DNA from: Arthrobacter sp. B3I4
GTDB lineage: Bacteria > Actinomycetota > Actinomycetes > Actinomycetales > Micrococcaceae
DNA: 64,000 bases
Assembly: GCF_030816855.1 (NCBI RefSeq)
Contig: NZ_JAUSYK010000001.1
Span: forward strand, 186,001-250,000
Direction: 5' to 3'
Shown: piece after piece, positions 1-64,000 of the stretch
Layout of the letters: each line of letters opens with the position of its first letter
Position numbering within the stretch: position 1 is the stretch's first letter
Notes under the pieces: model-generated
The model's database searches: none
Told to the model about the DNA's origin: nothing
Seen by the model: the letters and a program-made list of their open reading frames with translations, nothing else
Program-made: the position numbers and the translations under genes

Positions 1-2
1 AA

Positions 3-41
3 GCCCTGCTGCGGGAGCGGACGAAGGCCGTCGGCGCCTGA
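3..41 (+). CDS. C-terminal end of an unidentified protein (partial)
   Basis: An open frame enters from the left edge and stops at TGA 39-41, giving the tail ALLRERTKAVGA. It stops one base before the convergent aquaporin gene, the usual tight packing of this genome. The composition (Arg/Glu/Lys-rich, helix-like) looks like a real protein end, but twelve residues cannot be assigned to a family. The other two plus-strand frames also read through this short stretch, so the call rests on position and composition. Confidence 0.4.
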   Translation, partial: ALLRERTKAVGA

Positions 42-42
42 G

Positions 43-1020
43 CTAGATCTGGGCCTCCCGTGTGGCCTGGGACGACGGGGGTGTCTCCCCGCCGGCCCGG
101 CCCGGAGGCGTCGATTCCTGCAGCTTCTCGCGCGCGTGCAGCACGTCGCCAACAAACCAGTCATAGAGCAGCACACCGATCATGCCGCCAATCAGCGGAC
201 CGATGATGGGCACCCAGAAATACCAGCTGAAGGCTCCGTCAACTGTCCCCGGCAGGGCCGTCTGCCCCCACCCCGCCAGCCAGGCGAATAGCCTCGGCCC
301 GAAATCACGGGCCGGGTTGATGGCGTAACCGGCGTTGGCGCCGATGGACATGCCGATGGCCGCAACGGCCAGGCCGGTCATGAACGGGCCGAGGTTCGCC
401 TGCACAGCCGTGTTGCGCATGTCGATGATGGCGACGACGAACATGAGCAGGAATGCCGTTCCGGCGATCTGGTCAACGAGCGGCCCCACGGGGTTGCCGT
501 TGAAGTACGGCGCCGGGAAAGTGGCGAAAATCGAGTAGGTGGCCAGGCCTTTCGGGTCCGCGCGTCCGGTCCCCGCCGCCTTGTTATAGGCGTCAATGGC
601 GTCGTGGTACAGCAGGTACACTATCGCGGCACCGGCGAAAGCCCCCAGCACCTGGGCAACGATATACGGCCCCACCTTGTTCCAAGGAAACTTCCGCCGC
701 AGCGCAAACGCCACCGTGACGGCCGGGTTGATGTGGGCGCCGCTGACGCCGCCGGCGACGTAAATCGCCAGGGTCACCGCCAGGGCCCATCCCCAGGTAA
801 TCAGCAGCCAGTCTCCGGCGGCCATAAAGATCGTTGTCGGCGTCTGTGCCCTGCCTGATCCTGGCAACGCTGCGACGGCCATGGCCACTACGCCGTCGCC
901 AAAGACAATTAGCACGAACGTGCCAAGAAATTCTGCAAGAAGTTCGCCCCAGGTCCCGCCCAGCCGCTTGAGGCCACTGCCGTTCCGGACCGCATTTCTT
1001 AATGGACTGATGTCACTCAT
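43..1020 (-). CDS. MIP family aquaporin / glycerol facilitator
   Basis: A 325-residue channel protein of the major intrinsic protein family, which passively conducts water and/or small polyols such as glycerol through the cytoplasmic membrane. Both signature half-helices are visible: NPA at residues 98-100 (HINPAVTVAF) and NPARD at 235-239 (INPARDFGPRL). The Asp after the second NPAR is typical of the glycerol-conducting GlpF branch rather than strict water channels. About six hydrophobic segments surround them, and the family is normally 240-290 residues, so this one carries N- and C-terminal hydrophilic extensions. The ATG at 1018-1020 has GAGGAG about 9 bases upstream. No glycerol kinase or glycerol-3-phosphate dehydrogenase is adjacent, so the substrate is inferred from the motif only. 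Confidence 0.88.
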   Translation of the reverse strand: MSDISPLRNAVRNGSGLKRLGGTWGELLAEFLGTFVLIVFGDGVVAMAVAALPGSGRAQTPTTIFMAAGDWLLITWGWALAVTLAIYVAGGVSGAHINPAVTVAFALRRKFPWNKVGPYIVAQVLGAFAGAAIVYLLYHDAIDAYNKAAGTGRADPKGLATYSIFATFPAPYFNGNPVGPLVDQIAGTAFLLMFVVAIIDMRNTAVQANLGPFMTGLAVAAIGMSIGANAGYAINPARDFGPRLFAWLAGWGQTALPGTVDGAFSWYFWVPIIGPLIGGMIGVLLYDWFVGDVLHAREKLQESTPPGRAGGETPPSSQATREAQI

Positions 1021-1179
1021 CGTGATCGGCTCCTCGAGTCATCTGCTCCATATCGTCAATTGACAACCCCAGTAGTTTTATGCTACCCCTCTCAACTTCT
1101 CCTGTCGGGAAGTCGCGCTCCTCGCTAGACTGGAAGTGCGCCGCATAGACGCAGATTTCGTTTCGGGAAGGGAACGATC

Positions 1180-1581
1180 ATGAGTGACAGCAGCGGCATT
1201 AACACCCCGGACCGGTCTGGCTCGGACGCGGAGCCCGAGGAAAAAGACCTGCGCGGCAGGTACGTTGAGGGCAACTTCGGGAAGGCCGGCGCCGAACGCG
1301 GCCGCCGCGCCGATGACGAAGAGGGTCAATACATCGAAGGCAACTACGGTGAAGCCGGCAGTGAAGGCGGGATCCCCGAGCCGCTGGGTGACAAAGCCCG
1401 CGAATCGGGCCGGTACGTAAAGGCCAACTACGGCCAGGCCGGATCGGTTCCCGGACGGACAGCCGAATCGGAGATCGGCCGGTACTCGGAAGGTAACTAC
1501 GGGGCGGACGGCACGGTGGATCCCACGCGCAAAGCCCATACCGGCAAAGAGGCGAAACCAGAATCAACCGACCCGCAGTAG
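1180..1581 (+). CDS. Small acidic protein with four GNYG-type repeats
   Basis: A 133-residue, hydrophilic, Gly/Glu-rich protein with no signal peptide or membrane segment. Four copies of an 11-residue motif are visible: RYVEGNFGKAG (27-37), QYIEGNYGEAG (50-60), RYVKANYGQAG (78-88) and RYSEGNYGADG (101-111). They are separated by variable charged linkers, with a start-to-start spacing of 23-28 residues. I do not recognise a named domain. The regular Tyr-x-x-x-Asn-Tyr-Gly pattern in a disordered background suggests a flexible repeat protein, perhaps stress- or desiccation-related, but that is conjecture. The ATG at 1180 follows a strong GGGAAGGGA ribosome-binding site. It is transcribed divergently from the aquaporin. 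Confidence 0.8.
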   Translation: MSDSSGINTPDRSGSDAEPEEKDLRGRYVEGNFGKAGAERGRRADDEEGQYIEGNYGEAGSEGGIPEPLGDKARESGRYVKANYGQAGSVPGRTAESEIGRYSEGNYGADGTVDPTRKAHTGKEAKPESTDPQ

Positions 1582-1619
1582 GTGCCTTTTCCACCCCTCA
1601 GAACAACAGCAGGTGCCCC

Positions 1620-2030
1620 TCAGCCGACCGGATCGGCCGGCTCGTATCCGATGAGCCAGTGCAGTCCGTGTCGGTCTACGACCTGCCCGTCTGAAGCGCC
1701 CCACGGCTTCGGCGCCAGGGGGTCGACCACCCGGCCGCCGGCGGCGAGTTTGTCGAACCAGTCGTGGAGCGTCGCCGGTTCGGCGGTGCCCAGCAGGGAC
1801 AGCATGAGGCCCTCGCAGCGCACAGTTTTCTCGCCTGCCGCCGCGTCCGATCCGGCCAGCGCCACCGCGCCCCGAAGTTCCCCGTGGGCGATGGCCTCCG
1901 GCGGCCCGTCGCTGCGGCTGAAGTCCTCATAGGTGAACAAGGCAAGCTCCCCGCCGAAGATATCAGCGTAGAAGCCGAGCGCTTCCCGCGCCGTACCGGG
2001 GAAACTGACGTAGATCTGCAATGCCGACAT
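1620..2030 (-). CDS. VOC family protein (PhnB/glyoxalase-like)
   Basis: A 136-residue protein of the vicinal-oxygen-chelate superfamily, closest to the PhnB / 3-demethylubiquinone-methyltransferase-like group. It opens with the beta strand ALQIYVSFPGTAREALGFYA, typical of PhnB-like proteins, and ends with VDRHGLHWLIGYEP, the usual C-terminal strand. Members adopt paired beta-alpha-beta-beta-beta modules; many bind a metal, but the reaction here cannot be read from sequence. I chose the ATG at 2028-2030 (MSALQIY); a GTG six bases upstream is also possible and neither has a clear ribosome-binding site. It is convergent with the GNYG-repeat gene. Confidence 0.8.
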   Translation of the reverse strand: MSALQIYVSFPGTAREALGFYADIFGGELALFTYEDFSRSDGPPEAIAHGELRGAVALAGSDAAAGEKTVRCEGLMLSLLGTAEPATLHDWFDKLAAGGRVVDPLAPKPWGASDGQVVDRHGLHWLIGYEPADPVG

Positions 2031-2119
2031 GCGCACAGCCTACACACCGGTTCCTTCTGCGGGGTGAGGGACATCATGTGTGGGATCGGTAACCTTTCGC
2101 CCCGCAAGCGGAAAATCTG

Positions 2120-2134
2120 ACATACTCTGTATGT
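2120..2134. promoter_or_regulatory. Operator-like inverted repeat ACATAC-TCT-GTATGT
   Basis: A perfect 6-bp inverted repeat with a 3-bp spacer lies in the 260-bp region between the divergent VOC gene and the ABC ATPase gene. The symmetry and AT-rich arms in a GC-rich background suggest a repressor site. No cognate regulator is encoded next to it. The rest of this intergenic stretch shows no gene. Confidence 0.35.
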
Positions 2135-2293
2135 GACGCGGCGCACAGCTACCGTGCGGCGTCGCTTGCTACTCCTCGGCTTCGGCCGGGGAGTACGCGT
2201 GACCGGCCCAGCCGGAAGCGTCATAACTGGATACTAAGAACCATTCACTACGGATCGTCCGGCACGTACCTGCCGGTGAAGGGATTGATAACT

Positions 2294-3376
<1,083 letters not shown>

Positions 3377-3394
3377 CGCCACGGCTCTTGCGGT

Positions 3395-3443
3395 GGCGGT
3401 CCTCCTACGGGGGGGCCGCCGTCGGCCTTTAACCGGTCTTTTT
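3395..3443 (+). terminator. Putative terminator after the ABC ATPase gene
   Basis: A GC-rich hairpin (GGCGG ... CCGCC, arms 3395-3399 and 3416-3420, with further GC pairing inside) follows the stop codon. A T-run (TCTTTTT) lies about 20 bases beyond it, rather far for a classic intrinsic terminator. Confidence 0.5.
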
Positions 3444-3478
3444 AGGCGTGCCCCGCTCCGGTACGGGAGAATTGCCTC

Positions 3479-4910
3479 ATGACCGAGGAAAACCGCATGA
3501 GCGAGGACAACGGTGCCCAGTGGCACGACGAACCGACTGATTACGGACAGATCGGCAAACTGCCCCGGTACGTCGCCGCCAGCGCCAACGACGGCAAGGG
3601 CCTGTCCAGCTCGCTGAGCATCACGGCCGCCGCCACCGACCCGGAGCTGCTGGACCTGCCCTGGCACATCGCCCTGGAGGACTGGCCCGCCGACTACCTC
3701 GCGGCGCTCCCCCGCGGCATTTCCCGGCACATCGTGCGTTTCGCGCACCTCGGCGGATCCGTAATCGCGATCAAGGAAACCTCGGAACACATCGCCCGGC
3801 ATGAGTACCACATGCTGCGCAAGCTGGCCCGGCTGGATGTCCCGTGCGTGGAGCCGGTGGCGGTCATCACCGGCCGCACCACCCCGGAAGGCCGGCCGCT
3901 GAACCCCGTGCTGGTCACCCGGCACCTGAAGTTTTCGATGCCGTACCGCGCGCTGTTCTCCCAGATGCTGCGCAAGGACACCCTGACCCGCCTGATCGAC
4001 CGCGCAGGCCCTGCTGCTGGTCCGGCTGCACCTGATCGGTTTCTACTGGGGCGACGTCTCGCTCTCCAACACCCTGTTCCGCCGCGACGCCGGCGCGTTC
4101 GCCGCCTACCTCGTGGACGCCGAGACGGGAGAGCTGTACCCGGACCTGTCCACCGGGCAGCGCGAGTACGACCTCGAAATCGCCCGGGTCAACATCGCCG
4201 GGGAACTCATGGACCTGCTCGACGGCGGCCTGATCGAGGAGAAAGTGGACCCGGTCGCGACCAGCGAGCTGATCATGGAAAGCTACCGGCGTCTCTGGGC
4301 GGAGCTGACGGAGAAGGAATCCTTTGAGATCGGCGAGCGCTGGCGGGTGGCCGCGCGCATCCGGCGGCTCAACGAACTCGGCTTCGACGTCGAGGAATAC
4401 GCGATCAAGACCACCCAGAACGGCTCCACGATCCAGCTCCAGCCCAAGGTGGTGGACGCCGGTCACCACCAGCGCCGGCTGCTGCGCCTGACCGGCCTGG
4501 ATGCGCAGGAGAACCAGGCCCGCCGGCTGCTCAACGACATGGACTCGTTCCGCGCGGACAACAACCCGGGCATGGACGAGGAGTACAGCGCGCACCTCTG
4601 GCTGAGCCAGATCTTCGAGCCGATTGTCCGTTCCATCCCCCGCGACCTGTCCGGCAAGCTGGAGCCGGCCGAGGCCGTGCACGAGATCCTTGAGCACCGC
4701 TGGTACATGTCGGAAAAGGAGAACCGGCACATCCCGCTGGCCGAGGCGGTGCAGTCCTACATCGATTCCGAGCTCCGGCACCGCCGGGATGAGGCAGCGA
4801 TCATGCTCAACCCGGACACCGAGCTGCTCAAGATCCTTGAGGTCGAGACCGAGGAGTCCCGCTACGGCGACGACGAGGCGGACGACGAATACCCGGACGC
4901 CGACGACTGA
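3479..4910 (+). pseudogene. DUF4032 protein (kinase-like), interrupted by a single-base frameshift
   Basis: Two overlapping frames together encode one DUF4032 protein. The first begins at ATG 3479 (MTEENRMSEDNG, GGGAG upstream) and is good up to LTRLID near base 4000. The homologous continuation is in the next frame (ALLLVRLHLIGFYWGD and onward) and runs to TGA 4908-4910. Removing one base, most simply a duplicated C at 4000/4001, restores LIDAQALLLVRLHLIGFYWGD and a 476-residue protein, about the family's usual size. The restored part holds WGDxSLSNTLF and YLVDAETGE, which resemble the catalytic loop and metal-binding Asp of kinase-like folds. As written, the first frame ends in unrelated residues near 4327 and loses that core. 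DUF4032 function is unknown. It is either a genuine lesion or a sequencing indel. Confidence 0.85.
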
Positions 4911-4925
4911 TCATCCCGGGCTGGG

Positions 4926-6296
4926 CTAGATCGCCTTGCCCGGGTTCAGGATCCCGGCCGGGTCGAAGAGCTCCTTGATCCGGCGCTGCAGTTCACGCAC
5001 CGGTTCCTTTTGCTCCAGCCCCAGCCAGCGCAGCTTGTACTGCCCGACGCCGTGTTCACCGGTGATGGTGCCGCCCATCGCGAGCGCCACTGTCACCGAA
5101 TCGTCCAACGCGGCGCCAAGGCGCTCCATGGCCCCGGCTTCCACCTCATTTCCGGACCGGTCCACCCAGAACGTCGGGTGCAGGTTCCCGTCGCCGGCGT
5201 GCGCCACCACCTTGAGCTTGACCGCGTGTTTCACGGCCATCGCTTCCAGCTCCGCGACGTAGTCCACCAGCCGTGAGCGGGGTACGGCAACGTCTTCGCC
5301 CACCCGGTATTCGTCGTGGGACTCCGCGCCGCGGCTGTGCCGGCGCAGTTCGACAAGCTGCTCGGCCTCGGCGTCGGCCTCCATGGTGACCACCGCGCCG
5401 CCGGCGGCGAGCAGCGGCCGGATCGCGGCTGCTTCCGCCGCGGCGCCGAAACCGTCGGTCTGGATCAGCAGCAGGGAGGCACCCCGCGACGCCAGGTCCG
5501 ACCCGTGGGCAGCGTCGAGCTGTGCCAAGGTTCCGCTGTCAAGCAGTTCCATGATGGCCGGCTGCACCCGGGCGTTCCCCACCGCGAGGACCCCGGCGGC
5601 GGCGCTGCGGAAGTCCGGGTAGAACGCGGCGACGGTATGGACCTCCCGCGGCAGGTACTTGAGCCGGACGGTGACGCCGACGACGATCCCGAGGGTCCCC
5701 TCGGACCCCACGAACAGCCCGGTGAGATCGTAACCCGCCACTCCTTTAAAGGTCTGGTGGCCGGTGTGGATGAGGGTGCCGTCGGCGAGCACGACGTCGA
5801 GCGCCAGCACGGAATCCCGGGTGACGCCGTACTTCGCGCAGCGCAATCCGCCGGCGTTCGTGGCGACGTTGCCGCCGACCGTGGACATCCGGTAACTGGC
5901 CGGGTCCGGAGCGAACATCAGGCCATGGACCGCCGCGGCAGCGTTCAGTTCGGCGTTGACGACGCCGGGTTCGACGACGGCGGTCTCGTCGTCGGGGTTG
6001 AGGTCCAGGATGCGGTTCATCCGTTCCAGGCTGAGCACCACGCAGCCTTCGCTGGCGTGCGCGCCGCCGGATACACCGGTCCCGGCGCCGCGGGCAACCA
6101 GCGGAACCCGCCGGGCGGCGCAGGCCCGGACCACCAACTGGACGTCCGCGACGGACTCGGCGTGGACAACGGCCTGCGGCAGCCGGTAATCCAGCACCGG
6201 CGCCTGGTCCACGGCGTAGGCGGCGAGGGTAGCTTCATCCACGGCGACTTTCGCCCCGCCCAGGGCGGACTCCAGCTCCTCAACGATGCTGCGCAT
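4926..6296 (-). CDS. FAD-linked oxidase, GlcD-like (glycolate / D-lactate type)
   Basis: A 456-residue FAD-binding oxidoreductase of the PCMH/vanillyl-alcohol-oxidase fold, related to glycolate oxidase subunit GlcD and D-lactate dehydrogenases; it would oxidise a 2-hydroxy acid and pass electrons onward. Visible features are the flavin-binding stretch VPLVARGAGTGVSGGAH, the second FAD segment STVGGNVATNAGGL, GSEGTLGIV, and the C-terminal cap with AHAGDGNLHP and GGTITGEHGVG. It ends FDPAGILNPGKAI, a typical family terminus. I start at ATG 6294-6296 (MRSIVEELE), preceded by GGAG, because the frame upstream overlaps the amylase gene and is not protein-like. No GlcE or GlcF subunits are adjacent. 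It lies 49 bases downstream of the amylase gene on the same strand and may be read from the mal operon. Confidence 0.88.
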   Translation of the reverse strand: MRSIVEELESALGGAKVAVDEATLAAYAVDQAPVLDYRLPQAVVHAESVADVQLVVRACAARRVPLVARGAGTGVSGGAHASEGCVVLSLERMNRILDLNPDDETAVVEPGVVNAELNAAAAVHGLMFAPDPASYRMSTVGGNVATNAGGLRCAKYGVTRDSVLALDVVLADGTLIHTGHQTFKGVAGYDLTGLFVGSEGTLGIVVGVTVRLKYLPREVHTVAAFYPDFRSAAAGVLAVGNARVQPAIMELLDSGTLAQLDAAHGSDLASRGASLLLIQTDGFGAAAEAAAIRPLLAAGGAVVTMEADAEAEQLVELRRHSRGAESHDEYRVGEDVAVPRSRLVDYVAELEAMAVKHAVKLKVVAHAGDGNLHPTFWVDRSGNEVEAGAMERLGAALDDSVTVALAMGGTITGEHGVGQYKLRWLGLEQKEPVRELQRRIKELFDPAGILNPGKAI

Positions 6297-6345
6297 GCGT
6301 TCTCCAGTTCTCCATTGAATCCGGTCTTCAGTTCCGGCCTTCAGT

Positions 6346-8217
6346 CTAAGGCGGCGGCACCCGGACTCCGGGCAGCAGCCAGACGGCAGCCGCCGGACCC
6401 CCGGCGCGGATGAGCACGTCCTCAGTTGCCACGCCGATCTCGCCGTGGCTAAACACCGGCGGGTGGGCGAGTCCGGCGAGCTGGCTGGAGGAGAGCAGGC
6501 CGGCGGCGAGGCCGACATCGGCGGCCGCCCGGGCCACGACCACCAGTACCGCGCTGTCCGCGCTCTCCCGGATGAAGGCCAGCGCGTCCCCTTCGGCGTG
6601 CAGCCAGCGGATTCCGCCGCCGGTCAGCGCCGGCTGCTGCCGGCGCAGCGCGGCAAGCGCCGCGTACATGCCCCGCAGGTCGCGCAGGATGCGGTCCGGG
6701 TCGGTCCACGGCATGGGCGTCCGGGAGGATTCACCGTTGTCGCCCTTGAGCCCGAATTCGTCCCCGGCGAACATCACCGGTACGCCGGGCAGGCTGAACA
6801 TCAACACCGCCCCCAGCCGCTGGCCGCCGTCGATCATCACCGTCGCGGCGCGGGCGGTGTCGTGGCTGTTGAGGGCATTCATGTTTTGCCGGCGGACATC
6901 CCAGCTGAATGCCGCCGCGAGGTCCTGGTGCGTGGCGAGGAACTCCTCGGCATCGATCCGGTGCGGTCCGGGCAGCGGCGTGCCGAAGAAGTTGACGTGC
7001 GCGGCGTCGTTGCCGGCGAGCCAGGCCCACAATGGCCGGGTGAAGTTGGAGTACGTCATGGCGCCGTGCCAGTGCTCGCCGCTGAAGTCTGGGGCGGCAT
7101 CGTTGGTCGCCTCGGCAAGCAGCGCGGCGTCCGGGTTGATTTCCCGGACCCGCTTCGCGATCAGCCTGGCCACTTCCTGGTTGAGGTCGGTCCCGCCCAG
7201 CCGGCCGGTCATGTTCCCGACATCGATCCGCCAGCCGTCCAGGTTGAACGGCGGCCGGAGCCAGCGGGCCACGGGGGAATCGTCGTCGAGGACGAACCTT
7301 TCCCGCAGGGCGTCCGAGCCCCAGTTGAGTTTCGGCAGTGACGCGACGCCGTACCAGGCCTCGTAGCTGCTGTGGTCGGCGTTGAAGTAGTAATAGCCGG
7401 CTTCCTCGGACTCCGGCACGGTGAGGGCGCGCTGGAACCACTCGTGCGCCGCGCCGGAGTGGTTGGCGGTCAGGTCCCCCAGCACTTTGAGGCCGCGGGC
7501 ATGGGCTGCCTCGACCAGTTCCATTAGGGCCTGGTCGCCGCCCAGCAGCGGGTCCACCGCAGCGAAGGTGGCGGCGTCGTAGCGGTGGTTGGAGCGGGCT
7601 GGGAAGAACGGTGTGAGGTAGATGATGTCCGCCCCCAGCGCCTGGATGTGGTCCAGCTGCTCGGTGACTCCGTGCAGGTCCCCGCCGTAGAACTGCAGGG
7701 GCGTCTGCTCCGAGGAGCCCTGCACCGGCGTGCTGTCCCAGTCGGCAGGCACGGCCCAGTCCGGCGGGGTGTGCTCCGAGGCCCGGGATGAGCGCGCAAA
7801 CCGGTCCGGGAAGACCTGGTACAGCGTCCCCCGGCGCAGCCACGGGGGCGCGGCCGGGAATGTGGTCAGCCGGAAGTCGGCGTAGTCGGAAACATCCCGG
7901 CTGAACAGGCCCTGCGCGTTGAGGTTCCAGTAGCGGCCGCCGGATTCGAGCAGGAACCGGTAGCGGAGCACCGGGTTGGTCATCGTCGTCTCGGCTTCCC
8001 ACCAGGCCCAGCCGTCCGCCGCGCCGAGCCCGGCGGCGGCGTCGTAGCGGGGTTCGCCGTCGTGCACGGAGCGCAGCCACACCCGGTCCGCGCTGCCCCA
8101 CACTTCCGGGATGCGGAGGCGGAGCCGGACCGGAGCCTCGAGCGCGGTCTGCTGCGGGGCGTGCAGCTCCGAGCCGTCGTGGTGTGGAAGCGGTCCGGCG
8201 GCCGCGGCACCGGACAT
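6346..8217 (-). CDS. GH13 alpha-amylase family protein (cyclomaltodextrinase / neopullulanase-like)
   Basis: A 623-residue glycoside hydrolase of family 13 that should cleave alpha-1,4 (and perhaps alpha-1,6) bonds in maltodextrins. There is no signal peptide, so it acts in the cytoplasm on imported sugars. An N-terminal beta-sandwich of about 130 residues precedes the barrel that begins TLYQVFPDRF. The catalytic residues are present: Asp332 in GWRIDV, Glu369 in LLAEAT and Asp453 in NSHDTAR. FNLDGWRIDVGNMTGR is typical of the neopullulanase/maltogenic amylase branch. The ATG at 8215-8217 lies 2 bases after the malG stop, so translation is probably coupled to the transporter genes. The exact product specificity cannot be read from sequence. 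Confidence 0.9.
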   Translation of the reverse strand: MSGAAAAGPLPHHDGSELHAPQQTALEAPVRLRLRIPEVWGSADRVWLRSVHDGEPRYDAAAGLGAADGWAWWEAETTMTNPVLRYRFLLESGGRYWNLNAQGLFSRDVSDYADFRLTTFPAAPPWLRRGTLYQVFPDRFARSSRASEHTPPDWAVPADWDSTPVQGSSEQTPLQFYGGDLHGVTEQLDHIQALGADIIYLTPFFPARSNHRYDAATFAAVDPLLGGDQALMELVEAAHARGLKVLGDLTANHSGAAHEWFQRALTVPESEEAGYYYFNADHSSYEAWYGVASLPKLNWGSDALRERFVLDDDSPVARWLRPPFNLDGWRIDVGNMTGRLGGTDLNQEVARLIAKRVREINPDAALLAEATNDAAPDFSGEHWHGAMTYSNFTRPLWAWLAGNDAAHVNFFGTPLPGPHRIDAEEFLATHQDLAAAFSWDVRRQNMNALNSHDTARAATVMIDGGQRLGAVLMFSLPGVPVMFAGDEFGLKGDNGESSRTPMPWTDPDRILRDLRGMYAALAALRRQQPALTGGGIRWLHAEGDALAFIRESADSAVLVVVARAAADVGLAAGLLSSSQLAGLAHPPVFSHGEIGVATEDVLIRAGGPAAAVWLLPGVRVPPP

Positions 8218-8219
8218 GC

Positions 8220-9185
8220 CTAGCCCTTCACCGAACCAGCCGTCAGGCCGCTGACGATGTAGCGCTGCAGGAACAGGAACAAGGCCATCACCGGCAGCGC
8301 CGAGATCACTGCGCCGGCGGCAAAGACGCCCCAGTTTTCGGAGCGCTGCTGCGCCACGAAGGAGTAGAGCCCGACGGCGAGGGTCTGGCTGTCCGGGTCG
8401 GTGAGCACCACGGACGCGATCACGAATTCACCCGAGATGGAGATGTAGGTCAGGAGCCCGACGACGGCCAGGATGGGCGTGACCAGCCGCATAATGATGC
8501 CGAAGAAGATCTGGGTGTGGCTGGCGCCGTCGATTTTGGCCGCCTCATCCAGGGACTGCGGCACGGTGTTGAAGAACCCGTACATGAGGTAGGTGTTCAC
8601 GCCGAGGGCACCGCCGAGGTAGACCATGATCAGGCCGAGCTGGCTGCCCAGGCCCAGCGCCGGAATCACCTCGGAGATGCCGCTGAGCAGCAGGAAGATC
8701 GCGACCACGGCGAGCAGTTGCGGGAACATCTGCAGCAGCAGCAGGCTCAGCAGGCCCACACGCCGGCCGGTGAACCGCATCCGGGAGAACGCGTAGGCCG
8801 CCATCGCGCCGAGGAAGACGGTGGCCACGGAGGTCACCCCGCCCACCACCAGGGTGTTCAGGAACCAGCGTGCGAACGGCCGGGAGGGGATGTTGAACAG
8901 CGCGGCGAAGTTGCCGAAGTCGATCTTGCTGAACAGCGCGTTGGATCCCACCAGGGTGCCGGTGGAGTTCAGGGCTGCGGACAGCACGTAGAGCAGCGGG
9001 AAGACGGCGAAGACGGTCACAGTGACGCCGACCAGGTGCCGCCAGCCCTTGTCTTTGAACCATGCTCCGAAAGGGCGCCTGCGGTGCAGCGACCTGAGGT
9101 GGGCGACATCGGTGGTGCCACCGACGGCGGTGGGGTGGTCCGTCGTCGTTGCCGGCGGAGCGGTGCGCGGTGCTGGCCCGTTCAT
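8220..9185 (-). CDS. malG: Maltose/maltodextrin ABC transporter permease MalG
   Basis: A 321-residue inner-membrane permease with about six transmembrane helices, of the MalG type. The cytoplasmic coupling helix carries the EAA motif DEAAKIDGASHTQIFFGI. The protein ends IVSGLTAGSVKG, and the short hydrophilic C-terminal tail after the last helix is typical of MalG, where it contacts the ATPase. A Pro/Thr-rich N-terminal extension of about 45 residues precedes the first helix. Its ATG (9183-9185) overlaps the malF stop by four bases (ATGA), a sign of translational coupling. With MalE and MalF it should import maltose or maltodextrins. No ATPase gene is in this operon. Confidence 0.92.
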   Translation of the reverse strand: MNGPAPRTAPPATTTDHPTAVGGTTDVAHLRSLHRRRPFGAWFKDKGWRHLVGVTVTVFAVFPLLYVLSAALNSTGTLVGSNALFSKIDFGNFAALFNIPSRPFARWFLNTLVVGGVTSVATVFLGAMAAYAFSRMRFTGRRVGLLSLLLLQMFPQLLAVVAIFLLLSGISEVIPALGLGSQLGLIMVYLGGALGVNTYLMYGFFNTVPQSLDEAAKIDGASHTQIFFGIIMRLVTPILAVVGLLTYISISGEFVIASVVLTDPDSQTLAVGLYSFVAQQRSENWGVFAAGAVISALPVMALFLFLQRYIVSGLTAGSVKG

Positions 9186-10834
9186 GAGTTCACGTCCTCG
9201 AGTGCCTTGGTCTGCCTGAAGCTGATGGCCGAAACGGTGGCCACAATGATGAAGATGATGATGGCGAGGGCGCTGGCGAGGCCATAGTCACGGCCGGTCC
9301 CCTGCCCGAACGCCACCTTGTACACCAGCGTGATCAGAATGTCGGTGGCCCCGATATCCCGGTTGGTGTCAGCGAAACGCGGTCCGCCGTTGGTGAGCAT
9401 GTAGATGACGTTGAAGTTGTTGAAATTGAAGGCAAAGGATGAGATCAGCAGGGGCGCGATGGAGACCAGCAGCAGCGGGAGCTTGATGGAACGGAACACC
9501 CGCCACGGTCCGGCGCCGTCCATCCGGGCGGCTTCGTCCAGTTCGGAGGGCAGCGACTGCAGCGCGCCGGTGCAGACCAGGAACATGTAGGGGTAGCCGA
9601 GCCAGAGGTTGACCACCAGCACGCTGATCTTGGCCAGCACCGGGTCCGTGAGCCAGCCGATGCTGGCGCCGCCCAGCAGTGTCTGGTTGAGCCAGCCGAA
9701 TTCGGGGTTGAGGATGCCGGACCAGACGAGCCCGGTGAGGAAGGCCGGGAAGGCGTAGGGCAGGATCATCAGGATCCGGTAGACCTTCTTGCCCTTGAGG
9801 TCCTCACGGTTGAACGCGATGGCCAGGAACAGGCCCAGGGCGAAGGTCAGGGCCACCGAGGCGAGGGCGAAGGTGAAGGTCCAGAGGATGACGCCCAGCA
9901 GCGGGCCGCGCAGGCTGGGATCGGTGAACGCGCGGGCGAAGTTCTCCATCCCGACGTCGATCTTCCAGCCGGTGGACAGCGTCTCGCCGCTGTCCGTGGC
10001 GAAGGCGCCCTTGCCGTTGTCACGGTAGACGGCGCCGGTGTCCGTGTCGGTGAAGGTGTCCGCGGCAGCGTCGTATTTCAGCGCGGGCTTGAACTGGTAG
10101 GCGGAGCTGCCGTCGGCGGTGCGCAGCGTGCCGTCCGCGGGGTCCGCGGAGACCGGCACGGTGATGCCCAGGATGCTCTGCTGGTTGGCCACGATTTCCT
10201 GGAAGTTCAGCGTCCGGTAGCCGGCCAAGGCGTTGGCTTTGCCGGTGGAGTCCTTCCCGGCGCCGGTTACTTCCTCCAGCGGGGTGTCTGTGCTGCCGAG
10301 CGAGACTTTGCCGGCGGGGTCGGTGAAGAGCAGGTAGAAGGAGTTGTCTTTGGCCAGCACGGCTGCTTTGTAGGCGGGCGAATCGGGAACGCGCTTCTGG
10401 GCGGTGAGCTGGATGGCGGCAACAGCGTCTTCCTTGGTGCTGTTGTGGCCATCGCCGTAGTTGGTGAAGGCGATGTAGCCGCTGAACAGGACCACGAAGA
10501 CCTGGAAGACCAGCAGGAACAGCACGCCGGGCGCCAGGTATTTGGCGGGCAGGCCCCCCTTGCGCAGGTAAATCCAGTTGATCGCCAGGACGACGACGGC
10601 GGAAATTGCCAGGGCGGCCCAGGACTGGCTCAGGAACAGCATCATCAGGACGTAGACCGCGAGGGCATCGACGAGGCCGAGCAGCACGATCTTGGCGATC
10701 GTGCCCTTGGTCCCGTCCTGCCGGTGCGGGCCACGGAGCCTTCCGGCCGGGCCTCCGGTAGCGGATGGGCCGGCGTTCCGGGCCGGTGGCGCGGCAGCGG
10801 GGCCGGAGCCCTCGCGGAGTTCAGTATCTGGCAT
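9182..10834 (-). CDS. malF: Maltose/maltodextrin ABC transporter permease MalF, with large extracytoplasmic loop
   Basis: A 550-residue permease with about eight membrane helices. The EAA coupling motif is DEAARMDGAGPWRVFRSIKL. Between the helix VLFLLVFQVFVVLFSGYIAF and the conserved permease core there is a hydrophilic domain of roughly 190 residues. This matches the P2 loop that E. coli MalF uses to hold the maltose-binding protein and is missing from most CUT1 permeases. I start at ATG 10832-10834 (MPDTELREG); about 39 additional in-frame codons upstream look like read-through of the leader, and no strong ribosome-binding site marks either position. The Ala/Gly-rich N-terminus is probably cytoplasmic. 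It lies 129 bases after malE and overlaps malG. Confidence 0.9.
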   Translation of the reverse strand: MPDTELREGSGPAAAPPARNAGPSATGGPAGRLRGPHRQDGTKGTIAKIVLLGLVDALAVYVLMMLFLSQSWAALAISAVVVLAINWIYLRKGGLPAKYLAPGVLFLLVFQVFVVLFSGYIAFTNYGDGHNSTKEDAVAAIQLTAQKRVPDSPAYKAAVLAKDNSFYLLFTDPAGKVSLGSTDTPLEEVTGAGKDSTGKANALAGYRTLNFQEIVANQQSILGITVPVSADPADGTLRTADGSSAYQFKPALKYDAAADTFTDTDTGAVYRDNGKGAFATDSGETLSTGWKIDVGMENFARAFTDPSLRGPLLGVILWTFTFALASVALTFALGLFLAIAFNREDLKGKKVYRILMILPYAFPAFLTGLVWSGILNPEFGWLNQTLLGGASIGWLTDPVLAKISVLVVNLWLGYPYMFLVCTGALQSLPSELDEAARMDGAGPWRVFRSIKLPLLLVSIAPLLISSFAFNFNNFNVIYMLTNGGPRFADTNRDIGATDILITLVYKVAFGQGTGRDYGLASALAIIIFIIVATVSAISFRQTKALEDVNS

Positions 10835-10963
10835 AGCTGTCTTCAGTCCTAGGGAGAAGCTGGATGATGCAGGAACGGGCCGGGCGGTCTGGTGCCGCCC
10901 GGCCCGGTGCTGTGCGGGTCCTGACGCTCTGCCGGCGGCGAGCGTCAGCACCCTGAAGCGGGG

Positions 10964-12268
10964 TTAGCCCCCGATTTTCGCCTTGATGCTGGCGGCCATC
11001 TTGGTCCAGTCAGCAGCGGGGTCGCCCTGGCCCTTGATGAGGGCGAGCTCGGTGCCTCCCCAGTCAGCCCAGACGGCGCTCATTTCCGGAATGGCCGGCA
11101 TCGGGACGCCGGTGGCACCGATCTTGCCGAAGGCAGCCACGATCGGATCGCTGGCGGCCTTCTCGAAGGAGGACTTCAGCGCCGGCGGGCGGCCGCCGGC
11201 CTTGTACATGGAATCCTGGGCCGCTTCGGAGGTGAGGTAGTTGGTCACGAACTCGTTGGTGGCCAGGGCGTTCGCGCTCTTGGCGCTGATGAAGAAGCCG
11301 TTGACGCCGATGAAGGGCTGGGCGGGCTTGTCACCGGCGGTCGGCAGCGCGTCCACGGCGAACTTGAGGCCCTTCTTCTGCACATCCGGGACATTCCACG
11401 GGCCGGTCAGGTAGTACGGGGACTCTCCGGCCAGGAACTTCTCCTTGGCGATGTCACCGGTGATGTTGGAGTTGATGATCTTCTCGCCGGTGTCGCCCCA
11501 GGCGACCAACTTCTTGGCGAATTCGACGCCGGCGGCGTCACCGATCAGGAGCTGCTTCGGGTCGTAGCCGCCGTCGGAAGCCTTGCCGAACACCTGGGAG
11601 CCCATCGAGGACTGCAGCGGGTACAGGTGGTAGGGGTCACCCTGCTTCGGGTCCATGCCGACGAGGAACGGGAACTTGGCCTTGCCGTCGGCAACAGCCT
11701 TCTTGCCGTTGGCGATGACCTCGTCCATGGTCTTCGCGGCGTCCGGCACGATGGCGGTGTTGCGCAGCAGCCCGATGTTTTCGATCGCGTACGGCACGCC
11801 GTAGACCGAGCCGTTGTAGGTCATGGCCTTGATGGACGAATCCTGGAAGGAGCCCTTCTTGTCGCCGAGCTCGACCGGGGCAATGACGCCGTTCTGGACG
11901 AACTTGCCTACCCAGTCGTGCGGACCGACGATGAGGTCCGGGCCCTTGCCGGTGGGGACCTGGGTGATGAAGTCGTCGCGGACTGCCGCGAAGTCCTTCA
12001 CCACGAGCTTCACTTCAATTCCGGTGTCCGCCAGGAATTTTGCCGTGATGTCCTTCAGTGCGGGCGAGCGCTCGGCGTCGACCCACATCGTGATGGTGCC
12101 GGCGCCGGCGGACTTGAGGTCCGGCTTTGCCGTGGCCGTTGCCGTTGCCGGGGCGGTCGCTGCCGTGCCGCCGCACGCGCTGAGAGCCAGCGCTGCTGCG
12201 ACAGAGATGGCACCTGCCGTGAATACCCGGCGGCTGGTCCCGGTTGTGAGGGTGTTCTGCACCTTCAT
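10964..12268 (-). CDS. malE: Maltose/maltodextrin-binding lipoprotein MalE
   Basis: A 434-residue extracellular solute-binding protein of family 1, anchored to the membrane by lipidation. The signal region has a twin-arginine-like TSRRVFTAGA and a lipobox ALSACGG with the acylated Cys at residue 32; an Ala/Thr-rich linker follows. The mature part has features of maltose-binding proteins, including TITMWVDAERSPALKDI at its start and GPDLIVGPHDWVGKFVQNGVIAPV. I chose ATG 12266-12268 because AAAGGGA lies 5 bases upstream; ATGs at 12283 and 12295 are possible but leave the signal peptide with an odd hydrophilic extension. It is the first gene of the malEFG-amylase operon, divergent from the alpha-glucosidase gene. 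Confidence 0.92.
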   Translation of the reverse strand: MKVQNTLTTGTSRRVFTAGAISVAAALALSACGGTAATAPATATATAKPDLKSAGAGTITMWVDAERSPALKDITAKFLADTGIEVKLVVKDFAAVRDDFITQVPTGKGPDLIVGPHDWVGKFVQNGVIAPVELGDKKGSFQDSSIKAMTYNGSVYGVPYAIENIGLLRNTAIVPDAAKTMDEVIANGKKAVADGKAKFPFLVGMDPKQGDPYHLYPLQSSMGSQVFGKASDGGYDPKQLLIGDAAGVEFAKKLVAWGDTGEKIINSNITGDIAKEKFLAGESPYYLTGPWNVPDVQKKGLKFAVDALPTAGDKPAQPFIGVNGFFISAKSANALATNEFVTNYLTSEAAQDSMYKAGGRPPALKSSFEKAASDPIVAAFGKIGATGVPMPAIPEMSAVWADWGGTELALIKGQGDPAADWTKMAASIKAKIGG

Positions 12269-12360
12269 TGGTGTCCCTTTCATAAAATCCTGCATCCACG
12301 GGTCAGGCCGGATCAGTGGCGTCCGGGCCTCGTGGCATCATCGGTGATGTAGCTCACAGC

Positions 12361-12374
12361 TGCAAGCGCTTCCA
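12361..12374. promoter_or_regulatory. LacI-family operator candidate (mal, malE side)
   Basis: TGCAAGCGCTTCCA is a near-perfect palindrome centred on CG, the usual form of a LacI/GalR-family site. Its reverse complement, TGGAAGCGCTTGCA, matches the second site at 12548 at 12 of 14 positions. It lies about 95 bases upstream of malE, and the LacI-type gene of this locus is the obvious candidate binder. Confidence 0.65.
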
Positions 12375-12547
12375 AGCTACACGGTGTCCGCAACTTTGGA
12401 AAGTCATCCGAGAGTGGCGTGTCGGAAAGTGTAGTCACCTTCGGTCTGAGTGGCTTCGCGGGTTGCGCGTCGGGCCGGGGGCCGTTCGGGGAGCTCCGGG
12501 TCAGAACGTTTTCTGGTGACATTTCCGCGGCACGGACGGATTAAAAG

Positions 12548-12561
12548 TGGAAGCGTTTTCA
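12548..12561. promoter_or_regulatory. LacI-family operator candidate (alpha-glucosidase side)
   Basis: TGGAAGCGTTTTCA lies 32 bases before the alpha-glucosidase start and is nearly the same as the site at 12361. Two sites about 187 bp apart between divergent genes could allow repression of both directions, possibly by looping. A weaker related sequence, AGAACGTTTTCT, is at about 12503-12514. Confidence 0.65.
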
Positions 12562-12592
12562 ATTTGGCGGGAAGGGCCTTACGATTACCGCC

Positions 12593-14329
<1,737 letters not shown>

Positions 14330-14331
14330 GA

Positions 14332-15363
14332 ATGCCCGGCATCAAGGACGTCGCGGAACGGGCCGGCCTCTCCATCGCCACCGTTTCGCGCGCCTTGAGC
14401 GGCAAAGGCAACGTCTCGACCCGGAGCCGCGAACGGGCTCAGGCCGCCGCCGCGGAACTGGGCTTCGTCCTGTCCTACCATGCCTCCAGTCTGGCGTCCG
14501 GGCGGACCCACAACGTCGGCGTCGTGGTTCCGTCCGTGCACCGCTGGTTCTTCTCCTCCGTGGTTGAGGGCGTCTCCGCGACCCTGCTCGACGCCGGCTA
14601 CGACCTCACGCTCTACAACGTCAGCGAGGGTGAGGAGCGCCGGCACAGCGTCCTCAACGACTTCCTGCTGCGCAAGCGCGTGGACGCAGCCATTGCGGTG
14701 TCCCTGGAACTCAGCGAGGCCGAGATCCAGCAACTGCTGGCCATCCACCGCCCGATTGTCGGCATTGGTGGTCCCCTGCCCGGAGCGTCCACCATCCGCA
14801 TCGACGACTCGGGCATCGCCGAGGCGGCCGCCCGGCACCTGATCCAACTCGGCCACAGCAAGATAGCCCACCTGACCGGCGGTGCCGCGTACGACAAGGA
14901 CTTCCGGCTCCCGGGTACCCGCCAGGCAGGCTTCACCGCGGCGATGCGGGACGCGGGCCTACCGGTCCGTCCAGAGTGGCTGGTTTCGGCTGACTTCACG
15001 ATCCAGGGCGCGTACGCTAGCGCCCGCCAGCTGCTGGGCAGCTCGCCGGAACGTCCGACGGCCGTCTTCGCTGCCTCGGACGAGATGGCGATTGGCACCA
15101 TCCTGGCAGCCCGGGATTTCGGACTGCGGGTACCTCAAGATCTGTCGGTCATCGGGATCGATGGCCATGAACTCGGTGAAGTCTTCGGCCTCACAACCAT
15201 CGATCAGGACGCGCGGGGCCAAGGCGCCCTGGCGGTGCGCCGGCTGCTGGCCGGGCTCGAGGGCGACGGCGAACCCGCTGCCGCGCACATGGAGTATCCG
15301 ACCAAGTTCGTGATCCGCTCCAGTACGGCCGTTCCCCCGGCCGACACGGTCCCGCTACGCTGA
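14332..15363 (+). CDS. LacI-family transcriptional regulator of the mal locus
   Basis: A 343-residue repressor. The N-terminal helix-turn-helix reads IKDVAERAGLSIATVSRALSG, the classic LacI-family pattern, followed by a hinge helix and the periplasmic-binding-protein-like effector domain (TRQAGFTAAM, VFAASDEMAIG, LSVIGIDGHELG). The ATG at 14332 lies 2 bases after the glucosidase stop with GGAGAG upstream; a 13-codon longer frame inside the previous gene lacks a ribosome-binding site. By analogy with neighbouring maltose repressors, it probably binds the TGGAAGCG-type palindromes between malE and the glucosidase gene and is released by maltose or a derivative. Both the operator and the effector are inferred. 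Confidence 0.92.
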   Translation: MPGIKDVAERAGLSIATVSRALSGKGNVSTRSRERAQAAAAELGFVLSYHASSLASGRTHNVGVVVPSVHRWFFSSVVEGVSATLLDAGYDLTLYNVSEGEERRHSVLNDFLLRKRVDAAIAVSLELSEAEIQQLLAIHRPIVGIGGPLPGASTIRIDDSGIAEAAARHLIQLGHSKIAHLTGGAAYDKDFRLPGTRQAGFTAAMRDAGLPVRPEWLVSADFTIQGAYASARQLLGSSPERPTAVFAASDEMAIGTILAARDFGLRVPQDLSVIGIDGHELGEVFGLTTIDQDARGQGALAVRRLLAGLEGDGEPAAAHMEYPTKFVIRSSTAVPPADTVPLR

Positions 15364-15400
15364 CCGACGCCGGTTAGCCGGCTGTTGCAGCGCGGCGGCT

Positions 15401-15516
15401 GCGTTCCTGCCCAGTTACTCTTCCCGCCGGCAGTCACGGCCGGTGAAAGGCCCCGAACAATCGCGGACCTCGGCCGTCCGGGCAGGTCCCACGCTCGAGT
15501 AACTGGGCTGGAACGC
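15401..15516. repeat. 116-bp element bounded by 20-bp inverted repeats
   Basis: The left arm (15401-15420) is GCGTTCCTGCCCAGTTACTC. The right arm (15497-15516) is its reverse complement with a single mismatch. The 76-bp centre contains a smaller inverted pair around ACGGCCG / CGGCCGT. It fills the gap between the convergent LacI and SRPBCC genes, which otherwise holds nothing. It could be a large terminator-like structure or a small non-autonomous palindromic element. No target-site duplication is apparent. Confidence 0.75.
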
Positions 15517-15520
15517 TCCG

Positions 15521-16009
15521 CTAGTCGCCGGCGCCGCCCATGAACCGCACGAACCGCTGCAGCACGACAGGCCAGGCCGCGTCGCCCTCGGCACGGGTCG
15601 CAGCCGGGTCCTGGGCTCCCTCCCAGCCGCTCTGGACCAAACGCAGCTCCGTGCCGTCCTCGACGGCCCGGAAGGAGACCCGCAGCTCCGTGGACCACAG
15701 GGCTTGGCTGCCCGGGTGCCAGCTGGCGTGGAAGGAGAGCGGCGGCTGCCAGTCGTCTATGGAGCCCCAAACAGCTGTCCTGCCATCATCAGCGGTCTCA
15801 AGGATCAGGTTCTCCTCGAACTCCACGTAAGAGCCGGGGCCGTAGACGCTGTGCCCTTCGAGCGGCCACCACAGGTGCGTGTGCTCGGTGAAACCCATGA
15901 AGGCCCGCGCCACAGGACCGGGCACAACGACTGTGTGCACCACCGGGTCCAGGCCCTCGTCAGACCCAGGTTCGGACGCCGCCGCGGCATGGCTGAAGAG
16001 GTTATCCAT
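15521..16009 (-). CDS. SRPBCC domain protein (AHSA1-like)
   Basis: A protein of about 162 residues with the START/Bet v1-like fold of the AHSA1 group. Typical elements are VVHTVVVPGPVARAF near the start, THLWWPLEGHSVYGPGSYVEF, and the C-terminal helix AWPVVLQRFVRFMGG. Such proteins bind hydrophobic ligands in a deep pocket; ligand and role are unknown here. I use ATG 16007-16009 (MDNLFSHAAAA). A GTG at 16042 would add 11 residues but falls inside the inverted repeat that flanks the gene. The gene is hemmed in by the 116-bp element downstream and the repeat cluster upstream. Confidence 0.75.
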   Translation of the reverse strand: MDNLFSHAAAASEPGSDEGLDPVVHTVVVPGPVARAFMGFTEHTHLWWPLEGHSVYGPGSYVEFEENLILETADDGRTAVWGSIDDWQPPLSFHASWHPGSQALWSTELRVSFRAVEDGTELRLVQSGWEGAQDPAATRAEGDAAWPVVLQRFVRFMGGAGD

Positions 16010-16034
16010 GGGCAACAACTCTACAAGCTCCCCC

Positions 16035-16113
16035 ACCCCCACACGCTCCCTCAGCTCCGGCAGATTTCTTCCGGACGCTCCCGCAGTTGATGCGGGCGTC
16101 GGTGTGTGGGGGT
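16035..16113. repeat. Nested inverted repeats next to the 64-bp array
   Basis: ACCCCCACAC (16035-16044) is the exact reverse complement of GTGTGGGGGT (16104-16113). Between them is a hairpin with arms at 16074-16085 and 16091-16100 (one bulged base). GCTCCCTCAGCTCCGG (16045-16060) is an inverted copy, with one mismatch, of the half-unit sequence of the tandem array that follows. The structure covers the upstream edge of the SRPBCC gene. Confidence 0.7.
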
Positions 16114-16154
16114 CGCTGTGTTAGGCGCCGTATCTGAGGGACGGTGGCCCGATT

Positions 16155-16545
16155 GGGGGCCGTATGTGAGGGAGCGTCGTCCGGTTACGGGCCGGTGCTG
16201 AGGGAGCGTCGTACCCGTGGGGGCCGTATGTGAGGGTGCGGCGTCCGGTTACGGGCCGGTGCTGAGGGAGCGTCGTACCCGTGGGGGCCGTATGTGAGGG
16301 AGCGTCGTCCGGTTACGGGCCGGTGCTGAGGGAGCGTCGTACCCGTGGGGGCCGTATGTGAGGGAGCGTCGTCCGGTTACGGGCCGGTGCTGAGGGAGCG
16401 TCGTACCCGTGGGGGCCGTATGTGAGGGAGCGTCGTCCGGTTACGGGCCGGTGCTGAGGGAGCGTCGTACCCGTGGGGGCCGTATGTGAGGGAGCGTCGT
16501 CCGGTTACGGGCCGGTGCTGAGGGAGCGTCGTACCCGTGGGGGCC
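16155..16545. repeat. Tandem array: six copies of a 64-bp unit
   Basis: Units start at 16155, 16219, 16283, 16347, 16411 and 16475 and are almost identical, then seven bases of a seventh. Each unit is itself two related halves of about 32 bp, both containing GAGGGAGCGTCGT; this core occurs 11 times exactly, with one variant copy in unit 2. A decayed half-unit (GCCGTATCTGAGGGACGG) precedes the array at about 16125-16150. The array starts about 40 bases beyond the rRNA terminator. Open frames through it are repeats without protein character. Because the whole unit repeats, it is not a CRISPR. Confidence 0.95.
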
Positions 16546-16582
16546 GGTTGGGAGGGAGGGGTTTTGGGGGTTTAAAGAGCTC

Positions 16583-16606
16583 AGGCCCCGACGTGTGTCG
16601 GGGCCT
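16583..16606 (-). terminator. rRNA operon terminator
   Basis: AGGCCCCGAC, a GTGT loop and GTCGGGGCCT form a perfect 10-bp stem directly after 5S rRNA. On the minus strand it is followed by GAGCTCTTTAAA, a modest T-rich stretch. Confidence 0.85.
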
Positions 16607-16620
16607 GGCTGTAATGGTTG

Positions 16621-16737
16621 TCCGGCGGTGTCCTACTCTCCCACACCCTCCCGGGTGCAGTACCATCGGCGCTGTGGGTCTTAGCTTCCGGGTTCGGAAT
16701 GGGACCGGGCGTTTCCCCCACGCTATGACCGCCGTAA
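16621..16737 (-). rRNA. rrf: 5S ribosomal RNA
   Basis: The minus strand reads TTACGGCGGTCATAGCGTGG at the 5' end, contains the conserved CCCATTCCGAACCCGGAAGC core and closes with the complementary GGACACCGCCGG. About 117 nt, the last gene of the operon. Exact ends are accurate to a few bases. Confidence 0.95.
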
Positions 16738-16868
16738 CCCTGTGTCCGCACCCCTGGTGGCCGGCCCTGGTGGGGGGGCGGTTTTCCCTGGGTGGGAAAT
16801 CTTGTGGTTACAACATGTGGTGTTGTATTCAGTTGTTTTGGTTCGTCAAGCAACGTACCCGTGGGTTT

Positions 16869-16895
16869 GTTGTTTGGGAACCACATAGTGGACGC
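16869..16895 (-). other. 3' arm of the pre-23S processing stem (23S-5S spacer)
   Basis: This 27-base segment is complementary to 20211-20237 in the 16S-23S spacer, with only two differences, both of which give G-U pairs in the transcript. Pairing would enclose the whole 23S sequence, as in RNase III processing stems. The rest of the spacer (16738-16967) holds no tRNA or gene. Confidence 0.75.
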
Positions 16896-16967
16896 AAGCA
16901 GTCTTGTTTCTTTTCCCCCGCCCGTGGTGCAAACGCTTTTGAAGTTCGTTTGCCGGGTGGGGTGTGT

Positions 16968-20090
<3,123 letters not shown>

Positions 20091-20210
20091 CCACAAAAGA
20101 TCAATCAGTAATTTTCGAGAGAACCATGAAAACCACCGCCCCGCCCCAAAGGACAGAAACGACAGATCCAGGTTCATATTCTTGGAAATTGCTTCTTATA
20201 AAAGATGCTC

Positions 20211-20237
20211 GCGTCCACTATGTAGTTCTCAAACAAC
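20211..20237 (-). other. 5' arm of the pre-23S processing stem and boxA-like element (16S-23S spacer)
   Basis: On the transcript strand it contains GTTGTTTGAGAACTAC. The same GTTGTTTGAGAAC core recurs in the 16S leader, and the segment pairs with 16869-16895 downstream of 23S. The 555-bp spacer (20091-20645) has no tRNA-Ile or tRNA-Ala; much of it is C/A-rich on the plus strand. Confidence 0.75.
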
Positions 20238-20640
20238 AACCCCAGACCACACACCCCACACACCAGAACCCCCGCAAAAGGGGCACATCACAGTGCATGC
20301 TCGCTGCAGCCGGGAAACCAGAAACACACAAGCCCCACACCCCGCACCCCCACCCCCCGCAAAAGAGGAAGAACGCCCGGGCCATGGTCCTGTTGTCTCA
20401 GGACCCAACAGTGTGCCAAACACGAAACCGCCCCATCCCCGTCCGCACCGTTCCAGGACACCCGAACCCCGAAGGGAACGACAATGTCCGTACTGGGTGC
20501 CGGCAGAAAAACCGGCGGCCGCTATTTGCTGATATTCCACCCGTGAGCACCCGCCGCAGAACTTTCGTCTGCGCAACGGGCGTACTCCTGACAACACCAC
20601 CACACAGGCACACAGGCCCGGCGGGGTTGTTGTAGGTGCT

Positions 20641-22174
<1,534 letters not shown>

Positions 22175-22324
22175 AACAGACACAACCAAAGAACCACGGG
22201 AAAACGCGGAACCAGGCTGCACAAAATTTGAAACCAGCTGTAAAAACCATGCCATCCACGGGATGGACAACACAGCCAAAACAACCAATCAATAAAACAA
22301 TTGGTATCAACAAACTTGGCACAC

Positions 22325-22343
22325 TATTGAGTTCTCAAACAAC
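22325..22343 (-). promoter_or_regulatory. rRNA leader boxA-like element
   Basis: The transcript strand reads GTTGTTTGAGAACTCAATA. It shares its first 13 bases with the element before 23S at 20211-20237. Conserved leader motifs of this form are associated with Nus-dependent antitermination in actinobacterial rRNA operons. Confidence 0.6.
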
Positions 22344-22400
22344 AGACACACCCGGCACCACCACAACCTCAGCCGTGGATCGCTCCGGAGCAACTTTTCA

Positions 22401-22429
22401 AACTTACCCGCGCGCTTCGCCCTAGTCAA
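22401..22429 (-). promoter_or_regulatory. rRNA promoter, proximal
   Basis: On the minus strand TTGACT (complement of 22424-22429) is followed after 17 bases by TAAGTT (22401-22406), a near-consensus housekeeping sigma promoter. Transcription should start near 22394, giving a leader of about 220 nt before 16S. Confidence 0.75.
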
Positions 22430-22508
22430 ATCAGCGCTCCGACTCAGTCTTGCCAGAGGCTTCGTGGTCTTCTTGGCGGATCAACTCCGGGGAGCAGCGC
22501 GGAAATAA

Positions 22509-22537
22509 ACTGTACCACCAGTTGGAGCGGGTGACAA
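22509..22537 (-). promoter_or_regulatory. rRNA promoter, distal
   Basis: TTGTCA (complement of 22532-22537), 17 bases, then TACAGT (22509-22514) on the minus strand, 108 bp upstream of the proximal promoter. Confidence 0.6.
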
Positions 22538-22595
22538 AGCGGCCCCCTCCCCGGCTGCTGTCGGCGGCCGGCCGGAGCAACGCGGGGGAACGGAA

Positions 22596-22623
22596 AAGCC
22601 CGGAACCACAAGGTTCCGGGCTT
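22596..22623 (-). terminator. Terminator of the glgE-treS-mak/glgB operon
   Basis: AAGCCCGGAACC, an ACAA loop and GGTTCCGGGCTT form a perfect 12-bp stem. On the minus strand it is followed by TTTTCCG. It lies 57 bases after the glgB stop and upstream of the rRNA promoters, insulating the two operons. Confidence 0.88.
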
Positions 22624-22679
22624 CCACGGTCCGGGCTGGAAACGCCCGGATGTTCGGGAGGTCTCAGGCCGGAAACGAC

Positions 22680-25600
22680 CTAGTCGGTCGCCTTGAAGTA
22701 GGCGGCACCCAGCGGCGGCAGCGTCACCGTGATCGCGGCGGGCTGTCCGTCGATGCCGTCATCGCTTGCGGTCAGCGTGCCCTCGTTCAGCACGCCCGAG
22801 CCACCGTAGGCGGCGGCGTCGGTGTTCAGCACTTCCTGCCACTGCCCGCCGGAGGGGACTCCCAGTCGGAAGTCCCGGTGCGGGGCGCCGGAGAAGTTCA
22901 AAGCGCACACCAGCGGGTTGCCGGCCGCGTCCCGGCGGATGAAGGTCAAGACGTTCCGATCAGCGTCCCCGCCGTTGATCCACTGGAAGCCGTCCGGATC
23001 GTTGTCCCGCTCGTACAGCGCCGGGGTGGAGCTGTAGAGCTCGTTGAGGTCCTTGGTCAGCAACTGCAGACCGCGGTGCGCGGGGATGTCCGCGAGCCAC
23101 CAGTCGAGCCCGTACTGTTCGGACCATTCGGCTTCCTGGCCGAACTCGGTGCCCATGAAGATGAGCTGCTTGCCGGGGTGGGCCCACTGGTAGCCCAGGA
23201 AGGCGCGCAGGTTGGCGAGCTGCTGCCACCGGTCCCCCGGCATCTTGCGCAGCATGGATCCCTTGCCGTGGACAACCTCATCGTGGCTGATCGGCAGTAG
23301 GAAGTTCTCCGTGAAGGCGTACACCAAGGAGAACGTAATGGTGCCGTGGTGCCACTTGCGGTTGTACGGGTCCTCGGCCGCGTACTTGAGCGAGTCGTGC
23401 ATCCAGCCCATGTTCCATTTGATCCCGAAGCCCAGGCCGCCCTGGCTGGTGGGGGCGGTGACACCCGGGAAAGCAGTGGATTCCTCGGCGATCATGACCG
23501 CGCCGGGGTGGGTCTTGTAGACGGTGGCGTTGACTTCCTGCAGGAAGGAGATCGCTTCAAGGTTCTCCCGGCCGCCGAAGCGGTTCGGCTTCCACTGCCC
23601 CTCTTGCCGGGAGTAGTCCAGGTAGAGCATCGAGGCCACGGCGTCGACCCGCAGGCCGTCGATGTGGAACTCGTCCAGCCAGTACAGTGCGTTGGCGACG
23701 AGGAAGTTGCGGACCTCGCTGCGGCCGAAGTCGAAGATCAGGGTTCCCCAGTCGGGGTGTTCGCCGAGGTTGGGGTCGGAGTGCTCGTACAGCGGCTCGC
23801 CGTCGAACTGAGCCAGGGCCCACGCGTCCTTGGGGAAGTGCGCCGGGACCCAGTCAAGGAGCACGCCGATGCCGGCCTGGTGCAGCTCGTCCACGAGGTG
23901 CCGGAACTCGTCCGGGTGGCCGAAGCGGGAGGTCGGCGCGAAATAGGACGTCACTTGGTAGCCCCAGGACCCGCCGAAGGGGTGCTCGGCGACCGGCATG
24001 AACTCCACGTGGGTGAAGCCGAGCCACTTCACGTACTCCACGAGTTCCTTGGCCAGCTGGCGGTAATCCAGGCCGACGCGCCAGGATCCCAGGTGGACCT
24101 CGTAAACGCTCATCGGCGAGTTGTGGGGGTCCCGGGCGGCGCGGGCCTTCATCCACTCCTCGTCCTTGAAGGCGTAGGAGGGCTCCACGACGCGGGACGC
24201 CGTGAGCGGTGGAACCTCGGTACCGAAGGCGAGCGGGTCCGCTTTCTCCACCCAGTGGCCGTGCCGGCCCTTGATCTCAAACTTGTAGCGCGCCCCTGCT
24301 AAAACGCCCGGAATAAACAGTTCCCACACGCCTGAGGAACCAAGCGAGCGCATGGAATACTCACGGCCGTCCCAGCCGTTGAAGTCACCCTTGATGCGCA
24401 CTGCCTGGGCATTCGGGGCCCAGACCGCAAAGGACACGCCGTCGACGTCGCCCAGGGACGACTTGTAGTGGCGGACATGGGAACCGAGAACGTCCCAGAG
24501 CCGCTCATGGCGGCCTTCGCCGATCAGGTGCAGGTCGATCTCGCCCACGGTCGGCAGGTAGCGGTAGGGCTCGTCCGACTGCTGCGGTTCCTGGCCCTCG
24601 TAGGTGACCTCCAGCCGGTAATCCGGCACGTGCCCTTGTTCCACCGGCTCCAGCACGGCCACCCACACGCCACCGGACTCGTGTGACATCGGGGTGCGGC
24701 CGGCCGCGGTCACGACGGAAACGGCTTCGGCCATGTGCTTTACGGTGCGGATGGTGACGTGGCCGTAGTCGTCAAGGTGGGCGCCCAGGACCGAGTGCGG
24801 CGCGTGGTGCTCCCCTGCTGCGACCCGTGCGAGGGTGTCCGCGGCCACGGGAAGCGGGACACCGGGTCGTTCGGTACGTGCTGAACCTGTCACTTTGTTA
24901 CCTTCCGCTGCGGCTTCGGCTGGAACGCCGGAGCCTGTACTGCCAAGGAGACGACGGGATGCGTTCACCGGGATGGCGAGCCAGTCGGGCCTGTTTCGTA
25001 GTTCGTAAACAACTTCGTAGAGGGCTTTGTCGAGCCACAGCGCCTCGAACAAGGGCGAGTCGCGGTCGACCGTGCCCGGGGTGACCTCCGCGTAGCCGGC
25101 CAGGAAGGCCTCCGCGCAGTCGTCCACCCAGCTTTCGGGGACCGCGGCGGCGTCGGACTCACGGTCGGCCGCGCCGGCGGCGTAGTCGAAGGACCGGAGC
25201 ATGCCGACGACGTCGCGTAGCGGCACGTCGGGGAAGTTGCGTTCGGAGATCGGCCGCAACGGCTCGCCTTCAAAGTCGAGGATCGCCCAGCGCGGGGGCG
25301 TTGCCGGCCCGCCTGGAACCTGCAGGATCTGGCCCAAGTGCAAATCGCCGTGGATCCGCTGCAGGTGGCCGGCGCCGGTGCCTTCGAGCCGGGCCAGAAG
25401 CGCCTCGAGGGCGTCATCGAAGGGGCCGACGGCGGCCCCGGCTTCGGCCCAGGACTGCCGGACGCGGGCGGCCACGCCGGGGGCGATGTCGCCGCCCGGG
25501 GTCCCCTCGACGGCGGTGCCCAGCGCCTCGGCCAGCCGGCGGTGCACGGTTGCCGTGGCGACGCCCAGCCCGTGCGCTTCGGCGGTGAAGTCAGTTCCGG

Positions 25601-26405
25601 TGCTGGCGGCGTCGACGGCGAGGCGCCACGCGTCCAGGCCGCCGGCCAGGAATTCATGAGCGACGGCGAGCTCGCCGCGGGCTGTGCGGTCTGCCGGCTG
25701 GCCCGCGTTGCCCGCCGGGACCGTCCACTGGCCGGTCACCCAGCCGAGAGTCGCAGGGACCTCCGCGGTGTTGCCGGCGGTCAGTGCCGCGCCGATCTCC
25801 ACCTCGGGGTTCTGTCCCTCGGACAGCACCCGGAAGAACTTCAGGATCGCTGCCGAAGAGCCGTCATCGACGATCACCGAGCTGTTCGATTGCTCGCCGG
25901 AGAGCACCCGGACCTTGCCGGTAGCCAACGGCAGCCGGTGATCCGATTCCACGAGGTGGCCGGCGGCGGTGCCGTCAGCCGTCGCGGCCCGTGCCTGCAT
26001 CAGTTCGAGCCACGCGGCGATGAAGGCCGGATCGTGGACTCCGTCATAGACCCAGCCGGGGGCGGGGTCGGTGCCCTCCGCCGGGAGTTCCCCGAGCAAC
26101 GCGGCGCTGGCTCCGGCCAGCGGCACGGTGCGCAGGCTGAGCGGCACCTGGACGACGTCGGTACGGTCGCCGTCCGCGGTCGGATACGTCACGGCCAGCA
26201 GCAGGACCTCGAGCCTGGATGCTTCCGGTGCCGGTGTTTCCGCCGCCGGGGCGGCCACCGGCCTCGCGCCGGGCCCGGCGTTCAGCTCCACGCGGCCCAC
26301 CTGTTCAAAGCTGAACCGCGCGCTCTTGACCGGGAACCAGCGCTGACGCGGAAGCCAGCTCCGGAGCAGGGTGTCCAGGGCGGGGGAAAGGATGGGTCGC
26401 GTCAT
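22680..26405 (-). CDS. glgB: Maltokinase-glycogen branching enzyme fusion (Mak-GlgB)
   Basis: A 1241-residue, two-enzyme protein. The first ~460 residues are a maltokinase (Mak/Pep2), which phosphorylates maltose to maltose 1-phosphate. It starts with the N-cap motif LPRQRWF and has the kinase catalytic loop [12 protein letters not shown] (Asp354) and the metal-binding LDFEGEP (Asp377). After a linker near 480-530 comes a full GlgB: an N-terminal beta-sandwich, CBM48 ([20 protein letters not shown]) and a GH13 barrel with Asp921 in LRVDAV, the IAEEST Glu and Asp1042 in [12 protein letters not shown]. GlgB introduces alpha-1,6 branches. The ATG (26403-26405) is one base after the treS stop. 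Mak is usually separate or fused to TreS; joining it to GlgB links the first and last steps of the GlgE route in one chain. Confidence 0.93.
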
Positions 26406-26406
26406 G

Positions 26407-28203
26407 TCAGCCTTCGATGGACAGGATAGGCATCGCCATGGTCTGGGGCGACGCCGGGTTGGAGGCAGCCGAGCGGATCCGCAGCCAGAAGAAGTCGTGG
26501 CTGCCCAAGGTCAAGGTCAGCGTCCCGTCATCGGAGATGGCCGGGAACGCCTGACCGCCAAAGACGTCGCGCAGGCCGCGGCCTGCGTACTGCGGAAGTT
26601 TGAGCGTGGTCGCGACCGGGTGCTGGGACAGGTTGAAGGCGCACAGGACGGTCTCCGGCTCCTCCCCTGCGGAGTTGCCGGCCGGCAAATCGCGCAGGTA
26701 GGACAGGACGACGTCGTGGTCCGCTTCAACGTGCTGGAACGACCCGAGTCCGAAGGCAGGGTGGTTCTTGCGGACGCTGAGGATCTGCCGCGTCCAGCGC
26801 AGCAGCGAACCGGAGTGCGCCGCCTCTGCTTCCACGTTGGCCATGCTGTAGTTGTAGACCAGCGACTGGATGACCGGAAGGTAGAGCTTGCCCGGGTCGG
26901 CGTTGGAGAACCCGGCGTTGCGGTCCGGGTTCCACTGCATCGGGGTGCGGACCGCGTCGCGGTCCTCGAGCCAGATGTTGTCGCCCATGCCGATTTCGTC
27001 GCCGTAGTACAGGAACGGGCTGCCCGGCAGCGAGAGCAGCAGGGCGTTGATCAGCTCGATCTCGGAGCGGGAGTTGTCCAGCAGCGGGGCCAGCCGGCGG
27101 CGGATGCCGATGTTGGCGCGCATGCGCGGATCCGGCGCGTACCAGCCCAGCATCGCCGCGCGCTCGTCGGAGGTGACCATCTCCAGGGTCAGCTCATCGT
27201 GGTTGCGCAGGAACGTGCCCCACTGAGCGCCCTCCGGAATGTCCGGGGTGTCCTTCATCGTCTCGATGATCGGCGCGGCCTTCTGGTCCCGCAGTGCGTA
27301 GTACAGCCGCGGCATGATCGGGAAGTGGAAAGCCATGTGGCATTCGGGTTCCTCTTCGCTGCCGAAGTACTCGACCACTTCCGCGGGCGGCTGGTTGGCT
27401 TCGGCGATGATTACCCGTCCCGGGTAGCTCTCGTCGACCATCCGGCGCAGCTGGCGGAGGAACTCGTGCGTCGCCGGCAGGTTCTCGCAGTTGGTGCCTT
27501 CCTCTTCAAAGAGGTAGGGGATGGCGTCTGCGCGGAAACCGTCAATGCCCTGGTCCAGCCAGAACCGGACGACGTCGAAGAGGGCGTCGATAACTTTGGG
27601 GTTCTCAAAGTTCAGGTCCGGCTGGTGGCTGAAGAAGCGGTGCCAGAAGAACTGGCGGCGGATCGGATCGAACGTCCAGTTAGACTCCTCGGTGTCCACG
27701 AAGATGATGCGGGCGTCCTGGTACTTCTCGTCCGTGTCGCTCCAGACGTAGAAATCCCCGAAAGGACCGTCCGGGTCCTTGCGCGATTCCTGGAACCAGG
27801 GGTGCTGGTCAGAGGTGTGGTTCAGCGGCAAGTCAATGATGACGCGCACGCCTCGGGCGTGGGCCTCCGCGACGAGGCGTTTGAAATCGCTGATCGTGCC
27901 GAATTCGTCCAGCACGGAGTTGTAGTCGGAGATGTCGTAGCCGCCGTCGCGCAGCGGGGACTGGAAGAACGGCGGCAGCCACAGGCAGTCGACGCCGAGC
28001 CACTGCAGGTAATCCAGTTTTTCGATCAGGCCGTGGAAGTCGCCGGAGCCGTCACCGTTGCCGTCCGCGAAGCCCCGGACCAGGACCTCATAGAAGACCG
28101 CCTTGCGGTACCAGAGGGGATCGTGCTGGAGGCCCGGTGCGTTCAGTTCAAAGTTTCCCTTCGGCGTGAAGTGCTGGCTGGGGTTGCCTGGACTAAAACT
28201 CAC
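26407..28203 (-). CDS. treS: Trehalose synthase (maltose alpha-D-glucosyltransferase) TreS
   Basis: A 598-residue GH13 enzyme that interconverts trehalose and maltose. The catalytic residues are Asp226 in [10 protein letters not shown], Glu268 in IIAEANQPP and Asp336 in RNHDELTLE. The barrel opens at [20 protein letters not shown], a TreS hallmark. The start is GTG 28201-28203: GGAGGT lies 7 bases upstream, and the GTG overlaps the glgE stop in a GTGA junction. The same frame runs more than 330 codons further upstream inside glgE, but that part is unlike any protein. Length agrees with other TreS enzymes lacking a fused kinase. The neighbouring Mak domain can pull maltose into maltose 1-phosphate for GlgE. 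Confidence 0.95.
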
Positions 28204-30308
28204 TGGTGGGACCTCCGAATGTGCAGGATGTGGGCGGGTTCGACGTGCGCGTCGAGGCGTACGTAGTTGTACTCGCCCCATTCCCAGCTTTCGCCGGTCA
28301 GCAGGTCCTGGACGATGTATCCGCCGTTGTGGGTCAGGTCCTCGGGATCCAGCTCGAGGGCGGCAAGGTCCAGCGACACCGTGCTTTCCCGGATGCCGTG
28401 CGGGTCCACGTTGACCACAATGATCAGGGTGTCCTTTGTGCCGTCCGGGAGGGTCTTGTGCTTGGAGTACACGACGGTCGCATTGTCGGTGCTGGTGTGC
28501 AGGGTCAGGTTCTGCAAGTCGCCGAGCGCGGGATGGCTGTGCCGGATCTCGTTGAGCCGGGTGATGTACGGGGTCAGCGTGCGGCCGGACTGCGCTGCCG
28601 CGTCCCAGTCTCGGGCCTTGTACTCGAACTTCTCGTTGTCGATGTACTCCTCCGCGCCCGGCCGGGCCACGTGCTCGTACAGTTCGAAGCCGGCGTACAC
28701 GCCCCAGATGGGGCTCGCGGTGGCGGCGAGCGTGGCGCGGATCTTGAAGGCCGCAGGGCCGCCGTACTGCAGGTACTCGGTGAGGATGTCCGGGGTGTTG
28801 ACGAAGAAGTTCGGCCGGAAGTAGGCCGGGGATTCGTGGCTGACTTCCTGGAAGTACTCCTCCAACTCCTCCTTGGTGTTGCGCCAGGTGAAGTAGGAGT
28901 AGGACTGCTGGAAGCCGGCCCGGCCGAGGGCGTGCATCATCGCCGGCCGGGTGAACGCTTCGGCGAGGAAGACGACGTCGGGGTGTTTCTTGTTGACCTT
29001 GGCAATCAGCCACTCCCAGAACCACACCGGCTTGGTGTGCGGGTTGTCCACGCGGAAGATCTTGACCCCGTGGCTGACCCAGAGCAGGACAATCCGGAGG
29101 ATTTCGTTGGACAGGCCGGCGGGGTCGTTGTCGAAGTTGAGCGGGAAGATGTCCTGGTACTTCTTGGGCGGGTTCTCGGCATAGGCGATGGTGCCGTCCA
29201 CGCGGGTAGTGAACCATTCCGGATTGCTCTGCACCCAGGGGTGGTCCGGAGCGGCCTGAAGCGCCAGGTCCAGGGCGACCTCCAGTCCGAGTTCGCCGGC
29301 GCGGGCTACGAACGCATCGAAGTCCTCAAAGCTGCCCAGGTCGGGATGGATGGCATCGTGGCCGCCCTCCTTGGCACCGATCGCCCAAGGCGAGCCGGGG
29401 TCGTGCGGTCCGGCCAGCAGGGTGTTGTTCGGACCCTTGCGGTGCTGGGTTCCGATTGGGTGGATCGGGGGCATGTAGATAACGTCGAAGCCCATGGCGG
29501 CGACGGCGTCGAGGCGCTTCGCGGCGGTCTGGAACGTGCCGGAGGTCCATTCGCCCGTCTCGTGGTTGCGGACGGCGCCCTCGGAACGCGGGAAGAACTC
29601 GTACCAGGCGCCGCGGCCGGCGAGCTCGCGCTCCACCAGCAGCGGGTAGGGCTCGGAGACGGTGACCAGTTCGCGAATCGACTGCCGGTCGATGACGCTC
29701 GCGACGTCGGCGCTGAAGCCGGCGGCGAGGCGTTCCTCCGGCGTCTTCGAGGCGTCGGAGAGGCCGACGACGGCGATCCGGAGCGTCCGCCGGTCGGCGG
29801 AGGGCCGGCTGGCATCCTCGGAGGCCTCGGTCAGCAGCGCGGCGCCCTCGGCCAGCATCAGCTCGACGTCGATGCCGGCTTCGACCTTGACCTCGGCGTT
29901 ATGGTGCCAGGTGCCGTAGCGGTCGTGCCAGGCCTCGATGACGAAGGACCAGAATCCGGTGCCGGACGGGGTGAGCAGGCCTTCCCAGAGGTCGGTGCCT
30001 TTGCCCCGGTCTCCGCGCGGCGGCGCGAGCCGCACGCGCTGGCGTTCCTTGCCCCGGGGATCCAAGAGCACAGCGCTCACACCGAGCATGTCGTGGCCCT
30101 CGCGGAAGGCTGTGGCGCCCACGACGACGCTCTCTCCTACTACCGCTTTGGCTGGAAACCTGCCGTTTTCAACCGCGGGCTGCACGTTGGTGATCGGAAA
30201 CCTGCCGAATTTCAGCCCATCAGTAATCAGGGCCTTCGGCTTTTGCTTGGATGCGGCACTGGCTCGGGAGTTAGTCGTCACAACCTCGACGTTATCTACA
30301 AATCGCAC
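28200..30308 (-). CDS. glgE: Alpha-1,4-glucan:maltose-1-phosphate maltosyltransferase GlgE
   Basis: A 702-residue GH13 maltosyltransferase that extends alpha-1,4-glucan with maltosyl units from maltose 1-phosphate. Family features are an N-terminal beta domain with FRDYGTWHH-like sequence ([17 protein letters not shown]), the insert [14 protein letters not shown], nucleophile Asp421 in [11 protein letters not shown] and acid/base Glu450 in [24 protein letters not shown] is diagnostic for GlgE. The start is a GTG at 30306-30308 or, less likely, the GTG at 30279-30281 (MTTNSRASA); neither has a strong ribosome-binding site. First gene of the glgE-treS-mak/glgB operon and divergent from glgP. 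Confidence 0.95.
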
Positions 30309-30421
30309 AGAATGCTAAGCCTGCTCACTTTCTTGCGCTGATCTTGGGGCTCATCCGACATTTACCGGAAAGAAACCCAAAGCAGTTCCGGGGCCTCGAC
30401 TTCTGGATTAGTGTTTCGCAG

Positions 30422-33040
30422 GTGAAGGCTATCCGGAGATTTACCGTCAGAACCGTTCTCCCCGAATCGATCCGGCCCCTGGCGCGGCTCGCCACCAACC
30501 TTCGCTGGTCGTGGCACCTGCCGACCCGGGAGCTTTTCGAGCAGCTGAACCCGCAGATCTGGGCCGAAAGCGCCCAGGATCCTGTGACCTTCCTGGGCCT
30601 GGTGAGCCGGGAAGAGCTGCAGCGCCTCGCGGCGGACCAGGAGGTGGTCCGCCGCGTCCACGCGGCCGCCGCAGACCTGGACGCTTACATCGAACAGCCC
30701 CGCTGGTACCAGGGCCTGGGAGAGGATGCCCCGCGCTGCATCGCGTACTTTTCCCCCGAGTTCGGCATCACCGAGGTCCTGCCGCAGTACTCCGGCGGCC
30801 TCGGCATCCTGGCCGGAGACCACCTGAAAGCAGCCTCGGACCTCGGCGTCCCGCTGATCGGCGTCGGCCTGCTGTACCAGGCCGGCTACTTCAAGCAGTC
30901 CCTCTCCCGCGACGCCTGGCAGCAGGAGACGTACCCGGTGCTGGACCCGGACGGCCTGCCACTGACCCTACTGCGCGAGGCAGCGCCGGACGGCAACGGC
31001 CGGCCGGTCGAAATATCACTGCCGCTGCCCCACGGTCGCCGCCTGCTGGCGCACGTGTGGCGGGCCGACGTCGGGCGCGTCCCGCTACTGCTGCTGGACT
31101 CCAATGTGCCCGGCAACGACGACGCTGCCCGCGGCATCACTGACCGTCTGTACGGCGGCGGCGGCGACCACCGGCTGCAACAGGAGCTCCTGCTGGGCAT
31201 GGGCGGGGTCAAGGCCCTCCGCGCCTACCAGCGGTTGACCGGCGCCCCCGCACCCGAGGTCTTCCACACCAACGAAGGCCACGCCGGTTTCCTCGGCGTC
31301 GAACGGATCCAGGAATTGATGTCCGGGGAAAATCCGCTCAGCTGGGACGAAGCCCTGACCGCCGGGCGCGCCTCGACGGTCTTCACAACCCACACCCCGG
31401 TACCGGCCGGCATCGACCGTTTCGAGACCTCGCAGATCGAGCACTTTTTCGCTGCCGGCCTGGCCCCCGATGTTCCGACCGCAAAGATCCTGGACCTGGG
31501 CCGCGAAGACTTTACTGAGGGCAACCCGTTCGTCTTCAACATGGCGGTCATGGGGCTGCGGCTGGCGCAGCGCGCCAACGGCGTCGCGAAGCTGCACGGC
31601 GTCGTGTCCCGCGGCATGTTCTCTGCGCTCTGGCCGGGATTTGACCACACCGAGGTGCCCATCACCTCAGTCACCAACGGCGTCCACGTCCCCACGTGGG
31701 TGGATCCGCGGATCTCACAGCTGGCCCGCGAACAATTCGGCTCCGACGCGGAGACGGAGGGCCGTTGGGATCTGGCCTACAACGTTACGGACGAGGCATT
31801 GTGGGCGCTCCGGCGGGAGATGCGGGTCTCCCTCGTGGAGGACGTCCGGCGTCGGCTACGCGCGGCCTGGAAGAAACGTGGGGCGGCGGACGCTGAACTG
31901 TCCTGGACCGACTCGGTGCTCGATCCGGACATCCTGACAATCGGCTTCGCCCGCCGGGTGCCCACCTATAAGCGCCTGACCCTGATGCTCCGGGACCCCG
32001 AGCGGCTCAAGGCTCTGCTGCTGCACAAAACCCACCCGATCCAGTTGGTGATCGCCGGTAAATCCCACCCGGCCGATGACGCCGGCAAGAAGATGATCCA
32101 GGACCTGGTCCGTTTCACCGACGACCCGGAAGTCCGGCACCGGATCGCATTCCTGCCCAACTACGACATCGCCATGGCACGGACCCTGTTCCCTGGCTGT
32201 GATGTCTGGCTCAACAACCCGTTGCGCCCGCTGGAAGCCTGCGGCACCTCCGGCATGAAGGCGGCGATCAACGGCTCGCTCAACCTCTCCGTGCTGGACG
32301 GCTGGTGGGATGAAATGTACGACGGCGAGAACGGCTGGGCGATCCCGACGGCCAACAACGACGCCTCCCCGGAGGAACGCGACGACATTGAGGCCGCCGC
32401 GCTGTACGAGCTCCTCGAAACCCAGGTCGCGCCGAAGTTCTACGGCCTCACCGTCTCCGCGGGTGCAGGCGCTGCAGGCCCGTCGCAGTCGGAGCCGCAG
32501 AAGGTGCCCACGCACTGGGTATCGATGATCAAGCACACCATGACGCATCTGGGCCCCGCCGTGTCTGCGGACCGGATGCTGCAGGACTACGTCAACGTCC
32601 TCTACCGGCCCGCGGCCGTCGCCGGCCGGCACGCCTCGGCGAACAACTTTGCCGAGGCGAAGGCACTGGCCGCCTGGTGCTCCCGGGTCCGCGCAGCCTG
32701 GCCGCAGATCCAGGTCGAGCATGTGGACTCCGTGGGCGTTTCGGAGGATCCGCAGATAGGCGACGACCTGCAGGTGAACGCCTACGTGGCGCTCCACGAT
32801 CTGCCGCCGGAGGACGTGGCGGTGGAGGTGGCCTATGGCCGCGCCGAGGACAACGACCAGCTGAGCGACGTCACCGTGATCGAGCTGAAATCGGCCGAGG
32901 ACCTGGGCAAAGGCCGTTACTTGTTCAGCGGCACCCTTGTGATCGACCGGTCCGGTTCGTTCGGTTACACCGTCCGGGTGCTGCCCAAGCACGAGGGGTT
33001 GGCGTCGAAGGCCGAGCTGGGTTTGATCGTCAACGCCTGA
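30422..33040 (+). CDS. glgP: Alpha-glucan (glycogen/maltodextrin) phosphorylase GlgP
   Basis: An 872-residue PLP-dependent phosphorylase that releases glucose 1-phosphate from alpha-1,4-glucans. The pyridoxal-phosphate region LEACGTSGMKAAINGSLNLSV is present (about residue 600-620), as are the N-terminal DUF3417 segment (LARLATNLRWSWHLPTRELF) and the active-site stretch YSGGLGILAGDHLKAASDLG. It belongs to the archaeal/actinobacterial type rather than the E. coli MalP type. I start at GTG 30422 (MKAIRRFTVRTVLPE); the upstream codons from 30344 are less protein-like. No Shine-Dalgarno is visible; TAGTGT seven bases before the GTG could be a -10 element of a leaderless transcript. It opposes the synthetic operon and should drain the polymer that GlgE builds. 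Confidence 0.93.
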   Translation: MKAIRRFTVRTVLPESIRPLARLATNLRWSWHLPTRELFEQLNPQIWAESAQDPVTFLGLVSREELQRLAADQEVVRRVHAAAADLDAYIEQPRWYQGLGEDAPRCIAYFSPEFGITEVLPQYSGGLGILAGDHLKAASDLGVPLIGVGLLYQAGYFKQSLSRDAWQQETYPVLDPDGLPLTLLREAAPDGNGRPVEISLPLPHGRRLLAHVWRADVGRVPLLLLDSNVPGNDDAARGITDRLYGGGGDHRLQQELLLGMGGVKALRAYQRLTGAPAPEVFHTNEGHAGFLGVERIQELMSGENPLSWDEALTAGRASTVFTTHTPVPAGIDRFETSQIEHFFAAGLAPDVPTAKILDLGREDFTEGNPFVFNMAVMGLRLAQRANGVAKLHGVVSRGMFSALWPGFDHTEVPITSVTNGVHVPTWVDPRISQLAREQFGSDAETEGRWDLAYNVTDEALWALRREMRVSLVEDVRRRLRAAWKKRGAADAELSWTDSVLDPDILTIGFARRVPTYKRLTLMLRDPERLKALLLHKTHPIQLVIAGKSHPADDAGKKMIQDLVRFTDDPEVRHRIAFLPNYDIAMARTLFPGCDVWLNNPLRPLEACGTSGMKAAINGSLNLSVLDGWWDEMYDGENGWAIPTANNDASPEERDDIEAAALYELLETQVAPKFYGLTVSAGAGAAGPSQSEPQKVPTHWVSMIKHTMTHLGPAVSADRMLQDYVNVLYRPAAVAGRHASANNFAEAKALAAWCSRVRAAWPQIQVEHVDSVGVSEDPQIGDDLQVNAYVALHDLPPEDVAVEVAYGRAEDNDQLSDVTVIELKSAEDLGKGRYLFSGTLVIDRSGSFGYTVRVLPKHEGLASKAELGLIVNA

Positions 33041-33081
33041 GCGGGCCCGCGTTTGCTCTGGTCGCTGGATCGGTGCCCCCG

Positions 33082-33438
33082 CTAGAGGCAGACGGCGATG
33101 ACTTTGAGATCCTGGCCGGCGTAGCGCTCGGCGTCTTGCAGGACTTCGCAGATGATGCCGAAGGCGCGGTCGGCGCGGAAGGCGGCCGGGACCTGCCAGA
33201 TGACGGTGACCGGCCGCTGCCCGTTCTCGCTGGCGGCATCCGCGAAGTCGTGCAGGGAGTCGTTGAGGGCGTCGAGGTTGACTCCGTAGTGGTCCGGGAA
33301 ATCCAGGACTTCCCCGAAGGCTGCCAGGACTGCCTTCTTCGAATCCGCGGCCGGGATGATCAGCGCGCGGCGGCCGGCGTCGTGGACCTGTGCCCGGAGT
33401 TTTTCAAGGGTCCAGGTGTCCGCGGAGAAAATTCTCAT
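33082..33438 (-). CDS. Barstar-family ribonuclease inhibitor
   Basis: A 118-residue cytoplasmic protein of the barstar family, which plugs the active site of barnase-type RNases. Diagnostic parts are FPDHYGVNLDALNDSLHDF (the helix that inserts into the RNase, with the conserved Tyr-Gly-x-Asn-x-Asp-Ala) and the final strand KVIAVCL. The ATG (33436-33438) lies 7 bases after the natural stop of the adjacent RNase gene (33446-33448), so the pair would be read as toxin then immunity. Unlike its neighbour, this gene is intact. It would protect the cell from the RNase before export. Confidence 0.88.
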   Translation of the reverse strand: MRIFSADTWTLEKLRAQVHDAGRRALIIPAADSKKAVLAAFGEVLDFPDHYGVNLDALNDSLHDFADAASENGQRPVTVIWQVPAAFRADRAFGIICEVLQDAERYAGQDLKVIAVCL

Positions 33439-33445
33439 GTCAGCC

Positions 33446-33968
33446 TTACTTGCCTTCTGCGATGAATTTGAACGATTCGTAATGGTCGTCGGTGTAGTAC
33501 TTTTTCCCCGGCGTCGCCTGCCACGATCCGGCGGGCGCCCCGGTCCGACTCCCCTGGCGTCCGCACCGTGTACTCGCGGTAGTACCCGGAGGCCCTCTGC
33601 GGCAGAACCCTCTCGAAGTTTCCGAACGGAACGTTGTCCCTCGAGTAGGGGTACGGGCCGCCGCGGGCGATCAGCTGGAGCGTCTGCCGCGCCTCCGGCG
33701 GGAGCTGCGATGCCTTGATTTCCGGCAGCCGGGACGGATTGGCGACGCCGGCCTGCGTCGCCCGGGCAGCGGCCGAGGTCTGCGCGGGGTTGATTCTCTG
33801 CCCGGGGCTTGTCTCCCCGGGGGTTGTCCGCCCGAGGCTGCTCGGCGCAGGACCGGCCTGCCCTGCATTGGGCGGCGCGGTGCCGGGCTCCGGGCTGGCG
33901 AGCACAAAGGCCAGCACCACCAGTCCAAGCAACACGGCGAGCAGACCTATCAGCCGCTGGATTTTCAT
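33446..33968 (-). pseudogene. Barnase-like guanyl-preferring RNase, frameshifted near the C-terminus
   Basis: It begins with a signal or anchor helix (LIGLLAVLLGLVVLAFVLAS), then a Pro/Ala/Thr-rich linker to about residue 80, then an N1/T1-type RNase domain. The catalytic Glu132 (YREYTV) and Arg146/147 (GARRIV) are in frame. The required His lies in YYTDDHYESFKF, but only in another frame: the reading frame shifts around 33515-33522. A one-base insertion, or a two-base loss from a GCGC run, explains it. Restored, the protein is about 173 residues and ends FIAEGK, 7 bases before the barstar start. As written, the frame instead ends in an unrelated Arg-rich tail at 33435 and lacks the His, so the product should be inactive. 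Confidence 0.85.
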
Positions 33969-34026
33969 GCGTGCGAACCTATCGCTTTCCCCAATGTCTA
34001 CCCATTTTCTCCCAGCCGGCGAACGG

Positions 34027-36141
34027 CTAGACCCGGTAGATGTTGATGCTGTTGGCCTGGACCACGTCCCGTTCGCCGGAGGAGATCCGGGTGCCCTGGC
34101 GTTGGTCGTGTAAATCGGAGGTGGTCAGCCGCAATTCGTAGAGCCGGGGACCGGAGCCGTCGTCGTTAGGGACCGCCGGAAGCGTGACCTTCACGTCTTC
34201 AGCGCCGCCATTGACCACCACGAGACCGTCCACGCGGCCGACGTCGGACCCGAGCAGGAGCTGCACCACCCGGTGGCTCGGATCCTGCCACCGCTCGGCG
34301 GACATCTGTTCGCCATGCGCGTCGAACCAGTGGAAGTAGGACTGCTGCTCACGCGAGGGATAATCGTGCGGCTGGCCGGCGAGAAACTCCTTGCGCAGCC
34401 TGATCACACGCTTGGTACTGCGGAGCATGGAGTGCGACTCCGGGGTGCTGGTCCAGTCGATCCACGTGATGGGGTTGTCCTGGCAGTACGCGTTGTTGTT
34501 TCCCTGTTGGCTGCGGCCAAGCTCGTCGCCGGCGGTAATCATCGGCACGCCGAGAGAGATCATCAACGAGGCCATCAGGTTGCGGCTGCTCTGTGCCCGC
34601 CTTTTGAGGACGGCCTCATCCTCGGTCCGGCCCTCAAAGCCGTGGTTGTAGCTGCGGTTGTCGCCGTGGCCGTCGCGGTTCTGCTCACCGTTAGCCTCGT
34701 TGTGCTTGCGGTCGAAGGCGACCATATCGGCCAGGGTGAACCCGTCGTGGGCAGTGATGAAATTGACCGAAGCCAGCCGGCCCCGTCCCGAGGGTGCGAA
34801 GAGCTCCGCGGAACCCGAGAGCGCATCCGCGAGCCGTGCCACCGATCCGCCCTGCCCGCCGGCGTCGATGGCGGCCCGGTCGGCCAGCCAAAAGGTGCGC
34901 ACGGCGTCGCGGAAATGGTCGTTCCAGTCCACCCAGCCGACGGGGAAACGGCCGGTCTGCCACCCGCCGTAGCCGATGTCCCACGGTTCGGCGATGAGCT
35001 TCGCTTCGGACAGCACAGGGTCCGCTGCGACGGCGACCAGGAAGGGATGTCTCGGGTCGAACTCGTTCGCGGCGTTGCGGCACAAGGTAACGGCGAGGTC
35101 GAAACGGAAGCCGTCGACGTGGAATTCGTTCACCCAGTACCGCAGCGAGTCCAGCACCAGCTGCACCACGCGCGGCTCACCGAAGTTCAGTGTGTTGCCG
35201 CAGCCGGTGGTATCCACGTACTTGCCGTGTCCGTCGTGGCGGTAGTACTGCAGTTCGCCCAGGCCGCGGAAACTCAGTGTTGGCCCGTCGGTGCCGCCTT
35301 CCGCGGTGTGGTTATAGACGACGTCGAGGATTACCTCAAGCCCGGCTGCGTGCAGCAGCTTGACCATGCCCTTGAACTCGTCCTGCACTGCCTGCGGGCC
35401 CGACTCCCGGGCTGCCTGGGTGGCGTAGCCGGGATGCGGCGCGAAGAACGCCGCCGTGTTGTAGCCCCAGTAGTTGGTCAAGCCCAGGTTCTGCAGATGC
35501 AGTTCGTCGATGTGGAAGTGGACCGGCAAGAGCTGGACAGCGGTGACGCCGAGCGAAACCAGGTGCTCGACCATGGCCGGGTGCGCCATGCCGGCGTAGG
35601 TTCCCTGAAGATGCTCCGGGATGTCCGGATGCAGCATCGTCTGGCCGCGGACATGAGCCTCGTAGATGATGGTGTTGCGCCAGGGAGTCCGCGGACCCTG
35701 GTCCACGCCCCAGTCGAAGTCGCTCGACATCCGGACGCTGGTGATGAAGTTGTCCCGCTCATCCACGCCGCGGCCGTACGGGTCCAGCAGCAACGGCTGC
35801 ACGCCGTCGGCGTCGAAGTCCATCGTGGGCACCGGCAGGGGAAAGGCCTCGTCTGCCGGGGAGGCGCGCAGTCCATAACGCGAGCCGACGGGCAGGCCCT
35901 CGACGATGCCGTGGTGCACGCCGTCCGTGACGTTCGGCAGAGTGCTCACCTGCCAGTTGCCGCGGGGAACCTGGTACACGATCTCCAGAGTGGCTACGCC
36001 GGGGGCATAGACCGCCACGTTTGCAAAGCCGCCCCGGGGATCGTCCGTCACCGGAGAACCCGTGCGGGGGACGCTGACGCCGAGCGGCATCGGCCGCGAA
36101 GCATCCACGGTGGTAGCTGGCTCTACAAAGGACTTGACCAT
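34027..36141 (-). CDS. glgX: Glycogen debranching enzyme GlgX
   Basis: A 704-residue isoamylase-type GH13 enzyme that hydrolyses alpha-1,6 branches after phosphorylase trimming. An N-terminal CBM48-like domain (GFANVAVYAPGVATLEIVYQ) precedes the barrel at WRNTIIYEAHVRGQTMLHPDIP. The catalytic residues are Asp347 (GFRFDLAV), Glu385 (LIAEPWDIG) and Asp466 (TAHDGFTLAD). NEANGEQNRDGHGDNRSYN is a GlgX signature. The family is usually 650-720 residues. The ATG at 36139-36141 begins MVKSFVEPA. It works with GlgP (30-33 kb) in polymer breakdown. Confidence 0.94.
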   Translation of the reverse strand: MVKSFVEPATTVDASRPMPLGVSVPRTGSPVTDDPRGGFANVAVYAPGVATLEIVYQVPRGNWQVSTLPNVTDGVHHGIVEGLPVGSRYGLRASPADEAFPLPVPTMDFDADGVQPLLLDPYGRGVDERDNFITSVRMSSDFDWGVDQGPRTPWRNTIIYEAHVRGQTMLHPDIPEHLQGTYAGMAHPAMVEHLVSLGVTAVQLLPVHFHIDELHLQNLGLTNYWGYNTAAFFAPHPGYATQAARESGPQAVQDEFKGMVKLLHAAGLEVILDVVYNHTAEGGTDGPTLSFRGLGELQYYRHDGHGKYVDTTGCGNTLNFGEPRVVQLVLDSLRYWVNEFHVDGFRFDLAVTLCRNAANEFDPRHPFLVAVAADPVLSEAKLIAEPWDIGYGGWQTGRFPVGWVDWNDHFRDAVRTFWLADRAAIDAGGQGGSVARLADALSGSAELFAPSGRGRLASVNFITAHDGFTLADMVAFDRKHNEANGEQNRDGHGDNRSYNHGFEGRTEDEAVLKRRAQSSRNLMASLMISLGVPMITAGDELGRSQQGNNNAYCQDNPITWIDWTSTPESHSMLRSTKRVIRLRKEFLAGQPHDYPSREQQSYFHWFDAHGEQMSAERWQDPSHRVVQLLLGSDVGRVDGLVVVNGGAEDVKVTLPAVPNDDGSGPRLYELRLTTSDLHDQRQGTRISSGERDVVQANSINIYRV

Positions 36142-36256
36142 CGCTTATAGCTTAGCCGGGGACGACAAGTGGGGGCCTTTCCGTCCGGCCGGTTACGACG
36201 GCGCAGAGCCAGGGGCGCCGAGCCAGGGGCGCCTTCTGCCCTGCGCCGGCGTCGGG

Positions 36257-36943
36257 CTAGCCGATCGGCGCCGCCATCTCCCGGACGCGGTAGCTGGCGC
36301 CGATGGTTTCGCCGGTTACGGGGTCGCCCAGCTCCACACGCCAGGTGGGCGCGAATTGGTCCACGCCGTGGACCATGGCTACCGTGCCGGACAGCAGTAC
36401 CGTCCCGGGCTTGTTGAGGTTCCGCTCCTCGAGCTTTTCGATCCAGTAGTCCGGGCTCAGGAGCGCCCCCATGGTGCTGTCCTGGATTAGAGTTTCCACC
36501 CCGTCCTGGTCCGTGACCCATCCACGGATGGTAATGCTGTCCAGGTGGTCGCGAACGTCGTCGAGCCTCCAGGCTTTCTTGCCGAGAACGTCGGGGCTCG
36601 CGTTCTTGCTCCAAGCGACGCCGTGGACCTCCAAGGCGCGGTCCGTATGGTCGCAGGCCACCGTGAGCAAGGGGCCCTGATCCGAAATCACAAGGGCCCA
36701 CTCCGCTTCGCCGGAAGTCCTGGTGTGCTGGACGTCCACGACATCCGGCTGGGCAGCAAGATACGGGGACACGGGGTAAAGCGCCGGCGTGGTGCTTGGG
36801 CCCGGGACCCCGAGTTCGGCGAGCTCTGCGATGTGGGCCTGCACCTCGTCCTGCTCGCGCCCGGCGTACCCAGCGTTAAGGAGGTCGGTGACCTCCACGG
36901 AAACCGTGGAACCGTCCGTCAGTTCAAATGTCAGCTCAGTCAT
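36257..36943 (-). CDS. DUF2848 protein (fumarylacetoacetase-like fold)
   Basis: A 228-residue cytoplasmic protein matching the DUF2848 family, which is related to fumarylacetoacetate hydrolases. The recognisable stretch is VAWSKNASPDVLGKKAWRLDDV, followed by LIQDSTMGALLSPDYWI and LLSGTVAMVHG, in line with the C-terminal FAH-like core. Fumarylacetoacetase relatives cleave C-C bonds or isomerise/decarboxylate keto acids using a metal; no reaction is established for DUF2848 to my knowledge. The ATG (36941-36943) has AAGGACTGACC upstream. It is divergent from an MHS-type transporter gene and near a GntR regulator and an amidohydrolase; the set looks like a small catabolic module. Confidence 0.8.
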   Translation of the reverse strand: MTELTFELTDGSTVSVEVTDLLNAGYAGREQDEVQAHIAELAELGVPGPSTTPALYPVSPYLAAQPDVVDVQHTRTSGEAEWALVISDQGPLLTVACDHTDRALEVHGVAWSKNASPDVLGKKAWRLDDVRDHLDSITIRGWVTDQDGVETLIQDSTMGALLSPDYWIEKLEERNLNKPGTVLLSGTVAMVHGVDQFAPTWRVELGDPVTGETIGASYRVREMAAPIG

Positions 36944-36979
36944 GGTCAGTCCTTCTTGGTCGGGTCCCTGAATTCACAC

Positions 36980-36998
36980 AGTGTTTACAAATAACACT
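36980..36998. promoter_or_regulatory. Inverted repeat AGTGTT-N7-AACACT
   Basis: A perfect 6-bp inverted repeat lies 37 bases upstream of the DUF2848 start, in the 137-bp divergent promoter region shared with the MFS transporter. It differs in sequence from the GTATAC-type sites. Confidence 0.35.
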
Positions 36999-37022
36999 CG
37001 CCATATCGGTGTTCGTATGCCT

Positions 37023-37041
37023 AATGTATACAACATGCATA
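37023..37041. promoter_or_regulatory. GntR/FCD-type operator candidate before the MFS gene
   Basis: It contains the 8-bp palindrome TGTATACA (37025-37032) followed by ACATGCAT. The same GTATAC core with ATGCA nearby occurs over the gntR start at 39118-39137. FadR-like GntR regulators with FCD domains often bind TNGTNNNACNA-type sites, and this fits loosely. Confidence 0.6.
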
Positions 37042-37080
37042 GGGAGTGACGCCAGTCACCTGCAAGCGAAAGGAAGCCCC

Positions 37081-38448
37081 ATGGCAGCCAACCCCGAGTC
37101 CGCGGCGCCGCCGGCGCCGGAGGAGTCTTTGGACAGGAAGAGCCTCCTCAAGGCCTTCGCCGCCAGCCTCACCGGCACGTCCCTAGAGTGGTACGACTTC
37201 GCCGTCTACTCTGCGGCCGCCGCCGTAGTCTTCCCGGCTATTTTCTTTCCGGCCAGCGATCCTCTGACCGGAACCATGCTGGCGTTCTCGACATATGCGG
37301 TGGGCTACGTCTCGCGGCCGGTAGGCGGAATCATCTTCGGCCGGCTGGGTGACCGGATTGGGCGAAAGAAGGTGCTGGTGGTGACGTTGATGCTCATCGG
37401 CCTCGCCACTTTCCTTATCGGCCTGCTGCCCACGTACAACAACGTCGGCATGGTCGCCGGTGCACTGCTCGTGGTGTTGCGCTTCGCGCAGGGCGTTGGT
37501 GTGGGCGGCGAGTGGGGCTCCGCGGTGCTGCTCTCCAGTGAATTCGGCGACCCTCGGCGCCGCGGCTTTTGGTCCTCTGCTGCCCAGATCGGCCCGCCGG
37601 CCGGCAACCTTCTGGCCAACGGTGCGCTGGCTTTGCTGACCACTTTGCTTTCCGAGCAGGCCTTCCTTGATTACGGCTGGCGCATAGCGTTCCTCGTGTC
37701 TGCCATTCTCGTCGGCTTCGGTCTCTGGATCCGCTTGAAGCTGGAAGACACCCCGGTGTTCCGTGCCATCGAAGCGAAAGGCGACGCACCCAACGCCCCC
37801 ATCACCGAGGTCTTCAAGCACGAACTGCGTCCGCTGGTTGCGGCCGTCCTGAGCCGCGTCGGACCGGACGTGCTCTACGCCATGTTCACGGTGTTCACCC
37901 TGACCTACGGGACAACGGCGCTGGGCCTTCAGCGCAACCAGGTGCTCATCGCGGTCATGATTGGCTCCGCTTTCCAACTGGTGTGCATCCCGCTCGCCGG
38001 CGCGGTATCGGACCGGATCAACCGCCGCCTGGTCTACGGCGGTGCCGCCGTCGCCGGCGCCATTTGGTCATACATCTTCTTCATAGTTCTGGCCGGTAAA
38101 TCGCCAGTGGTGCTTGTGGTCGGCATCGTATTGGGGCTGCTGACCCACTCGTTCATGTATGGCCCCCAGGCGGCCTTCGTCGTCGAACAGTTCTCCCCCA
38201 GGCTTCGCTCCACCGGCTCTTCTCTTGCCTACACGTTCGCCGGGGTGATCGGCGGGGCCATCGCGCCGCTGATGTTCACCGTCCTGTTGAGCGCGTTCAA
38301 CAGCTGGGTTCCAGTCGCGGCCTATGTCACCGTCGCCTGCGTCCTGACGCTCGTGGGGCTGCTCCTTGGGCGGGACTCGAATGTTCAGGAGGACGAGGAT
38401 TACCTCGAGAGCTACGCCGAAATCCAGACCGTCCGGGCCGGGGCATAG
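37081..38448 (+). CDS. MFS transporter, metabolite:H+ symporter (MHS) type
   Basis: A 455-residue, 12-helix major facilitator of the MHS/ShiA-ProP group. The N-terminal signature is AASLTGTSLEWYDFAVYSAAAA, and the loop 2-3 motif is GRLGDRIGRKKVLV; GVGVGGEWGSAVLLSSEF is also characteristic. Such proteins import organic acids, betaines or aromatic acids with protons. The ATG at 37081 is preceded by AAAGGAAG; a longer in-frame extension upstream crosses the promoter region and is not protein-like. It is convergent with gntR (6-base gap) and divergent from the DUF2848 gene, suggesting it imports the substrate handled by the module. Confidence 0.88.
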   Translation: MAANPESAAPPAPEESLDRKSLLKAFAASLTGTSLEWYDFAVYSAAAAVVFPAIFFPASDPLTGTMLAFSTYAVGYVSRPVGGIIFGRLGDRIGRKKVLVVTLMLIGLATFLIGLLPTYNNVGMVAGALLVVLRFAQGVGVGGEWGSAVLLSSEFGDPRRRGFWSSAAQIGPPAGNLLANGALALLTTLLSEQAFLDYGWRIAFLVSAILVGFGLWIRLKLEDTPVFRAIEAKGDAPNAPITEVFKHELRPLVAAVLSRVGPDVLYAMFTVFTLTYGTTALGLQRNQVLIAVMIGSAFQLVCIPLAGAVSDRINRRLVYGGAAVAGAIWSYIFFIVLAGKSPVVLVVGIVLGLLTHSFMYGPQAAFVVEQFSPRLRSTGSSLAYTFAGVIGGAIAPLMFTVLLSAFNSWVPVAAYVTVACVLTLVGLLLGRDSNVQEDEDYLESYAEIQTVRAGA

Positions 38449-38454
38449 GCCGGA

Positions 38455-39123
38455 TCAGGCCCGAAGGAACAAATCGAGCGTGACGGCGAGGTGATGGTCG
38501 ATGGCTGCCTGTGCGGCCTCCACCTCACCTCGCCGGAGTGCGGCCAGGATGACGCCGTGCTCGTCGCAGACTCGGATCTGACGGTCCTGCGTGCGGAAGA
38601 GCGCTTCGACACCGACGAAAACCTGACGGGCGCGCAGCCGGTTGTAGGTCTGCGAAATGAGCTCATTGGCACCCGCGTCGACGAGGAGCTGATGGAAATG
38701 CTGATCCAGCCGAATGAATTCCGTCGCCTGGTCCCGGCCGGCTTCGCCGGTCGTCTCGGCCAGGATCTTGCGCTGCTCGTCGAGGGTCTCTGCCATCTGC
38801 TCCACCGGAGCCGTTCCATCGCGGATAGTCGTAGCCGCCACGTGTCGTTCCAAGACTCCGCGCAACTCGAACAGTTCGGCGATCTGGCGACCCGAAATGA
38901 CCGGAATCAAGGCGCCCCTGTTCGGGATCAACTCAATCAACCCGTCCGAAACCAGCAGCAGCAGCGCTTCACGAACCGGGGTGCGCGACACACCGATGTC
39001 CTTGGCGAGTTCTTGCTCATTGACGAACTTGCCCTGCATGGTGGGGTCCACGAGTATCTGGTCCCGCAAATATTCGTAGGCCCTTTGCCGGCCTGTCGCT
39101 GCATCCCCTGATCGCTGTTGCAT
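38455..39123 (-). CDS. GntR-family transcriptional regulator (FCD domain)
   Basis: A 222-residue regulator of the FadR subfamily. The winged helix spans about residues 12-80 with ELAKDIGVSRTPVREALLLLVSDGLIEL. The all-helical FCD effector domain follows, with metal-ligand-like positions (RLDQHFHQLLVDAG and a late HGVILAAL... His). The ATG at 39121-39123 sits inside a GTATAC-containing palindrome, and no ribosome-binding site is visible; TAAAGT just before it could be part of the promoter, so expression may be leaderless and autoregulated. A similar site precedes the MFS gene. It probably responds to an acid or amide substrate of the module. Confidence 0.9.
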   Translation of the reverse strand: MQQRSGDAATGRQRAYEYLRDQILVDPTMQGKFVNEQELAKDIGVSRTPVREALLLLVSDGLIELIPNRGALIPVISGRQIAELFELRGVLERHVAATTIRDGTAPVEQMAETLDEQRKILAETTGEAGRDQATEFIRLDQHFHQLLVDAGANELISQTYNRLRARQVFVGVEALFRTQDRQIRVCDEHGVILAALRRGEVEAAQAAIDHHLAVTLDLFLRA

Positions 39124-39137
39124 ACTTTACGTATACA
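39117..39137. promoter_or_regulatory. GntR operator candidate between gntR and the amidohydrolase gene
   Basis: On the minus strand it reads TGTATACGTAAAGTATGCA, sharing GTATAC and ATGCA with the site at 37023. It covers the gntR start codon and lies 18 bases upstream of the divergent hydrolase start, so one bound dimer could control both genes. Confidence 0.6.
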
Positions 39138-39154
39138 CCAATTTGGAGGTAACT

Positions 39155-39961
39155 GTGCGCGTAGCACTTGCTCAAATCATCACGGGCCGCGAGCTTGACC
39201 AGAATCTTGATCTGGTGCGGGACTACACCGGCAAGGCCAAAGCCGGCGGTGCAGACCTGGTGGTCTTCCCGGAAGCGACCATGCGCGCCTTTGGTCATTC
39301 GCTGCTGGACATCGCCGAACCCCTGGACGGCCCATGGGCGTCGGAGGTCCGTGCCATCGCCGCGGAAGAGGGCATCGTCATTGCCGCCGGCATGTTCACG
39401 CCGGGCGCGTCCGACGCCGGAGCGGCCAAGGTCCGCAACACCCTGCTGGTCACCGGGCCGGGCGTCGAGGGAAGCTACGACAAGATCCACCTGTACGACG
39501 CCTTCGGCTTCGCCGAGTCCGATACCGTGGACGCCGGCACGAAGCCCGTGACGTTCGACGTCGACGGCGTCACCTTCGGCCTGGCCACGTGCTACGACGT
39601 GCGGTTCCCGGACCTGTTCACCGAAAACGCCGAACGCGGCGCCCTGGTCAACATCGTTTGTGCCTCGTGGGGAGCCGGGCCGGGCAAGGTCGATCAGTGG
39701 AAGCTGCTGGCCCGCGCCCGCGCTGTTGACTCCACCACGTACGTCCTCGCTTGCGGACAGGGCGACCCGGCCAGCGTCGGTCTCGAAGCCAAGGGGTCCG
39801 CTCCTACCGGCGTCGGGCACTCCGCCGTCGTGTCTCCGTTCGGCGAAGTTCTCCAGGAACTCGAGGGCGCCCCTGGACTGCTCTTCGCGGACCTGGACCC
39901 CGCCGTCGTCCGGGACGCCCGCACCAAGCTCCCGGTCCTCGCCAACCGCCACAAGTTCTAA
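39155..39961 (+). CDS. Carbon-nitrogen hydrolase (nitrilase superfamily)
   Basis: A 268-residue amidohydrolase of the nitrilase superfamily that should hydrolyse a carbon-nitrogen bond in an amide, ureide or similar. The catalytic triad is visible: Glu40 in VVFPEATM, Lys110 in SYDKIHLYD and Cys146 in GLATCYDVRFP. It resembles omega-amidase / deaminated-glutathione amidase-like proteins, but the substrate is not resolved. I start at GTG 39155 because GGAGGT lies just upstream (39145-39150); the TTG at 39143 would overlap that site. It is divergent from gntR and shares its operator, so it probably belongs with the MFS and DUF2848 genes. Confidence 0.9.
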   Translation: MRVALAQIITGRELDQNLDLVRDYTGKAKAGGADLVVFPEATMRAFGHSLLDIAEPLDGPWASEVRAIAAEEGIVIAAGMFTPGASDAGAAKVRNTLLVTGPGVEGSYDKIHLYDAFGFAESDTVDAGTKPVTFDVDGVTFGLATCYDVRFPDLFTENAERGALVNIVCASWGAGPGKVDQWKLLARARAVDSTTYVLACGQGDPASVGLEAKGSAPTGVGHSAVVSPFGEVLQELEGAPGLLFADLDPAVVRDARTKLPVLANRHKF

Positions 39962-39985
39962 ACCCGGACGCCGGATCAAGCGCGG

Positions 39986-40045
39986 CGACGCGCAAATGCC
40001 CTGACGCTACCGGTATTCCCGGAGCATCAGGGCATTTGCGCGTCG
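39986..40045. terminator. Long hairpin between convergent genes (19-bp perfect stem)
   Basis: CGACGCGCAAATGCCCTGA (39986-40004) and its exact reverse complement (40027-40045) surround a 22-bp centre. It lies between the convergent amidohydrolase and rlmB genes and could stop transcription from both sides. No T-run follows on either strand, so it may instead be a dispersed palindromic repeat. Confidence 0.55.
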
Positions 40046-40063
40046 ATGTAACAGAGGGGGGGG

Positions 40064-41056
40064 TTACTTGGCGGCGCGCTGGCGGGAGATTTCGTAGAGG
40101 GAGATGCCGACAGCCATGGAGGCGTTGAGCGATTCCATCGCGGAGTCGATCGGGATGGAGACGATCTGGTCGCAGTTTTCGCGGACCAGCCGGCTCAGGC
40201 CCTTGCCTTCAGACCCGACAACAACGCAGACCGGCTCGGTGGCCAGAGCCAGATCGGGCAGCGAGACGTCGCCGTCGCCGTCGAGGCCCAGCACGTAGAT
40301 GCCCATGTTCTTGAAGGCCTTGAGTGTGCTGTTGAGGTTCGCGGCACGGGCCACGGGGACGCGGACGGCGGCACCGGCGCTGGTCTTCCAGGCCGAGGCG
40401 GTGACACCGACCGAGCGGCGTTCCGGCACGACCACGCCGTGGCCGCTGAACGCGGAGACGGAGCGGATGATGGCGCCGAGGTTACGCGGGTCGGTAATGC
40501 CGTCGAGGGCCACGAAGAGCGGGGCGTTGGCGATGTGGCCCTTCTTCCAGCCCTCGATGGTTTCCTCGGCCAGCTCGTAGGCGTCCTGGTATTCGTACGG
40601 CGGGATCTGAAGTACAAGGCCCTGGTGGATGGCGTCGTCAGTCATCCGGTCCAGTTCGGGCTTGCCGGTTTCCAGCAGCGGAATGCCGCGTTCGGCCGCG
40701 AGCTTGAGGGACTCCTTGACGCGGTCGTCCATCTCGATCCGGATGGCGACGTGCAGGGCTTTGGCCGGGATGCCGGCGCGCAGGGCCTCGACGACGGAGT
40801 TGCGGCCGGTCACGACCTCCTCGGTGGCACGGCCCTTGGGACCGGAACGGGCGCCGGCGCCGGCGCTGCGGGTTCCCGGTCCGCGCTTGGCCGCGGAGCG
40901 TTCCGCGAGCTGCTTGCTCTTGTGGGCCTTGTGGTAGGGACGGTCCTCCGCTTTCGGAGTGGGCCCCTTGCCCTCGAGGGCCTTGCGGCCGTGACCGCCG
41001 GTCCCGACAGTGGGGCCCTTCTTCTGTTTGACCGAGCGGCGACCGTTGTTGGCCAT
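40064..41056 (-). CDS. rlmB: 23S rRNA (guanosine-2'-O)-methyltransferase RlmB (TrmH/SpoU family)
   Basis: A 330-residue SPOUT methyltransferase. The basic, disordered first ~85 residues are followed by a substrate-binding domain (TGRNSVVEALRAG) and the knotted SAM-binding domain with ALDGITDPRNLGAIIRSVSAFSGHG, VCVVVGSEGKGLSRLV and ESLNASMAVGISLYE, the three SpoU motifs. RlmB methylates G2251 in the peptidyl-transferase loop. The Lys/Gly-rich N-terminal extension is typical of actinobacterial members. I start at ATG 41054-41056 (MANNGRRSVKQ), with AAGGGTG upstream; a GTG three codons earlier overlaps that site. Same strand as cysS, 123 bases downstream. Confidence 0.92.
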   Translation of the reverse strand: MANNGRRSVKQKKGPTVGTGGHGRKALEGKGPTPKAEDRPYHKAHKSKQLAERSAAKRGPGTRSAGAGARSGPKGRATEEVVTGRNSVVEALRAGIPAKALHVAIRIEMDDRVKESLKLAAERGIPLLETGKPELDRMTDDAIHQGLVLQIPPYEYQDAYELAEETIEGWKKGHIANAPLFVALDGITDPRNLGAIIRSVSAFSGHGVVVPERRSVGVTASAWKTSAGAAVRVPVARAANLNSTLKAFKNMGIYVLGLDGDGDVSLPDLALATEPVCVVVGSEGKGLSRLVRENCDQIVSIPIDSAMESLNASMAVGISLYEISRQRAAK

Positions 41057-41179
41057 GAGTTTCACCCTTTTAACTACGCGATTCGTGAATAAGTCTGGAC
41101 TCCAGTCTACTGACCCGCGTTAAATCCTCGACCGGGCAGTTTCTCCGGCACGGCTCGCCGGTGTGCCTCGCAAGCGGGT

Positions 41180-42628
41180 TCAGCTGCGCTTGAGGCTCCA
41201 GCTCGCGCCGTCGGCACCGTCCTCGACGACGACGCCGGCCCCCGCCAGGGTGTCCCGGATGGCGTCCGAGGCGGCCCAGTCCTTGCCGGCCCGGGCCTGC
41301 GCGCGGGCGGCGAGCTGGGCTTCGACCAGGACGCCAAGGGCAGTCGTGGCCTGCTGGTCCACCGCCGGGGCGGCGGCGTCGTTCAGCCCAAGGACACCCA
41401 TCATGGCTGTGACGCCGGCGAGTGCCTGCCGGGCGTTGTCGGGCTCCCCCGCGGTGAGCGCGGTGTTGCCGGCCCGGACGGTTTCGTGCAGGACCGCCAG
41501 GGCCTGCGGCACGTTAAGGTCATCGTCCATGGCGGCCACGAAGGCGTCCGGGACGATGCCGTCGCCCGTTGTTGGGCCGCCGACGGAAAGGGCCCGGGCG
41601 GCACGGTCGATAAAGCCGTCAATCCGCTCGACGGCGGCAGCCGCCTCCTGCAGCGAGGTCGGCTGGTAGTCGAGCACCGAGCGGTACTGGGCCTGCCCGA
41701 GGTAGTAGCGGACCACGCGCGGCGGGGCCAACTCCAGCATCTCGGCGGGGCTGACCGTGTTGCCGATGGACTTCGACATCTTCTCGCCCGCGTAAGTCAC
41801 CATGCCGTTGTGCATCCAGAAGTTCGCGAAGCCGTGGCCCGCCGCCTGGGACTGGGCCATCTCATTTTCATGGTGGGGAAAGCGCAGGTCCAGGCCGCCG
41901 CCGTGGATGTCGAACTCGGTCCCGAGGTACTTGGTGACCATCGCGGAGCATTCCAGGTGCCAGCCGGGCCGGCCGGCGCCCCACGGCGAGGCCCAGCTCG
42001 CCGTCGTCGGCTCCCCCTCTTTGTGCCCCTTCCACAGGGCGAAATCGCGGGGGTCCTTCTTGCCGCGCGGGTCCGCGTCCGTGGCGCCCTGCATGTCGTC
42101 GATATTTTGCCGCGTCAGCGAGCCGTATTTGGACCACGAGCGGACGTCGAAGTAGACGTCGCCGGAGCCGTCCAGGGCCGGGTAGGCATGGCCGCGGTCG
42201 ATCAGCTGGGCGATCAGGGCATGCATCTCGGGGATGTGGCCCGTGGCCCGCGGTTCATAGGTGGGACGGGAAACGCCCAAAGTGTCGTAGGCCTTGAGGA
42301 ATTCCTGCTCATACCGGTAGGCCAGCGCCCACCATTCCTCATCCCGGACCGTTCCAGGCTCGGCAGGGAAGTCCGCCGCGAAGGATTCCGCGGACTTGGC
42401 GAGGATCTTGTCGTCGATGTCGGTCACATTGCGGACCACCGTGACGCGGAAGCCGCGGTAGTCCAGCCAACGCGTGAGCTGGTCAAAGGCGATCGCGGAA
42501 CGGATGTGGCCGACGTGCGGCATGCCCTGCACCGTGGCACCGCAGTAATACAGGCTCACCTTGCCGGGAACCAGAGGAACGAAGTCACGGACTTCGGCGG
42601 ATGCTGTGTCGTAGAAGCGCAGGGTCAC
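41180..42628 (-). CDS. cysS: Cysteinyl-tRNA synthetase
   Basis: A 482-residue class I aminoacyl-tRNA synthetase that charges tRNA-Cys. The HIGH-type motif is [10 protein letters not shown] (around residue 37), the early zinc Cys is in YYCGATVQG, and the KMSKS loop is [24 protein letters not shown] is the diagnostic zinc/active-site stretch. The C-terminal region holds the DALR-type helical domain. Start is GTG 42626-42628 with GGAG just upstream. Position upstream of rlmB and downstream of ispD/ispF matches the actinobacterial order. Confidence 0.96.
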
Positions 42629-42683
42629 CGCTCCAGATTAGCCGATGGCGGCGGGCCGGGACGTGCCTCGTCTGCCGTTCCGG

Positions 42684-43037
42684 CTACTTGCAGTGCTGGC
42701 CGATCCGGTCCATCTGCTGCCGGAGCTGCGTCAGCTGGCCGGAGGTCTGGACCCCGGTGGAGCTCTCCCCTACCTGCTTCATAATGTCCGCCATCTTCTG
42801 GATGGGCTCGCCGACCTCCGGGGCCACCTTGTCCGCCACCTCCTGGTAGTGCCGGCCGATCTGGGCAGCCTTTTCCTTGTCGCTGCCGGTGGGGGTGAAC
42901 GTGTCCGTGTTCAAAAACTTGCAGCTTTCGTCCACGTTCATCCGGGGCGTGGTGCTCGCTGCCGGGGTGGGAGTACCGGCGCACCCGGACAGCAGCATTC
43001 CGGCGGCAAGAACGACGGCGGGAAGCGACTTTTTCAC
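42684..43037 (-). CDS. Small lipoprotein of unknown function
   Basis: A 117-residue secreted protein with a type II signal peptide: Lys-Lys at the start, a hydrophobic stretch (AVVLAAGMLL) and lipobox LSGC, Cys19. The mature part is Thr/Pro-rich at first and then mostly helical and charged, with Cys residues in ESCKFLN and at the C-terminal HCK, which might form a disulfide. I recognise no domain. It lies between cysS and ispF on the same strand. Confidence 0.8.
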   Translation of the reverse strand: MKKSLPAVVLAAGMLLSGCAGTPTPAASTTPRMNVDESCKFLNTDTFTPTGSDKEKAAQIGRHYQEVADKVAPEVGEPIQKMADIMKQVGESSTGVQTSGQLTQLRQQMDRIGQHCK

Positions 43038-43102
43038 GGGGAGTCTCCTGACGTTTCGGGAGGGGTTGTCCCTTAAGCGTAGGCCCTGCCGCCCGGACCG
43101 GC

Positions 43103-43618
43103 TCAGCCTGCCGGATAAACCAAGGCGGTGGCCGTGGCCGCGATGCCCTCGCCCCGACCGGTGAAGCCCAGGCCGTCGCTGGTGGTCGCCGAGACGCTCA
43201 CCTGGGCGCCGGCCGCAGCACTGAGGACCCGCTGGGACTCCTCCCGGCGGGGGCCGAACTTCGGCCTGTTCGCCACGAATTGCACCGCGATGTTGCCGAT
43301 CTCGAAGCCCGCGGCACGGACGATCCTGGCGGCTTCCGCGAGAAGGGTGACACCGGAGGCGCCGGCGTATTCGGGGCGGTCGGTGCCGAAGTGGGTGCCG
43401 AGGTCGCCGAGGCCGGAGGCGGAGAACAGAGCGTCGGCGGCGGCGTGGGCCACCGGGTCGCCGTCGGAATGCCCGGCGAGTCCCCGTTCCCCCGCCCAGT
43501 GCAGGCCACCGAGCCAGAGCGGCTGCGGCGCATCCTCGGGAGCGTAGGCATGGACGTCAATGCCGATTCCGGTTCGCGGAATCGGCATCCCGGGCTGCGG
43601 CTGCTGGTCGCTGCGCAT
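43103..43618 (-). CDS. ispF: 2-C-methyl-D-erythritol 2,4-cyclodiphosphate synthase
   Basis: A 171-residue enzyme of the non-mevalonate isoprenoid pathway; it cyclises CDP-methylerythritol 2-phosphate with loss of CMP. The zinc ligands are in GIGIDVHAY (Asp and His) and a later His in [30 protein letters not shown] and [17 protein letters not shown] are standard IspF motifs. The ATG (43616-43618) has GGAGGG 6 bases upstream and lies 2 bases after the ispD stop, so the two are an operon and enzymes of successive steps. Confidence 0.95.
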
Positions 43619-43620
43619 GT

Positions 43621-44439
43621 CTAGCCCTCCACCCACCGCGCGCCCAGCGGGCCTTCAAGGAGGCCCTCGGCGAGGATGAGGTCCAGCGGCGTGGTGATTT
43701 TGAGGGACTGGCTGGCGCCGCGCACCGCGTGGACGGGCACGCCAAGCAGTTCCACCAGCATGGCGTCGTCGGTGACGGCAGCCGCCTGGGCGGCGTCGAA
43801 GCCTGCCGCCGCTTCATGTGCCCGCTGCAGGGTGGCGAGCTCGAAGCCCTGCGGGGTCTGCACCGCCCGGAGGATCTCGCGGGGCGCGGTGCCGGTGACT
43901 ACCTCGGGGGCGATGGCCGCATCGCCGTCGTGCGTGGCTTCCACGGTCTTGACGGTATCGACAACCGGCATCACCGGAATCACGGCGACCGCACCCGCTG
44001 CAAGGGAGGCCGCCACGCGGTGGAATACAGCTTCCGGGGCGAGCGCCCGGGCGGCATCGTGGACCAGGACGGACTGGGTGCCCGGCAGCAGGGCAGCCAG
44101 CGCTGCCCGGACGGAGTCGGCCCGGCTGGCCCCGCCGTCGACCATGGTGACCTCGGGCAGCGGCACGTTGTCCCCTGCCCCGGCGGCGCGGCCATGCTCG
44201 GTCTGCAGCTCTGCAAGGAACCCCTCACACTGGGCCCGCAGGTCAGCGTCCCCGGGAGGGAGGGCAACGCAGATCTGACGGGCGATCCCCGCCGCCGCCA
44301 CGCCCCGCAGCGCGTGCGTGAGGATGCTGTCGCCGCCCAGCGGGACTTTGGCCTTCGGCATACCGTAACCCAGGCGTTGACCGGAACCGGCGGCTACGAG
44401 GATGACCGCGGTGACGGGGACTGTCGATGCAGTGTTCAT
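43621..44439 (-). CDS. ispD: 2-C-methyl-D-erythritol 4-phosphate cytidylyltransferase
   Basis: A 272-residue nucleotidyltransferase of the non-mevalonate pathway that joins CTP and methylerythritol phosphate. The nucleotide-binding start is [23 protein letters not shown], with [14 protein letters not shown] and VDTVKTV further on. It is longer than the E. coli enzyme (236) through small insertions rich in Ala and Gly. I start at ATG 44437-44439 ([11 protein letters not shown]); an upstream frame from 44487 adds 16 less likely residues. No strong ribosome-binding site is visible. It precedes ispF and follows carD on the same strand. Confidence 0.94.
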
Positions 44440-44626
44440 GCCGACAAGACTACGTCGCGGCGCCCCGCTCCAGCCCAACCAGTTCACCGGCGGATATCGT
44501 CCGGGGGCAGTTTGGGCGCAGGGATCGACGTCGGCAGCAAGGCTGACGGCGTGTTCGTGTCAAAGTACCCCCAGTGTGCGGCCGCGGCGCCTGGAGCGGG
44601 GTGCTTGGGCTGAAAAGGGCAAAAAG

Positions 44627-44656
44627 AAGCCCCGGCGGCTGTACGCCACCGGGGTT
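44627..44656 (-). terminator. Terminator of carD
   Basis: A GC-rich hairpin, arms about 44628-44639 and 44645-44656 with one mismatch, is followed on the minus strand by TCTTTTTGCC. It lies just after the carD stop and separates carD from ispD. Confidence 0.82.
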
Positions 44657-44673
44657 CGATTCTGACTCTTTAG

Positions 44674-45156
44674 CTAGGAAGCCAGGACCTCGTCGAGAAC
44701 GCTTGCGGCCTTCTCTTCATCGGTCTTCTCAGCCAGTGCCAGCTCTGAAATCAGAATCTGGCGGGCCTTGGCCAGCATGCGCTTCTCTCCTGCGGAGAGA
44801 CCCCGGTCGTGGTCACGGCGCCACAGGTCACGGACGACCTCTGCCACCTTGATGACGTCACCGGAAGCAAGCTTCTCCAGGTTTGCCTTGTAACGACGCG
44901 ACCAGTTGGTGGGCTCCTCCGTGAACTCAGCGCGCAGCACATCAAAGACGTGCTCCAGGCCTTCCTTGCCCACTACATCCCGGACCCCAACAAGGTCAAC
45001 GTTCTCTGCTGGAACTTCAATGGTCAGATCACCCTGAGCCACCTTGAGCTTGAGATACATCTTCTCTTCGCCCTTGACAGTGCGCATCTTGATTTCTTCA
45101 ATTTTCGCTGCACCGTGGTGAGGGTAAACTACTGTCTCGCCGACCTCAAAAACCAT
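44674..45156 (-). CDS. carD: CarD-family transcriptional regulator
   Basis: A 160-residue RNA polymerase-binding protein that stabilises open complexes, notably at rRNA promoters. The N-terminal RNAP-interaction domain (1-53) has the hallmark [22 protein letters not shown]. The C-terminal helical DNA-binding part follows, with [13 protein letters not shown] (the conserved Trp inserted at the upstream edge of the bubble). Length nearly equals the mycobacterial protein. ATG 45154-45156 is chosen because the family starts [16 protein letters not shown]; the longer frame upstream runs through the promoter region. It is divergent from lpqE, as in mycobacteria. Its likely targets include the rRNA promoters in this window. 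Confidence 0.95.
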
Positions 45157-45479
45157 GTGGACATTCCCCTTTCCCGCAGACCAGTTTATCACGATTAAGG
45201 CATACGACTGCCATGGATCGCGCTTCAAAACCGCGTAAATCCGCGGAAAAGGGTCCGAATCCGCCCCCCAAAGCCCTTGACGAACGCGGATAATAGTGCA
45301 TTGGCCGACCTCTGCCAAGGGTCTCCGGGTTCGACGGCGGCGGCCCGCCGCGGCGTCTTCCGGTGCGGCAGGGCATGACCAACGGGCGCCTTTGTTTACC
45401 CGGCCGAATCCGCGTTTGGTGAGTATTGCGGATAGGCTATGCCTGAATAATGTTCCAAGACTCTCAAGGAGTGCGTGAC
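45157..45479. promoter_or_regulatory. Divergent promoter region carD / lpqE
   Basis: This 323-bp gap contains no gene. It must hold the promoters of both divergent genes. TAAACT around 45183-45188 on the minus strand could be the carD -10, and TTGGTG, 16 bases, TATGCC at about 45417-45444 could serve lpqE. Both are weak matches. Confidence 0.35.
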
Positions 45480-46106
45480 GTGCGTTTCACTGCGATGACC
45501 CGGGGCCGGCGCGGCAAGCTGGCAATGGCAACGGCTGCACTTGGCATTGGCCTGCTGTCCGTGACCGGTTGCGGCTACACCATGCCGGCGCAGACCTCTG
45601 TGCAGTACTCGGCCTCCGACGGGACCCGCACGGACCTCGGCCCGCTCCAGCTACGCAACATGCTGATCATCTCCGACGGTGAGGACAAGCCGGGGCGTGT
45701 CATCGGCGCGGTCTACAACACCTCGTCCAAGGATGTGAAACTGACGATCAACGGCGCGGGCGGCTCCCAGACCCAGGTGCCGGTCAAGAAGAACTCCTAC
45801 GTCCTGCTGAACGACAGCACCGACGCTGCGGTGCTCAGCAGCACCGGCGGCAAGCCCGGTTCGCTGGTTGAGGTGACCATCCGTGAGGACGGCAGCAACC
45901 TCGAATCCAACTTCAAGATCCCGGTGCTGGATGGCACGATCCAGGACTACAAGAAGTACCTGCCCACCGCCGAGCCCACGAGCTCGGGGGCGGCTTCCGG
46001 TTCCGCGACCCCGACGTCGACTGCCTCGCCGTCGTCCGCTACCTCGGCTTCGTCGACAGCATCGCCGTCCTCCTCTGCGACGCCCTCGCCGACCTCCAGC
46101 CGCTAA
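45480..46106 (+). CDS. lpqE: LpqE-like lipoprotein
   Basis: A 208-residue exported lipoprotein with Arg-rich start (MTRGRRGK), hydrophobic helix and lipobox SVTGCG. The mature domain is a beta-rich, copper-chaperone-like sandwich: [28 protein letters not shown] is the family signature. The tail of about 45 residues is Ser/Thr/Pro/Ala-rich and probably extended in the wall. Position divergent from carD matches lpqE of Mycobacterium tuberculosis, which supports orthology. I start at GTG 45480, with AAGGAG 8 bases upstream; an ATG at 45450 lies before that site. Its function is unknown; a metal role has been suggested only by fold. Confidence 0.82.
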
Positions 46107-46176
46107 GCGGCACCGCCGCCCACCGGCGGCGCGCCGGCGCAGTAATTGGAACAGAGCCGGCCCCAGCGCCGGCACA

Positions 46177-46211
46177 AAAAGGAGTGGCACCCGCCGGGTG
46201 CCACTCCTTTT
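46177..46211. terminator. Bidirectional terminator lpqE / regX3
   Basis: AAAAGGAGTGGCACCC, a GCC loop and the exact complement GGGTGCCACTCCTTTT form a 16-bp stem with A- and T-runs at both ends. It can terminate both convergent genes. Confidence 0.93.
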
Positions 46212-46228
46212 GCGTCCCCGGCCAGCGC

Positions 46229-46909
46229 TCAGGGCTCGAACTTGTAGCCCAGCCCCCGGACGGTTATCAGGTACCGCGGCGCCGAAGGATCCGGCTCAAT
46301 CTTGCTGCGCAGCCGTTTGACGTGCACGTCCAGGGTTTTGGTGTCGCCCACATAGTCCGAGCCCCAGACCCGGTCGATAAGCTGGCCCCGGGTGAGGACG
46401 CGGCCGGAATTGCGCAGCAGCATCTCAAGCAGCTCGAATTCCTTCAGGGGCAGCGCCACCTGTTCGCCCTGCACGCTGACCACGTGCCGCTCAACGTCCA
46501 TCCGGACCGGGCCGGCCTGGACGGTGCTGGCCACCAGCTCCTCCGGTTCGCCGTGGCGGCGAAGCACCGCGCGCACCCGTGCCACAAGTTCCCGGGAGGA
46601 GTAAGGCTTGGTGACGTAGTCATCGGCGCCCAGTTCCAGGCCCACTACCTTGTCGATTTCGGCGTCCTTGGCGGTCAGCATGATGACCGGGACTGACGAA
46701 CGCTGGCGCAGCTGGCGGCACACTTCGGTTCCCGACTGTCCGGGCAGCTGGAGGTCCAGGAGGACCAGATCCGCTCCGTTGCGGTCGAATTCGGTGATGG
46801 CGTCGAGGCCGTTGTCCACCACTTCGACTTCGAATCCTTCCTTCCCCAAAAGATAGGACAGGGGGTCGCTGAACGATTCCTCGTCCTCGACAATAAGAAT
46901 CCGGCTCAA
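46229..46909 (-). CDS. regX3: Two-component response regulator RegX3 (PhoB/OmpR family)
   Basis: A 226-residue regulator, phosphate-responsive by homology. The receiver domain has the acidic pair EDE (8-10), phospho-acceptor Asp in LVLLDLQLPG (about residue 52) and Lys in MLTAKD. The winged-helix output domain (about 130-226) has LTRGQLIDRVWG and TLDVHVKRLRSKIE. The start is a TTG at 46907-46909 that overlaps the senX3 stop in a TTGA junction, so translation depends on senX3. Convergent with lpqE. With SenX3 and PhoU it forms the phosphate-starvation module known from mycobacteria. Confidence 0.94.
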   Translation of the reverse strand: MSRILIVEDEESFSDPLSYLLGKEGFEVEVVDNGLDAITEFDRNGADLVLLDLQLPGQSGTEVCRQLRQRSSVPVIMLTAKDAEIDKVVGLELGADDYVTKPYSSRELVARVRAVLRRHGEPEELVASTVQAGPVRMDVERHVVSVQGEQVALPLKEFELLEMLLRNSGRVLTRGQLIDRVWGSDYVGDTKTLDVHVKRLRSKIEPDPSAPRYLITVRGLGYKFEP

Positions 46910-48129
46910 GCGCTAGCTCCTTGCTCATGGACGCCGGCGGCGTCGCGTCGTTCTGGTCGTACATTCTGCGGGGATCGGCGGACATCCGAGGCGGGCAGGT
47001 CCTGGTCTTCCATTTCAGGCAGGCGGATGGTGAAGGTGGACCCCTGTCCCGGCTGGGACCAGAGCGTGACCTCACCGCCGTGGTTGGCCATCACATGCTT
47101 GACGATGCTCAACCCGAGTCCGGTCCCGCCGGTGTGCCGGGAACGCGCGGAATCCACCCGGTAGAAGCGCTCGAAGACGCGTTCCTGGTCCTCGGGGCTG
47201 AGTCCCTCACCCTGGTCACTTACCGAAACGGCCACCAGCCCGTCCCGGGACCGCACGCCGATCCCTACTCTGGTGTTCTCCGGTGAGTACCGGATGGCAT
47301 TGTCGATCAGGTTCCTGAGGGCCGTGACGAGGAGGTCTTGGTCGCCGTAGACCATAGCGTCGGTGCGGCCGCCCACCACGATCTCGATGTTCTTGCTTTC
47401 GGCCGGCAGCTGGGACCGGTCCACGGCCTCGGCCACCACAGTGTTAATGTCCACCGGGTGGGCCTGCTGGGCCACGTTGGCGCCCTGCAGCCGCGACAGT
47501 TCGATGATGTCCTGCACGAGCGCTGCCAGGCGGGTGGATTCCTTGTGCATGCGCTTAGCGAAACGGCGGACCGCTTCCTCGTCGCCGGGCGAAGCCTCCA
47601 GCGCCTCCGCGAGCAGCGAGATGGCGCCGACGGGGGTCTTCAGTTCATGCGACACGTTGGCGACGAAGTCGTTGCGGATCTCTTCGGTGCGCGTGATCTC
47701 CGTGCGGTCGTCGGCGAGCAGCAGGATGTATTCCTCCCCGAGCATTGCCGCCCGGACCTGCACTATGATCGTCCCCCGGCCCAGCGGACCGCGCGGCAGT
47801 TCGAACTGGTTCTCCAGGATCACGCCGTCGCGCCGCACCTTGGCGGTCATCTCCAGCAGCTGCTGGTGCACCACGGTGTGCCCGCGGACCAGCCCGTAGG
47901 CGTAGGCGCCGGGGCTGGCACGCACCACCCCGTCGATGGCGTCCACCACGAGGAAGGCGCGGCCGACGACGGCGAGCACCTCTGCGGCGCCTTCCGGAAG
48001 CGATGGCTCGTCGGTTTCGACGTCGCTGATCTTGCGCTGCTGCTCACTGATCCGGAAGGCGAGCACGCCGAAGATGCCGAGCGACAGGCCGACCAGGCCC
48101 GCGATCACACCGATGAGCATTGGATCCAC
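46906..48129 (-). CDS. senX3: Sensor histidine kinase SenX3
   Basis: A 407-residue membrane kinase. One N-terminal helix (MLIGVIAGLVGLSLGIFGVLAF) anchors it. A PAS-like domain follows at about 45-150, then the dimerisation helix with the phospho-accepting His in FVANVSHELKTPVGAISLL. The catalytic domain has N-box LRNLIDNAIRYSPE, G1 VSDQGEGLSPED and G2 HTGGTGLGLSIVKHV. The start is GTG 48127-48129 or ATG 48118-48120 (MLIGVI); GGAG sits 2 and 11 bases upstream respectively. It is divergent from phoU, matching a role in sensing phosphate through the Pst/PhoU system, although pst genes are not in the window. Confidence 0.93.
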   Translation of the reverse strand: MDPMLIGVIAGLVGLSLGIFGVLAFRISEQQRKISDVETDEPSLPEGAAEVLAVVGRAFLVVDAIDGVVRASPGAYAYGLVRGHTVVHQQLLEMTAKVRRDGVILENQFELPRGPLGRGTIIVQVRAAMLGEEYILLLADDRTEITRTEEIRNDFVANVSHELKTPVGAISLLAEALEASPGDEEAVRRFAKRMHKESTRLAALVQDIIELSRLQGANVAQQAHPVDINTVVAEAVDRSQLPAESKNIEIVVGGRTDAMVYGDQDLLVTALRNLIDNAIRYSPENTRVGIGVRSRDGLVAVSVSDQGEGLSPEDQERVFERFYRVDSARSRHTGGTGLGLSIVKHVMANHGGEVTLWSQPGQGSTFTIRLPEMEDQDLPASDVRRSPQNVRPERRDAAGVHEQGASA

Positions 48130-48327
48130 GGCTCCAGCTTAGGCGCTGCCGTGAGCCGGAAACCGAAAACTTGTGCGGTTGCAGCGCTGGTTCAGCTAAC
48201 GTTCATCTATTGGGGCGCAACAGTTCACCGGAGGCTGGCAGGGTGGCAGGTTGAACGCCGCTACGGTGAAACGAAACGTGGCCTGCCACTGCGGTGCCTG
48301 CAACGTTGAAGAGGAAAGGACGCACCC

Positions 48328-48990
48328 GTGCGTAAGGTTTTTCAGGAAGAGCTCACCCAGGTCGGCGAGCAGCTGGTCGAGATCTCGAAGCTGGTCAGCG
48401 AGGCCTTTGAGAAGGCGACGACGGCTTTCGAAGGCGCCGACATCGACCTCGCCGAGGACGTCATCGCTGCCGACGCACGGATCGATTTCCTGCAGAACAG
48501 CCTCGACGAGCGTGCCATCGACATCCTCGCCCTGCAGGGCCCGGTGGCCAGCGATCTGCGTATGATTGTCGGTTCGCTGCGGATGAGCGCGTCGCTGGAG
48601 CGGATGGGCGATCTCGCCCGGCACATCGCCCAGCTCGCCCGGCTGCGCTACCCGGCCGTCGTCATCCCGGAGCAGTTGCGGGAGACGTTCCAGAATTTCG
48701 CCAAGTCGGACCTGGAAATCGCGGAGAAGCTCACCGTGCTGCTGGAAACACGGGACCTGGAAGTAGCCCGCGACATCCTCAAGGCCAACAGCACGGTAAA
48801 CGACCTGCATCTGAGCGTCTTCAAGGCCATTGCACGCAGCGACTGGACGGAATCCGCAGCGACCACCGTGGATGTCGCCTTGGCCAGCCGCTACTTCGAA
48901 CGTTTCGCGGACCATGGCGTCTCCGTCGCGCAAAAGGTGACCTACCTGGTCACCGGGGCGTGGCACCCGAACAGCATCGAACACAGCTGA
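48328..48990 (+). CDS. phoU: Phosphate transport regulator PhoU
   Basis: A 220-residue all-helical protein made of two similar three-helix bundles. Each half carries the metal-binding E/DxxxD pattern: LERMGDLARHIAQLARL in the first and YFERFADHGVSVAQKV in the second. PhoU mutes the phosphate sensor kinase when phosphate is plentiful. Start GTG 48328 with GAGGAAAGGA upstream. Divergent from senX3-regX3, its functional partners. Confidence 0.95.
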   Translation: MRKVFQEELTQVGEQLVEISKLVSEAFEKATTAFEGADIDLAEDVIAADARIDFLQNSLDERAIDILALQGPVASDLRMIVGSLRMSASLERMGDLARHIAQLARLRYPAVVIPEQLRETFQNFAKSDLEIAEKLTVLLETRDLEVARDILKANSTVNDLHLSVFKAIARSDWTESAATTVDVALASRYFERFADHGVSVAQKVTYLVTGAWHPNSIEHS

Positions 48991-49015
48991 GGCACGCCTT
49001 CACGGGGAAACCTCT

Positions 49016-49063
49016 TACGACGACGGCGGACGGTCACCAAGGTGACCGTCCGCCGTAGTCGTA
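49016..49063. terminator. Bidirectional hairpin phoU / gpmA
   Basis: A 23-bp stem with one mismatch; its inner part is GGTCACC, AA, GGTGACC. It lies between the convergent phoU and gpmA genes. No long T-run follows, so efficiency is unknown. Confidence 0.8.
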
Positions 49064-49073
49064 GCCTGGGGCG

Positions 49074-49820
49074 TTACTTCTTGCCCTGGTTCGCGACTGC
49101 CTTGATGGATTCCGCGGCGGCCTCCGGGTCGAGGTACGTGCCGCCCGGGTTCAGCGGCTTGAAGTCCTCGTCCAGTTCGTAGACGAGCGGGATGCCGGTG
49201 GGGATGTTGAGACCGGCGATGTCCGCATCGCTGATGCCGTCAAGGTGCTTGACCAGGGCCCGCAGCGAGTTGCCGTGGGCGGTGATGAGGACCGTCTTGC
49301 CCGCCTTGAGTTCTTCCTTGATGTCCGATTCCCAGTAAGGCATCAGGCGGATCAGGACATCCTTGAGGCACTCTGTGCGCGGGAGGGCATCGCCGAGGTC
49401 CTTGTAGCGCGGGTCCCCCACCTGGGAGAACTCGGAGTCGTCCGCAAGGGGCGGCGGCGGGGTGTCGTAGGAGCGGCGCCAGGTCATGAACTGTTCCTCG
49501 CCGTACTCGGCCAGCGTCTGGGCCTTGTCCTTGCCCTGCAGCGCACCGTAGTGCCGCTCGTTCAGACGCCAGTCGCGCTTGACGTCGATCCAGCCACGGT
49601 CGGCTTTCTCCAGCGCAAGGTTCGCGGTGTTGATGGCCCGCTTCAGTCGCGACGTGTAGAGGATGTCCGGGAGGAGGTTGTTCTCCACCAGCAGCTCACC
49701 GCCACGCACCGCCTCGGCACGTCCCTGGTCGTTCAGGTCGACGTCCACCCAGCCGGTGAACAGGTTCTTGGCGTTCCATTCGCTGTGGCCGTGGCGCAGC
49801 AGAATCAGCTTGTAAGTCAT
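49074..49820 (-). CDS. gpmA: Phosphoglycerate mutase (2,3-bisphosphoglycerate-dependent)
   Basis: A 248-residue glycolytic enzyme that interconverts 3- and 2-phosphoglycerate through a phospho-His. The catalytic motif [18 protein letters not shown] begins near residue 8 (active His11 region), with [12 protein letters not shown], and the second His in [16 protein letters not shown]. Size matches the family (about 247). The start is ATG 49818-49820 ([11 protein letters not shown]), with AGGA 8 bases upstream; ATG 49829 is an alternative. Proximity to senX3-regX3 is conserved in mycobacteria. Confidence 0.95.
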
Positions 49821-49911
49821 GCTTTTCATCCTAGTCGAGCCCCCGTGTGCCCTGCCCTGCGTTACACCGGCCACGCCAGGTGGGCCTCAAAAGGGAGGAT
49901 AAGGTGGGTCT

Positions 49912-50772
49912 GTGGTGCAGAAGGCCGAGCGTGTGGTGTCCCCCCGGAACCCGGGCGGCGCCACCGGCGCACCCCACACCGGCACGGCCCGGACCGGCCG
50001 GCCGGTGGGCAACGTGACCCGCGGGACCACTAACCCCAACAGGATGCGGCGGGTTGACCGGTGGCTGACTGGACCGCAGGCCTGGCGGTTGCGGGCCGCG
50101 GCAGACCCGCTCGTCGTCGACCTGGGTTACGGTGCCTCCCCTGCGACCGCCGTCGAACTTTTTGAGCGGCTCTCCGCCGTTAGGCCCGACGTGCGCGTGG
50201 TCGGGATTGAGATTGAGCCGGAGCGGGTGCGGCAGGCGAAGCCGCTGGAACGGCCCGGACTGAGCTTTCGGCTGGGTGGCTTCGAACTGCCGGTGCCGGG
50301 ACGGCCGGTGCTGGTCCGGGCCTTCAACGTGTTGCGCCAATATGAGGAAGCTGACGTGCCGGCCATCTGGCGGCTGGTGCAGGACCGCCTGGCGCCCGGC
50401 GGGCTGTTTATCGACGGTACCTGCGACGAGATCGGACGCCGGGTCACGTGGGTGGCCCTCGACGCCGAACGGCCGCTCAGCCTGGGCCTGTCCATGCGCT
50501 TCGGCGGCTTCGAACTCCCGTCGGACATCGCCGAACGGCTACCCAAGGCGCTGATCCACCGGAACGTGCCCGGCGAGAACATCCACAGGTATCTGCAGGC
50601 GATGGACCGGGCGTGGCTGGAAGCGGCGCCGCTGGCGTCGTTCGGGAACCGGCAGCGCTGGACGGCGATGTGCCGGGCACTGAACGACGGCGGCTGGCCG
50701 GTCCGGGACGGGCCCTCGCGCTGGCGTCTGGGCGAACTGACGGTGGACTGGGACGCCGTGGCGCCGGGCTAA
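49912..50772 (+). CDS. Class I SAM-dependent methyltransferase
   Basis: A 286-residue protein with a Rossmann-type methyltransferase core. Motif I is LVVDLGYGASPATAVELF, followed by motif II acidic residues in VVGIEIEPERV; FNVLRQYEEADV and LAPGGLFIDGTCDEIG correspond to motifs IV-V. The first ~45 residues are Gly/Thr/Arg-rich and probably disordered. The substrate is unknown; DLGYG in place of the usual DxGxG and a long C-terminal domain (150-280) make it unlike common small-molecule methyltransferases. GTG 49912 (or the next codon, GTG 49915) follows GGGAGG at some distance. Divergent from gpmA. Confidence 0.8.
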   Translation: MVQKAERVVSPRNPGGATGAPHTGTARTGRPVGNVTRGTTNPNRMRRVDRWLTGPQAWRLRAAADPLVVDLGYGASPATAVELFERLSAVRPDVRVVGIEIEPERVRQAKPLERPGLSFRLGGFELPVPGRPVLVRAFNVLRQYEEADVPAIWRLVQDRLAPGGLFIDGTCDEIGRRVTWVALDAERPLSLGLSMRFGGFELPSDIAERLPKALIHRNVPGENIHRYLQAMDRAWLEAAPLASFGNRQRWTAMCRALNDGGWPVRDGPSRWRLGELTVDWDAVAPG

Positions 50773-50818
50773 CTTCGGGGTAGGCCAGGCTCCGGATACT
50801 GTCGCCGGGCTGGCTCGG

Positions 50819-51172
50819 TCACCAGGGGCCGTAGGGACCCATGTTGCGGCTGCCGCCGCGGCCGGCGTCCTTGACGGCCGGCCGGACGTCGGCAAGGTAA
50901 ACGGAGGCCGCCGTCACGGCCGCGAGGCCGAAGAGCCCCAGCGGGCCGAAGAACCCGCCACCGCCGCCGAGCAGCGACAGCAGGCCGATTGCCAAGGCCC
51001 CGCCGGTAAGGGCAAGCCAGAAGGTCTTGGTCCGCTTGGAGACGGCTTCGAAGGCGTTGGCCTTGTGCCGCAGGCAGTCGAAGAACGCCCACACCTCAAG
51101 CCCCAGGGCTACGAGGGCAAGGAGAAAATAGACTCCCCTGTCGGCAAAATCAATCAGCGTTCTTCCGTCCAT
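50819..51172 (-). CDS. DUF2516 family membrane protein
   Basis: A 117-residue integral membrane protein with about three helices: one at residues 13-32, then WLALTGGALAIGLLSLL and GLFGLAAVTAASVYLADVRPAVKD. The FDCLRHKANAFEAVSKRTK linker and the final helix leading to DVRPAVK are typical of DUF2516, an actinobacterial family of unknown function. The tail is Gly-rich. It shares the strand with the PLP enzyme, 9 bases downstream of it. Confidence 0.85.
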   Translation of the reverse strand: MDGRTLIDFADRGVYFLLALVALGLEVWAFFDCLRHKANAFEAVSKRTKTFWLALTGGALAIGLLSLLGGGGGFFGPLGLFGLAAVTAASVYLADVRPAVKDAGRGGSRNMGPYGPW

Positions 51173-51181
51173 GGTCCCAGC

Positions 51182-52372
51182 CTAGCCGCCCAGCGACGCC
51201 AGGGCCTGCTCCAGATCGGCCCACAGGTCCTCGACGTTTTCAATCCCGACGCTCAACCGGACCAGGTTCTCCGGCACGCTGAGCGGCTCCGCGGTGTGCC
51301 GGCGCCGCCGCTCGATCAGGGACTCCACTCCGCCGAGCGAGGTGGCCGGCAGCCACAGCTGCAGGGCGGCGATCATCCGGTCAGCGGTGTCCGCACCGCT
51401 GAGGCCCGCGCCGGGCACCGGCGCCATCTCGATGCACAGCACCGAGCCGAAGCCCTTCATCTGTGCTTTGGCGCGCTCGTGTCCGGGGTCCGTTGCCAGG
51501 CCCGGGTAACGGATGCTGCCGACGAGCGGGTGCCGGCTCAGCCGCTCGGCGAGCACCGCGGCGGAGGCCTGCGAGCGCTCAATCCGCAGCGCCAGGGTAC
51601 GCAGCCCTCGCAGCGCCAGCCACGCCTCGAACGGCCCGGCGATGCCCCCGTGGATGGTGCGGTGGTGCAACAGTTGCGCGTGCAGGTCCGGGTCGGACGT
51701 GACGAGGGCGCCGAGGACCACGTCCGAGTGGCCGGAGAGGTACTTGGTAACGGAGTGCAGGACGACGTCGGAGCCCAGGGCCAGCGGCTGTTGCACCAGC
51801 GGGGTGGAGAAAGTGTTGTCGGTAACGACGAGAGCCCCGGCCGCGTGCGCCGCCGTCGTGAGCGCCCGGATGTCCGCAACGCCGAGCATGGGGTTGGTCG
51901 GGCTTTCCAGCCACAGCATGCTGGCAGGCGAGCCGCCGGCGGGAGCCAGCTGCTCCAGCACGGCGTCGGTGTCCGAGATGTCCACCGTCCGGAGCTCCAG
52001 CGCGCCTTTCTGCGCCAGTTCCGTAGCCATCACCAGCGAACCGGCGTAACTGTGGGACGGCATCACGAGCACCCCCTGCGCGGGGACCAGCGACAGCGCG
52101 GAGCTCACCGCAGCCAGGCCCGAGGCGTACAGCAGACCCGGCAGCGTGGCGCCCTCGAGCTGGGCCAGGGCCTGCTCGAAGGGGTCCCAGGTGGGGTTGG
52201 AGTAGCGGCCGTAGCCGCGGTCACCGGGGCCCAGCGGGCCGGTGCCGAAATAGGTCGAGGACAGCACCAGCGGCGGGTTGACCGGCGCGTCGCGTTCGCG
52301 CACCGGACGGCCGGCCGCGACCACTACGGTTTCGGCGGAAAGGGAGACTGTCTGCTCTTCGGAAAGACTCAT
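51182..52372 (-). CDS. Cys/Met metabolism PLP-dependent enzyme (cystathionine gamma-synthase/lyase type)
   Basis: A 396-residue enzyme of the MetB/MetC/CGL family. The PLP-anchoring Lys is in SVTKYLSGHSDVVLG; YASGLAAVSSAL, GYGRYSNPTWDPFEQALAQLEGA and LWLESPTNPMLGV are the family markers. The C-terminal domain ends VRLSVGIENVEDLWADLEQAL. Reaction type (gamma-synthase, gamma- or beta-lyase) cannot be decided by eye. I start at ATG 52370-52372 (MSLSEEQTVSL); a further upstream frame overlaps tmk and is spurious. Divergent from tmk. Confidence 0.9.
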   Translation of the reverse strand: MSLSEEQTVSLSAETVVVAAGRPVRERDAPVNPPLVLSSTYFGTGPLGPGDRGYGRYSNPTWDPFEQALAQLEGATLPGLLYASGLAAVSSALSLVPAQGVLVMPSHSYAGSLVMATELAQKGALELRTVDISDTDAVLEQLAPAGGSPASMLWLESPTNPMLGVADIRALTTAAHAAGALVVTDNTFSTPLVQQPLALGSDVVLHSVTKYLSGHSDVVLGALVTSDPDLHAQLLHHRTIHGGIAGPFEAWLALRGLRTLALRIERSQASAAVLAERLSRHPLVGSIRYPGLATDPGHERAKAQMKGFGSVLCIEMAPVPGAGLSGADTADRMIAALQLWLPATSLGGVESLIERRRRHTAEPLSVPENLVRLSVGIENVEDLWADLEQALASLGG

Positions 52373-52460
52373 GGTCACAGGGTACTTCGGCCCCCCGGCA
52401 AGCCCGTAAGGCGTTACGCGCGGGCCGTCTAGTGTCAGGGATTGTCGGTAGGCTAGAGCC

Positions 52461-53129
52461 GTGACTACCCAGACCCCCGGACCGTTCCCCGGACTGTTCA
52501 TTGCCTTCGAAGGCGGCGACGGCGCCGGCAAGTCCACCCAGGCGGCGGAACTGGCAGGGGCGCTGGAGACCCGCGGACTGACGGTGCTGCGGACGCGCGA
52601 GCCCGGCGGCACGCCCATCGGCGAGAAACTGCGGTCGCTGGTCCTGGACCACGGGCACGGCCACATTGACGCCCGCACCGAGGCCCTGATCTTCGCAGCG
52701 TCCCGCGCGGCGCACGCTGAGCAGGTGATCCGTCCGGCGCTGGAGCGGGGGGAGGTGGTCCTCACCGACCGGTACATCGACTCGTCGGTGGCCTACCAGG
52801 GTGCCGGCCGCGGCCTCGGCACGGATGCAGTGCGGGAGATCAACGACTGGGCCACCTCCGGCCTTCAGCCTGACCTGACGGTGTTGCTTGACGTCGATCC
52901 TGCCGACGGCCGTCGACGCCGGACCGCCGGCGACGCCGCGGAGGACCGGCTCGAATCAGAGGCCGACGAGTTTCACGCCAGAATCCGTACCGCGTTCCTC
53001 GGGCTGGCCACTGCCCGGCCGGAGAAGTACCTGGTCCTCGCGGCCCAGCTTCCTGTGCAGGGACTGGCGGCCCGGATCCTGGAACGGGTCGAGGCGCTGC
53101 TTGAACTCCGCCAGGGCAGCTCGGCATGA
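52461..53129 (+). CDS. tmk: Thymidylate kinase
   Basis: A 222-residue kinase converting dTMP to dTDP. The P-loop FEGGDGAGKSTQ lies near residue 18, the DR(Y/H) motif in VVLTDRYIDSSVAYQGAGRG (about 98), and the lid region with Arg residues at GRRRRTAGDAAEDRLESE. Start GTG 52461 (MTTQTPGPFPG). Its stop overlaps the holB start by four bases, a common tmk-holB arrangement. Confidence 0.95.
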   Translation: MTTQTPGPFPGLFIAFEGGDGAGKSTQAAELAGALETRGLTVLRTREPGGTPIGEKLRSLVLDHGHGHIDARTEALIFAASRAAHAEQVIRPALERGEVVLTDRYIDSSVAYQGAGRGLGTDAVREINDWATSGLQPDLTVLLDVDPADGRRRRTAGDAAEDRLESEADEFHARIRTAFLGLATARPEKYLVLAAQLPVQGLAARILERVEALLELRQGSSA

Positions 53130-54271
53130 GCGTCTGGGATGACCTGCAGGGCCAGCCGGCCGTCGTCGCCCAGCTGCGCCAGGCTGCCGAGCGTGGTGAG
53201 GGCCTGACGCACGCCTGGCTGTTTACCGGCCCGCCCGGTTCCGGCCGGTCCAATGCTGCCAAGGCCTTTGCCGCCGCGCTCAACTGTGACCAGGAGGACG
53301 TCGCCCGGCGCGGTTGCGGTGAGTGCCCCGCCTGCCAGACCATCGTCGGCGAGACGCACTCCGACGTCACGTTCGTGCGGACCGAAAAGGTCACCATCAC
53401 CATCGATGAGGCCCGTGAGCTGGTCGCCACGGCCGGCAACCGGCCTTCCTCCGCCCGCTGGCGGATCATCGTCGTCGAAGATGCCGACCGGATGGCGGAG
53501 CGAACCACGAACGTGCTGCTGAAAGCCATCGAGGAGCCGACGCCGCGCACCATCTGGATGCTGTGTGCGCCCTCCCCGGCTGACGTGCTCGTGACGATCC
53601 GCTCCCGGTGCCGCGCGGTGGCGCTGCGGCTTCCGCCGGCCGCCGACGTCGCGACCCTCCTGGTCAAGCGCGACGGCGTCGACCCGGACGTCGCCGAACG
53701 CGCCGCCCGCGCCGCGCAAAGCCATGTCGGCATCGCCCGCAGGCTCGCCCGCGATCCCGAGGCCCGGGAACGCCGGCTGGAAACGGTGCGGTTCCCGCTG
53801 CACCTGCGCGGTGTCACCGCCGCTGTGATGATGGCGGACAAGCTGGTCAAGATCGCCACCGAGGAAGCCAACAGCTCCAATGACGAGCGTGACGCCGCCG
53901 AGAAGGCCGCGCTGCTCGCCACCCTCGGCGCGCCCGAGAGCGGCCCGCTCCCGGCGGCCATGCGGGGTCAGGTCAAGCAGCTCGAAGACGACCAAAAGCG
54001 GCGCGCCAAACGATCCGTCACCGACTCCCTTGACCGCACCCTGACTGACCTGCTGTCCTTTTACCGGGACGTACTAATCATCCAGATGGGAAACGCCGTC
54101 GAACTGGTCAACGCCGAGTTGAGGAGCGAGCTGCAGGAATTTGCCGGCCGTTCCACGCCCGAGGTGACCCTGGCCCGCATGGACGCCATCAACACCGCCC
54201 GCAAACGGATCACGACCACCAACGTGGCCCCGCTGCTGGCGATCGAGTCCATGGCCGCCAGCCTTATCTAA
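53126..54271 (+). CDS. holB: DNA polymerase III subunit delta'
   Basis: A 381-residue clamp-loader subunit. The AAA+ domain has the Walker A-like GPPGSGRSN (the P-loop Lys replaced by Arg, as in delta' subunits without ATPase activity). A zinc-binding Cys cluster is GCGECPACQ, with an earlier Cys at ALNCD. The SRC motif (TIRSRCRAVAL) contributes the Arg finger to the neighbouring subunit. The C-terminal collar domain is helical. Translationally coupled to tmk (ATGA overlap). A mild extension relative to E. coli (334) lies in the C-terminal domain. Confidence 0.94.
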   Translation: MSVWDDLQGQPAVVAQLRQAAERGEGLTHAWLFTGPPGSGRSNAAKAFAAALNCDQEDVARRGCGECPACQTIVGETHSDVTFVRTEKVTITIDEARELVATAGNRPSSARWRIIVVEDADRMAERTTNVLLKAIEEPTPRTIWMLCAPSPADVLVTIRSRCRAVALRLPPAADVATLLVKRDGVDPDVAERAARAAQSHVGIARRLARDPEARERRLETVRFPLHLRGVTAAVMMADKLVKIATEEANSSNDERDAAEKAALLATLGAPESGPLPAAMRGQVKQLEDDQKRRAKRSVTDSLDRTLTDLLSFYRDVLIIQMGNAVELVNAELRSELQEFAGRSTPEVTLARMDAINTARKRITTTNVAPLLAIESMAASLI

Positions 54272-54330
54272 CCCTCCAGCCGGGCTCCGCCCGCCTCGAC
54301 CCCAGTTCCACATTTCCCAAGGAGAACCGC

Positions 54331-55914
54331 ATGACGCCAGCACCATCCCGGCCCGCAGACAACCGGCCCCCCGGGATCGGCGTGCGGCGGGCCGGCGCCC
54401 TTGCGCTGGGTCTGGTACTGGCGCTGGTGCTCACTTCCTGCACGCTTTTCGGAGCCGGCGACGGCGGCGCGAAGGGCGCCCCGGGGAAGGCTGACCCCTC
54501 AATCGCCGACGCTGCGCCGGCAGAGCTGCGCAGTTTCTACTCGCAGCAGCTGAACTGGACGCGCTGCGAGGGTGACTTCCAGTGCGCCAAGGTCAAGGTC
54601 CCGCTGGACTACAGCAAGCCCGACGGCGGCACCATCGAAATCGCGGCCCTCAAGCTGGCCGCCAAGAGCGGCAACAAGAAGGGCAGCCTGCTGGTCAACC
54701 CGGGCGGCCCCGGCGGCTCCGGCTATGACTTCGTCAAGGACGCCGGCACGACAAACATTTCCGACAAGGTGCGCGCGGCTTACGACGTCGTCGGCTTCGA
54801 CCCCCGCGGCGTGAAGCGCTCCGCACCGGTCACCTGCCTGACTGATCGGGAACGCGACGCCAACCGGGCCAAGATCTACAACCTGGACACCGACGCCGGC
54901 CTGGCCGAAGCCCTGGCGGACAACAAGGCCATTGCTGCCAAGTGTGCCGAGAAAACCGGCCCTGTGCTGGCCCACGTCGACACCGTCAGCGCCGCCAAAG
55001 ACCTCGACATCCTCCGCGGTGTCCTGAACGACACGAAGCTGAACTACCTCGGCTACTCGTACGGCACGTTCCTCGGCTCCACCTACGCCTCGCTGTTCCC
55101 GGACAATGTGGGCCGGATGGTCCTGGACGGCGCGATGGATCCGTCGTTGAGCTACGAGGAACTGACCGCAGGCCAGGCGAAGGCGTTTGAAAAAGCGATC
55201 CGCGCCTATGTCACCAAGTGCCTGCAGGGCAGCGGCTGCCCCTTCAGCGGCAGCCCCGATGCCGCCGTCGGGCAGATCGGGGACCTCATCGCGGCGGTCG
55301 CAGCCAACCCGCGGCCCGCCAAGGACGGCAGGATCGTCAACGCCTCCATGTTCGTCAGCGGATTCATCCTGCCGTTCTACAACGACGACAACTGGCCGGT
55401 GTTGACCCAGGCGCTGGACAGCGCGATGAAGGGCGACCTGTCGCCGATGCTGCGGCTCTCCGACTTCGGCGCGGACCGCGAGCCGGACGGCACCTACTCC
55501 GCGAACTCCACCTTCGCCTTCAACGCCATCAACTGCCTTGACTACCCGATGTCCTCCGATACGGCGGCGATGCGGGCCGAGGAACAGCAGCTCCGCCAGC
55601 TCTCCCCCACCCTGGGCTACTACTTCGCCTACGGCGGAACGAGCTGCAAGGACTGGCCGTACAAAAACCTCCGGACCCCCGCTCCGGTGGAGTACAAGGG
55701 CTCCGCCGACATCGTCGTGGTGGGCACCACCGGGGATCCTGCGACGCCGGTCGAGTGGGCCAGCGCCTTGCGCAAGCAGCTGGGCACGGCCTCGCTGCTG
55801 ACCTGGAAGGGTGAGGGGCACACCGCCTATGGCCGCTCCAACAGCTGCATCGAGAAGGCAGTGGACGGATACCTCGTCGACGGCAAAACACCGGCCGACA
55901 ACACCGTCTGCTAG
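54331..55914 (+). CDS. Secreted alpha/beta-hydrolase lipoprotein (tripeptidyl aminopeptidase-like, TAP family)
   Basis: A 527-residue exported hydrolase. Signal helix ALALGLVLALVLTSC with Cys37 in a lipobox. The oxyanion segment is LLVNPGGPGGSGYDF. The nucleophile elbow is GYSYGTFLG (Ser about residue 245), and the acid and His are in VVVGTTGDPATP and GEGHTAYG. The last ~100 residues are the TAP-like C-terminal domain. Relatives in Streptomyces and mycobacteria remove short peptides or act as esterases outside the cell. The ATG has AAGGAG upstream. It follows holB by 59 bases and may be cotranscribed with it. Confidence 0.9.
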   Translation: MTPAPSRPADNRPPGIGVRRAGALALGLVLALVLTSCTLFGAGDGGAKGAPGKADPSIADAAPAELRSFYSQQLNWTRCEGDFQCAKVKVPLDYSKPDGGTIEIAALKLAAKSGNKKGSLLVNPGGPGGSGYDFVKDAGTTNISDKVRAAYDVVGFDPRGVKRSAPVTCLTDRERDANRAKIYNLDTDAGLAEALADNKAIAAKCAEKTGPVLAHVDTVSAAKDLDILRGVLNDTKLNYLGYSYGTFLGSTYASLFPDNVGRMVLDGAMDPSLSYEELTAGQAKAFEKAIRAYVTKCLQGSGCPFSGSPDAAVGQIGDLIAAVAANPRPAKDGRIVNASMFVSGFILPFYNDDNWPVLTQALDSAMKGDLSPMLRLSDFGADREPDGTYSANSTFAFNAINCLDYPMSSDTAAMRAEEQQLRQLSPTLGYYFAYGGTSCKDWPYKNLRTPAPVEYKGSADIVVVGTTGDPATPVEWASALRKQLGTASLLTWKGEGHTAYGRSNSCIEKAVDGYLVDGKTPADNTVC

Positions 55915-55943
55915 GACTCCGGTTTGACCTCCGCCGGCTCATT

Positions 55944-55973
55944 TTGACCCGGGCGCGGGCGCTCCATTACAGT
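55944..55973 (+). promoter_or_regulatory. tRNA-Thr promoter
   Basis: TTGACC (55944-55949), 18 bases, TACAGT (55968-55973). Transcription would start near 55980, 39 bases before the tRNA. Confidence 0.65.
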
Positions 55974-56018
55974 TGTCTCTTGCATGATCCGCCCGGTTCG
56001 CCGGGGTTTCACGCGGTT

Positions 56019-56091
56019 GCTTCCTTAGCTCAGTCGGTAGAGCGTCTCACTCGTAATGAGAAGGTCATCAGTTCGATTCTGATAGGAAGCT
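56019..56091 (+). tRNA. tRNA-Thr (anticodon CGU)
   Basis: Acceptor GCTTCCT/AGGAAGC, D-arm GCTC/GAGC, anticodon stem TCTCA/TGAGA with loop CTCGTAA (anticodon CGT), and T-arm ATCAG/CTGAT with loop TTCGATT all pair. It reads the ACG codon. The 3' CCA is not encoded. 73 nt including the discriminator base. Confidence 0.95.
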
Positions 56092-56096
56092 CAAGG

Positions 56097-56141
56097 AAGA
56101 ACCCCGTACTCCAGCTGATTCAGCAGGAGTGCGGGGTTCTT
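56097..56141 (+). terminator. Terminator of tRNA-Thr
   Basis: AAGAACCCCGTACTCC and GGAGTGCGGGGTTCTT pair with one G-U and are followed by TTGCTTTG. It lies 6 bases after the tRNA and could also stop the opposing DUF805 gene. Confidence 0.88.
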
Positions 56142-56174
56142 TGCTTTGCGCCGGGGCTGTGCTGCTTGCCGGTA

Positions 56175-56666
56175 TTACCGGGCCGGGTAGAGCGGTGCAC
56201 CTACGGGGCGGTCGAAGCGCTGGCCGGCAGGGTTGGAGGGCAGGACCATGAAGACCAGCAGCGCCAGGGCACCCAGGAACGGGACCAGGACAATCAAAAG
56301 CATCCAGCCGCTCATGTTCACATCGTGCAGCCGCCGCACGGACAGCGCCAGGGACGGAACGATCGTTGCGAGTCCCCAGACCACGGCCAAGATGCCGCCG
56401 ATGACGGTTCCGGGCCCGGTGGTCGTGCCGTAGGCCGTGGTGGTGGTTCCGGACCCGATGATGACGTTGAGGAGGACGGATACAACGACGGAAGCCAGGG
56501 TCCACCACCAGTATTCGCTGCGGCTGGCCCTGCCGTTGAAGGTCGCGTACTTCTTGAAGAAGCGCTGGAGCGCTGCCGGAAAAGGTGCCCCGTAGTAGGG
56601 CGCCCAGAGCGGCGGCTCGGCTTTGTAGGCCGGCTGGTCTGAAGGATACGGCTGCTGGTACGTCAA
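56175..56666 (-). CDS. DUF805 membrane protein
   Basis: A 163-residue membrane protein of the DUF805 family. The hallmark KKYATFNGRASRSEYWWWTL lies near residue 45, followed by three to four helices and the RRLHDVNMSGWMLLI motif. A Pro/Tyr-rich N-terminal tail (YQQPYPSDQPAYKAEPP) precedes it. Function unknown. I choose a TTG start at 56664-56666 (MTYQQPYPSD), preceded by AGGGGGAACC; an in-frame start 20 codons earlier would run through the promoter region. Confidence 0.85.
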   Translation of the reverse strand: MTYQQPYPSDQPAYKAEPPLWAPYYGAPFPAALQRFFKKYATFNGRASRSEYWWWTLASVVVSVLLNVIIGSGTTTTAYGTTTGPGTVIGGILAVVWGLATIVPSLALSVRRLHDVNMSGWMLLIVLVPFLGALALLVFMVLPSNPAGQRFDRPVGAPLYPAR

Positions 56667-56772
56667 GGTTCCCCCTATTGATGATTCGATGATTACGACA
56701 TCATCGTAGGGGTCCGTGCCGCCCAAACGCCGATATAACCGTGTTTCAATCCAAGGGGCGGCGTGAGGGTCT

Positions 56773-56955
56773 TCAGCTCGGTTCGGATAGGAAGCTGTCG
56801 AGGATCTGCTCCAGGGACCTCAACTGGGGGCCCGTGAGGTGCGCTCCGCCGTCGGCCAGCTGTTCGAGCAATTCGGCAGCCGTCTCCGCGGCCTCTTCAA
56901 AGGTTCGCCGTTCCCGCTGTAAAAGGCGTTCAACCCACGCCTGATCTTCCACCAT
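56773..56955 (-). CDS. Small helical protein of unknown function (60 aa)
   Basis: A 60-residue, acidic, almost entirely helix-forming protein (VERLLQRERRTFEEAAETAAELLEQL and LRSLEQILDSFL) with a heptad-like spacing of Leu residues. ATG 56953-56955 is preceded by GAGGGGGACAGG. I do not recognise a family. The amphipathic pattern argues for a real protein, possibly one that binds a partner. Confidence 0.6.
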   Translation of the reverse strand: MVEDQAWVERLLQRERRTFEEAAETAAELLEQLADGGAHLTGPQLRSLEQILDSFLSEPS

Positions 56956-57135
56956 CGACCTGTCCCCCTCGGCCGAGTCTCTCCCCCGATGCCGAGCCTA
57001 CCGGACCGCAGAGCTACCCGCCGGTATGAAGCATGCCGGCACGGCTGGCACACCTTACTCTGGGCCGGGTTGGCGTGGTCACACCGCAGGCACAGAGGGA
57101 TGTCTGCCCGGCAGCCTCGGGAGCATACTAAAGGA

Positions 57136-57552
57136 ATGAGCGACCGTGACGATTTCCTGCTTTGGGTGAAGTCAGTGCTCTACCAGGCCGAGCTCACACT
57201 GCATAACGGCGATGCCGAACCGCGCAAGCAGATCTGGTCCCGCAACGAGCCGGTGAGCGTCTTGGGGGCATGGCGCAATGCATACGGCCTGCAGCAGGTG
57301 GACGAACTCTTCACCGCTCTCGGGCAGAGCTTCTCCCATTGCACGTCCTACGACTGCGAACTGCAGGCCTACGACGTCGTGGGCGATATGGCCTACACCG
57401 CCGGACTGGAACACTCCTCAGCCTCCGTCAACGGTGAACCGCGCACCTACACGCTTCGAGCCACGCAGGTGTACCGCCGGGAGGACGGCCACTGGAAGGT
57501 GGCGCACCGGCACGGCGACACGGTGCTTCCGGACCCCGACGGCGCGTCATAG
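57136..57552 (+). CDS. SnoaL-like / NTF2-fold protein
   Basis: A 138-residue protein resembling SnoaL-3/DUF4440-type proteins of the NTF2 superfamily. The N-terminal helices with WVKSVLYQAELTLHNGDAEP, then IWSRNEPVSVLGAW, and the late strands YTLRATQVYRREDGHWKVAHRHGD match the cone-shaped fold. Such proteins can be small enzymes or binding domains; the ligand is unknown. ATG 57136 has AAAGGA directly before it, an unusually short spacing. A longer frame reaching 56989 lies upstream but contains non-protein-like sequence. Confidence 0.82.
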   Translation: MSDRDDFLLWVKSVLYQAELTLHNGDAEPRKQIWSRNEPVSVLGAWRNAYGLQQVDELFTALGQSFSHCTSYDCELQAYDVVGDMAYTAGLEHSSASVNGEPRTYTLRATQVYRREDGHWKVAHRHGDTVLPDPDGAS

Positions 57553-57616
57553 CCAATCGGGGCACCCGGCCCCGACTGCCCTTGTCATCCCCTGCCGCGT
57601 CGGCGAACCTTGGGAC

Positions 57617-58960
57617 ATGGACCGGCCCCGCCGCGAGGTACCCGCCGCTTCCGGGCCGGGAACACCCGACGCCGGCCGGCAGGGTTCCGCTGGCAGCCGC
57701 CGGCCGTGGGGCACGGTGGTTGCTTTCGGGCTGGTCAGCCTGGCCACCGACGTCGTGTCCGACGGCGCCCGCCCGCTGGCCGGGCCTTTGCTGGCGCAAC
57801 TTGGTGCCTCGGCGTTGCTGGTGGGGCTGGTAACCGGTGGGGCGGAAGCCGCGTCGCAGGGCCTTCGCCTGGTCTTTGGCCCCTGGGCTGACCGCACGCA
57901 CAGATACTGGTCATTCACGATTGCCGGCTACGCCCTGACAGCAGTCTGCGTCCCGTTGCTTGCCGCCGCCCCTGCAACGGGGACGGCCGGACTGGTCCTC
58001 GCCTCGGTACTGATCATCGGGGACCGGGTAGGCAAGGCGGTGCGCAGTCCCGCCAAGACGGTGCTGCTCGCCTCAGCCGCCAAAGGCGTCGGACGCGGAC
58101 GGGGATTCGCGGTCCACAAATCCCTGGACCTCACCGGTGCACTGCTCGGTCCAGTCATCGTCGCTGCCGTGCTGGCCGCCACCGGGATGCTCTCCGCCGC
58201 GTTCGCGGTACTGGCCGTCCCGGCAACGGCCGCGCTGGCATTGCTATTGTGGCTGCGCCGCCGGGTCGCAGGGCCCGGCGGAGGCACAGTCGTTGACGGT
58301 GGCACTGGGGACGGCAGCATTGTTGACGGCGGCCCAGTCGCCGACGGCGGGGCGACGGTGGTTGGTAGCGGCACCGCCGGTGGGGAAGGCGCCGCCCCGG
58401 GCCCCGCGCCGTCGTTGTTTACCCGGGACTTCCTGCTCTTCGCGGTCAGCGCCTTCTTTTGGAGTGCGGGCCTGGTGGCGTTCGGAGTCATTTCCTACCA
58501 TCTGACCACCGAGGCGGACCTGCCGGTCGCGGTGGTTCCGCTGCTCTACGCGGGGGCCATGGCTGCCGCGGTATTCGGGACCTTGGCCAGTGGCTTCCTG
58601 TACGACCGGGTGGGCGGGGCCGTGCTTCTGGCGCTGCCGGTCCTTATCGCGGCCGTTCCCGTCCTTGCGTTCTCCACCGGCCTGGTGCTGATTCTGGCCG
58701 GGGTGGCCATCTGGGGCGCGGCCACAGGGATCCAGGACTCCACGGTCAAGGCCCTCATTGCGGACCTCGTGCCGGAGGCACGGCAGGGATCGGCGTACGG
58801 GGTCTTTGCGGCCTTCGAAGGGGCCGGCGCGCTGGCCGGCGGCGCCCTATACGGCGCCCTCTACTCCGACAGTCCAGCCCTGACCGCTGCGGTGGCGGCG
58901 CTGCAGTTAGCGGCGCTGGTGCTGCTGCTTAGAACTGTCCGCCAAGCCCGCGCGGCATAA
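57617..58960 (+). CDS. MFS transporter with Gly-rich central loop
   Basis: A 447-residue, 12-helix MFS protein. The first helix contains the motif FGLVSLATDVVSDGARPLAGPLLAQLGAS, typical of a subgroup of putative drug or metabolite exporters. Between helices 6 and 7 lies a ~50-residue stretch of GG/DGG/GDG repeats (about residues 220-268), far more Gly-rich than ordinary MFS loops. Start ATG 57617 (MDRPRREVPAAS) lacks a good ribosome-binding site; earlier frames overlap the preceding gene. It lies 64 bases after the NTF2-fold gene. Substrate unknown. Confidence 0.85.
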   Translation: MDRPRREVPAASGPGTPDAGRQGSAGSRRPWGTVVAFGLVSLATDVVSDGARPLAGPLLAQLGASALLVGLVTGGAEAASQGLRLVFGPWADRTHRYWSFTIAGYALTAVCVPLLAAAPATGTAGLVLASVLIIGDRVGKAVRSPAKTVLLASAAKGVGRGRGFAVHKSLDLTGALLGPVIVAAVLAATGMLSAAFAVLAVPATAALALLLWLRRRVAGPGGGTVVDGGTGDGSIVDGGPVADGGATVVGSGTAGGEGAAPGPAPSLFTRDFLLFAVSAFFWSAGLVAFGVISYHLTTEADLPVAVVPLLYAGAMAAAVFGTLASGFLYDRVGGAVLLALPVLIAAVPVLAFSTGLVLILAGVAIWGAATGIQDSTVKALIADLVPEARQGSAYGVFAAFEGAGALAGGALYGALYSDSPALTAAVAALQLAALVLLLRTVRQARAA

Positions 58961-58981
58961 CGCCGGTGTGGGGCCTGGACG

Positions 58982-59455
58982 TCAGCGGCCCCAGACCGAG
59001 GCGGCGCCGGAGTGCCCGGTCACGATGCTCTGGTAGAGGAAGAAAGCACCGGCCAGGGCGCCAGCAACCAGCAGAACAATCCGCACGACGCGGTTGTCGC
59101 GTATCCGGCCCAGGAAGGCGAAGCGGCGGCCGATTGGGTCGTAACTCACAACGATCATTGCGGCAACGAGAACGAAGAAGATGACCGAGACGACCTTCAG
59201 CACGTCCCCCTGCTCGGCGTGCTCCCGGATCGCCGCGGTCGCCGGACGGGATTTCTGCAGCTGCTCTCCTGCCTGCGCCGTGACGAGTGCGACCGGAACC
59301 AGGCCAAGCGAGAGAACGCCCAGCGGCCAGGCGAGATACCGGCGCCAACGCGGCGCTGCTGCGTAGACGATGGCCGCAAGCCCGGCAATCGGTCCGAGAA
59401 CCACGACGGCGTGGACCAGGAGGATGTGGGCAGGAAGTCCAGCAATCTCAATCAC
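58982..59455 (-). CDS. DUF2231-like membrane protein
   Basis: A 157-residue protein with four membrane helices. VIEIAGLPAHILLVHAVVVLGPIAG is the conserved DUF2231-type opening, where the His in PxHxxLVH recurs. Helices follow near 40-60, 90-110 and 130-150. Start GTG 59453-59455 has GGAGAG 6 bases upstream. Function unknown. It is convergent with the MFS gene and divergent from the coiled-coil gene. Confidence 0.8.
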   Translation of the reverse strand: MIEIAGLPAHILLVHAVVVLGPIAGLAAIVYAAAPRWRRYLAWPLGVLSLGLVPVALVTAQAGEQLQKSRPATAAIREHAEQGDVLKVVSVIFFVLVAAMIVVSYDPIGRRFAFLGRIRDNRVVRIVLLVAGALAGAFFLYQSIVTGHSGAASVWGR

Positions 59456-59514
59456 GGGTGGCTCTCCTCGGTTGGACGTGCGCTGCGAAGCCCCGGCATG
59501 GGGGCCGAGGCTTC

Positions 59515-59520
59515 TATGAT
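59515..59520 (+). promoter_or_regulatory. Leaderless-type -10 element TATGAT
   Basis: TATGAT ends 6 bases before the ATG at 59527, the usual distance for a transcript that starts at the start codon. No -35 is evident, and no ribosome-binding site precedes the ATG, which supports leaderless translation. Confidence 0.5.
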
Positions 59521-59526
59521 TCTTGC

Positions 59527-60576
59527 ATGGCACCCAGTGAGCTGGCGGGCATCGCGGCGCAGCTGTACGCGTTGCCCTTCGACGACTTCATTCCGGGCCG
59601 GACGGCCGCCGCCAAGGAGTTGCTCGCCGGGCAATCCGTTACTACGGAGCTGCGCTCCCGGGCGGCCGAGGTGCGTGCACTGCCCAAACCGTCGGTGAGC
59701 GCCTGGGCCGTGAACATGCTCGCCTGGCACCGGCCCGAGACGCTCGGTGAGCTGGCCGGGTTGGGACTTGCGATGCGCCAGGCACAGGATGCCCTGGACG
59801 CGCCAAGGCTCCGCAGCCTGGCCGGGGAACGGCGCAGAGTGCTGGCCGATACTGTCGGCGCCGCGCGCAAGGTGGCGGAACAGCAAGGCCGCAAGATCAG
59901 CGGTGCGATCGCCTCGGAGGTGGAAGAAACCCTGCGGGCAGCCACTGCCGACGAGGGCGCCGCCGCCGCGGTCCGGAGCGGGCGCTTGCTACGTGCCTTG
60001 TCCGCCAACGGGGTCGACGCCGCCGAGCTCACCGGCGCGATAGCTGTCCCGGAGGCACCCCCGGCGGCACCGGCGGCTGCGGGAACGGCGGGAACGGTGC
60101 CCGCAAGGGGCAGGACGGCGAAAAGCGGCGACTCGGAGGACAGCGGCGGCTCGTCGAAAAACGGCGACTCGTCGAACAATGCCGGCGCGGCGGAAGAGGC
60201 CGGCCCGGCCCAGGGCCAGCCCCGGTTGCGGGCCGTCCGGCAGGAGCGGCTGGCTCCCAGCCCGTCCGCGTGGCAGCGCGCTGAGGCCGCCCTCCAGCAG
60301 GCCGCCGACGCCGCGAAATCCAGCGCGGCTGAGGAACAGCGCACCGCCAGTGAACGGGACGACGCCGTGGCGGAAGCCGCTGCGCTGACGGAGGAGGCAG
60401 CCAGGCTCAAGGAAGACCTCGCACGTGCCGAGGACGGACTTCGGCGGGCGCGGAAGCGCCTCGATTCGGCCACGGCAGCCGCGCAACAGGCGGCCCGGGC
60501 GGCGGACAAGGACCGCCGCCGCGAAGACCTGGCAAGGGAAAGAGTGCTGCGGCTGGGCAACACGCCCGGTCGATGA
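59527..60576 (+). CDS. Hypothetical protein with C-terminal coiled coil
   Basis: A 349-residue cytoplasmic protein. The N-terminal domain (1-170) is helical and conserved-looking, with ALPFDDFIPGRTAAAKELL and LPKPSVSAWAVNMLAWHRPE. Residues about 175-245 are a low-complexity linker rich in Ala, Gly and Ser. From about 250 to the end is a strongly heptad-like coiled coil (EAALQQAADAAKSS, RLKEDLARAEDGLRRARKRL). I do not recognise a named family. It probably starts on a leaderless mRNA (see the element before it). The architecture suggests an oligomeric scaffold or nucleic-acid-associated protein; that is inference. Confidence 0.8.
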   Translation: MAPSELAGIAAQLYALPFDDFIPGRTAAAKELLAGQSVTTELRSRAAEVRALPKPSVSAWAVNMLAWHRPETLGELAGLGLAMRQAQDALDAPRLRSLAGERRRVLADTVGAARKVAEQQGRKISGAIASEVEETLRAATADEGAAAAVRSGRLLRALSANGVDAAELTGAIAVPEAPPAAPAAAGTAGTVPARGRTAKSGDSEDSGGSSKNGDSSNNAGAAEEAGPAQGQPRLRAVRQERLAPSPSAWQRAEAALQQAADAAKSSAAEEQRTASERDDAVAEAAALTEEAARLKEDLARAEDGLRRARKRLDSATAAAQQAARAADKDRRREDLARERVLRLGNTPGR

Positions 60577-60613
60577 CCGCTTTACTGTCAGAGGTCGGTT
60601 GCAGACTTAATCC

Positions 60614-60805
60614 ATGGAACAACAACAGGATTTCGCACAGCACTGGGAAGTCACCTACCTGGACACCGAGAGCGGCCGGGTTCGCACCGAGTCGTTCGAC
60701 GACGCTGTGTCGGCCGAACGCTTTGCCTGCCGGCACGCCCACGACGAGCACGGCTGGGTCGTTGTCGATGCGGTACATCCCACGGAAGGCCGCGCCGCCG
60801 CCTGA
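60614..60805 (+). CDS. Small protein of unknown function (63 aa)
   Basis: A 63-residue, soluble protein: WEVTYLDTESGRVRTESFDD then SAERFACRHAHDEHGWVVVDAVHP, which reads like a small alpha/beta fold. The alternation of strand-like and helix-like segments and the codon pattern favour a real gene. No strong ribosome-binding site precedes ATG 60614. It lies 37 bases after the coiled-coil gene. Confidence 0.6.
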   Translation: MEQQQDFAQHWEVTYLDTESGRVRTESFDDAVSAERFACRHAHDEHGWVVVDAVHPTEGRAAA

Positions 60806-60845
60806 TCCCGGGGTCCCGGTCCGGCTCGCCGCCGGAAAACGTGAA

Positions 60846-60871
60846 AAGGCCCCCACCCGAAGGTGGAGGCC
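60846..60871 (-). terminator. Terminator of the aldo/keto reductase gene
   Basis: AGGCCCCCACC, CGAA loop and GGTGGAGGCC pair (one mismatch). On the minus strand TTTTCACG follows. It sits 32 bases after the reductase stop. Confidence 0.82.
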
Positions 60872-60902
60872 CCATCACTTAGCCGCTGCTGCGGGACGCC
60901 GC

Positions 60903-61748
60903 CTAAGCGAAGTCGGACACGGCCGGGTCGGCGCCGATGCGGCCCGCGCCCTCCGCGGTGCGGTCCAAGCCGTTGATGGCCTCAACATCCGTGGCGTCGA
61001 GGGTGACGTCCAGCGCCGCATAGTTCTCCCGGATCCGCGACTCTGTCACGGACTTCGGGATGACGACGTTGCCGATCGCGAGGTGCCAGGCGATGACAAC
61101 CTGCGCCGGTGTGGCGTTGTGCTTGGCTGCGATCTGGGCAACCACCGGGCTTTCCAGCAGCTCGCCGCCCTGGCCGAGCGGAGACCAGGCTTCGGTGAGG
61201 ATGCCGTGGGAAGCATTGAATTCCCGCAGCGCTGCCTGGTTGAAGAACGGGTGAAGCTCAATCTGGTGGATGGCAGGCACGACGCCGGTCTCGTCGATGA
61301 TGCGCTGCAGCCCCTCCTTGGTGAAGTTGGAGACGCCGATGGACTTTACCCGGCCCTGCTTCTGAAGCTCAATGAGCGCCTTCCAGGTATCCACGAACTT
61401 GTCCTGCTTGGGCTGCATCCAGTGGATGAGGTACAGATCCAGGGACTCAAGCCCCAGTCGTTCCATGGATTCCTCGAACGCCTTAAGCGTGGAGTCGTAG
61501 CCCTGGTCGGCGTTCCACAGCTTGGTGGTGATGAAGATTTCCTCCGGCTTAAGACCCGAGGTCTCGATCGCCCGGCCTACCCCGGCTTCATTTCCGTAGA
61601 TCTTGGCGGTGTCGATATGCCGGAAGCCGGCCTCGAATGCCTGGCCGACCACCTTCTCAGCGACGTCGTCCTCAACCTGCCACACGCCGTAACCGAGCTG
61701 AGGGATGGTGTTGCCGTCATTGAATTTCAGTTCAGGTGAAAAAGTCAT
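60903..61748 (-). CDS. Aldo/keto reductase (2,5-diketogluconate reductase-like)
   Basis: A 281-residue NADPH-dependent reductase. The catalytic tetrad is recognisable: Asp in HIDTAKIYGNE, Tyr in the same motif, Lys in ITTKLWNADQ and His in LYLIHWMQP. PKSVTESRIRENYAALDV is the family's cofactor-binding signature. Start ATG 61746-61748 (MTFSPELKFNDGNTIPQLG) is preceded by AGGATAAAAAG. The physiological carbonyl substrate is not known. It stands alone between the small-protein gene and a hypothetical gene. Confidence 0.92.
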   Translation of the reverse strand: MTFSPELKFNDGNTIPQLGYGVWQVEDDVAEKVVGQAFEAGFRHIDTAKIYGNEAGVGRAIETSGLKPEEIFITTKLWNADQGYDSTLKAFEESMERLGLESLDLYLIHWMQPKQDKFVDTWKALIELQKQGRVKSIGVSNFTKEGLQRIIDETGVVPAIHQIELHPFFNQAALREFNASHGILTEAWSPLGQGGELLESPVVAQIAAKHNATPAQVVIAWHLAIGNVVIPKSVTESRIRENYAALDVTLDATDVEAINGLDRTAEGAGRIGADPAVSDFA

Positions 61749-61845
61749 CTTTTTATCCTGCCAACTCATTGCTCCCGGCGCCAGCGTTTTATGCGACGCT
61801 AAGCTAGCCGCTTAACTCGGAATATCCGCCGGTAACGTGCGGGAA

Positions 61846-62298
61846 TCAGCCAGCCGCCGCCTCGGTGAGCCGGCGTTCGGCGTCGTCGATGTGCTCCACC
61901 ACAGTCTCCGCCCGGCGTCGCACGGAAGCGGCCCCTACCGGCACCGGCCCGACGGCGAGGCGGAGCATGGCGGCCGCTTCCGCCGTCATGGCCAACGAGT
62001 TCCCGGCGGTCGAGAGTGAACGGTGCACGCCCGCCAAGGGGCCCGGGATGTCGAGACCCTCGCTGGGCGAGCGGCGCTGGGCCTCCTTGCAGATCCGGCG
62101 GACCCGGACGGCCAGCTCGGAGAGTTCGTTCGCGATCTGCACCAACTCGGCGTACAGCTCCTCGTCTTCCACCCCTTCGAGGACCTGGTGATACCGGTCC
62201 AGCCCGCGGATGAAACGGTCGTGGGCACGCCGCCACAGACCCTTGCCGAGTTCGGCGTCGTCCTTGCGTCCCTGCCGCGCGGCGCTGAAGAATCCCAA
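61846..62298 (-). CDS. Hypothetical protein downstream of the proteasome activator gene
   Basis: A protein of about 150 residues, largely helical and charged: MGFFSAARQGRK at the start, FIRGLDRYHQVLEGVEDEELYAEL and LVQIANELSELAVRVRRICKEAQ later. I do not recognise a domain. I choose the TTG at 62296-62298 because AGGACACCG precedes it and the protein then starts MGFFSA. An ATG at 62328 would overlap the upstream gene's end by 23 bases. Either way translation is probably coupled to bpa, so the product may act with the proteasome activator. Confidence 0.65.
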   Translation of the reverse strand: MGFFSAARQGRKDDAELGKGLWRRAHDRFIRGLDRYHQVLEGVEDEELYAELVQIANELSELAVRVRRICKEAQRRSPSEGLDIPGPLAGVHRSLSTAGNSLAMTAEAAAMLRLAVGPVPVGAASVRRRAETVVEHIDDAERRLTEAAAG

Positions 62299-62305
62299 CG
62301 GTGTC

Positions 62306-62998
62306 CTAGAGGTACTGTCCCGGACCATGGTCCGGGTCTGCGGGTTGGGAGGGGTCCATCCCCGGCCGTGGCTCGGCGGCCCGCTGGGGCTCGCCGTTCT
62401 CACCAATGATGACGCCGGGTGCGATCATCGTCCCGGGCGGCAGCTGACGCAGCTGCATCTGGGCGGCGGCGTGCTCGCGGGCGGCATGCTGCGCCGCGAT
62501 GGCCGTCTGGATGCCGTGGAACAGGCCCTCGAGCCAACCGACCAGCTGGGCCTGGGCGATGCGGAGCTCAGCGTCGGAGGGGGCACCATCCTCGGGGAAC
62601 GGCAGGTGGATGCGCTCCAGTTCCTGGACCAGTTCGGGAGCCAGTCCGTCTTCCAGTTCCTTGATGGAGCGTTCGTGGATTTCGGCCAGCCGGATGCGCG
62701 CAGCGTTGTCCAGCGGGGCGGACTTCACTTCGTCGAGCAGCTGCTTCAACATGGTGCCGATTCGCATCACCTTGGCCGGCTCGTCCACCAGGTCCTGGAG
62801 GTGGCTCGCCCGGCTGCGCGGTGCGGTGGCAGCAACGGGTGGGCCGTCCACTGGGGTTCCCTCCACCGGGGCTCCTGCCTCTGGCGCTCCTGAATCTGCA
62901 ACGGCTGTATCCGGAACGACTGCATCGGGCACATCAGAGTCCGGAGCTGCTGCCTTGGGGTTGCCGTCGCCGGGCTGAGTGTGGTTCGACTCGCTCAT
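62306..62998 (-). CDS. bpa: Bacterial proteasome activator Bpa (PafE)
   Basis: A 230-residue protein matching Bpa/PafE, an ATP-independent activator that forms a ring on the 20S proteasome. The first ~65 residues are Ala/Pro/Asp-rich and disordered. The helical core (70-190) contains RIGTMLKQLLDEV, LPFPEDGAPSDAELRIAQAQLVGWLEGLFHGIQ and the Ala/Gln-rich last helix. The protein ends in GQYL, the docking tail that inserts in the proteasome alpha-ring. This end is decisive for the assignment. No proteasome genes lie in the window. Start ATG 62996-62998. Confidence 0.9.
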   Translation of the reverse strand: MSESNHTQPGDGNPKAAAPDSDVPDAVVPDTAVADSGAPEAGAPVEGTPVDGPPVAATAPRSRASHLQDLVDEPAKVMRIGTMLKQLLDEVKSAPLDNAARIRLAEIHERSIKELEDGLAPELVQELERIHLPFPEDGAPSDAELRIAQAQLVGWLEGLFHGIQTAIAAQHAAREHAAAQMQLRQLPPGTMIAPGVIIGENGEPQRAAEPRPGMDPSQPADPDHGPGQYL

Positions 62999-63067
62999 GG
63001 CTTCATACTCTCACGCTCAAGTTCGGCCCGTCGGACGCCCGGTGATCCGGCCCCCCCGCCGGAAAAG

Positions 63068-63109
63068 GCAGAAGGCGCCGGGGGAACTGGGTCCCCCGGC
63101 GCCTTCTGC
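63068..63109 (-). terminator. Terminator of the cstA-ybdD operon
   Basis: A perfect 18-bp stem with a 6-base loop (arms 63068-63085 and 63092-63109). On the minus strand CTTTTCCGG follows. It separates the cstA operon from bpa. Confidence 0.9.
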
Positions 63110-63122
63110 GCCGGCTCTGCAC

Positions 63123-63314
63123 TTAGCAGCAGCGGCCCTGCGGGTTGCTGTCCTGGCGGTCCGTATGGTCCCGCCAGAAGTCACGTTCACACATCGGTGG
63201 CCCGTCGTGTCCCGAGACCCGATGGTGCTCCAGGTACTTCTTGTAGGCGTCGGCTCCGAGGACACCGCTGAAGTAGTCCGCAAAGCCCCGGAGTCCGGCT
63301 ACCAGCGCGTTCAT
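63123..63314 (-). CDS. ybdD: YbdD/YjiX family small protein
   Basis: A 63-residue protein of the YbdD/YjiX family (DUF466), almost always found right after cstA. VAGLRGFADYFSGVLGADAYKKYLEHH and the Pro-Met-x-x-x-x-Phe segment (PPMCERDFWRDHTDRQ) are typical. It ends GRCC, Cys-rich. In E. coli the partner protein takes part in pyruvate uptake with CstA-like transporters. ATG 63312-63314; no clear ribosome-binding site. It lies 11 bases after cstA. Confidence 0.88.
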   Translation of the reverse strand: MNALVAGLRGFADYFSGVLGADAYKKYLEHHRVSGHDGPPMCERDFWRDHTDRQDSNPQGRCC

Positions 63315-63325
63315 AGCAGCAACCG

Positions 63326-64000
63326 CTAGTGCCGAGTGGAGTGTTCGAGCCGCTGGTCCGCAGGCAGCTTCTTCCACTCCGCATCCAGCGCGCGCTCTGC
63401 CGGGGTAGGAATGAACCCGGCCGGCGCGAAGACGCGGGACGGCAGCGCCGGATCCTCGTACTCCACATTGGCGAGGCCCGCGGAGGCGTTGCGGTAGGCC
63501 TTTGCCGTTGCAATCAGCGCCGTGATGATGACGATGATGCTCAGCACCACGAAGATCACCGAGAGCCATCCCTGGATCATCGTGTTGCGGACTACGGCTT
63601 CCATGGCAGCCGTCGTCTTGGCCGTACCAAAGGACGTTTTCCCGTCGGCGAGGGCCTTGGCGAAGGCAGCGTTGTTGGCGAAGTACCCGACGGCGGGCAC
63701 CGGCGAGAAAATCTTGTAGAAGCTCGCCGTGATGGTGACGACTGCTGCAAAGGCCAGCGGCAGGGCCACGATCCAGAGGTACTTGAAGGTGCCCCGCTTG
63801 GCCACGATCGCGAGGACCACCGACAGTGCGATGGCCGCGAGCAGCTGGTTGGCGATGCCGAAGAGCGGGAACAACGTGTTGATGCCGCCGAGCGGGTCGG
63901 TAACGCCCATGAGCAGCACAGCGCCCCAGGCCAGCACCATGACGGCGGTGGCCAGCCAGGCTCCCGGCCGCCAGGAGTGGTCCTTGAATTTCGGAACGAA
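63326..64000 (-). CDS. cstA: Carbon starvation protein CstA, C-terminal part (partial)
   Basis: The last 224 residues of a CstA family transporter; the gene runs off the right edge. About five membrane helices are seen, beginning with WLATAVMVLAWGAVLLMG. GGINTLFPLFGIANQLLAAIAL is the conserved CstA motif. Homologues import peptides or pyruvate during carbon limitation. The tail ends DQRLEHSTRH. With ybdD it forms the usual two-gene unit. Confidence 0.94.
   Translation of the reverse strand, partial: FVPKFKDHSWRPGAWLATAVMVLAWGAVLLMGVTDPLGGINTLFPLFGIANQLLAAIALSVVLAIVAKRGTFKYLWIVALPLAFAAVVTITASFYKIFSPVPAVGYFANNAAFAKALADGKTSFGTAKTTAAMEAVVRNTMIQGWLSVIFVVLSIIVIITALIATAKAYRNASAGLANVEYEDPALPSRVFAPAGFIPTPAERALDAEWKKLPADQRLEHSTRH

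Follow-up and report, generated by a model that had tools for sequence, protein, structure and literature searches.

The window, a stretch of 64,000 nucleotides from Arthrobacter sp. B3I4 (G000), carries an rRNA operon on its minus strand (16S rRNA, 20647-22172; 23S rRNA, 16966-20092; 5S rRNA, the last gene of the operon, 16620-16736). Between the 5S gene and the repeats described here lies a terminator-like hairpin on the same strand (16583-16606), which was folded and read by eye and is absent from the hits of a simple terminator scan. After a gap of 20-25 bp the repeat array begins, and it occupies the interval up to the codirectional downstream gene (15521-16009, minus strand), the 162-aa product of which has no Pfam match at 1e-5. 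Elsewhere in the window we observed an msiK RNA motif (RF01747, 63 bits) at 2233-2291 on the plus strand and an 18-bp tandem repeat of 3.2 copies at 60119-60176 (Tandem Repeats Finder).

The first-pass annotation had described six near-identical 64-bp direct repeats next to the operon, each made of two halves of about 32 bp, and had ascribed them to a recent expansion or gene conversion. As determined by Tandem Repeats Finder and by unit comparison, the repeats are real: the stretch 16154-16558 (plus strand) is called as a tandem of period 64 with 6.3 copies, 97% matches and a score of 775, and is also called with period 32 and 13.7 copies. Counting 64-bp units from 16154 gives six, five of them identical and one deviating at 2 positions, which supports a recent expansion of this 64-bp higher-order layer. 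Each 64-bp unit consists of two 32-bp units, of which it is a recent doubling, and two spacers alternate along the array. The 3.61-Mb genome contains exactly 11 copies of GAGGGAGCGTCGT, always within this array and on a single strand, and no copy of its reversed control.

The six repeats constitute only one arm of a divergent element that spans 16042-16562, with two left-pointing cores followed by fourteen right-pointing ones. The right-pointing arm (16135-16562, plus strand), delineated by a weight matrix, advances in exact 32-bp steps with core starts at 16135, 16167 and so on to 16551, the last core being degenerate (score 9.5). Missed earlier were the reverse-oriented cores on the minus strand, TGAGGGAGCGTG at 16042-16053 and TGCGGGAGCGTC at 16074-16085 (weight-matrix scores 25.2 and 13.8), together with an imperfect palindrome, GACGCTCCCGCA-gttga-TGCGGGCGTC. 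The second left-pointing core forms the left half of this palindrome and the right half, TGCGGGCGTC, was found by eye at 16091-16100 on the plus strand; the automatic stem search of the array gave only 7.9, at a different place.

Sought elsewhere in the genome without its trailing GT, the core pointed out by the first-pass annotation turned up at about 17 other places, and we are almost certain that the window array belongs to a dispersed family sharing one anatomy, namely 32-bp-period repeats of a 12-bp core in G000 and its congeners. With two mismatches allowed the core hits 146 places in G000; most of these are chance, as the reversed control pattern hits 144. A sequence model built from 46 units (R1) yielded at least 81 matches in G000 at E<=5, which form 17 clusters apart from seven weak ones that stand alone, and a further cluster at 2370 kb raises the total to about 18 in the 3.61-Mb genome. 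At E<=0.05, R1 matched at least 28 of 49 genomes, the own genome included: at least 25 of 31 from the own genus and at least three of 18 from other genera, the latter with at least one or two matches each. Ten chosen congeners contain at least 7 to 88 matches each. These counts are lower bounds because at most 150 first-look candidates were scored per genome, as are those of a second model, R2, with at most 54. R2 was built from two core types, would miss others, and at family level matched at least seven of 149 genomes and at least two of 32 genera; six of the eight own-genus genomes listed were matched, and the sole other-genus genome had a single match. A 128-base query matched nine of 59 genomes, all of the own genus. 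The exact core 16-mer was found in 62 stretches from many phyla in a collection of named genomes, which we judged to be chance; when all of these stretches were scanned with a weight matrix, the sole cluster was one of Arthrobacter globiformis (L042), with two cores in phase adjoining a third, inverted as read by eye. The titles and abstract openings of open-access literature on Arthrobacter repeats and boundary elements, a body that mostly excludes subscription journals, do not describe the family. Those papers listed for five core strings in open-access PMC full text look unrelated by title, and the unit sequences do not occur in the accessible part of a Renibacterium VNTR paper (PMC4029610).

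To define the architecture of the family, loci from 19 genomes were scanned with the weight matrix. The scan delimited 132 clusters, 8 of which are single cores; as the loci were taken around the best-scoring listed matches, the sampled arrays are the better ones. Left out were the rRNA flanks L107 and L114, which lack cores, the isolated matches L116-L118 and a 100-base filler (L257), and two clusters, L236 of G011, which lies inside a gene, and L229 of G012, consist of a lone core that probably arose by chance. In 72 of the 73 clusters with both orientations, all left-pointing ('<') cores come before all right-pointing ('>') cores; exceptions to this directly observed polarity are L238 and L110, where a weak '<>' pair lies ahead of '<<<<<'. 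Cores of the same orientation are spaced by 32 bp in 300 of 353 cases, by 33 bp in 34 and by 31 bp in 9, and even arms that are 0.5-1.2 kb apart (L110, L170, L245, L246) each keep their side and orientation. When each group is represented by a single array (n=38), spacings across the inversion show a 10.5-10.75-bp phasing (R=0.49, p about 1e-4), a helical signal that is confounded by the 32-bp period itself, which fits them equally (p=9e-5).

Most arrays lie close behind stop codons. A flanking gene 3' end was called for 106 of the 131 clusters that lie outside genes; the other 25 include the 12 situated between divergent genes and some next to rRNA genes or contig ends. The distance to the nearer 3' end has a median of 9 bp in the 106 clusters, with 78 lying within 30 bp and 87 within 60 bp. 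Gene contexts of the 131 clusters are convergent in 48 cases, tandem in 54, divergent in 12 and not determined in 17; the divergent share of 12 in 114 compares with 63 of 310 adjacent gene pairs at these loci, a count that takes in the pairs bearing arrays. Where a two-armed array lies between tandem genes, the arm toward the start of the next gene has 2.46 cores and that toward the stop codon 2.44. A role special to the rRNA operon or in replication conflict, as envisaged by the first-pass annotation, is not upheld by these data: most clusters sit at the ends of ordinary protein genes, an rRNA-specific function was rejected on this ground, and the rRNA flanks of G000 contain cores in three of five cases, one of them weak.

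In different species, arrays are found next to the same genes although their spacers are unrelated. Relatives of the 162-aa protein gene adjoin arrays in G019 and G035, and in G023 a lone core close to the end of a contig. Arrays with one arm and no inverted partner are likewise conserved between species (L100/L161, L101/L158), and hence hairpins between cores are not required. Of 30 called flanking proteins at the G000 loci 27 were scanned with Pfam and 26 have matches, mostly to metabolic enzymes and transporters. They include arginyl- and methionyl-tRNA synthetases, the isopropylmalate dehydrogenase family, glycine-cleavage H and T proteins, formate-THF ligase, inositol-phosphate synthase, and TetR-type and Fur-type regulators; no transposase was among the 27. 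One recurrent array is followed by an arginyl-tRNA synthetase-like gene (G000, 1427050-1428813) of which some but not all congeners searched have a full-length version at >=84% identity.

The core reads TGAGGGAGCGTC in G000, where it is extended to about 20 bp (GCCGGAGCTGAGGGAGCGTC), and TGAGAGAGCGTC, TGAGCGGG[C/G]GT[C/T], TGATGGCGCGTC or TGATGGGGCGTC elsewhere. We directly observe that the letters at its variable positions are tied more closely to the genome than to the locus. The letter at core position 5 is G in G000 (62/63), G023 (57/57), G030 (37/39), G031 (62/64) and G035 (143/146), and A in G019 (50/52), G016 (13/16), G027 (37/48), G020 (11/12) and G026 (9/10); G021 (15 G, 6 C, 1 T) and G036 (6 G, 3 A) are mixed. 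This position is the same in 90% of between-locus comparisons inside one genome (n=750), in 13% when matched loci of a G-type and an A-type genome are compared (n=70) and in only 69-73% among A-type genomes. Loci counted as matched if they had one or more flanking proteins in common at 45% identity and were chained into groups, some pairs being different gaps; core identities are inflated by the choice of sites by motif, position 5 less so as both letters were allowed. The spacers carry almost no locus signal, with identities of 0.33-0.35 at matched and 0.31-0.34 at unrelated loci, and neighbouring units share 0.52, compared with 0.34 for units of other loci. Next to the downstream gene of the window array, the gap contains GAGGGAG in G000, GAGAGAG in G019 and G016, and GAGCGGG in G017, and no array adjoins this gene in G001 and G010 (in G016, G017, G001 and G010 the gene was identified by visual inspection of its first residues). 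The GAGCGGG type occurs in two separate clades of a one-gene leuB tree. At the 2370-kb locus of G000 (L112, 2193-2268), three TGAG[T/A]GAGCGTT cores between the glycine-cleavage H and T genes resemble the type of other species, although G000 is of the GAGGGAG type. At two G021 loci (L185, L187) the palindrome in the array centre has another motif, ATCTGCAGGAGGGTTCCGT or a slight variant of it, which may represent an additional core type. GTAGGGGAGCGTC, two mismatches off the core, is found inside rRNA operons of G000 (204778, 947282, 956062) and is probably a conserved 23S rRNA stretch.

A lag scan blind to the core was applied to 16 own-genus rRNA flanks from 15 genomes, that of L215 stemming from a 5S match below the cut-off. 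A strong 32-bp periodicity was detected in four of them (L198, L202, L208, L210) and traces in two (L199, L205). Ten rRNA flanks from other genera displayed none, L190 having a 36-bp repeat, and three flanks were too short for the scan. In 20 further flanks from five chosen genomes, two of which were picked because an array was already known, 12 gave a 32-bp signal, and three of the 20 also gave a 24-bp signal. The cores at rRNA flanks read TGAGCGGG[C/G]GT[C/T] in G017, G012 and G011, TGATGGCGCGTC in G001 and TGATGGGGCGTC in G003 (L198), the typing being based on one locus in G003 and on two in G001. The R1-negative genomes G001, G003 and G017 bear 32-bp arrays with other cores at their rRNA flanks, as do the R1-poor genomes G011 (at least one match) and G012 (at least seven). 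In G006, the rRNA flanks contain two degenerate cores, both types being adjacent. Gene conversion among rRNA flanks could unify the core type there, but not across protein-gene loci. Between the two arms of an rRNA-side array of G012 (L339, 253-564) lies a remnant of a Mutator-family transposase (PF00872, E 4e-21), as if an insertion sequence had landed in the array centre.

The gap between metG and leuB was followed through 30 genomes. A 32-bp signal is present only in G000, G020 and G002, and only a hairpin, seen by eye, in G018 and G027, which may be a seed or a remnant of an array. The other 25 genomes revealed neither array nor hairpin in this gap, which could not be delimited in six. In G030, G031 and G036, arrays are located beside the same gene as the metG-leuB array.

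Protein binding, one of the roles offered by the first-pass annotation, is the best-supported reading of these data: the rigid 32-bp phase, the polarity, the position at stop codons, the conserved core amid free spacers and the genome-wide core differences all argue for sites of a DNA-binding protein. Since the core letters are common to loci of one genome and differ between genomes, and spacers are unlike even at matched loci, we consider it likely that a putative trans-acting, sequence-specific factor reads the cores. Position and polarity further suggest, with a roughly even chance of being right, a function at transcription boundaries, and we hold it about equally open that the family represents bidirectional 3'-boundary elements for termination or insulation, often with a central hairpin. 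In such an element, one or two arms of an asymmetric core of about 12 bp, repeated every 32 bp or about three helical turns, would diverge from a centre that often forms a hairpin. A binding protein of lineage-specific specificity may occupy the cores on one face of the helix, and as the arms diverge, RNA polymerase from either side would meet the cores in the same relative orientation. The bound array might then act as a polar roadblock or insulator and, with the central hairpin where present, stop transcription and read-through; the window array could back up the rRNA terminator. A one-way terminator leaves the equal second arm in tandem cases unexplained, which suggests symmetric two-way insulation over one-way termination. 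Also against a boundary function are the arrays placed behind another hairpin in the window and at L101/L158, the twelve clusters between divergent genes, the patchy presence at metG-leuB and the mixed core types of G021 and G036.

Part of this pattern would also follow from a selfish, REP/REPIN-like origin, in which an element-specific transposase copies a palindromic seed to 3' intergenic sites, arms grow by slippage and the core type follows the transposase of the species. The patchy presence and the bare hairpins of G018 and G027 fit such an origin, as do multiple matches in one genome that are confined to the own genus (R2, two core types, lower bounds) and a placement like that given for REPs in the accessible part of PMC3733652. 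We regard it as unlikely, however, given the non-palindromic 32-bp unit, the direct repeats in fixed phase, the lack of a transposase among the 27 flanking proteins scanned, and the recurrence beside the same genes despite unrelated spacers. Pairing of '<' with '>' cores in the transcript, yielding a terminator or an exonuclease-protected 3' end, draws on the central stems: their best score averages 13.2 in 72 two-arm arrays versus 11.8 in 402 chimeric controls, which are not independent, 14 is reached by 47% versus 28%, and several arrays have stems that exceed the core, with 23 perfect pairs in L258. Yet the conserved one-armed arrays cannot fold in this way, complementarity alone would not give unlinked loci one genome-specific core, and the window region attains only z=-1.4 against shuffles, on which an in-array RNA fold was rejected. 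This RNA-level explanation is quite improbable to us.

Phased DNA sites dispersed round the chromosome, with symmetric arms, might instead serve nucleoid organization or topology and lie behind genes merely because space is free there, but they hug stop codons and are scarcer between divergent genes than gene pairs at large would predict, rendering this reading very unlikely. A neutral satellite homogenised by slippage and gene conversion would account for the near-identical 64-bp units and for spacer sharing between neighbours. The first-pass annotation held that absence from close relatives with randomly scattered copies would point to such a satellite, and we find the reverse, with R1 matches in most own-genus genomes and copies that keep to gene 3' ends. 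Core and spacing are kept while spacers randomise, the polarity rule holds and arrays recur beside the same genes; the polarity and core/spacer comparisons thus already disfavour the satellite, which we deem highly improbable. Rho utilization sites, which are C-rich and G-poor in RNA, were considered as well, as whole units read from the neighbouring gene are C-rich (C 0.41, G 0.24; 181 C and 90 G in 384 positions of the window array). This bias stems from the core itself, and the rut reading is weakened because the spacers alone are unbiased (C 0.335, G 0.329).

Compared with known systems, a boundary element of the kind proposed here has several partial parallels. The unit of REP and BIME elements is an imperfect palindrome of 20-40 bp, and BIMEs have been proposed as gyrase or nucleoid sites. 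Like REPs, BIMEs and REPINs, the arrays are dispersed and extragenic, lie mostly behind the coding regions of tandem or convergent genes and less often between divergent ones, and often form inverted pairs. In contrast to REPs and BIMEs, their consensus is asymmetric, palindromes occur at array centres, and the rigid 32-bp direct arms have one polarity and core differences that are concerted between species. REPs of the GTAG/RAYT kind come with a Y1 transposase; none is present among the 27 scanned of the 30 called flanking proteins at the G000 loci. The arrays share with intrinsic bidirectional terminators a central hairpin, in about half of the two-arm cases, but possess arms and exist in one-armed forms without a hairpin. 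An intrinsic terminator has a U-tract after its hairpin, and the tails of the central hairpins, present in many arrays, are mostly not U-rich as judged by eye. CGTC-REPs have an 8-9 bp stem, a 4-5 nt loop per unit and a CGTC tag according to the accessible part of PMC3733652, in which the words Arthrobacter and actinobacteria have no occurrence. The array core also ends in CGTC, whereas the A/C-rich spacers of L110 and L113 leave the unit stemless. RepRanger (PMC12306157) tabulates REP counts for Arthrobacter livingstonensis that, from the accessible text, may or may not include this family. CRISPR, in which identical repeats are separated by unique spacers, was rejected, as neighbouring spacers are alike (0.52) and two spacers alternate in the window array, and a KOPS-type motif with one orientation per replichore was rejected on the presence of both orientations in 73 of 132 clusters. 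Mycobacterial MIRU/VNTR loci are tandem intergenic repeats in an actinobacterium, and we know of no phased conserved core or divergent polarity in them. The Sal box of TTF-I and the sites of Reb1 are polar, repeated protein sites just beyond eukaryotic rRNA genes; by comparison, the arrays are bacterial and dispersed behind many genes, have divergent arms and a putative binder.

Tentatively, a fast-evolving DNA-binding protein may coat the divergent 32-bp-phased arrays at operon ends, rRNA operons included, and turn them into polar roadblocks effective in both directions, as a genus-wide transcription-boundary system. It is equally conceivable, if doubtful, that this system is a bacterial counterpart of TTF-I/Reb1 termination, the recognition code of which switched several times within one genus. 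If the family were selfish instead, it would represent an extragenic repeat that is unusual in its fixed phase and its polarity. If the boundary system is real, gene ends in these bacteria would be marked by a dedicated, protein-read code alongside hairpins and Rho, and the concerted core differences would constitute a natural experiment on the joint change of a protein and its dozens of sites.
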